Part shown: positions 1-29,858 of the stretch, in pieces
How the letters are laid out: each line of letters starts with the position of its first letter
Numbering within the stretch: position 1 is the stretch's first letter
Origin: a virus
Length of the DNA stretch: 29,858 bases
Direction: 5' to 3' (one strand)
IMG/VR virus record: IMGVR_UViG_3300020457_000057
Coordinates: 1 to 29,858 of that record
Notes under the pieces: model-generated
What the model was told of the DNA's origin: nothing
What the model saw: the letters and a program-made list of their open reading frames with translations, nothing else
Database searches by the model: none
Program-made: the position numbers and the translations under genes

Positions 1-1184
1 CTAAGATTAGAGAAAATTTATCCGATATAACACATCAGATTGATTTACATAATACCAAGATAGATGCTCAAAGTAAGTATATCAAAGACATAGAAGCTCT
101 TAATCAAGACCAGATAGAAAAGAAACAAGAAAGTATAGATGTTCACAAAGGTGAGATTGATAACATTTTTAGTGAATCAAAAAGTTTAGGTAAGAATTTA
201 ACTACTTTATTACTAGATGAAGAAAAGAAACAAGACAAATTTTTATCCAAGCTTTCTGAATTAAAAACTATAAAGGGTCAGTTTGATAATCAGATTAAAA
301 GCCTAGTAAAAGATGCTAGATTTTATGAGGAGAATGACCAATGTCCTTCATGTGACCAAAAGATAGATGAACAATTAAAAGCTCAAAAAATTACCGATAT
401 AAGAATAAACGCCAAGACTGTACAAGAGAAGATGGAAGAAACTCATAAGAGAACTACAGAGGTTGAGGCTCATGGTAAGGAAGTTGCCGCAACGCTCAAT
501 CAGCTCAGGCAGAGACAGCAAAAGATAAATTCTAATAATGATAAGATTGCCTTATTACAAAAAGAAGTAGATAAGGTCCAAAAAGAAATCAATTATCTCA
601 GCTCACAATCTGGAGATGCTGGAAAAGCCAAAAAGGAATTATCAAAGGTACGAAGAAGTAAGGATAAAGCTACAGAATCAAAACTCGCATATGTAGAAGA
701 AAGAACATATAATGAGGTTATAGGGGAAATGCTTAAAGATACTGGTATCAAGACGAAAGTAATTAAACAATATTTACCAGTAATGAATCGTCTGATTAAC
801 CAGTATCTGCAAGTGTTAGACTTCTTTGTGGCATTTCATTTGGACGAAAACTTTAATGAAACCATAAGGTCAAGACACAGAGATTCATTTAATTATGCAT
901 CGTTTTCTGAAGGCGAGAAACAAAGAATAGATTTATCATTACTATTTACATGGAGACAAATAGCCAAATTAAAAAATAGTGCCGCCACGAACCTACTAAT
1001 ACTAGATGAAACATTTGATTCTAGTTTAGATACTGATGGTGTGGATAACCTTACTAAAATACTAGAAACTTTAGACGAAGGCTCCAATGTTTTTATCATA
1101 TCTCATAAAGGGGAAATATTAGAAAACAAATTTAGATCGAAGATAGAATTCTTTAAAGAGCGTAACTTCTCCAAAATCAAGTAA
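1..1184 (+). CDS. gp46: gp46 recombination endonuclease subunit (Rad50/SbcC-like), 5'-truncated
   Basis: The frame is open from the window edge (first full codon at base 3), so only the C-terminal ~393 residues are visible; T4 gp46 is about 560. Going downstream, there is a long coiled coil, a zinc-hook CPSC (two Cys codons at 342-344 and 351-353), a second coiled coil, the ABC signature FSEGEKQR near 904-927, and Walker B LLILDE followed by the D-loop SSLD near 997-1030. This is the architecture of Rad50/SbcC ATPases, which with gp47 (Mre11-like) process DNA ends for recombination-dependent replication. gp47 would be expected upstream, outside the window. The ATG at 432 is internal, not the start. 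A weak hairpin follows the stop. Confidence 0.95.
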   Translation, partial: KIRENLSDITHQIDLHNTKIDAQSKYIKDIEALNQDQIEKKQESIDVHKGEIDNIFSESKSLGKNLTTLLLDEEKKQDKFLSKLSELKTIKGQFDNQIKSLVKDARFYEENDQCPSCDQKIDEQLKAQKITDIRINAKTVQEKMEETHKRTTEVEAHGKEVAATLNQLRQRQQKINSNNDKIALLQKEVDKVQKEINYLSSQSGDAGKAKKELSKVRRSKDKATESKLAYVEERTYNEVIGEMLKDTGIKTKVIKQYLPVMNRLINQYLQVLDFFVAFHLDENFNETIRSRHRDSFNYASFSEGEKQRIDLSLLFTWRQIAKLKNSAATNLLILDETFDSSLDTDGVDNLTKILETLDEGSNVFIISHKGEILENKFRSKIEFFKERNFSKIK

Positions 1185-1211
1185 GTTTTTTGGTTATATT
1201 CATATACTAAT

Positions 1212-1243
1212 TGTTACATTTGTGTAACATTTGCGTATTTTTT
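1212..1243 (+). terminator. possible weak hairpin terminator after gp46
   Basis: TGTTACA (1212-1218) and TGTAACA (1223-1229) form a 7-bp A/T-rich stem with a 4-nt loop. A run of T residues follows at about 1238-1244, but eight bases separate stem and T-run, so termination would be weak. The T-rich stretch could equally be an UP element for the promoter at 1266. Confidence 0.3.
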
Positions 1244-1265
1244 TCAATTATTTTACATTAGCGTG

Positions 1266-1294
1266 TTTACAAATGGATAAAAGTATGATAGAAT
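1266..1294 (+). promoter_or_regulatory. sigma70-type early promoter for the CobT-like gene
   Basis: TTTACA (1266-1271), 17-nt spacer, TAGAAT (1289-1294) with a TG one base upstream (extended -10). The -10 differs from the TATAAT of the other copies by one base. The 18-nt block AGCGTGTTTACAAATGGA (1260-1277) is also at 3598 and 21278, each time with a T-rich tract upstream. Predicted start near 1301; AAGGAG at 1315-1320 is the ribosome-binding site for the ATG at 1328. Confidence 0.8.
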
Positions 1295-1327
1295 ATACAT
1301 ATATTAAATGATAAAAGGAGTAATTTA

Positions 1328-3553
1328 ATGATTCAATACGAGAAATCGGCCCTACCAAAACTACTTGCTAGAGAAAATATTACTGTGCAACATGGTAACT
1401 ACCCAACTGCATGGTTCGATGTCAAGGATAGAGTTTTAGGTTTGCCTCTTTGGAAAGATAAAGGTAAAGATGTATATGACTTGCTTATCGGACACGAAGT
1501 TGGACACGCAATCGAGACACCATTTGAAGGTTGGCATGACAGTCCTGAAAAATTAGAGGGTTGCCCTAGGTCATATTTAAATGTTGTAGAAGATGCTCGT
1601 ATCGAAAGAAAAATTCTAGCTAGATACCCAGGTCTTGTTTCTTCGTTTACCAAAGGTTATAAAACTTTATTCACAGAAAACTTTTTTGGAGATACTCAAT
1701 CACTTGACTATGACCAAGTAAAGTTAATTGATAAAATTAACCTTAAAACAAAACTAAGAACTTTAATTGATGTACCATTTAATGCAGAAGAAAAAGTATT
1801 CTATGAGAGATCTCTTAAAACAGAAACTTTTGATGATGTTGTAAACTTGGTAAAAGACATACTAGCTTACACAAAAGAAAATACTCCTGAATTAATATCA
1901 CCGCCACCGGTACCTGAAGATGACCAAGGTCCAACAGGCGAACAGAATGAAGATGACTTTAATATGGGTCACGATGATTATGAATCACCGGTATCAGATG
2001 ACGAGGAAGGTTCAAGCTCCAAGGAAGAGACTGAGAGCTCTAGCCAAGAAGATGATTCATCCGAAACATCTGACACCGATGGTGCTGATGATGCTGATGC
2101 TGATAACGAAGAATTGCAAGAAGGTACTCCTACCCCTAAAGTTCAACCTGATGAAGATGAATCAGAAACCGATGCAGCGTTCAGACAAGCTGAATCTAAT
2201 ATGGTCGAGGACTTAGATGAAGATGGAATAGGATATAGTAAACCTTTAACAAAAGAAGATGTATCACATGCAGTCTACACTTACCAAGAACTTAAAGCTG
2301 CTAGAGATAAAAAAGCTTCAGACAGTTGGTATACAGATGAAGATAACAAATGGAATAGTGAAGAAAAACAAGCAGAGTTTGACCTATATTTTAAAAAGGT
2401 TAAGAAAGATGTTGCGAATGCATGTAGAGAATTCGAGCAAAGAAAAGCAGCGTTTCAATATCAAAGAGCTACTGTTGCAAAAACAGGTGCAATTAATGTA
2501 AATGCTCTATGGTCATATAAAACAAACGAAGACATATTTCTTAGAGCCACTAAACTTGCAAATGCAAAATCACACGGCATGATGATGCTTGTTGATTATT
2601 CTGGTTCAATGCATCAATCAATGAGATATGTTCTTGACCAAGTTATTCACACAGCAATGTTTTGTAAAGGAGTTAATATTCCTTTTGATGTGTATGCTTT
2701 TACAACAGGTAACAATAGAGCTCATTCACAGGTTATTCCAAGACATGTAAAATATGATATGCCTGAAGATGAGAAAAAATTATATGAGCAAAAACAATTC
2801 GGTAGAGTTGAGATGGATAATCTTTCTATGCCTCAATTACTATCATCAAGCTTGAAGAAAGCAGATTTTTATGAAGCAGTATATTGGTTGTGGTTAAGAG
2901 CTAATAACCCCGCAAGTTACTATGGTGGCTCAATGCCTGTACCAAGATGCGAAGAGTATGGTTCAACTCCACTTAATCAAGCTCTAATTGTTTCTCATGA
3001 CCTTATTAAAACTTTTATTAATAAACATAAAATCGAGAAGATGAATTTTGTAACCTTTTCAGACGGAGACGCAAACGGTTTCAATGCAGTAGGTAACTGT
3101 TACTGTCCAAAAACTTGGAATGTTAATATCCAAGGTAAAGTTATGAAAACAAGTGGAAACAGAAGAGAGATGACTTCTTCAATTCTAAAAAATCTTGCAA
3201 AAAGATATAATACAAATAACATTGGTTTCTTTATGACTGCGGGCGGCCATGAATGGAGATACAGAATACAAGATGCATTATGGGAGAAACATGAAGTTAT
3301 CGATACGCATGAAGAAATGAAAGCCATAAACAAAGAATACAGAAAAAACAAATGCGTAGAATTTGCAGACATTCTTGGTTACAGTAAATACTACTTTGTA
3401 AAAGGTGGTAAAAATCTTGACACGGCGGCAGACGAATTCAATGTTGACGAAGATATGTCCAAAGGCCAAATTACTACTGCATTTAAAAAGTTCAGTAAAT
3501 CAAAGAAAAATAATAAGGTATTAATGAGAAAATTTGCCCAGGAGGTAGCATAA
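1328..3553 (+). CDS. cobT: CobT-like protein: zinc-metallopeptidase motif plus VWA domain
   Basis: 741 aa. The N-terminal part has GHEVGHA (H56, E57, H60), a zinc-metallopeptidase HExxH, followed by NVVEDARIE (86-94), which could supply the third metal ligand. Residues ~195-305 are a very acidic, Ser/Asp/Glu-rich linker. The C-terminal half holds a von Willebrand A domain with MIDAS signature DYSGS (D423, S425, S427) and a later TFSDGD. This matches the CobT/VWA partner of CobS/MoxR-type AAA+ ATPases. In bacteria CobS-CobT drive cobalt insertion by CobN; in phages the pair may instead remodel another protein complex. The CobS-like gene follows after its own promoter. AAGGAG precedes the ATG by 7 nt. 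Family is clear; substrate is unknown. Confidence 0.8.
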   Translation: MIQYEKSALPKLLARENITVQHGNYPTAWFDVKDRVLGLPLWKDKGKDVYDLLIGHEVGHAIETPFEGWHDSPEKLEGCPRSYLNVVEDARIERKILARYPGLVSSFTKGYKTLFTENFFGDTQSLDYDQVKLIDKINLKTKLRTLIDVPFNAEEKVFYERSLKTETFDDVVNLVKDILAYTKENTPELISPPPVPEDDQGPTGEQNEDDFNMGHDDYESPVSDDEEGSSSKEETESSSQEDDSSETSDTDGADDADADNEELQEGTPTPKVQPDEDESETDAAFRQAESNMVEDLDEDGIGYSKPLTKEDVSHAVYTYQELKAARDKKASDSWYTDEDNKWNSEEKQAEFDLYFKKVKKDVANACREFEQRKAAFQYQRATVAKTGAINVNALWSYKTNEDIFLRATKLANAKSHGMMMLVDYSGSMHQSMRYVLDQVIHTAMFCKGVNIPFDVYAFTTGNNRAHSQVIPRHVKYDMPEDEKKLYEQKQFGRVEMDNLSMPQLLSSSLKKADFYEAVYWLWLRANNPASYYGGSMPVPRCEEYGSTPLNQALIVSHDLIKTFINKHKIEKMNFVTFSDGDANGFNAVGNCYCPKTWNVNIQGKVMKTSGNRREMTSSILKNLAKRYNTNNIGFFMTAGGHEWRYRIQDALWEKHEVIDTHEEMKAINKEYRKNKCVEFADILGYSKYYFVKGGKNLDTAADEFNVDEDMSKGQITTAFKKFSKSKKNNKVLMRKFAQEVA

Positions 3554-3603
3554 TTTTTAAAATATATACATATAATTTTTTTCAATTATTTTACATAAGC
3601 GTG

Positions 3604-3632
3604 TTTACAAATGGAAGTTTATGTGATATAAT
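3604..3632 (+). promoter_or_regulatory. early promoter for the CobS-like gene
   Basis: TTTACA (3604-3609), 17-nt spacer, TATAAT (3627-3632) with extended TG. The upstream T-rich tract and the 18-nt block 3598-3615 are near-identical to the region before the CobT-like gene, so the partners share promoter sequence but are transcribed separately. Predicted start near 3639; AAGGAG 3659-3664 then ATG 3673. Confidence 0.85.
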
Positions 3633-3672
3633 ATACATATTAAATAATTAAATTAGATAAGGAGTCTATATT

Positions 3673-4827
3673 ATGAAAAAGAGTGAAATGAAAATATCAA
3701 CCCAAAAGATTGTTGAGGAACTATCCAAAAACTATCCTGACCAAACTCAGTTTAGAAAAAATGTGATTGTAGATACAGCAACTTCGCTTGGTTACAGAGG
3801 TGCAGATTGGTACCCACTAACTCAAGCAGACAATCGAGTTAAAATCGGTACATATGACCTTGCAGGTCTAATTGTACCTATCAGAAAAGAAGAATCAGAT
3901 ACCACTGCTTTTGCCCCGGTCAATGCGGCAAAGATGCAATCAATCGTTAACGAAGAGAAAAGCTTCGCTACTAAAGATGAAACATTTGTACCATGGGGTC
4001 CTTTCGGAGACATTGTTAAAATTATCAAATCAGGTATGTTCTATCCTACTTACATTTCAGGACTGAGCGGCAACGGTAAAACTTTCATGGTAGAACAAGC
4101 TGCTGCCAAACTCAATAGAGAGTTTATTAGAGTTCAAATTAACCCAGAAACTGACGAAGATGATTTGCTCGGTGGGTTCAGACTAATCAACGGCGAGACT
4201 GTATTCTCTAAAGGTCCAGTTTTAAAAGCTATGGAGAATGGTGCAATCCTTCTCTTGGACGAGATTGATAGAGCTACAAATAAAATCATGTGTCTCCAAG
4301 GTATCCTTGAAGGCAAACCAGTTCTTGTTAAAAAGACTGGAGAAGTTGTATCACCAGCTGATGGTTTTAATGTAATCGCAACTGCAAATACTAAAGGTAA
4401 AGGTTCCGAAGATGGTAGGTTTACCGCGGCATCTATTATTGATGATGCTTTCCTAGAAAGATTTACTGTTTCAGTTGACCAACAATTTCCACATGAAGGC
4501 GTTGAAAAGAAAATCGTTTTAAAACACATGGATAAATTCGGTCTAGTTGATGAGGACTTTGCAGAAAACTTAGTCAAATGGGCTGGTATCATCAGAAAAA
4601 CTTTCTTTGATGATGGCGTAGACGAAGTAATCTCAACAAGAAGACTTTGCCACATTGTCCAAACTTTTTCTATCTTTAAAAATAAAACAAAATCAATTGA
4701 CTTGTGTATTTCAAGGTTCGATGAGGATACCAAAGATGCCTTTGTTGACCTATACACAAAAGTTGATGCAGGTGAGCAACTCGGCGACGCGGCCGACAAC
4801 GAATTCATTGCTCAAGAGGAACTATGA
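3673..4827 (+). CDS. cobS: CobS-like MoxR-type AAA+ ATPase
   Basis: 384 aa. Walker A GLSGNGKT (130-137), Walker B LLLDEID (193-199), then a sensor-1-type ATAN and the SIIDDAFLERF region typical of CobS/MoxR ATPases. The ~110 N-terminal residues resemble the CobS-type N-domain only in position. CobS is the ATPase of the aerobic cobaltochelatase and is a recurrent gene of marine T4-like phages. The VWA partner lies immediately upstream. The 3' end overlaps the next gene by 4 nt (ATGA), so the two are translationally coupled. Whether it boosts host cobalamin synthesis or acts as a phage MoxR chaperone cannot be told from sequence. Confidence 0.88.
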   Translation: MKKSEMKISTQKIVEELSKNYPDQTQFRKNVIVDTATSLGYRGADWYPLTQADNRVKIGTYDLAGLIVPIRKEESDTTAFAPVNAAKMQSIVNEEKSFATKDETFVPWGPFGDIVKIIKSGMFYPTYISGLSGNGKTFMVEQAAAKLNREFIRVQINPETDEDDLLGGFRLINGETVFSKGPVLKAMENGAILLLDEIDRATNKIMCLQGILEGKPVLVKKTGEVVSPADGFNVIATANTKGKGSEDGRFTAASIIDDAFLERFTVSVDQQFPHEGVEKKIVLKHMDKFGLVDEDFAENLVKWAGIIRKTFFDDGVDEVISTRRLCHIVQTFSIFKNKTKSIDLCISRFDEDTKDAFVDLYTKVDAGEQLGDAADNEFIAQEEL

Positions 4828-5129
4828 AAAAACTAGATTATAAATTTAATGAAGGAGCTCTAATCCAAGAGCTCCAGACTTATATAGACAAAACCTATGA
4901 CGGTCACTATTCAAAAAATAATTTCCAATCAACGGAATTTATTATAGATTGTGGGCACGGCTTAGGCTTTGCATTGGGAAATGTACTGAAGTATGCACAG
5001 AGGTATGGTAAGAAGGACGGATTTAATCGTAATGATATAATGAAAATACTTCACTATGCTATAATTGCATTGAATGTACATGATTTAAATAATGGTCACA
5101 CAGGTATTTACAAACAAGGTAAAGTGTGA
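4824..5129 (+). CDS. DUF3310-like small phage protein
   Basis: 101 aa. The middle section, LGFALGNVLKYAQRYGKK followed by a helix with ALNVHDL, resembles the DUF3310/SaV-type family of small phage proteins often found among nucleotide-metabolism and replication genes. Biochemical role unknown. It overlaps the CobS-like gene by ATGA. Its last codons contain the promoter for gp45: the TTTACA lies in the codons for Ile-Tyr-Lys, and the stop TGA (5127-5129) forms part of the extended -10. Confidence 0.6.
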   Translation: MKKLDYKFNEGALIQELQTYIDKTYDGHYSKNNFQSTEFIIDCGHGLGFALGNVLKYAQRYGKKDGFNRNDIMKILHYAIIALNVHDLNNGHTGIYKQGKV

Positions 5130-5135
5130 TATAAT
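5107..5135 (+). promoter_or_regulatory. early promoter for gp45, embedded in the upstream gene's 3' end
   Basis: TTTACA (5107-5112), 17-nt spacer, TATAAT (5130-5135), extended TG. The following leader ATACTAAAATGGAGAAAA is repeated exactly after the promoter at 11922. GGAG (5146-5149) is placed 6 nt before the ATG at 5156. Confidence 0.85.
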
Positions 5136-5155
5136 ATACTAAAATGGAGAAAAAT

Positions 5156-5824
5156 ATGCAACTATCCCAAGATACTTTGACCTTGTTATCTAACTTCGGT
5201 TCAATCAATCCTAATATGGTTTTGAAACCTGGTCAAAAACTAAAAACAATATCAGAGGCTAAGAATATTCTAGCTATCGCTGACATTGTAGAAGACTTCC
5301 CAGCTGATATGGGAATATATGACCTTAATGAATTTCTAGCTACCCACTCGTTGGTAGAAGATGCTCAATTGGTCTTTGAAGAAAATGCTTGTCTGATTAA
5401 AAATAATACCAATAAGGTAAAATACTTTTTTGCAGAACCAAGCATTCTTACATCTCCAGACAAAGACATTACAATGCCAAATGCAGATGTGGTTGTAACT
5501 CTTACAGAAGAGGCAATCAGTCAGATTCGCAAAGCGGCTAGTGTGCTCGGTCACATTGACATTGCTATTGAAGGTAATGCTGATGGTATGTCTGTTAAGG
5601 TATTTGACACTAAGGATACTAGTGGAAATACTTATGAGATGTCCTTAGGTCCAAATGAGACTGGACTGAATTTTTCGTTCGTCATGAACATAGCTAATAT
5701 GAAAATACTAGACGGCGAATACACTGTATCTATATCATCAAAGCTGATATCCAATTGGAAACATAACACAAGGCCTGTAGAATATTTTATAGCCTTGGAA
5801 AAATCTAGTAGCTTTGGTGTATAA
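5156..5824 (+). CDS. gp45: gp45 sliding clamp (DNA polymerase processivity factor)
   Basis: 222 aa from the ATG at 5156; T4 gp45 is 228. The N-terminus MQLSQDTLTLLSNFGSIN parallels T4 gp45 (MKLSKDT...). An in-frame ATG at 5144 is rejected as the start because its own G begins the GGAG that serves the ATG at 5156. The trimeric clamp tethers gp43 to DNA, and in T4 it also activates late transcription. It sits directly before the clamp-loader genes as in T4. The stop codon overlaps a late-promoter-like TATAAATA (5820-5827). Confidence 0.92.
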   Translation: MQLSQDTLTLLSNFGSINPNMVLKPGQKLKTISEAKNILAIADIVEDFPADMGIYDLNEFLATHSLVEDAQLVFEENACLIKNNTNKVKYFFAEPSILTSPDKDITMPNADVVVTLTEEAISQIRKAASVLGHIDIAIEGNADGMSVKVFDTKDTSGNTYEMSLGPNETGLNFSFVMNIANMKILDGEYTVSISSKLISNWKHNTRPVEYFIALEKSSSFGV

Positions 5825-5827
5825 ATA
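5820..5827 (+). promoter_or_regulatory. T4-type late promoter (TATAAATA)
   Basis: Exact match to the T4 late -10 element, overlapping the gp45 stop codon and 34 nt before the ATG at 5861. A start near 5833 would leave a leader with AGGAG at 5850-5854. The octamer also occurs by chance inside genes here, so position is the main support. Confidence 0.5.
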
Positions 5828-5860
5828 TTACTACATAAACTATTGCAATAGGAGAAAATT

Positions 5861-6115
5861 ATGGCAGATGAAGTGAAAAGCGAAGAAGTAGCTCAAGAGC
5901 CGGTTCAATTATCCCTGCAAGACATTGCGACCTGTGTACAAATGGTTGACTTATGTTCTAAGAGAGGAGCCTTTGAAGGTCCTGAATTAGAGACAGTCGG
6001 CGGTTTAAGAAACAGACTAGTCGCATTCGTAGAGGCAAACCAGCCGAAAGACGAAGAACCTGTTGAAGGTAGTGTCCCTGCAGAGCCAGAACCAGTTAAT
6101 GAAGCTGACTCTTAA
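5861..6115 (+). CDS. small acidic hypothetical protein
   Basis: 84 aa, strongly acidic, with Glu/Pro-rich ends (MADEVKSEEVAQEPVQ at the N-terminus; EEPVEGSVPAEPEP near the C-terminus). The central ~40 residues (LQDIATCVQMVDLCSKRGAF...) look like a compact helical domain. Good AGGAG ribosome-binding site 6 nt before the ATG. It lies between gp45 and gp44 and may be transcribed late from TATAAATA at 5820. I do not recognise a function. Confidence 0.7.
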   Translation: MADEVKSEEVAQEPVQLSLQDIATCVQMVDLCSKRGAFEGPELETVGGLRNRLVAFVEANQPKDEEPVEGSVPAEPEPVNEADS

Positions 6116-6124
6116 TCATAACTC

Positions 6125-6146
6125 GGAGGGGACCCAAATCCCCTCC
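6125..6146 (+). terminator. G/C-rich hairpin between the 5861 gene and gp44
   Basis: GGAGGGGA (6125-6132) and TCCCCTCC (6139-6146) form a perfect 8-bp stem with loop CCCAAA. No T-run follows (ATAAATTT), so it may be an attenuator or mRNA 3'-end stabiliser more than a full intrinsic terminator. Confidence 0.55.
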
Positions 6147-6166
6147 ATAAATTTAGGAACTATATT

Positions 6167-7108
6167 ATGTATCAAGATGAATATCTATGGGTAGAAAAAT
6201 ACAGACCACAAAAAATCGAAGATGTGGTACTACCGGCAGAACTGTATAAAACATTCACAGAAATATTAAAGGGCGGAGAATTACCAAATCTCTTATTTAC
6301 TGGCACAGCAGGTGTTGGTAAAACTACTGTGGCAAAAGCCTTATGTAGTGAGCTAGGGCTTGATTATCTTTTAATCAACGGTTCAGAAGAAGGTAATATT
6401 GACACACTCAGAAATAAAATCAAACATTTTGCTTCTACTGTATCTTTGCAAGGCGGCACAAAAGTCGTAATCTTAGATGAAGCAGATTATCTAAATCCTC
6501 AGTCCACACAGCCCGCGCTTCGTGGATTTATAGAAGAATTTTCCAATAACTGCAGGTTTATTATGACCTGTAATTTTAAAAACAGAATTATTGAGCCTCT
6601 ACATTCAAGATGTTCAATAGTAGATTTCAGCATACCAAAAGGCGACAGAGACAGACTCGCATCAGTCTTTATGGCCAGATGTATGATGATACTAGATAAC
6701 GAAGGTGTTAAGTACGAGAATGAAGTTCTTGCTGAACTCATAATGAAACACTTTCCAGACTTTCGCAGGATGCTCAATGAGTTACAAAGATATAGTGTAT
6801 CGGGCAGTATTGATTCCGGTATTCTTGTATCTCTCGGAGAAGTATCTATAAATAATTTAATGTCGGCAATGAAGGATAAAAACTTTAAACAGATGCGACA
6901 ATGGGTTACAGATAACATTGATGTGGAACCTGCAGCACTGTTTAGAAAAATATACGATAATATGTATGACCATATCGAGCCACAGAGCATACCACAGGTT
7001 GTTCTTATTCTTGCCGATTACCAATATAAAGATAGTTTTGTTGCAGACCATGAGCTCAATATGGTTGCTTGCTGCACAGAAATTATGGCAGGAGTAAGTT
7101 TTAAATGA
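6167..7108 (+). CDS. gp44: gp44 clamp-loader large subunit (AAA+ ATPase)
   Basis: 313 aa; T4 gp44 is 319. The N-terminus WVEKYRPQ is the RFC/gp44 signature. Walker A GTAGVGKT (46-53), Walker B VVILDEAD (100-107), and the arginine-finger SRC motif (147-149). With gp62 it forms the 4:1 loader that opens gp45 and places it on primer-template DNA. ATGA overlap with the next gene. No promoter is seen just upstream; it probably relies on readthrough of the hairpin at 6125. Confidence 0.95.
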   Translation: MYQDEYLWVEKYRPQKIEDVVLPAELYKTFTEILKGGELPNLLFTGTAGVGKTTVAKALCSELGLDYLLINGSEEGNIDTLRNKIKHFASTVSLQGGTKVVILDEADYLNPQSTQPALRGFIEEFSNNCRFIMTCNFKNRIIEPLHSRCSIVDFSIPKGDRDRLASVFMARCMMILDNEGVKYENEVLAELIMKHFPDFRRMLNELQRYSVSGSIDSGILVSLGEVSINNLMSAMKDKNFKQMRQWVTDNIDVEPAALFRKIYDNMYDHIEPQSIPQVVLILADYQYKDSFVADHELNMVACCTEIMAGVSFK

Positions 7109-7443
7109 ATATAATCAAAAGACTAATATGGTTTGTCATTGACTCGTGGAGAGTTGTTATGGATAACAGATATAATCCACTTAGGTATATTGCAGACCCA
7201 TCTATACAAGCTTATTTTACTATGGCATTATTTATAATGTGGAGTGCATACTTCGGTATAATTGCTTGGACTTGGCTAGAATGGCAGAATTACAGTATAG
7301 TATCTTCTATATGGATTCATCTCAGTATAGTCATACCCATACTAATTACAAACCTAGTGTTTAGAGAAGCAGAAAAGAATGGTGCAAAGTGGCACGGTGA
7401 TTGGTCAAAGCATAGAACACACAGATTAAGAGGTAAGAAATAA
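7105..7443 (+). CDS. small two-helix membrane protein in the clamp-loader operon
   Basis: 112 aa. Two hydrophobic segments are predicted by eye at about residues 34-55 (YFTMALFIMWSAYFGIIAW) and 63-82 (SIVSSIWIHLSIVIPILI), followed by a basic tail ending RGKK. It is an inner-membrane protein candidate with both termini on the same side. It overlaps gp44 by 4 nt and its stop TAATG overlaps the next start, so it is tightly coupled to the clamp-loader genes. Function unknown. Confidence 0.8.
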   Translation: MNIIKRLIWFVIDSWRVVMDNRYNPLRYIADPSIQAYFTMALFIMWSAYFGIIAWTWLEWQNYSIVSSIWIHLSIVIPILITNLVFREAEKNGAKWHGDWSKHRTHRLRGKK

Positions 7444-7607
7444 TGGAAGATGGATTTAGTGTATGGCCTGTGCATTATGGCTCAGAAGATAAAAAAACTA
7501 AAATTAGAGTTGTATACTATAAAGACGGCCGAGTTACATATGAAAGAATATTCGCAACTCAGAAAGATGCTGAGAAATACCTAGAGAAAGCTCATGAACC
7601 CGTTTGA
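7443..7607 (+). CDS. 54-aa hypothetical protein between gp44 and gp62
   Basis: Starts at the ATG of TAATG, 1-nt overlap with the membrane protein, and ends 14 nt inside gp62. The 54-residue product begins MEDGFSVWPVHYGSEDKK and has a beta-rich look (IRVVYYKDGRVTYERIF) ending in a short charged helix. The tight overlaps on both sides support it as a real gene. No function recognised. Confidence 0.65.
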   Translation: MEDGFSVWPVHYGSEDKKTKIRVVYYKDGRVTYERIFATQKDAEKYLEKAHEPV

Positions 7608-7974
7608 TTATGTAAATGATATAAACCTTGGCAAGAAAGGCATCATGGTAGATGATATTGCTGAGAAGGAATATAATGCATTTATTATAAATCGAGCCTT
7701 ATCATTCTTTACAGATACAGTATTATTCGCAAATGAAATGAATATACACCACCACTTAGATAATCGCCTTCAGTATGATTTTTTTATAAATATAATTAGG
7801 AAACAAAAAAGGTGGTCCAAGTGGGTAAAGCCACAAGAGCTTGAAAACTTGGATATTATAAAACAATATTATGGGTATAGCAATGATAAAGCTAAATCCG
7901 TTTTGTCATTATTTAATAATGAACAAATACAAGAAATGAAAAAAAGGATTTATAAAGGTGGAAAGCGAAAATAA
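7594..7974 (+). CDS. gp62: gp62 clamp-loader small subunit
   Basis: 126 aa, shorter than T4 gp62 (187). Features resembling the family are the N-terminal region with EKEYNAFIINRALSFF, a later KRWSKWVK matching T4 GKRYGKWAK, and a charged C-terminal helix. Assignment rests on this and on position between gp44 and regA, as in T4. It is the non-ATPase subunit of the loader that bridges gp44 and the clamp. It overlaps the regA GTG start by 17 nt. Confidence 0.85.
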   Translation: MNPFDYVNDINLGKKGIMVDDIAEKEYNAFIINRALSFFTDTVLFANEMNIHHHLDNRLQYDFFINIIRKQKRWSKWVKPQELENLDIIKQYYGYSNDKAKSVLSLFNNEQIQEMKKRIYKGGKRK

Positions 7975-8416
7975 AAATCAAGTAGAAAATTGGGTTCCAG
8001 CAGATATGTTAGAAGTATCTCTAAATGAACCTGACGACTTTCTAAAAATCAGAGAAACTTTAACACGAATAGGAGTTGCGTCTCGTAAGGACCAAAAACT
8101 ATTTCAGTCTTGTCATATATTACATAAACAAGGCAGATACTTTATAGTACATTTTAAGGAATTATTCTTGTTAGATGGTAAACCCTCTAACCTACTAGAG
8201 AATGATATTCAGCGTAGAAATACAATTGCAACATTGTTAGCTGATTGGGGATTAATTTCTATTTTACACATTGAGAAAGTAAAAGAAGTTGCACCTTTGC
8301 GTCAAATAAAGGTGATTCCATTTAAGGAAAAGACGCATTGGGAGCTATGCCCTAAGTACAATATAGGGAATAATAATGGAGAAAAGACAACACAACAAAG
8401 CCCTGGAACAAATTAA
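7958..8416 (+). CDS. regA: RegA translational repressor
   Basis: 152 aa from the GTG at 7958, or 136 aa from the ATG at 8006. The segment DDFLKIRETLTRIG, then QSCHILHKQGRYFIVHFKE, and PKYNIGN near the end follow T4 RegA (122 aa) almost position by position. The T4 protein begins at the equivalent of Met 8006, so that start is quite possible; the GTG has GGA at 7946-7948 in its favour. RegA binds early mRNAs near their start codons and blocks ribosome loading. The ~15 C-terminal residues (NNGEKTTQQSPGTN) are an extension absent from T4, and are overlapped by a 38-aa ORF in another frame. Confidence 0.95.
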   Translation: MESENKNQVENWVPADMLEVSLNEPDDFLKIRETLTRIGVASRKDQKLFQSCHILHKQGRYFIVHFKELFLLDGKPSNLLENDIQRRNTIATLLADWGLISILHIEKVKEVAPLRQIKVIPFKEKTHWELCPKYNIGNNNGEKTTQQSPGTN

Positions 8417-8492
8417 AGGTTATGGAAAATCATTTCATAAATTTATGAAATCAGGCAGAATCAATAAAGTTATAAAACTTGCAATAGCGTAA
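8376..8492 (+). CDS. 38-aa basic ORF overlapping regA
   Basis: ATG 8376 to TAA 8490-8492; product MEKRQHNKALEQIKGYGKSF followed by 18 more mostly basic residues. AGGG about 7 nt upstream could act as a ribosome-binding site. It overlaps the regA tail by 41 nt. The unusual extension of RegA here is explained if this start had to be accommodated. No family recognised; existence uncertain. Confidence 0.45.
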   Translation: MEKRQHNKALEQIKGYGKSFHKFMKSGRINKVIKLAIA

Positions 8493-8511
8493 AAACTAAG
8501 GTTATAACTTG

Positions 8512-8519
8512 TATAAATA
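8512..8519 (+). promoter_or_regulatory. T4-type late promoter for hsp20 (TATAAATA)
   Basis: Exact TATAAATA in the intergenic region, giving a predicted start near 8525 and a ~59-nt leader before the ATG at 8584. Suggests that the small heat-shock protein is made late, during virion assembly. Confidence 0.55.
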
Positions 8520-8544
8520 ATATCGGAATTGCTCAATAGAGGAT

Positions 8545-8575
8545 TCCTATTTTAACCTTGCTAACTAATAGGAGG
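8545..8575 (+). promoter_or_regulatory. possible RNA thermometer over the hsp20 ribosome-binding site
   Basis: TCCTATT (8545-8551) is complementary to AATAGGA (8567-8573), forming a 7-bp stem with a 15-nt loop. The 3' strand covers most of the Shine-Dalgarno AGGAGG (8570-8575) of hsp20. Bacterial ibpA/hsp20 genes are commonly controlled by such ROSE- or 4U-type thermosensors. The stem is weak and no extra helices are evident. Confidence 0.35.
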
Positions 8576-8583
8576 AAATAAAA

Positions 8584-9042
8584 ATGGTAGTAAGAAATAA
8601 CTTGAACGTCCCGCGTTCACTTTTTGTAGGTTTTGACAGAATGTTTGAGGATTTGGAAAGAATCCATTCATCTGCTAGAGCCGGTACAGACAATTATCCA
8701 CCCCATAACATAGTGCGTGTAGACGAGGAAAAGTTCCTCATTGAACTTGCTGTGGCAGGATTTCAACAAGATGATATAAACATCGAGATGAAAGATGGCA
8801 TTTTAAAGGTAAGTGGAGAAGTTGCAAAAGACGAGCGCGAATATGCTCATAAAGGTATTTCATCTCGCAAGTTTGATAAACGCTTCCGTTTATCTGAATT
8901 TGTTGTAATAGATGGGGCTGACCTAAAGGATGGCATACTTGTGGTTTACGCCAGGGTAGAGATTCCAGAAGAGCAGCGTCCTAGGAAGATCGATATAGGG
9001 TCTGCTGGGGCATCAAAGAAGAAGCAATATTTAAAAGGCTAA
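8584..9042 (+). CDS. hsp20: Hsp20 / IbpA-like small heat-shock protein
   Basis: 152 aa. Alpha-crystallin domain about residues 40-130: PPHNIVRVDEEKFLIELAV opens the fold, and GADLKDGILVV (111-121) matches the conserved A-x-x-x-x-G-I-L-x-V element. The tail has an I-x-I-type KIDI (135-138) used for oligomer contacts. ATP-independent holdase; hsp20 is frequent in marine T4-like phages and may help fold virion proteins. Strong AGGAGG ribosome-binding site, within a possible thermosensor hairpin, downstream of a late promoter. Confidence 0.93.
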   Translation: MVVRNNLNVPRSLFVGFDRMFEDLERIHSSARAGTDNYPPHNIVRVDEEKFLIELAVAGFQQDDINIEMKDGILKVSGEVAKDEREYAHKGISSRKFDKRFRLSEFVVIDGADLKDGILVVYARVEIPEEQRPRKIDIGSAGASKKKQYLKG

Positions 9043-9092
9043 ATCAGCGAAAACTCGGCAGATAAGTTTAACTTTTTTGTCGGAGAAAAATC

Positions 9093-9236
9093 ATGAAAAC
9101 TTTAATCCACATGATGGATAAGTATGATGATGTTGGAAGGACCCTTATAGATGTACTCGAAATGGTAGCAATTATGGTAGGAATCTTAGGATTAGCACCT
9201 GCCCTAATGTGGCTATCAAGCTATGGTCAACTATAA
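9093..9236 (+). CDS. 47-aa single-span membrane protein
   Basis: ATG 9093 with GGAG at 9082-9085; TAA at 9234-9236. The polar N-terminus MKTLIHMMDKYDDVGRTLID is followed by one hydrophobic helix (about residues 21-43, VLEMVAIMVGILGLAPALMW). Good ribosome-binding site and clear membrane segment; function unknown. Confidence 0.6.
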   Translation: MKTLIHMMDKYDDVGRTLIDVLEMVAIMVGILGLAPALMWLSSYGQL

Positions 9237-9254
9237 AGGTTCTAATAATCATGC

Positions 9255-9275
9255 GGGGGTAGTAACCCTACCCCC
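9255..9275 (+). terminator. G/C-rich hairpin after the 47-aa gene
   Basis: GGGGGTAG (9255-9262) pairs with CTACCCCC (9268-9275), 8 bp, loop TAACC. The downstream AATTCCTT has no real T-run, so this is a factor-dependent terminator, RNA-stability element or weak intrinsic terminator. It separates the late hsp20 unit from gp43. Confidence 0.6.
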
Positions 9276-9289
9276 AATTCCTTGAGAAA

Positions 9290-9370
9290 ATGAAATACAT
9301 ATTAACAATCGGACTAATAATTTTACCTTGGGAGATAGCTCTTATACTATTCTTAGCTTATTTCTTTTAA
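9290..9370 (+). CDS. 26-aa hydrophobic mini-protein (tentative)
   Basis: ATG 9290 to TAA 9368-9370; begins MKYILTIGLIILPWEIALIL and is hydrophobic throughout, so would be a single membrane helix. TTGAGAAA upstream is only a modest ribosome-binding site. It fills the gap between the hairpin at 9255 and the gp43 promoter. An ORF this short could arise by chance in AT-rich DNA. Confidence 0.35.
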   Translation: MKYILTIGLIILPWEIALILFLAYFF

Positions 9371-9378
9371 AATATTTG

Positions 9379-9407
9379 TTTACAAATGATTGAGAATGTG
9401 ATATAAT
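9379..9407 (+). promoter_or_regulatory. early promoter for gp43, near-leaderless
   Basis: TTTACA (9379-9384), 17-nt spacer, TATAAT (9402-9407), extended TG. The predicted start is about 9414, only 3 nt before the gp43 ATG at 9417, and no Shine-Dalgarno fits between them. Confidence 0.85.
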
Positions 9408-9416
9408 ATACATATT

Positions 9417-11918
9417 ATGAAATTTTATACAAATGTATCTCGTTATGGTAATTCTTTGCTTTATCGTGGCTATGAAAACGGTAAGAAAGTCCAGAAGAGA
9501 ATAAAATATCAACCCACCCTATTTGTCAGCTCACTCAAGGGCGACTGGAAATCTATTGACGGCGTTCCCTGTGCTCCACTAAAATTTGATTCTATGCGTG
9601 ATGCTAAGAATTGGATTCAAGAAAACAAAGGCACTGCGGGGCGGCAAATATTTGGTAACGATAGATACATTACAACATTCCTTAACGAAGAATTTCCTGG
9701 CGAGATAGAATACAATAGAAACCTAATTAATGTAACCACTATTGATATTGAGGTTGCTTCTGATGATGGTTTCCCTGAGCCAGAAACTGCTGACCACCCG
9801 GTTACAGCTATAACAATCAAAAATAACATAGACAATACATATTACATATGGGGCCTCGGCGACTATAATGTAGAAGATTCCGTAATGAAAACAAACAGAG
9901 TTGTCTATAATAAATGTGAATCAGAAATCGAACTATTTAAATCTTTCATTACACATTGGTCAACTCCAAGTAACACACCAGATGTTATTACTGGCTGGAA
10001 CTCTAGGTTTTTTGATATTCCATATCTCATTCACAGGTCTATCCGTTTGCTTGGCGAAGATGCCACTAAAAAATTCAGTCCTTGGGGTATGATAGAAAGA
10101 AGCTCAGTCAGAAGAATAAACAGAACAGAAACAGTATATGACCTTAAAGGTATATCCAATGCAGATTACCTAGAGCTATTCCAAAAATATACATATCAAG
10201 CTCAAGAGTCATACAGACTAGATCATATTGCCAATGTAATACTTGGCGAGAAGAAACTATCGTACGAAGAGTATGGTACATTGCATTCCTTATATAAACA
10301 CAATCATCAAAAATTTATTGATTATAATATAAAAGATGTTGAGTTGGTAGATAGGCTAGAAGATAAAATGGGCCTGATTACTCTTATGATGACTATGGCA
10401 TATCGCGGAGGTGTTAACTATTCAGATACCTTCGGCGTAACTGCAATATGGGAATCAATCATATACAGACATTTATTTGAAAATAAAACTGCTATACCCT
10501 TTTACGAAGATAAAATCAAATCATCTTACCCAGGCGGTTATGTAAAAGAACCTCATATTGGTATGCATGATAATGTTGTTTCATTCGATTTAAACAGTCT
10601 GTATCCATCATTGATTATGCAATATAATATGTCCACAGAAACAATTGCTGATGGTAAAGTATATAATATTGATATTGATAAAATACTAGATGGCTTTAAA
10701 CTAGACAATCAAGGCTTTGCGATTGGTGGTAATGGTCAATGTTTTAAAACAGATTCGCAAGGTGTCATGCCCAAGCTTGTAGATGATATGTATAGTGAAA
10801 GGGTAATAATAAAAAGGGAGATGCTAAGTGCAGAAAAAGAATTACAAACCATTGATAAAAATGACAAACAAAAATTATACGACATCGAACGCCGTATCTC
10901 GGTGGCTGAAAACCAACAGATGGCAATTAAAATTCTTCTTAACTCTCTTTATGGTGCCCTTGGTAATCGGTATTTTAGATTTTTCGACCAACGAATTGCA
11001 GAGGCCATTACACTATCAGGACAACTTACTATTCGATGGGCTGAGGTCGCCATCAACAAATACCTTAACAAGATATTGTCCACCAAAGACAGGGATTATG
11101 TTATCGCAATCGACACCGACTCTCTGTATGTTAGCTTAGATGACTTGGTAAAAGCTGTAGACCCGGCAGACCCAATTAACTTTATGGATAAAGTCTGCTC
11201 TGAAAGGCTAGAACCTGTATTGCAAGACGCATATAAAGAACTATATAATATTATGGGTGGTATCGAAAACAGAATGGTTATGAAAAGAGAAGCCATAGGT
11301 GACCGTGCAATCTGGACAGCAAAGAAAAGGTATATATTACAGGTGCATGATAACGAGGGCGTCAGATATAAAAAGCCTAAATTAAAAATTATGGGCATCG
11401 AGGCTATAAAATCATCTACGCCAGAAAGTTGCCGTAGTGCTCTAAAAGAAATGTTTAAGGTCATGATGAATACAGACGAGAAAGAAACTCAAGTCGCTGT
11501 CCAACAATTTAAAAATTATTTCTGTAATTTACCAGCCCATGAAATTGCTTTTCCTCGTGGCGTTTCAAATGTAACACAATATAGAGATAACGAAACTATT
11601 TATAAAAAGGGTACACCAATCCATGTCCGTGCAGCACTTATGCACAATCGACTTATTCGCGAACATAAACTCAATAAAAAATTCGAACCAATCAAGAATG
11701 GAGAAAAGATAAAATTTGTATATCTCAAAACTCCTAATCCTATAAAAGAAAATGTAATAGGATTCACACAGTTCTTGCCAGACGAGTTTGCTCTGCAAGA
11801 CTATATAGATTATGAAACACAATTCCAAAAAACATTCCTTGACCCACTGGAACATATATTTAAATCCATTGGTTGGAATTCAGAAGAGGTTAACTCACTT
11901 GAAGAATTTTTTGGATAG
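9417..11918 (+). CDS. gp43: gp43 family-B DNA polymerase
   Basis: 833 aa; T4 gp43 is 898. Exonuclease motif I TIDIE (D110, E112). Polymerase motif A SFDLNSLYPS (D391), motif B with NSLYGALGN near residue 510, and motif C IDTDS (D566, D568). All catalytic aspartates are intact, so proofreading and synthesis should both work. The C-terminus ends LEEFFG, a plausible clamp-binding peptide. Its own promoter gives almost no 5' leader, which would escape ordinary Shine-Dalgarno-based control. In T4 gp43 represses its own mRNA through a leader hairpin; there is no room for that here. Confidence 0.97.
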   Translation: MKFYTNVSRYGNSLLYRGYENGKKVQKRIKYQPTLFVSSLKGDWKSIDGVPCAPLKFDSMRDAKNWIQENKGTAGRQIFGNDRYITTFLNEEFPGEIEYNRNLINVTTIDIEVASDDGFPEPETADHPVTAITIKNNIDNTYYIWGLGDYNVEDSVMKTNRVVYNKCESEIELFKSFITHWSTPSNTPDVITGWNSRFFDIPYLIHRSIRLLGEDATKKFSPWGMIERSSVRRINRTETVYDLKGISNADYLELFQKYTYQAQESYRLDHIANVILGEKKLSYEEYGTLHSLYKHNHQKFIDYNIKDVELVDRLEDKMGLITLMMTMAYRGGVNYSDTFGVTAIWESIIYRHLFENKTAIPFYEDKIKSSYPGGYVKEPHIGMHDNVVSFDLNSLYPSLIMQYNMSTETIADGKVYNIDIDKILDGFKLDNQGFAIGGNGQCFKTDSQGVMPKLVDDMYSERVIIKREMLSAEKELQTIDKNDKQKLYDIERRISVAENQQMAIKILLNSLYGALGNRYFRFFDQRIAEAITLSGQLTIRWAEVAINKYLNKILSTKDRDYVIAIDTDSLYVSLDDLVKAVDPADPINFMDKVCSERLEPVLQDAYKELYNIMGGIENRMVMKREAIGDRAIWTAKKRYILQVHDNEGVRYKKPKLKIMGIEAIKSSTPESCRSALKEMFKVMMNTDEKETQVAVQQFKNYFCNLPAHEIAFPRGVSNVTQYRDNETIYKKGTPIHVRAALMHNRLIREHKLNKKFEPIKNGEKIKFVYLKTPNPIKENVIGFTQFLPDEFALQDYIDYETQFQKTFLDPLEHIFKSIGWNSEEVNSLEEFFG

Positions 11919-11921
11919 GGG

Positions 11922-11950
11922 TTTACAATCATGACTAAATATGATATAAT
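11922..11950 (+). promoter_or_regulatory. early promoter for the 108-aa gene and glycosyltransferases
   Basis: TTTACA (11922-11927), 17-nt spacer, TATAAT (11945-11950), extended TG, starting 3 nt after the gp43 stop. The leader repeats that of gp45 exactly through GGAGAAAA. An ATG within it (11959) opens a five-codon ORF whose TGA overlaps the real ATG at 11973. Confidence 0.85.
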
Positions 11951-11972
11951 ATACTAAAATGGAGAAAAGTAA

Positions 11973-12299
11973 ATGAAAGAAAAATTAAAACTTGTGCGTC
12001 TCAGTTCAGGCGAAGAGATTATTGGCAAGGTCAAAATGAATACCTTCAATGAAGATTATAAAGAATTTTACCCTGCTTCTATTACCTTACGCGATGGTGT
12101 TTGCCTGGTGGCAGCAGAAGAAGGCAGATTAGGATTTATACCTTACTTGCCTTATACAAAAGCTCACGAAGGGGTAACTATTAATATGCAACATATATTG
12201 TTTATAGTGGACCCTGCTGATGAAGTAAAAGATAAAGTACAAGAAATGACATCTGGTATAGTAAGAGCAGATGCTTCAATATTAACAGGTGTGAAATAG
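11973..12299 (+). CDS. 108-aa hypothetical, possibly Sm-like fold
   Basis: Begins MKEKLKLVRLSSGEEIIGKV and continues with short predicted beta strands (ITLRDGVCLV, then RLGFIPYLPYT, then MQHILFIVDPADEVKDKV). The pattern 'L-x-SGEEIIGKV ... I-x-L' resembles the Sm/LSm-type small beta-barrel often seen in phage hypotheticals, but this is a fold guess only. GGAG at 11961-11964 precedes the ATG by 8 nt. The next gene starts immediately after its stop. Confidence 0.65.
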   Translation: MKEKLKLVRLSSGEEIIGKVKMNTFNEDYKEFYPASITLRDGVCLVAAEEGRLGFIPYLPYTKAHEGVTINMQHILFIVDPADEVKDKVQEMTSGIVRADASILTGVK

Positions 12300-13262
12300 A
12301 TGCAACCAAAATATCCGATTTATATAATATCCAAGGGTAGAGCTGACTCGCGTTTAACAGTTAAAACCATGGAAGAAATTGGCTGTCCATATCGTATTGT
12401 AATTGAGGAATCAGAATATGATGATTATGCAGCTGTTATACCAAGTCAGAATATATTAACTTTACCTAATGATTTTAGAGAAACACATGGTAGACGATGT
12501 GAGGTTACTGGTTTGCTAGGCGGCTCGATACCCGTCAGGAATTGGGTATGGGAACATTCTAGAACAGAAGGTGCTGAAAGGCATTGGATACTAGATGATA
12601 ACATTCAGCATTTTTACCGTTTACATAAAAACAAGAAAATCAGAATGACCACACCTACTGGATTTAGAGTATGCGAAGATTTTGCCGACAGATACACAGA
12701 TGTAAAAATGTTTGGTATGAATTATGCATTCTTTGCTCCAGCTACTACAAAACGCCCACCATATTATCACAATACTCGTGTGTATAGTTGTATATGTTTA
12801 TCAAATGATATATACCCAGATATATACTGGAGAGGTAGATACAATGAAGATACAGACCTATCGCTTCGTGTAATGAAAGCAGGTTATCATACATTTTTAT
12901 TTAATGCTTTCTTATGTGGTAAAGTCGCATCGATGGCAATGAAAGGTGGTAATACCGAAGAAATATACAACATTGATAAAGTGGGTGCTGTTGATGTTAG
13001 AGCAGGTAATGAAGGTTTTGATAACAGAAAAGAATTTGCAGAATCGCTGAGAGACCAGCATCCAGATGTGGTACATGTAACTCAGAAATGGGGCAGATAC
13101 CATCATCATGTTGATTATAGAGAATTCCAAAAAGGTATAAAACCAACATTTAAAGATGGACTAAATATAACTAAAGGCCATAATAACTATGGTCTAAAAC
13201 TCGTCAGATTAAAAGACGAAGGTATTGAACTAAACGAAATGGAGAGTGCAAATGAGGAATAA
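12300..13262 (+). CDS. TET-associated-type glycosyltransferase, paralogue 1
   Basis: 320 aa. N-terminal PIYIISKGR, then VRNWVWEHS, a nucleotide-sugar/metal motif WILDDNI (D99, D100, N101) and a catalytic-type NEDTDLSLR (E183, D184, D186). This pattern fits the GT-A fold family associated with TET/JBP enzymes in phages (TAGT), which attach sugars to hydroxylated bases in DNA. No TET or hydroxymethylase gene is visible in the window. Shares the whole layout with the protein at 13566. Could instead decorate a protein or lipid. Starts directly after the previous stop; overlaps the next gene by 11 nt. Confidence 0.7.
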   Translation: MQPKYPIYIISKGRADSRLTVKTMEEIGCPYRIVIEESEYDDYAAVIPSQNILTLPNDFRETHGRRCEVTGLLGGSIPVRNWVWEHSRTEGAERHWILDDNIQHFYRLHKNKKIRMTTPTGFRVCEDFADRYTDVKMFGMNYAFFAPATTKRPPYYHNTRVYSCICLSNDIYPDIYWRGRYNEDTDLSLRVMKAGYHTFLFNAFLCGKVASMAMKGGNTEEIYNIDKVGAVDVRAGNEGFDNRKEFAESLRDQHPDVVHVTQKWGRYHHHVDYREFQKGIKPTFKDGLNITKGHNNYGLKLVRLKDEGIELNEMESANEE

Positions 13263-13569
13263 TAAAACCTTAAATTACCAACCCGAAAATTTGTTTGTTA
13301 TGTCAGGTCAAGAGGAAGAAAAGACGCCTCATGATTGGGACGGAATGCCTGAATTTGAGCAACCAGAGGCTGAGGCTTGGAAGGTATTGAAAGTTAGGTT
13401 TCGTAATGAAGATGATTTACGAGAGTTTGCTGCGGCAATAGAACAATTAAATATCACCAATAAAACAAAAGCAATCTGGTATCCACCGCTCGATAAGAAG
13501 GCAAACAGTCTATTGAGATATATGGACGAAGAACAAATTGGCGAACAGGTAGAAGATATAGTAGAATGA
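13252..13569 (+). CDS. small 'KTKAIWYP' domain protein between the glycosyltransferases
   Basis: 105 aa from ATG 13252, with GGAG (13241-13244) 7 nt upstream; a GTG at 13246 is too close to the Shine-Dalgarno. The core runs WKVLKVRFRNEDDLREFAAA then a short helix and TNKTKAIWYPP. A small domain with this F-x-x-x-[DE]D-...-KTK-x-IWYP pattern recurs in phage proteins, sometimes near DNA-modification genes. Function unknown. It overlaps both glycosyltransferase genes (11 nt, then ATGA), which suggests that the three work together. Confidence 0.65.
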   Translation: MRNNKTLNYQPENLFVMSGQEEEKTPHDWDGMPEFEQPEAEAWKVLKVRFRNEDDLREFAAAIEQLNITNKTKAIWYPPLDKKANSLLRYMDEEQIGEQVEDIVE

Positions 13570-14417
13570 TTCACGAATGGCTAGAGAATTTTGGCCAAGA
13601 ACAATTAGAAAACCTAGAAACATATGATTGGATAACATATCCAATTTATATATTATCAAAGGGTAGGCCAAAGAAAGTTACAGCACAATGTCTTGACGAT
13701 GTTGGTGTTCCTTATACCGTTGTGGTAGAGCCATACGAAGAGGCACTATATTTAGAAGCTGGATATACACCAATTCAACTTCTAGTACTCCCAAAACCAA
13801 ATCAAGGTATAGCCTATGTCCGTAACTTTATTAAAGAACATTCTATTGAATGTGGGTGGGAATACCACTGGCAGCTAGATGATAACATCAAAGATTTTAG
13901 AGTAAGACGCAACAATAAAAATATAAAGCACAGTGCACTTCACCTGCTTTCGGCGTCAGAAAATTTTATAAAACCATTTGATAATATCGGCATTGTTGGA
14001 TTGTGTCATACAGTATTTGCTTTTGCAAGACCACACTATGTTGATATAAACAAACAAGTATATAGCTGTGTGTTAGTAAACAATCAATCTAAAGCAAAAT
14101 GGAGAGACGAAGTTGTAGAGGATACTGATTACAGCCTACAAGTTTTAAGTGAAAACTATTGCACACTATTATTAAATAAATTTTTAATTGGTAAGGAAGC
14201 CACAAGCAAAGACTCTGGTGGTAATGATAATTCTGACGAATGGAGAATGAAACGCTCTCTAGGGCTACAGAAATATTGGCCAGGAGCTTTTAAAATTACA
14301 GAACAATATGGGAGAGTAAAAGTATTACCATCTCGCATATGGAGAACCTTTGTACATTTACCTAAGGGTAAAGATTTAGATTTAAATGGAAATGCTTTGT
14401 CAGAATTTTTTAATTAG
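13566..14417 (+). CDS. TET-associated-type glycosyltransferase, paralogue 2
   Basis: 283 aa. After ~24 extra residues comes PIYILSKGR, then YVRNFIKEHS, HWQLDDNIKDF (D105, D106, N107) and VEDTDYSLQ (E185, D186, D188). These align in order and spacing with paralogue 1, so the two arose by duplication, although the sequences have diverged strongly. Two tandem enzymes could add two sugars in succession or act on two bases. The start overlaps the preceding stop (ATGA). The stop is followed by a promoter 3 nt later. Confidence 0.7.
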   Translation: MIHEWLENFGQEQLENLETYDWITYPIYILSKGRPKKVTAQCLDDVGVPYTVVVEPYEEALYLEAGYTPIQLLVLPKPNQGIAYVRNFIKEHSIECGWEYHWQLDDNIKDFRVRRNNKNIKHSALHLLSASENFIKPFDNIGIVGLCHTVFAFARPHYVDINKQVYSCVLVNNQSKAKWRDEVVEDTDYSLQVLSENYCTLLLNKFLIGKEATSKDSGGNDNSDEWRMKRSLGLQKYWPGAFKITEQYGRVKVLPSRIWRTFVHLPKGKDLDLNGNALSEFFN

Positions 14418-14420
14418 GGG

Positions 14421-14449
14421 TTTACATTTGCCCAAAAATGTGATATAAT
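14421..14449 (+). promoter_or_regulatory. early promoter for the primase-like gene, near-leaderless
   Basis: TTTACA (14421-14426), 17-nt spacer, TATAAT (14444-14449), extended TG. Predicted start about 14456, 3 nt before ATG 14459. Confidence 0.85.
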
Positions 14450-14458
14450 ATAACCTAT

Positions 14459-15382
14459 ATGATTGAAATAAATGGTACATTATTCGACGGCGTTTACGAT
14501 AATAAAACAGATAAAGTTATCGAGTTGCCAGATTTTGAGCACTTTAAAGAAGTGCTATTCAAGCTTTCGAAGGTTGAAAGAAAGGATAAAAAAGACGCAG
14601 AGTTAATGTCTCCAGCCACATATACACAAGGCACAACACGAGCCAATGCTAATGTAGTTAAATGGGCTGGTTGGTGTGCTGTTGACATAGATGATTATAT
14701 GGGTACTGTAGGTCAAATAAAAGAAACATATCCAAATTATAATTACATATGTTATTCAACAGCTTCTAGTAGGGTTGAGGCCCTAAAATTTAGACTTGTT
14801 TTCCCACTTACATCTCATGTAGGTAAAGATGAAATAAAACATTTTTGGTTTGCACTAAACAAAGAACTGGGAGAGGCTGGAGACATTCAAACAAAAGATT
14901 TATCTCGTATGTATTATATTCCAGGTACATATAAAGACGCATATAATTTTATATTTGAACACGAAGGCTCTATAATGGACCCTAGTGCTCTTATGGAAAA
15001 ACATGAATACATTGAAAAGTCTGGCAACACTTTATTCGATCATTTACCACCAGCTATGCAAGAAGCAATGATGGAACACATGAAAAATAAACTAACAAAT
15101 ACATCTATTAAATGGACTGGGTATAAAGATTGCCCATTCTTTCCTAGACAGCTAGAACAAGAATATAAACAGATATCTGGTTCTGGTTGGTATCATAAGA
15201 TGTACCAAATAATGGTTGCGTTGGCTGGTAATGCAATTAAAAATAATTATCCGATTACAGCTAGAGAGATAGCTTATCTATGTAGAGAGCTTGATATTGA
15301 TACTGGTAATTGGTATGAAAAAAGGCCCCTTGACCAAGAAGCAGAAAGGGCGTTGGAATATGTTTACAAAAACCAATTTTAG
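14459..15382 (+). CDS. archaeo-eukaryotic-primase (AEP/PrimPol)-like protein
   Basis: 307 aa. WCAVDIDDY (D76, D78, D79) fits AEP motif I (h-D-h-D). CYSTASSRVEALKFRLVFPL (98-117) fits the 'sT-x-S ... k-x-RlvhPL' strand of phage primase-polymerases, and RMYYIPG follows. The C-terminal third, with a Trp/Tyr-rich helical region, could be a PriCT-like domain. The usual motif II histidine is not obvious, so activity is uncertain. T4 uses an unrelated DnaG-type primase, gp61, which is not in this window. The mRNA should be nearly leaderless. The 3' end contains the promoter of the next gene. Confidence 0.5.
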   Translation: MIEINGTLFDGVYDNKTDKVIELPDFEHFKEVLFKLSKVERKDKKDAELMSPATYTQGTTRANANVVKWAGWCAVDIDDYMGTVGQIKETYPNYNYICYSTASSRVEALKFRLVFPLTSHVGKDEIKHFWFALNKELGEAGDIQTKDLSRMYYIPGTYKDAYNFIFEHEGSIMDPSALMEKHEYIEKSGNTLFDHLPPAMQEAMMEHMKNKLTNTSIKWTGYKDCPFFPRQLEQEYKQISGSGWYHKMYQIMVALAGNAIKNNYPITAREIAYLCRELDIDTGNWYEKRPLDQEAERALEYVYKNQF

Positions 15383-15391
15383 TGATATAAT
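15363..15391 (+). promoter_or_regulatory. early promoter for ugd, leaderless
   Basis: TTTACA (15363-15368), 17-nt spacer, TATAAT (15386-15391), extended TG. It overlaps the last codons of the primase-like gene (stop 15380-15382). The +1 predicted seven bases after the -10 is 15398, exactly the A of the ugd ATG. Confidence 0.85.
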
Positions 15392-15397
15392 ATAACT

Positions 15398-16588
15398 ATG
15401 AAAAAAATAACAGTCGTAGGTGCAGGATATGTTGGTATGGCAAATGGTGTCGCCTTATCACAATTATATGATGTAACCATACACGATATAGACGCAGAAA
15501 AAATACACCTAATTAATAAGAATAAAAGTCCTATTAAGGACCACATGATAGAACAATGGCTATCATCTAAAAAAGATTTACATTTAACGGCCACATCTTT
15601 TGTTGAAGAAGCTTATACTGGAGCTGACTATGTAGTAATTGCAACTCCAACAGACTATGACCCAAAGACAGATTACTTTAATTTAAATTCAGTATATTCT
15701 GCAGTTGCCAGTGCACTAGAATATGCACCTAAAGCTTTAATTGTAGTAAAATCAACTGTACCTATTGGATTTACAAAAGAAATTAGAAAATATTTTAATA
15801 CAGATAGAGTGGTATTCAGTCCAGAATTTTTAAGAGAAGGCACAGCATTAGCTGATTGTGTATATCCATCAAGAATAGTTATGGGATTTGATGATATACC
15901 AAACGAAGAAGCTCAAGATTTTGCCTATATGCTTCAATCTGTTACAAGTAATGATGCTGAGGTTCAGTGGGCCGGTGCAAGTGAGGCAGAGGCCATAAAG
16001 TTATTTGCAAATAGTTATCTGGCCATGCGTGTAGCTTTCTTTAATGAAATGGACTCATATGCAGAATTTAATAAACTAAATACAAGAGAAATAATTGAAG
16101 GTATGTGTAGTGACCCAAGAATAGGTAAGGGATATAATAATCCATCTTTTGGTTATGGTGGTTACTGTTTCCCTAAAGATACAAAACAACTACTTGCAAA
16201 CTTTAAAAAAGATAGAGTACCAAATAGAATAGTTAGTTCGATTGTACACTCCAATGATATAAGAAAAGATTGGATTGTAAATCAAATATTACATAGAAGT
16301 CCAAAAGTAGTAGGTGTATATAAATTGGCTATGAAAGCAAACAGTGATAACTTTAGAGTTTCAGCTATCATAGACATACTCAAGGAATTAGGTAAATTAA
16401 CTAAAGTAGTTATCTACGAACCAGATATCAAAGCTACTGAGTTCGAGGGGTTTGTGGTAGAGGATAACTTTAAGAAGTTTATAAAGCTATCAGATGTAAT
16501 TGTAACAAATAGATGGGATAGTGAATTAGAAAGCGCAGGCGTATCAAGTAAACAAGTTTATACAAGGGATTTATTCGGAGAAAATTAA
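15398..16588 (+). CDS. ugd: UDP-glucose 6-dehydrogenase
   Basis: 396 aa, close to E. coli Ugd (388). Rossmann VGAGYVGMANG (7-17), ATPTD (82-86), STVPIG (119-124), SPEFLREG (141-148), and the active-site loop GGYCFPKD with the catalytic Cys257. Oxidises UDP-glucose twice with NAD+ to UDP-glucuronate; a related UDP- or GDP-sugar substrate cannot be excluded. It has its own leaderless promoter. Its stop overlaps the start of the epimerase by one base (TAATG). Confidence 0.9.
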   Translation: MKKITVVGAGYVGMANGVALSQLYDVTIHDIDAEKIHLINKNKSPIKDHMIEQWLSSKKDLHLTATSFVEEAYTGADYVVIATPTDYDPKTDYFNLNSVYSAVASALEYAPKALIVVKSTVPIGFTKEIRKYFNTDRVVFSPEFLREGTALADCVYPSRIVMGFDDIPNEEAQDFAYMLQSVTSNDAEVQWAGASEAEAIKLFANSYLAMRVAFFNEMDSYAEFNKLNTREIIEGMCSDPRIGKGYNNPSFGYGGYCFPKDTKQLLANFKKDRVPNRIVSSIVHSNDIRKDWIVNQILHRSPKVVGVYKLAMKANSDNFRVSAIIDILKELGKLTKVVIYEPDIKATEFEGFVVEDNFKKFIKLSDVIVTNRWDSELESAGVSSKQVYTRDLFGEN

Positions 16589-17502
16589 TGAAAAATATAT
16601 TAATAATAGGTGGAGCTGGATTTGTCGGTTCAGCATTGGCCAAACATTTATCTAAAGAACATAATGTTACTTCCTTAGATAATTACTTTACAGGCACAGA
16701 AGCAAATCATCATGATAGAGTATCATATATTAAAGGCGATAGTATGGATATACATAAACTTACTCCCGAGCCTGGCTTCTATGATATTATATTCCATTTT
16801 GGAGAATATGCAAGAGTAGAGCAATCGTATGAGGATTTTGAAACTGTTATGGATTATAACCACAAATCATTTCCTATTGTCTTGGATTTCGCAAGGCAGC
16901 AGAACGCCAAGTTTATTTACTCAGGCTCATCAACTAAATTTGCAGTAGGTGAAGATGGTTCCAAGATGAGTCCTTATGCATATACAAAGGCTCAGAATAC
17001 TGAATTACTTAAAGCATATTCAGATTGGTATGGATTAAAATATGCCATCTGTTATTTTTATAATGTATATGGAGACCACGAGATAGGCCAAGGTAAATAT
17101 GCAACAGTTATTGCCAAGTTCCTACAGCTAGTCAAAGAAGGTCATAAAACTTTACCGGTTACAGCTCCTGGCAGTCAGCTGAGAAACTTCACGCATATAA
17201 ATGATATTGTAAGTGGTTTACAACTAATTATGGATAATTGTGAAGGCGATGGATACGGCATAGGTTGCGACAGAAAATGGTCCATGCTTGAAGTGGTTGA
17301 TGCTATGGGTGTTGATTATCAAATAGTAGAGGCCAAGAAAGGTAACAGAATGGACGGTGAGCTGAAAACAGATAAACTCAGGGCTCTTGGGTGGAATGCA
17401 ACGCATGACCTAGGAGATTATATAAACACCAAATTAAAAGGAACAAGGATTCCTGACACACAATATGATACTCCTTGGCAATTTGGAACATGGTTAAAAT
17501 AA
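16588..17502 (+). CDS. SDR nucleotide-sugar epimerase or decarboxylase
   Basis: 304 aa extended short-chain dehydrogenase. NAD-binding GGAGFVG (8-14), catalytic Ser region YSGSSTKF (111-118) and YxxxK in YAYTK. FNVYG-type CYFYNVYGDH and RNFTHINDI complete the family pattern. Immediately after ugd the likely substrate is UDP-glucuronate, giving UDP-galacturonate by 4-epimerisation or a UDP-pentose by decarboxylation. The characteristic arginine pattern of UDP-xylose synthases is not clear, so the reaction is open. Confidence 0.8.
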   Translation: MKNILIIGGAGFVGSALAKHLSKEHNVTSLDNYFTGTEANHHDRVSYIKGDSMDIHKLTPEPGFYDIIFHFGEYARVEQSYEDFETVMDYNHKSFPIVLDFARQQNAKFIYSGSSTKFAVGEDGSKMSPYAYTKAQNTELLKAYSDWYGLKYAICYFYNVYGDHEIGQGKYATVIAKFLQLVKEGHKTLPVTAPGSQLRNFTHINDIVSGLQLIMDNCEGDGYGIGCDRKWSMLEVVDAMGVDYQIVEAKKGNRMDGELKTDKLRALGWNATHDLGDYINTKLKGTRIPDTQYDTPWQFGTWLK

Positions 17503-17939
17503 TGAAAAAAATAGGATTAACTGCATCTACATTTGACTTGCTTCATGCAGGGCATGTTGCGATGTTAAGAGAAGCAAAGACAGCATGTGATTATTTAATT
17601 TGCTGTTTACAAAATGACCCATCTGTCGATAGGCCAGAAAAGAATCAACCCATACAGAATATTGTTGAAAGACAAGCTCAACTAGCTGCTATAAAATATG
17701 TTGATGAAATACTAGTGTATAATACTGAAGCAGAATTATTAGACATATTAGCAATGTATCATATAGATGTTAAAATTATGGGCGAAGAATACCGTAATAA
17801 AGATTTTACAGGTAGAGAATTATGTCAAGAAAGAAACATTGAGTTCTACTTTAATAAGAGAGACCACAGATTTTCAACAAGTGATTTGAGAAAAAGAGTT
17901 ACAGAAAAAGGTTTACAAAATACCAAATATGTGATATAA
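17502..17939 (+). CDS. TagD/HldE-like nucleotidylyltransferase
   Basis: 145 aa from ATG 17502, which overlaps the epimerase stop (TAATG). An upstream in-frame ATG (17475) lies inside the epimerase gene and is not needed. [16 protein letters not shown] carries the HxGH nucleotide-binding motif (HAGH). [20 protein letters not shown] and [10 protein letters not shown] parallel glycerol-3-phosphate cytidylyltransferase (TagD) and the HldE nucleotidyl domain. It makes a CDP- or ADP-activated polyol or sugar; substrate not determined. Third member of a sugar-nucleotide operon. Its stop lies inside the -10 of the next promoter. Confidence 0.8.
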
Positions 17940-17940
17940 T
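17912..17940 (+). promoter_or_regulatory. early promoter for bS21 and uvsX
   Basis: TTTACA (17912-17917), 17-nt spacer, TATAAT (17935-17940), extended TG. The preceding gene's stop TAA (17937-17939) is within the -10. The leader contains GGAGAAAA before ATG 17965, as at gp45. Confidence 0.85.
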
Positions 17941-17964
17941 ATACTAATTAGTAATGGAGAAAAT

Positions 17965-18228
17965 ATGCCAAGTATAGATTTAAAACCAAGACGCAGAAAC
18001 AAGAGAGATAAAAGGCCACCAAAGCCTATGCCCTTTGATGTTGCGTTAAGGAAATTTAAAAAGTCCGTAGAGAAAGCTGGAATAATCCAAGAGGTTCGTA
18101 AAAGAGAATTTTATGAAAAACCTACGGCAAAAAGAAAAAGAAAAAAAGCCGAGGCTAGAGCAAGACATATGAAAGCTCTTAGACTTGAACAACAAAGAAA
18201 TACCCCTAGAGGGATATATAGGAGATAA
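17965..18228 (+). CDS. rpsU: ribosomal protein bS21 homologue
   Basis: 87 aa, very basic. [17 protein letters not shown] (24-40) and [16 protein letters not shown] (47-62) are the hallmark of bS21, and the overall length is near the bacterial norm (about 70) with an added basic N-terminus of ~15 residues. bS21 sits on the 30S platform near the anti-Shine-Dalgarno end of 16S rRNA and acts in initiation. Phage copies are known from pelagiphages and large phages; they could replace host bS21 and tune ribosomes towards phage mRNA. Strong early promoter and GGAG ribosome-binding site; uvsX follows after 2 nt. Confidence 0.92.
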
Positions 18229-18230
18229 TT

Positions 18231-19292
18231 ATGTCAGTAATGGATAAATTAAAAAAGAATTCCAAAGTCAAGTTTACAAGTGTGCTTGATAAGTCGCAAT
18301 TCTTTACAGAGAAGGAAATGGTTACAACTCCAGTTCCTATGGTCAACGCTGCACTGTCTGGTGATTTAGATGGCGGTTTGACTTCTGGCCTTACAGTTCT
18401 TGCAGGGCCTTCTAAACATTTTAAAACATCATTTGCTTTACTTATGGCAAGTGCATATTTAAAAGAGCATGAAGATGCTGTTTTATTATTTTATGATTCA
18501 GAGTTTGGTTCACCACAATCATATTTTGAAGCATTTGATATTGATACATCTAGGGTATTACACACTCCGATTGTAGATGTAGAACAATTAAAATTTGACT
18601 TGGTTAATCAACTAGATGAAATTGATAGAGGCGATAAAGTAGTTATTGTTATTGATTCCATCGGTAACCTTGCAAGTAAAAAAGAGCTAGAAGATGCTCT
18701 TAATGAGAAATCTGTGGCAGATATGTCCAGAGCCAAGGCATTAAAGGGACTGTTCAGAATGGTTACTCCTTATCTTACAATGAAGAACATCCCTTTACTT
18801 GCCGTTAATCACACATACCAAGAGATTGGATTGTTTCCAAAAGCAATTGTATCTGGTGGTACAGGTATCTACTACTCAGCAGATAATATCTGGATTATAG
18901 GTAGGCAACAACAGAAGAAAGGTACACAGGTTGAAGGTTATAACTTTGTAATTAATGTAGAAAAATCAAGGTTTGTAAAAGAAAAATCTAAGATACCTGT
19001 TTCTGTAACCTGGGAAGGTGGTATTGCCCCATACGGCGGATTGTTAGAAGTAGCTATGGCTGGCGGCTATGTTGTTAAACCAACTATGGGTTGGTATGCA
19101 TCTGTTAATAAAGACACAGGTGAAATCAACGAGCCAAAGGTTAGAGAAAAAGATACTCTTACAAAAGAGTTCTGGGAACCAGTATTTGAAGGCACAGATT
19201 TTAAAGAATTTGTCAAGCAATATTATTCAATAGGTCATAAACCTATGCTTGATGTTGAATTAGAATTAGAAGCCACTTTACAAGAAGAGTAA
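18231..19292 (+). CDS. uvsX: UvsX RecA-like recombinase
   Basis: 353 aa; T4 UvsX is 391. Walker A GPSKHFKT (59-66) is the distinctive T4-type variant. Walker B VVIVID (137-142), then AVNHTYQEIG and SGGTGIYYSAD, equivalent to the DNA-binding loops. Catalyses strand exchange for recombination-dependent replication and repair. Ribosome-binding site AGGAGA at 18219-18224 lies in the end of the bS21 gene. A promoter-like element overlaps its 3' end. Confidence 0.95.
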   Translation: MSVMDKLKKNSKVKFTSVLDKSQFFTEKEMVTTPVPMVNAALSGDLDGGLTSGLTVLAGPSKHFKTSFALLMASAYLKEHEDAVLLFYDSEFGSPQSYFEAFDIDTSRVLHTPIVDVEQLKFDLVNQLDEIDRGDKVVIVIDSIGNLASKKELEDALNEKSVADMSRAKALKGLFRMVTPYLTMKNIPLLAVNHTYQEIGLFPKAIVSGGTGIYYSADNIWIIGRQQQKKGTQVEGYNFVINVEKSRFVKEKSKIPVSVTWEGGIAPYGGLLEVAMAGGYVVKPTMGWYASVNKDTGEINEPKVREKDTLTKEFWEPVFEGTDFKEFVKQYYSIGHKPMLDVELELEATLQEE

Positions 19293-19305
19293 AATGGTAT
19301 ATAAT
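19277..19305 (+). promoter_or_regulatory. candidate promoter at the uvsX 3' end, probably for gp41
   Basis: TTTACA (19277-19282), 17-nt spacer, TATAAT (19300-19305), exact hexamers but without the extended TG. Its predicted start near 19312 is downstream of the ATG at 19294, so it could not express that gene; it could serve gp41 at 19616. Chance similarity is possible. Confidence 0.45.
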
Positions 19306-19662
19306 ATAACTAATAAAGATTATAGTTTTGTAGATAATCCTAGTAGCCCGGTATCTGGTGTTAAAATACTAGCAGAAGAATATAAAAATGTTATTGTTTT
19401 ATATGGAGCAGTATCGGTTAAAGAAGATGAATCTTTAGGTATGGCAACATTATCCTTTAACTTTAATATACAGGACCCTGGAGAACATGATTTTGATGAA
19501 TTAAACGAAGATGAAGAATTTAAAAATTATTTAGGAGCTCTGCTTCAATATATAATAACAGATACTCTTGAATATAATAAAGAAAATAATTTGTCATCAA
19601 TAGGAATAGGAAAAGATGAAAGAACAGTTACCGACTCACATATTAAGTCATCTTCTGAATAA
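19294..19662 (+). CDS. 122-aa acidic protein between uvsX and gp41
   Basis: Starts 1 nt after the uvsX stop and overlaps gp41 by 47 nt. Beta-rich N-terminal two thirds (VKILAEEYKNVIVLYGAV, then MATLSFNFNIQDPG), an acidic stretch DELNEDEEF, a helix YLGALLQYIITDTLEY and a polar tail. The stretch has the look of a small alpha/beta domain. Conserved position next to the helicase suggests a replication role, but no family is recognised. No clear Shine-Dalgarno, so probably translationally coupled to uvsX. Confidence 0.65.
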   Translation: MVYNITNKDYSFVDNPSSPVSGVKILAEEYKNVIVLYGAVSVKEDESLGMATLSFNFNIQDPGEHDFDELNEDEEFKNYLGALLQYIITDTLEYNKENNLSSIGIGKDERTVTDSHIKSSSE

Positions 19663-21001
19663 CGAAGAGTATTGTAGGCGAACTATTCCCTATATACAAA
19701 AAGATTATTTTGAAGGTACTCATAAAACTGTCTTTGAGCTAATTGTTTCATTTGTTGGAACACATAATAAATTACCAACAGCTAGAGTTCTTGATTTAGA
19801 ATTAAGAAAAATATCTGCACCGGAAGACATACTAAATAATGCTTCTACTTTAATAAAAGAAATTGAAGCAAAGACAGATGTCGATACAGAATACCTAATT
19901 AAGGAATCTGAAAAATGGTGTAGAGATAGAGCAGTATATAATGCTATTATGGATTCAATTGGAATAATTGACGGCAAAGATAGTAATAGAAGCGAAGGTG
20001 CTATTCCAGAAATATTATCAGATGCATTAGGTGTATCATTCGACCAAGCTATTGGTCATGATTATATTGATAATTCAGATGCTCGGTTTAATTTCTATAA
20101 TACAAAAGAAGATAGGATTCCATGGGATTTGGAATACTTTAATAAAATTACTAAGGGTGGTTTACCAAATAAAACATTGAACATCGCTCTTGCAGGGACT
20201 GGTGTAGGTAAATCTTTATTTATGTGTCATTGTGCTGCATCAGTCCTACAGCAAGGCCGTAATGTTTTGTATATCACTATGGAAATGGCCGAGGAAAGAA
20301 TAGCTGAAAGAATAGATGCTAATCTTATGGATTTACCAATCGAACAATTGCAAAGAATATCAAAGGACGCCTTTGAATCTAAAATACAAAAGATTGCCAC
20401 AGCCTCTATTGGAAAACTTATAATAAAAGAATATCCAACAGGCGCGGCTCATACAGGGCATTTTAGAGCATTATTAAATGAATTAAAGCTCAAGAAAAAC
20501 TTTGTACCTGATATGATTTATATTGACTATTTAAATATTTGTGCCTCATCTCGTATGCGTGGGTTGGGCGGAAGTATAAATAGTTATTCATACATTAAGG
20601 CTATCGCTGAAGAACTCAGAGGATTGGCCGTGGAATTCAATGTGCCTATAGTTTCGGCAACACAGACCACAAGGTCTGGGTATTCAAATACCGATGTCGG
20701 ACTAGAGGATACATCTGAATCATTTGGTTTACCTGCAACTGCTGACCTTATGTTTGCTCTAATATCAACAGAGGAACTTGAAGAATTGGGGCAGTTGTTA
20801 GTAAAACAATTGAAAAATAGGTATAACGATCCTACTAAATACAAACGCTTTGTGGTTGGTATCGATCGTTCCCGCATGAAACTATATGATGTGGAGGAAT
20901 CCGCGCAACAGGATCTGGTCGCAGAGCCTGTGGTGGACAAACCAATAAATAAGTTTGGCGACCGTGAAACAGAAGATACATTCGCAAACTTTAAAATTTA
21001 A
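19616..21001 (+). CDS. gp41: gp41 replicative DNA helicase (DnaB family)
   Basis: 461 aa; T4 gp41 is 475. N-terminal helical domain to about residue 150, then RecA core with Walker A AGTGVGKS (193-200), the H1a-type MEMAEERIAERI, Walker B DMIYIDYLNI near 296-305, and SATQTTRSGY followed by ATADLMF. The C-terminus ends with an acidic/hydrophobic tail (DTFANFKI). Hexameric 5'-3' helicase of the phage fork. It overlaps the preceding gene by 47 nt; AGGA is at 19609-19612 in a weak ribosome-binding site. Codon use in the last ~40 codons is more G/C-rich than elsewhere. Confidence 0.95.
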   Translation: MKEQLPTHILSHLLNNEEYCRRTIPYIQKDYFEGTHKTVFELIVSFVGTHNKLPTARVLDLELRKISAPEDILNNASTLIKEIEAKTDVDTEYLIKESEKWCRDRAVYNAIMDSIGIIDGKDSNRSEGAIPEILSDALGVSFDQAIGHDYIDNSDARFNFYNTKEDRIPWDLEYFNKITKGGLPNKTLNIALAGTGVGKSLFMCHCAASVLQQGRNVLYITMEMAEERIAERIDANLMDLPIEQLQRISKDAFESKIQKIATASIGKLIIKEYPTGAAHTGHFRALLNELKLKKNFVPDMIYIDYLNICASSRMRGLGGSINSYSYIKAIAEELRGLAVEFNVPIVSATQTTRSGYSNTDVGLEDTSESFGLPATADLMFALISTEELEELGQLLVKQLKNRYNDPTKYKRFVVGIDRSRMKLYDVEESAQQDLVAEPVVDKPINKFGDRETEDTFANFKI

Positions 21002-21014
21002 GGAGAAAAACTAT

Positions 21015-21194
21015 ATGTTAGATTTAGCAAAAGATTGGCTAATGGACAGGTGGGCAGAAAGAACCTCGTGGGACGGCGGAGTCATCGTTCTGGGAAGCTT
21101 GTCAATAATCCTCTTTGGAGGAGTTATCAAGTGGTTAGCTTGGTTGGCCTTAGCTTATGGAATTTACACTTTTGTGAAAGAAGAAGATGTGTAG
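21015..21194 (+). CDS. 59-aa membrane protein
   Basis: ATG 21015 chosen because AGGAG (21001-21005) precedes it by 9 nt; the frame extends upstream to an ATG at 20955 inside gp41, which lacks support. N-terminus MLDLAKDWLMDRWAERTSWD is amphipathic, followed by a hydrophobic stretch with two possible spans (GGVIVLGSLSIILFGGVI and WLAWLALAYGIYTFV) and an acidic end. Function unknown. Confidence 0.65.
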   Translation: MLDLAKDWLMDRWAERTSWDGGVIVLGSLSIILFGGVIKWLAWLALAYGIYTFVKEEDV

Positions 21195-21221
21195 AAATAC
21201 TACTTAGTAAATCTTGAAACG

Positions 21222-21248
21222 AAAGGGGGCATTATATGCCCCTTTTTT
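21222..21248 (+). terminator. rho-independent terminator after the gp41 unit
   Basis: AAAGGGGGCA (21222-21231) pairs with TGCCCCTTTT (21237-21246), one G-T wobble, 5-nt loop, and the run of T continues to 21248. The clearest intrinsic terminator in the window; it ends the bS21-uvsX-gp41 transcript. Confidence 0.85.
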
Positions 21249-21283
21249 ATGTAAAAAAGTTTTAATTATTTTTCATAAGCGTG

Positions 21284-21312
21284 TTTACAAATGGAAAAGA
21301 ATGTGTTATAAT
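21284..21312 (+). promoter_or_regulatory. early promoter for the 21342 and 21617 genes
   Basis: TTTACA (21284-21289), 17-nt spacer, TATAAT (21307-21312), extended TG. Third copy of the 18-nt block AGCGTGTTTACAAATGGA (21278-21295), also seen before the CobT- and CobS-like genes. AAGGAG (21332-21337) precedes ATG 21342. Confidence 0.85.
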
Positions 21313-21341
21313 ATACATATTAATAATTGATAAGGAGTAAT

Positions 21342-21617
21342 ATGAAAACATTAATAAACAAAATCTCAAAAATCGATAATTCTGTCGATTTAAACGCTGT
21401 AATAGACGCAGTAAAAACCCAACAAAAAAGAATAAAAGCTTTAGAAATTGCCAAAGCCAAAATGTCTTTATCTGTTGGAGACAAAGTAAAAATTAACGCC
21501 AAAGACCAAGTTTTCTTTGGTTCAATTTTAAGAATTAACAGAACAAAAGCGGTCTGCTCAATAGAGGGTAGAAGTGGTACTTTTGATGTTCCATTAAGAA
21601 TTATGGAGGCTGTGTAA
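21342..21617 (+). CDS. 91-aa protein with SH3/KOW-like C-terminal half
   Basis: Start at ATG 21342, 4 nt after AAGGAG; an in-frame ATG at 21327 lies before this ribosome-binding site. Residues 1-40 are helical and basic (MKTLINKISKIDNSVDLNAV...). The second half LSVGDKVKINAKDQVFFGSI then KAVCSIEGRSGTFDVPLRIM is a small beta-barrel pattern (V-G-D-x-V ... G-x-I ... V-P), as in nucleic-acid-binding SH3/KOW modules. Served by a strong promoter, so abundant early in infection. Function unknown; overlaps the next gene by one base. Confidence 0.7.
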   Translation: MKTLINKISKIDNSVDLNAVIDAVKTQQKRIKALEIAKAKMSLSVGDKVKINAKDQVFFGSILRINRTKAVCSIEGRSGTFDVPLRIMEAV

Positions 21618-21970
21618 TGAACGAAGAGCTAAGAAATAAAATCGAGCAACTTTGCACAGATATTGAAAATCAACACTTAAAAGATTTTCCAACTCTTACA
21701 GATTATTCTGTTACTTATAAAGCAGGTCGCAAATTTGCAAAAATTATTATCTCAAGCCCTGGAGCCAGTGTTTGGGGTTTTATTAATTTAACGCATGAAA
21801 AATTCAACGAAGGTGATGTTTTGAAAGCAGCAGGATGGGCAAAACCAGCCCTTAATTCACCAAGAGGTAATTTATTCGAAGGCTATGTCATAGACACAAG
21901 GACTGTTTACGGTCCTGGTTATATGTCTGGCTATAGTGCGGGTGGTAAAAGAAATGGAACATTTGTATAA
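21617..21970 (+). CDS. 117-aa hypothetical protein
   Basis: Starts at TAATG of the preceding gene. The recognisable stretch is ASVWGFINLTHEKFNEGDVL followed by KAAGWAKPALNSPRGNLFEG; this resembles a conserved small phage family of unknown role. Ends with a Gly/Ser/Tyr-rich tail. No catalytic motif seen. Probably co-transcribed with the 21342 gene. Confidence 0.65.
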   Translation: MNEELRNKIEQLCTDIENQHLKDFPTLTDYSVTYKAGRKFAKIIISSPGASVWGFINLTHEKFNEGDVLKAAGWAKPALNSPRGNLFEGYVIDTRTVYGPGYMSGYSAGGKRNGTFV

Positions 21971-21984
21971 GAGAAATCATATAC

Positions 21985-22061
21985 TAACTGAGCCGGTGTA
22001 TCGGGTTACAGACTCCGGGGGTTATGGCCGAACATACAAGGGGGCAATGAAAAAGGCCCCC
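21985..22061 (+). other. G/C-rich structured intergenic segment with terminal hairpin
   Basis: A stretch much richer in G/C than its surroundings, without a convincing ORF. GTATCGG (21998-22004) can pair with CCG...ATAC (22028-22037) with a 3-nt bulge. GGGGGC (22040-22045) pairs with GCCCCC (22056-22061), 10-nt loop, and no T-run follows. It could be a terminator or a small structured RNA. It does not fold as a tRNA. Confidence 0.45.
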
Positions 22062-22066
22062 ACCAC

Positions 22067-22095
22067 TTTACATTTAATTAATAATATGATATAAT
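22067..22095 (+). promoter_or_regulatory. early promoter before the 50-aa gene and DNA ligase, leaderless
   Basis: TTTACA (22067-22072), 17-nt spacer, TATAAT (22090-22095), extended TG. Predicted +1 at 22102 is the A of the ATG. Confidence 0.8.
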
Positions 22096-22101
22096 AAAGG
22101 T

Positions 22102-22254
22102 ATGAAAATGAATTATGAATATATGACAGAAGAGCAACAGGCTCACGAAGATGCAAGACTAGATAGTCTTAATGATGATAACAAATGCATGTGTGGAGCA
22201 TCACTTGATAATCCTACACAAGATTGTTATGAACATATGACCCAAGGTTTCTAA
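22102..22254 (+). CDS. 50-aa Cys/His-containing mini-protein
   Basis: ATG 22102 to TAA 22252-22254; an ATG at 22108 is an alternative. Acidic N-terminus MKMNYEYMTEEQQAHEDA, then CMCGASLDNPTQDCYEHM: Cys-x-Cys, a later Cys and His could bind zinc. It lies between a strong promoter and ligase, which starts one base after its stop. Translation of the ligase may be coupled to it. Family not recognised. Confidence 0.65.
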   Translation: MKMNYEYMTEEQQAHEDARLDSLNDDNKCMCGASLDNPTQDCYEHMTQGF

Positions 22255-22255
22255 T

Positions 22256-23530
22256 ATGACTCCCTGGACTTTAATCAAACAACTTGAAAAAGATAATAGT
22301 CGGTTATATAAAGAGGACTTGCTAGAAAAATATATAGACGACCCTATATTACAACAAGGGTTATTATATGCTTTAAATCCTCTTACTACTTTTGGTGTAA
22401 AACAAATCCCAATATCAGATACCGATGGCCCTGGCTTGGAGTTTTCTGAATTTGCTTTATTATTAAATGCATTAAAAACTAGAGGCGCGACTGGCAATGC
22501 GGCAAAAGATGCCATAGAAGAAAAAATGCAAAAGGCCACAGTTAAACAATGGAATGATTGGTACAGAAGAATAATACTCAAAGATTTAAAATGTGGCGTA
22601 TCAGAAAAAACAGTTAATAAAATTGCAAAGAAAAAGGGTATGAATTTTGAAATACCCATATTCGGTTGTATGTTGGCCTCAGATGGTTTAAAACATGAAA
22701 ACAAAATGGTAGGTGAAAACATACTCGAATATAAATTTGATGGTGTTAGAGTTATTGGTATAGTTGTTAATAATGTCTGCACTCTCTACAGCCGAAACGG
22801 TAAAGAATTTCCAAACTTTCCACACATACAAAAAGCCCTATCAAAGCCCGAATATGAAGGCCTTGTATTTGATGGCGAAGTTATGAGTGAAGATTTCCAA
22901 ACTCTTATGAAGCAGGTATATAGAAAATCTGATGTACAAACAGATGATGCATATCTTGCTCTATTTGACATATTACCATTTGAAGAATGGAACAATGGTA
23001 TATCTACATTAACTCAAATAGAAAGAAAGAAACAATTAAATCAAATGGAGTTTGATGAGTGTATTCATCGCGTAGGTTATATAGAAGCAAACCTAGATGA
23101 TGAAGAAGGCCAACTCGCATTTAAAAATTTAAACAAGGATGCTATTGAAAAAGGCTATGAAGGTATAATGGTTAAACCAGCAAACGGACTTTATGAATGT
23201 AAAAGAAGTAAACTGTGGTTAAAAATTAAACCATTTATAGAGGTTACACTTACAGTGGTCGACATTGAAGAAGGTACAGGAAAATATCAAGATTGTACAG
23301 GTGCTCTTGTTTGTGAAGGAACTGATGCTGGTACATTTATTGAGGTAAATGTTGGCAGTGGTTTGGCAGATAAAGATAGAGCAGATATTTGGGAAAATAA
23401 AGAAAAGGTTTTAGGACAACTTGTAGAAATAAGAGCAGACAGTATCACAGAAAATCAAGATGGTACTTTCAGCTTGAGGTTCCCCAGGTTTAAAACATTT
23501 AGAGGATTTAATATAGGAGAAAAAATATAA
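22256..23530 (+). CDS. gp30: ATP-dependent DNA ligase (gp30-like)
   Basis: 424 aa; T4 gp30 is 487. N-terminal helical DNA-binding region, motif I EYKFDGVR with nucleotidyl-accepting Lys160, motif III FDGEVM, motif IV EGIMVKP, motif V KLWLKIKP, then an OB-fold with motif VI-like LRFPRFKTFR. Seals Okazaki fragments and recombination intermediates. Downstream of the leaderless promoter at 22067; its stop overlaps the next ATG by one base. Confidence 0.93.
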   Translation: MTPWTLIKQLEKDNSRLYKEDLLEKYIDDPILQQGLLYALNPLTTFGVKQIPISDTDGPGLEFSEFALLLNALKTRGATGNAAKDAIEEKMQKATVKQWNDWYRRIILKDLKCGVSEKTVNKIAKKKGMNFEIPIFGCMLASDGLKHENKMVGENILEYKFDGVRVIGIVVNNVCTLYSRNGKEFPNFPHIQKALSKPEYEGLVFDGEVMSEDFQTLMKQVYRKSDVQTDDAYLALFDILPFEEWNNGISTLTQIERKKQLNQMEFDECIHRVGYIEANLDDEEGQLAFKNLNKDAIEKGYEGIMVKPANGLYECKRSKLWLKIKPFIEVTLTVVDIEEGTGKYQDCTGALVCEGTDAGTFIEVNVGSGLADKDRADIWENKEKVLGQLVEIRADSITENQDGTFSLRFPRFKTFRGFNIGEKI

Positions 23531-23793
23531 TGTTAGAAATAAAGAAAAGACCAGGCAAGAGCCGTTATGGTAAATCATATAAAGGTATAGATTTAGATAC
23601 TTTAGGTACTATTAGATGGTATCCAAAAGTATATGATGACCCATTTAGGTTTGACTATGATAAAGTTAAGAAAAGAATTGAAGATGCACAAGCTGCAGGC
23701 TTTACAGATGATGTAGATACCATTAAAAGAAATATTCAAAGAGTCGTAACTGATAACCCAGGCGTATTTGATGATTTTAAGGATTTACTATGA
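23530..23793 (+). CDS. 87-aa hypothetical protein after ligase
   Basis: Begins MLEIKKRPGKSRYGKSYKGI, with a basic N-terminus, an aromatic middle (TIRWYPKVYDDPFRFDY) and an acidic helical C-terminus. Overlaps ligase by one base and the next gene by four (ATGA), so it belongs to the ligase operon. No function recognised. Confidence 0.7.
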   Translation: MLEIKKRPGKSRYGKSYKGIDLDTLGTIRWYPKVYDDPFRFDYDKVKKRIEDAQAAGFTDDVDTIKRNIQRVVTDNPGVFDDFKDLL

Positions 23794-23966
23794 TTGTAGA
23801 ATTTATATTGCTGATACTACTAGCTGTAGTATCTTGCTACCAATGCTATAATGCTGGAATAAAAGAAGGTGCAGTTCGCACGGTTGATAAACTTCACGAG
23901 GCAAAGATTATTGCTTTTGATAATGAAGGGGAGATATATCCAAACCCCTTTTTTGATAGAGCATAA
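23790..23966 (+). CDS. 58-aa membrane-anchored small protein
   Basis: ATGA overlap with the previous gene; TAA at 23964-23966. The N-terminus MIVEFILLILLAVVSCYQCY is a hydrophobic anchor; the rest is a short soluble segment ending NPFFDRA. The helix ends with Cys residues but does not form a proper lipobox. Late promoter TATAAATA begins 5 nt after the stop. Confidence 0.65.
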   Translation: MIVEFILLILLAVVSCYQCYNAGIKEGAVRTVDKLHEAKIIAFDNEGEIYPNPFFDRA

Positions 23967-23971
23967 ATCAT

Positions 23972-23979
23972 TATAAATA
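23972..23979 (+). promoter_or_regulatory. T4-type late promoter for the capsid-targeting-peptide cluster
   Basis: Exact TATAAATA, 25 nt between its end and ATG 24005. Predicted start near 23985, then a ribosome-binding site AAGAGGA (23994-24000). Placement right before the first gene with a virion-packaging peptide makes this the best-supported late promoter here. Confidence 0.7.
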
Positions 23980-24004
23980 GTGTTATATAGGAAAAGAGGA
24001 CACT

Positions 24005-25456
24005 ATGAAAAACTTCTCGAGCTTCAGAAAACTACAAGAAGATTTAGATAACCTTCAATGGAACGGTAACGAGACAGCGTTTGCTCTCTCATTACTAGCT
24101 GACATAGATGATAAAATCGGTTCTATTAATACTGAAATTTCAATAGACCCTAGACCTCAAAAACAATCTGGTAAAAAATTAGGTGTTTCTCAGTTAATGC
24201 CAGACTCAGACAGAACAAAATATGCTCCCCTAGCTCTTGATATAATTAAAAACCATCCTGATTTAGAACCAGGCCCAGTAGGTAATGCAAGAAAGGGCAA
24301 AGATTATGCTGTAAAATTTAAAGACATGGACAAATATATCTATGTAAATGTTCGTCCTTTAGGTAAAAGAAGTTCTGCTGGAGATGACCCTAACGAGTTA
24401 ATGACTGCTGCTTTATGTTTATTACCTAAAATAAATATACCAACAGAAGTTGATGAAATGGATTTACTAATTGATTTGGTAAAAGGTCAACTTAAAAATG
24501 TAAGTGGTTATAAACAAGGACAAGTAGATGCATTGGTAGGTGATTATCCAAATATGTGTCAAGCAGTATCCGCTGCTAAAACAATACATGATGCTGGATA
24601 TGGTAATGCAGATAAAGTATATTTAACAGGACAGGCTTGGGACGATGATGTAAAACAATTCCAAATATCAAAATATGGAATGAATGATTTTAACTCATCT
24701 GACTTTATTGTAAAGAAAGGCGATAGGTTTTTAGGTGTATCACTTAAAAAGAAAAAGCGAATTACAGAAACAGACCCAACACTCATTAATAAATCCTTTG
24801 CAACATTATTCCAAGACAAGAAATTTGATAAGGTAATACAACAGCTTGAAATGAGAGCTGGTGTTTTCTATCTTCGTGTTTTAGAGACCGGTAAAAAGAA
24901 AAGGCTACTTGATAAAGAGTTATTAAGGGATATGAAAAAGACTAAGCCGACTATTAAGAATTGGAAAGACTTTATTCAAAGAGTTCCAAACAATTTAATT
25001 AATTCAGAACTCAAAGGCTCAAAATCTTTATTTAAAGATATGGCAAAGATTATTATAAAAAATAAAGAGATGATGGCCAATCAATTAGTACAACTTATAT
25101 TTAAATCTGATTTAAAAGAATTACAAAAAGTAAATTTTGATTTTACATTGGTAACTGGTATAGGTGATTATGGTCCATCGAAAGGAGTAGTTGTTGAAAA
25201 GGGCGAATATAAAGATATTGATACTGTAACTACTAAACTAGATGAGCTATTTTCTAAAGGTAAGGTTTCCCTAGAGCTTGATAAAGCTACAAAACAGGCT
25301 TTCGATGTAGGTGCTACTGCAGCAATATTAGTGTTTAATATGAAGATTGGTAAGATAAATATTTGTACCATAACATTAAGATATAAAGGAAACTTTAGAG
25401 CAGCGCCTTCTTTCCAAGCAGTAATGCATAATGATTTTAAGGCAATATACAAATGA
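24005..25456 (+). CDS. capsid-targeted protein with nuclease-like (PD-(D/E)XK-type) core
   Basis: 483 aa. Its N-terminus MKNFSSFRKLQED resembles the T4 capsid-targeting sequence and has LQE as a probable gp21-type cleavage site. A helix with NELMTAALCLL (130-140), SSDFIVKKGD (231-240) and FLGVSLKKKK (242-251) fit the E ... D ... (S)xK layout of PD-(D/E)XK nucleases (E131, D233, K248); the usual D/E of the last motif is Ser, so this is tentative. The ~200 C-terminal residues are unassigned. If active it would be a DNA-end or host-DNA nuclease packaged with the genome. First gene after the late promoter at 23972; the next gene starts 4 nt before its stop. Confidence 0.6.
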   Translation: MKNFSSFRKLQEDLDNLQWNGNETAFALSLLADIDDKIGSINTEISIDPRPQKQSGKKLGVSQLMPDSDRTKYAPLALDIIKNHPDLEPGPVGNARKGKDYAVKFKDMDKYIYVNVRPLGKRSSAGDDPNELMTAALCLLPKINIPTEVDEMDLLIDLVKGQLKNVSGYKQGQVDALVGDYPNMCQAVSAAKTIHDAGYGNADKVYLTGQAWDDDVKQFQISKYGMNDFNSSDFIVKKGDRFLGVSLKKKKRITETDPTLINKSFATLFQDKKFDKVIQQLEMRAGVFYLRVLETGKKKRLLDKELLRDMKKTKPTIKNWKDFIQRVPNNLINSELKGSKSLFKDMAKIIIKNKEMMANQLVQLIFKSDLKELQKVNFDFTLVTGIGDYGPSKGVVVEKGEYKDIDTVTTKLDELFSKGKVSLELDKATKQAFDVGATAAILVFNMKIGKINICTITLRYKGNFRAAPSFQAVMHNDFKAIYK

Positions 25457-25845
25457 CAAACTTTAAACAATTTTTAGAAGAAGGACTTTGGGATAATATC
25501 CGAAAGAAGCGTGAAAGAATCAAAAGAGGTTCTGGTGAACGCATGAGAAAAAAAGGTGCAAAAGGAGCTCCTAGCGATGCGGCAATCAAACGAGCTCAAG
25601 AAGCAGTAAAGAACAGTGAAGTCGACCTCATGTTAAAGCGTGGGGAAACATATATCCTTAAACAAGATAGAGAAGATTATGCTAGAGGTTTACTTGTTAC
25701 TATGAATGAAGATGGCAGTTATACAGTTGCATATTGGTTAGAAGATGCCGAGCCATATCCAATAGAAGTAATCGTTGATGGTAAATCTGTAAAGAAAGAT
25801 GGTAAACTAATTAAATTAAACTTTCACCCAAATTTAGATAAATGA
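25453..25845 (+). CDS. capsid-targeted 130-aa basic protein
   Basis: N-terminus MTNFKQFLEEGLWDN carries the F-x-x-[FY]-L-x-E-G peptide of T4-type internal head proteins (cleavage expected after LEE). Next, a strongly basic region (RKKRERIKRGSGERMRKKG) would suit DNA binding inside the head. The C-terminal half is beta-rich (ETYILKQ, LLVTMNEDGSYTVAYWLEDA). ATGA overlap on both sides. No enzyme motif. Confidence 0.7.
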   Translation: MTNFKQFLEEGLWDNIRKKRERIKRGSGERMRKKGAKGAPSDAAIKRAQEAVKNSEVDLMLKRGETYILKQDREDYARGLLVTMNEDGSYTVAYWLEDAEPYPIEVIVDGKSVKKDGKLIKLNFHPNLDK

Positions 25846-26198
25846 ATAGTTTTAAACAGTATTTAAAAGAAGGCCCTAGGATACCTAGAGAAAAAGGCCA
25901 ACACAAAGGTAGTTCAAGCCATAGTGATTTATATACTGACGAGGACCCAAAGGGAACTATTCATGGATTAGGATTTAAAGATGCTGCGACTGCAAAGAAA
26001 GGTATCGCAATAATTAATAAGGCCAAAAGAACACATGCACATAAAGTTCAGGCCACCTTGGTAATGCAACAAAGAGCAAAACAAGCTATAAAAACAACAA
26101 AAGACCCAGAGAAGAAAGCAAATCTTAGAGACGCATATAAAATCTGGACGGACCATTTAGAAAAGTTAAAACAAAAAACTAAAGAGATGAATAAATGA
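25842..26198 (+). CDS. capsid-targeted 118-aa helical protein
   Basis: N-terminus MNSFKQYLKEGPR again matches the packaging peptide (LKE then Gly). The remainder is Lys/His-rich and mostly helical: GTIHGLGFKDAATAKKGI, then KAKRTHAHKVQATLVMQQRA and a C-terminal helix of alternating Lys and Glu. This second half looks like a conserved module of marine T4-like virion proteins, but I cannot name a function. ATGA overlaps tie it to both neighbours. Confidence 0.7.
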   Translation: MNSFKQYLKEGPRIPREKGQHKGSSSHSDLYTDEDPKGTIHGLGFKDAATAKKGIAIINKAKRTHAHKVQATLVMQQRAKQAIKTTKDPEKKANLRDAYKIWTDHLEKLKQKTKEMNK

Positions 26199-27430
26199 AA
26201 TCCTTAACTACATATTTAACCGAGGCCAAGAATACTCATATGACTCATATTGAGGACCTAATCTTGGACGGTGGAGTTAAGGGGGCCCGCCAGGCTATCC
26301 TAGCGCTTAGGTCATTGAGGGATATGTTGAGCGGTAGCGCGAAAGCACCTGTAGATGTTACCGTCAAATGGGACGGGGCCCCCGCCGTTTTTGCAGGAAT
26401 TGACCCAACTGATGGGCAATTCTTTGTAGCAAAGAAAGGCATATTTGCAAAAAATCCAAAGGTATATAAAAACCATGATGATATAGATGCAGATACCTCT
26501 GGTGATTTAAATAAAAAAATGAAACTAGCTTTTGATAATTTAAAAGACTTGGGCATTAAAGATGTTATTCAAGGTGATTTTATGTTTGAAAAAGGCGACT
26601 TGAAAAAGGAGAAGATAAATGGAATTGGACATGTTTTGTTTCACCCTAATACTATTGCTTATGCTGTACCAGAAAAATCTATATTAGGTAAACAAATTTC
26701 TAAAGCTAAGATAGGTATTGTTTGGCATACTTCATATTCAGGCTCATCATTTGAAAGTATGAAAGCTGAATTTGGTAGAGATATAGTGCCAAAATTAAAA
26801 AAGACAAGCAATGTGTGGATGGTAGATGCCACATTAAGAGACCTATCAGGAACTGCAACTCTTACAAAAGCTGATACCTTAGAAATTTCTAAGAAGTTAT
26901 CAGATGCAGGAAAGATATTCAGAAAAATACAATCCACTGTTTTAAAAGAAATAGAATCAAATAAAGAATTAAATTTAGTTATTAATGTATATAATAACCT
27001 ATCGGTCAGAAAGGGCGAAAGAATAACAAATACAAGTAAACATGCAAAAGGTTTAATACAATTTGTAGCAGATAGATATGCAAAGGAGATAGACAAGCGT
27101 TCATCACAGAAGGGTAAAGATGTACAAATATCAAAAAGAGATGAATTATTATCGTTTTTTTCTAAAAATAATGTAAAAAACCTTAAAAATATCTTTGATT
27201 TACAGAATTTAATTGTGGATAGTAAATTAATTATTATAAATAAACTAAACAAACTATCAAAAATTGATACATTTGTAAAAACTAAATCTGGGTTTAAAGT
27301 GACCGGCGTTGAAGGCTTTGTCGCTATAGACCGAACGGAAGGTGGTGCTGTCAAATTAGTAGACAGAATGGAATTTTCTACTAATAACTTCAGCAAGGAT
27401 ATAATAAAAGGCTGGGATAATCCAGGCTAA
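26195..27430 (+). CDS. capsid-targeted ligase-fold nucleotidyltransferase
   Basis: 411 aa. Packaging peptide MKSLTTYLTEA at the N-terminus (LTE cleavage site). Then the covalent nucleotidyltransferase motifs appear in order: motif I VKWDGAP (57-63, candidate nucleotidyl Lys58), motif III VIQGDFMFE (124-132), motif IV-like EGFVAID and motif V-like AVKLVDR near the C-terminus (about 374-392). This is the set shared by DNA ligases, RNA ligases and capping enzymes. It is not the replication ligase, which is at 22256. Likely an RNA- or DNA-end ligase carried in the virion. Bases 26281-26390 are strikingly G/C-rich for this genome. The family is inferred from motifs only. Confidence 0.6.
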   Translation: MKSLTTYLTEAKNTHMTHIEDLILDGGVKGARQAILALRSLRDMLSGSAKAPVDVTVKWDGAPAVFAGIDPTDGQFFVAKKGIFAKNPKVYKNHDDIDADTSGDLNKKMKLAFDNLKDLGIKDVIQGDFMFEKGDLKKEKINGIGHVLFHPNTIAYAVPEKSILGKQISKAKIGIVWHTSYSGSSFESMKAEFGRDIVPKLKKTSNVWMVDATLRDLSGTATLTKADTLEISKKLSDAGKIFRKIQSTVLKEIESNKELNLVINVYNNLSVRKGERITNTSKHAKGLIQFVADRYAKEIDKRSSQKGKDVQISKRDELLSFFSKNNVKNLKNIFDLQNLIVDSKLIIINKLNKLSKIDTFVKTKSGFKVTGVEGFVAIDRTEGGAVKLVDRMEFSTNNFSKDIIKGWDNPG

Positions 27431-27449
27431 TGGGAAACCGAGGATATAT

Positions 27450-29147
27450 ATGTCAATTAAATCATTTAATGAGTACCTAACAGAGGCGTCTACCGAGGCG
27501 ACCTTTGTATTTGGAAGATTTAATCCTCCAACAGAAGGTCATGAAAAGCTCTTTGACAAGCTTAAAACAGTATCACGTGGTGGGGTGTATCGTATATATG
27601 CTTCTAAATCACAAGACTCCAAAAAGAACCCACTCGGGTTTAAAGAAAAAATAAAGTTTATGCGTAAGATGTTTCCTAAACATTCTAGGAATATCATGGC
27701 AGATGCTGATGTGCGAAATGTGCTTGATATTGCAGTAAAACTTTACAATCAAGGATTTACAAAGATAACTATGGTTGCTGGAAGTGACCGAGTAAAAGAA
27801 TTTAATATACTACTAAACAAATATAACGGAAAGAAAGCAAGGCATGGTTTATATAACTTTGAGGGTTCTATAAATGTAGTATCAGCTGGACAAAGAGACC
27901 CAGATGCTGATGGTGTTAAAGGAATGTCTGCTTCTAAATTAAGAGATTTAGCCGCGGCTGGTGATTTACAAGGATTTGCAGATGCATCTTTAGAAGTTCC
28001 AGGCGATGGTATTCAAACTTTATATTATGCAATCAGAAAAGGTTTAGGCCTTAAAAAGGAATCATTCCGTAAACACATAGAATTACCACCTGTCTCCGAA
28101 ACTCGAGAAGATTATATTGAGGGTTCATTATTTAATGTCGGTAATAAAGTCGTTATAAAAGAAACCCAAGAAAGAGGAGTCATTAAAGTATGCGGAAGCA
28201 ACTATCTGTTAGTAGAGTTAAACGAAGGTGGAAGAAAAAGGTGCTGGCTAGACAGCGTTCAGCTAGACGAATATGCAGACTCAGCGGAATTCGGAACAAA
28301 GAGACTGACGGATAGATATAAAAAAGATACTCCTGGTCAAGGTGTTATAGAAAATGCTCCAGCCAACTTTATGAGATTAGCATCTGCTGGTTGGATGAAA
28401 ATGGCCAAAGATTTTAAGTTTGATAAAAGTGTTGCAAGTCTTGCTAAAAAGGCTTCTCAGTTGGCAAGGAAAGGTAATGATGCTTTTCAAAAATGGTTTA
28501 AATCATTACCGTATGATGATAGATTAATTCTTGCAGGAGAGATTGCACACTATACAAAACAAAAAGATAAAACTGTTGAAAAGATGCTAGACTTTAAGTT
28601 TGAGGGTGTATACGAGAAGAAAGACAAAGAAGGTAAGAAAACTCAGAAACAAGACCCGGATATAAAAGATAGACCTGGTACACAACCTGCCGGTTATTTT
28701 GCAAAAGATGCTGAAGGTGATGAAATGGCTAAGTCTACTAAACAAGCAAGAGCAAGACATTTTGAAAAAGGTGCTAAGAAAGATGATGATGACCCATCTG
28801 CATATAAACCGGCTCCTGGTGATGCAAGGGCAAAAACAAAGCCGTCTAAGCATACTAATAAGTTTAAACAAATGTATGGAGAGAATATGTTATCATTTGA
28901 AGATTATAATGTACAAGAACAAGATACCGATGCTGCAATTAGAAAGAAAGCAGATAAATCAGGTATGCCGTTTGGTATATTAAAACAAGTATTCAAGCGC
29001 GGCGTGGCGGCTTGGAGGACAGGACATAGACCAGGTACAACTTCAGTACAATGGGGACTTGCAAGAGTCAACTCCTTTGTAACTAAGTCATCTGGTACTT
29101 GGGGTAAAGCTGATAAGGACCTCGCAGCTAAAGTAAGAGGTTCTTAA
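27450..29147 (+). CDS. capsid-targeted NMNAT-like nucleotidylyltransferase fused to virion modules
   Basis: 565 aa. Packaging peptide SIKSFNEYLTEA (2-13). Residues ~18-200: GRFNPPTEGH (22-31), the (H/T)xGH motif of NMN-adenylyltransferase/cytidylyltransferases, with GMSASKLR (158-165) as the matching 'S-x-x-x-x-R' motif. Residues ~228-275 look like a small beta module (VGNKVVIKETQERGVIK). A Lys-rich middle follows (PAGYFAKDAEGDEMAKSTKQ), and the last ~70 residues (AAWRTGHRPGTT, ARVNSFVTKSSGTWGKAD) resemble a conserved phage C-terminal domain, DUF5824-like. An internal ATG with GGAG lies at 28887, before a second packaging-like peptide. Whether it acts on NMN or an RNA/sugar phosphate is unknown. 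Confidence 0.65.
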   Translation: MSIKSFNEYLTEASTEATFVFGRFNPPTEGHEKLFDKLKTVSRGGVYRIYASKSQDSKKNPLGFKEKIKFMRKMFPKHSRNIMADADVRNVLDIAVKLYNQGFTKITMVAGSDRVKEFNILLNKYNGKKARHGLYNFEGSINVVSAGQRDPDADGVKGMSASKLRDLAAAGDLQGFADASLEVPGDGIQTLYYAIRKGLGLKKESFRKHIELPPVSETREDYIEGSLFNVGNKVVIKETQERGVIKVCGSNYLLVELNEGGRKRCWLDSVQLDEYADSAEFGTKRLTDRYKKDTPGQGVIENAPANFMRLASAGWMKMAKDFKFDKSVASLAKKASQLARKGNDAFQKWFKSLPYDDRLILAGEIAHYTKQKDKTVEKMLDFKFEGVYEKKDKEGKKTQKQDPDIKDRPGTQPAGYFAKDAEGDEMAKSTKQARARHFEKGAKKDDDDPSAYKPAPGDARAKTKPSKHTNKFKQMYGENMLSFEDYNVQEQDTDAAIRKKADKSGMPFGILKQVFKRGVAAWRTGHRPGTTSVQWGLARVNSFVTKSSGTWGKADKDLAAKVRGS

Positions 29148-29858
29148 TGGCTGATTTTAAACTAACTCCTGATAGAGAAAAGGAGTTAGAAAAGATTGCA
29201 AAGGATTTACCTGATGCTGATTTTAAAAAGCGTTATGGTAAGGATTGGAAATCTGTGAAGATAGCTACGGCTATGAATATTTTAAAAAAGAAATTAGGAT
29301 TTAAAGAGGAAAATATGAAAAAATTTAAAGAATTTAGAGCCCAAATAGGAGAGGGTAAAGAGTTTAAAAAGAGTAAATTCTCAGATGACCAAGTCATGAA
29401 GGCAATTGATATCGCTATGTCTATGGGTGGTGCTATGACACCTGCATTTAAGAAGATAGAAAAGATTGCAAGAGGTTTAGGAGATGATTACTATGTTTCA
29501 AGAGCTTTAAAGTTAGCAAATGAAGATGTTAATGAATTAAGTAAAAAGAAAAGAATTGATATGATTCGAAAAGCTGTTGAAAGAGTTAAAAAGAAAAATG
29601 ATGCTAAAGCTAAGAAAGATGCTATGCGCATGATGAAACAGGCAGGAATGTTTGATGAAAATATACAAGAAGGAACATGGTCCATACCTGATAATAGAAA
29701 CGAATTAGCAATGTTATCTGATATGTTAATGACTCCATTTCCTGCTACAAAACCAAACGACTTAGATAAGTTTTTAGATAAATTTCCAGTAGGTGATGAT
29801 AGTCTATACGATGAAATAGATTCACAAATGTATGAAAAGGAATCTGATGGCTCAGTTA
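29147..29858 (+). CDS. capsid-targeted protein, 3'-truncated, two possible starts
   Basis: Open from ATG 29147 (TAATG overlap with the previous stop) to the window edge, about 237 residues. The first ~56 residues include PDADFKKRYGKDWKSVKIAT, a helical module. An in-frame ATG at 29315 has AGAGGA 5 nt upstream and starts MKKFKEFRAQIGEG, the packaging peptide seen in the five preceding genes. So either the short form is the main product or the longer one is cleaved after IGE. The rest is helical and charged; a further IxE-type site occurs in DENIQEGTW. Function unknown. Confidence 0.6.
   Translation, partial: MADFKLTPDREKELEKIAKDLPDADFKKRYGKDWKSVKIATAMNILKKKLGFKEENMKKFKEFRAQIGEGKEFKKSKFSDDQVMKAIDIAMSMGGAMTPAFKKIEKIARGLGDDYYVSRALKLANEDVNELSKKKRIDMIRKAVERVKKKNDAKAKKDAMRMMKQAGMFDENIQEGTWSIPDNRNELAMLSDMLMTPFPATKPNDLDKFLDKFPVGDDSLYDEIDSQMYEKESDGSV

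Follow-up and report, generated by a model that had tools for sequence, protein, structure and literature searches.

A predicted cargo island of capsid-targeted proteins in a marine T4-like phage

Six consecutive genes at the end of a viral genome fragment each encode a short peptide resembling the one that takes T4 internal proteins into the phage head, and the question raised by this locus is whether their products are carried in the virion. The window, meaning the whole stretch of DNA analysed here, is an IMG/VR record of 29,858 bases and represents a fragment of a genome. T4-type replication genes precede the island (24005-29858) in the window, with the genes for DNA polymerase (9417), recombinase (18231) and DnaB-type helicase (19616) named from sequence and a DNA ligase gene at 22256. 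Amid these replication genes, at 15398-17939, lies a set of nucleotide-sugar genes (UDP-glucose dehydrogenase-like, epimerase-like and a second cytidylyltransferase-like protein). A megablast comparison of 25 kb of the window gave no DNA-level match among INPHARED phages, and the nearest relatives by protein are phage C48C1, Methylophilales phage Melnitz, Stenotrophomonas phage DLP6, Pelagibacter phage HTVC008M and cyanophages. The gene order running from helicase through the DUF6267 and cytidylyltransferase genes to ribonucleotide reductase is found in most of these nearest phages. Packing of the island genes is tight, with overlaps between stop and start codons, and each of the six products is a basic protein (pI 9.1-10.0).

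N-terminal peptides of the island and their relatives

The preliminary description claimed that six consecutive genes carry a capsid-targeting peptide, and all six peptides were found in the sequence, with the correction that the sixth is located away from the start of its open reading frame. The peptides, like the genes and the promoter described below, are on the + strand. The first, MKNFSSFRKLQE (24005..24040), is of the IPI type with a predicted cut before D13. It is followed by three peptides conforming to the strict motif defined below, MTNFKQFLEE (25453..25482) and MNSFKQYLKE (25842..25871), each with G as the next residue, and MKSLTTYLTE (26195..26224), with A as the next residue. The fifth, MSIKSFNEYLTE (27450..27485), is also followed by A, and the sixth, MKKFKEFRAQIGE (29315..29353), again of the IPI type, begins at an internal ATG and is followed by G. 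The (L/I)xE sites ending the six tags are, in order, LQE, LEE, LKE, LTE, LTE and IGE.

Mutagenesis of T4 IPIII has attributed targeting mainly to residues 4 and 7 and processing to residues 8 and 10, and gp21 is documented to cleave after (L/I)xE (reviewed in PMC9026906). The regular expressions employed here were composed after the tags had been seen, yet were modelled on these published determinants. The strict motif, M-x(2-4)-[FYLI]-x2-[FY]-[LIVM]-x-E, is present in four of the six island genes, one of them shifted by two residues. The tags at 24005 and at the internal start 29315 have F4 and F7 followed by a delayed site, which is the layout of T4 IPI (MKTFKEF...ITEA). In the T4 control, which covered 82 genes, the strict motif selected ipII and ipIII alone. 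When the same peptide was sought elsewhere in the window, as had been proposed, none of the 34 upstream genes matched, against five of the last six (hypergeometric P 9e-6). At internal Met positions of four related genomes the strict motif occurred 4 times in 2368, to be compared with four of six in the island (binomial 1e-10).

Across 80 related contigs, tags were absent 4-14 genes upstream of the DUF6267 gene (0/441) and present in 133 of 296 genes at positions -1 to +2, although the P value of this offset profile (3e-63) overstates independence, since the contigs share kinship. An (L/I)xE site immediately precedes the conserved domain in all 77 close DUF6267 homologues and in 244 of 244 anchored homologues of a wider set, compared with 6% in control windows, and the P1' residue of the 77 is Ala in 60 and Ser in 16. 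Similarly, [LIV]xE was found in 74 of 75 anchored cytidylyltransferase homologues (control 16%). The fixed Glu and Leu are encoded by varying synonymous codons, and selection therefore acts on the peptide. Among gene 1 homologues the spacer between the F4/F7 part and the cut site varies by whole residues. The tag is outside the DUF6267 Pfam domain, since this domain begins at residue 13. The DUF6267 protein of the soil phage DLP6 begins MMKFTQFLAES, and HTVC008M-like DUF6267 proteins have kept the LxE site with the F4/F7 part mostly lost, being shortened to MELLNE or MLLVE. No tag was found at the N-termini of the DUF6267 proteins of S-SZBM1, S-SM1 and S-PM2.

Some observations concern tags outside the island or hidden by annotation. 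The C48C1 cytidyltransferase (L081 28453-28515) is annotated with a start placed too far downstream, and the frame ahead of that start encodes VIKNFSQYLLEE, a tag probably initiated at GTG. Strictly tagged proteins beyond the island, probably further cargo, are encoded at 78272-78868 in the IMG/VR contig G001 and at 19419-20918 and 57293-57910 in C48C1, and one of this set has a HAD-like DIDDT motif.

A late-promoter sequence, the prohead protease and virion proteomes

A T4-type late promoter, TATAAATA, is located at 23972..23979, its first T lying 33 nt upstream of the ATG of gene 1. The earlier claim of a late promoter right before the first gene holds in that the element is there and is conserved in relatives, but from the window alone it is at chance level, with 9 occurrences observed and 6.1 expected. 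Before members of the gene 1 family it was found in 32 of 42 unique upstream regions against 81 of 1290 in the background. Late transcription of the island is suggested by this sequence signal. A second perfect TATAAATA is present at 8512-8519, and the Hsp20-like gene at 8584 may be late-transcribed too, because this element lies 72 nt upstream of it.

A gp21-type prohead protease was regarded in the preliminary description as a necessary partner of the peptides. Peptidase_S77 was not found in this 29,858-base fragment, but it is encoded in every complete relative checked (C48C1, Melnitz, HTVC008M and four cyanophages) and in four of eight IMG/VR contigs (G001, G005, G006 and G007), the rest of which may be fragments. 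The relatives' gp21 aligns with that of T4 in GELNHP and GVSSRG, including the His and Ser of these motifs. Furthermore, in relatives (L/I)xE sites lie close to the beginning of gp21 and, in two capsid proteins, ahead of the mature part. The soil phage DLP6 is also reported to encode gp21 (PMC5349666).

Homologues of the cytidylyltransferase encoded by gene 5 have been detected by virion mass spectrometry in four cyanophages, namely GC190 of S-SM1 (PMC3037559), S-SZBM1_140 (PMC9146016), S-SCSM1_91 (PMC9602691) and ORF154 of S-CREM2 (PMC10665884). Their N-termini are MKKFSAFLNEA, MRFRQFIIEA, MKSFLQFLKEA and MKNFSSFLTEA, respectively. These NMNAT/cytidylyltransferases have a catalytic domain homologous to that of gene 5, the same type of tag and, except upstream in S-CREM2, a similar genome neighbourhood, whereas the DUF5824 C-terminus is an addition in gene 5. 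None of the four papers draws a link to the targeting peptide.

The products of all S-SCSM1 genes from 89 to 93 are listed as virion proteins (PMC9602691), of which 90 and some others are without a clear tag, and gp137 and gp140 of S-SZBM1, virion proteins of the same region, were counted as without one. S-CREM2 has a separate virion cluster comprising the SAM hydrolase ORF6, ORF12, ORF13, the kinase ORF14 and ORF15 (PMC10665884). ORF6, 13 and 14 have clear tags, that of ORF12 lies 17 residues in, and that of ORF15 is partial. The comparison of tagged and virion proteins in S-CREM2 gave a Fisher P of 0.01, with ORF14, which has a GTG start, added by hand. Co-purification of soluble proteins is allowed for by the authors of the S-CREM2 and S-SCSM1 studies (PMC10665884, PMC9602691). 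The untagged DUF6267 protein of S-SZBM1 is missing from the 30 reported virion proteins (PMC9146016), which agrees with packaging, though weakly because that proteome is shallow. In the open literature we found no proteomics of this phage or its nearest relatives and no report of N-terminal cleavage of these tagged proteins.

The S-CREM2 cluster just described (L371, 3837-13331) is a second cargo-like one, outside the island; it consists of a Cas9-annotated nuclease, an APH-like kinase, two small proteins and the SAM hydrolase, and every member is virion-detected and has a full or partial capsid-targeting peptide. A segment of about 45 residues (A..L.L...G.G.Y.D..G.V......G.L) after the tag is common to unrelated cyanophage cargo enzymes, its carriers being S-SCSM1_91 (L121 2820-4049), S-SM1 190 (L088 1257-2420) and S-CREM2 ORF12 and ORF14 (L333). 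Such a segment might serve as an additional module for packaging or ejection.

Predicted products of the six genes

The suggestion that several of the products are enzymatic finds support in that enzyme-like domains and conserved motifs are recognised in three of the six, the enzyme assignments being drawn from motifs and structural models. Sequence searches for DUF6267, gene 1 and gene 5 returned no credible relative of solved structure.

Gene 1 (24005..25456; phrog_3060) encodes 483 aa with two predicted domains. In its AF2 model (pLDDT 83), residues 20-120 have a Pol-beta-type nucleotidyltransferase-like fold (Z about 9), and residues 121-483 align with HinP1I over 210 of 247 residues (Z 8.8, rmsd 4.6; Foldseek E 0.055). 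D233 and S246-L-K248 are invariant among homologues, and Ser246 replaces the acidic residue of the canonical (D/E)xK of PD-(D/E)XK, which is thus absent. The model suggests a HinP1I-like, PD-(D/E)XK-like nuclease fold for the C-terminal part and a putative nuclease. S-SCSM1_90 was rejected as a gene 1 homologue, the match being non-significant, the PHROG a different one and only a GVSLKK stretch being in common.

Genes 2 and 3 encode small basic proteins. Gene 2 (25453..25845; 130 aa, pI 9.3; phrog_16028) contains a GLWxNIxxKRxR module after the tag. The longer form of this module, GLWxNIxxKRxR...RKKGxKGAP (25483-25614), is also found in Pelagibacter, Roseobacter and cyanobacterial podovirus-like phages, and it overlaps an annotated scaffolding gene in some phage records. 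Gene 3 (25842..26198; 118 aa, pI 10.0) gave a weak PADLOC match to PglX, which was put down to chance.

Gene 4 (26195..27430) encodes a DUF6267 protein of 411 aa, a full-length member of this Pfam family (PF19782; 337 bits), and is predicted to be an RNA-ligase-like covalent nucleotidyltransferase. The family has no assigned function in Pfam, to which gene 4 adds the tag and the RNA-ligase-like model. K58, D60, G61, E373, G374 and K387 are invariant in 62 DUF6267 homologues, and by sequence K58 would correspond to the KxDG motif I lysine of covalent nucleotidyltransferases. The AF2 model has a pLDDT of 79, and in a VIA comparison the top 22 rows were all RNA/tRNA ligases (best Z 8.3, rmsd 3.8, 188 aligned). 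The predicted fold resembles that of Naegleria Rnl, T4 Rnl2 and Rnl1 and fungal Trl1 (Z 7.0-8.3), and the invariant KxDG, E-G and late K of RNA ligases are also present in DUF6267. Compared with these ligases, DUF6267 has a helical insertion (residues 225-355) before motif IV and a single lysine in motif V, and shows no match at the sequence level. Foldseek on the model gave E 0.7 or worse, hhalign with T4 Rnl2 detected no sequence similarity, and no PDB ligase was matched by sequence. We regard an RNA-ligase-like DUF6267 as rather likely from the model, but put it forward as a hypothesis because Foldseek alone and the sequence comparisons lend it no support.

Gene 5 (27450..29147) encodes an NMNAT/cytidylyltransferase-like nucleotidylyltransferase with a C-terminal DUF5824. 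The (T/H)xGH and SxSxxR signatures were recognised by inspection as GRFNPPTEGH and SASKLR, and the protein matches the PHROG cytidyltransferase with E 2e-93. Its score against Pfam CTP_transf_like (17.0 bits) is below the gathering score of 21, so it is no formal member of that family, and NMNAT models match weakly.

Gene 6 (29147..29858) runs off the window and has a 55-residue N-terminal extension followed by the internal start. A Shine-Dalgarno-like AGAGGA (29305..29310, + strand) precedes the latter, with GAGG 5 nt upstream of the internal ATG (29315). The downstream part alone is matched by 64 relatives, most of which, among the matches listed, begin at or near MKFKELRE, and 16 relatives hold both parts in one open reading frame. 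The internal start is credible because of the GAGG and the 64 downstream-only relatives, and both starts may be used.

Probable packaging, its alternatives and the biology of marine T4-like phages

The most plausible explanation for these observations is packaging by a T4-type capsid-targeting peptide, which we consider highly probable. The packaged-protein reading of the preliminary description is well supported by the tag rules, their conservation, gp21 in relatives, the conserved promoter and the published virion detection of homologues. On this reading the island would be a set of cargo genes that a marine T4-like phage transcribes late, and its late-made products would be drawn into the prohead core by the N-terminal peptide with its aromatic or hydrophobic residues 4 and 7. 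By analogy with T4, the gp21 prohead protease would trim them after (L/I)xE, presumably at these exact sites, and the trimmed products would remain beside the DNA inside the head, like IPI-III and Alt, to be ejected into the next host and to act there. T4 IPI, IPII, IPIII and Alt have the same N-terminal peptide of 10-19 residues with aromatic or hydrophobic residues 4 and 7 and an (L/I)xE site, and small basic proteins are common to the T4 internal proteins and the island. The island differs in that its six genes are contiguous, three of its proteins are large and enzyme-like, its mature domains are unrelated to those of T4, and cleavage and injection are predicted by analogy. The internal proteins of T4 are anti-restriction or core proteins and Alt is an ADP-ribosyltransferase. 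The cargo of the island may constitute a nucleic-acid and cofactor kit, in which small basic proteins accompany an NMNAT-like enzyme, DUF6267 as an RNA-ligase-like protein and a HinP1I-like protein of nuclease fold. Its likely role would fall within the opening minutes of infection, ahead of phage gene expression, either restoring NAD or RNA hit by host defences or attacking host nucleic acid.

The peptides could instead be where the prohead protease cuts core or scaffold components, proteins that would help to assemble the head and would not be delivered as cargo. Short LxE segments are also seen at the N-termini of T4 gp22, gp67, gp68 and gp24, and the reduced tags of the HTVC008M-like DUF6267 proteins point in the same direction. 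We find this unlikely, since half of the island proteins contain conserved motifs within enzyme-like domains, an untagged DUF6267 protein, as in S-SZBM1 and S-SM1, would be odd for a head component, and the SAM hydrolase and kinase of S-CREM2 are virion proteins with the same tag.

Much less probable still is a purely translational or regulatory role of the 5' coding region, in which the common N-terminus would be no peptide signal. The tight packing and overlapping codons of the island genes would fit such a feature, but Glu, Leu and the aromatic residues are retained despite free synonymous variation in the codons, the spacer from F4/F7 to LxE changes by whole residues, and the motif is found at the starts of T4 IPII and IPIII. 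Chance is equally improbable as an explanation, according to which K/F/E-rich proteins of AT-rich genes often begin M-K-x-F and virion proteomics picks up abundant soluble contaminants. The low-complexity composition and the authors' caution on CsCl purity in S-CREM2 and S-SCSM1 speak for it; against it stand the complete absence of tags at neighbouring gene positions, their rarity at internal Met and the recurrent detection in four independent proteomes.

The capsid-targeting mechanism is already known from T4. What appears to be new in the searchable open literature is its marine spread as a multi-enzyme cargo island, the reading of DUF6267 and the link to cyanophage virion enzymes; no literature on DUF6267 was found, and among open papers capsid targeting and cyanophages occurred together only in a T4 review. 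The preferred reading, packaging by a T4-type peptide, turns a puzzle of cyanophage proteomics, in which a nucleotidyltransferase, a SAM hydrolase and a kinase were found in virions as possible contaminants, into a testable rule, namely to read the N-terminus. DUF6267 and its neighbours thereby gain a context and a candidate activity. Virion cargo would become predictable from the genomes of uncultured marine phages, and the possibility is raised that injected enzymes act before early transcription. Marine T4-like phages rank with the most abundant viruses of the ocean. One may speculate, tentatively and with more doubt than confidence, that they have in common a general route of protein delivery, with a single short peptide directing interchangeable enzymes to the head. 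The cargo would then include DUF6267 as an RNA-repair ligase, an enzyme that makes NAD and a protein of nuclease fold, all of which would act on the next host before phage expression, for instance against RNA-cutting or NAD-depleting defences.
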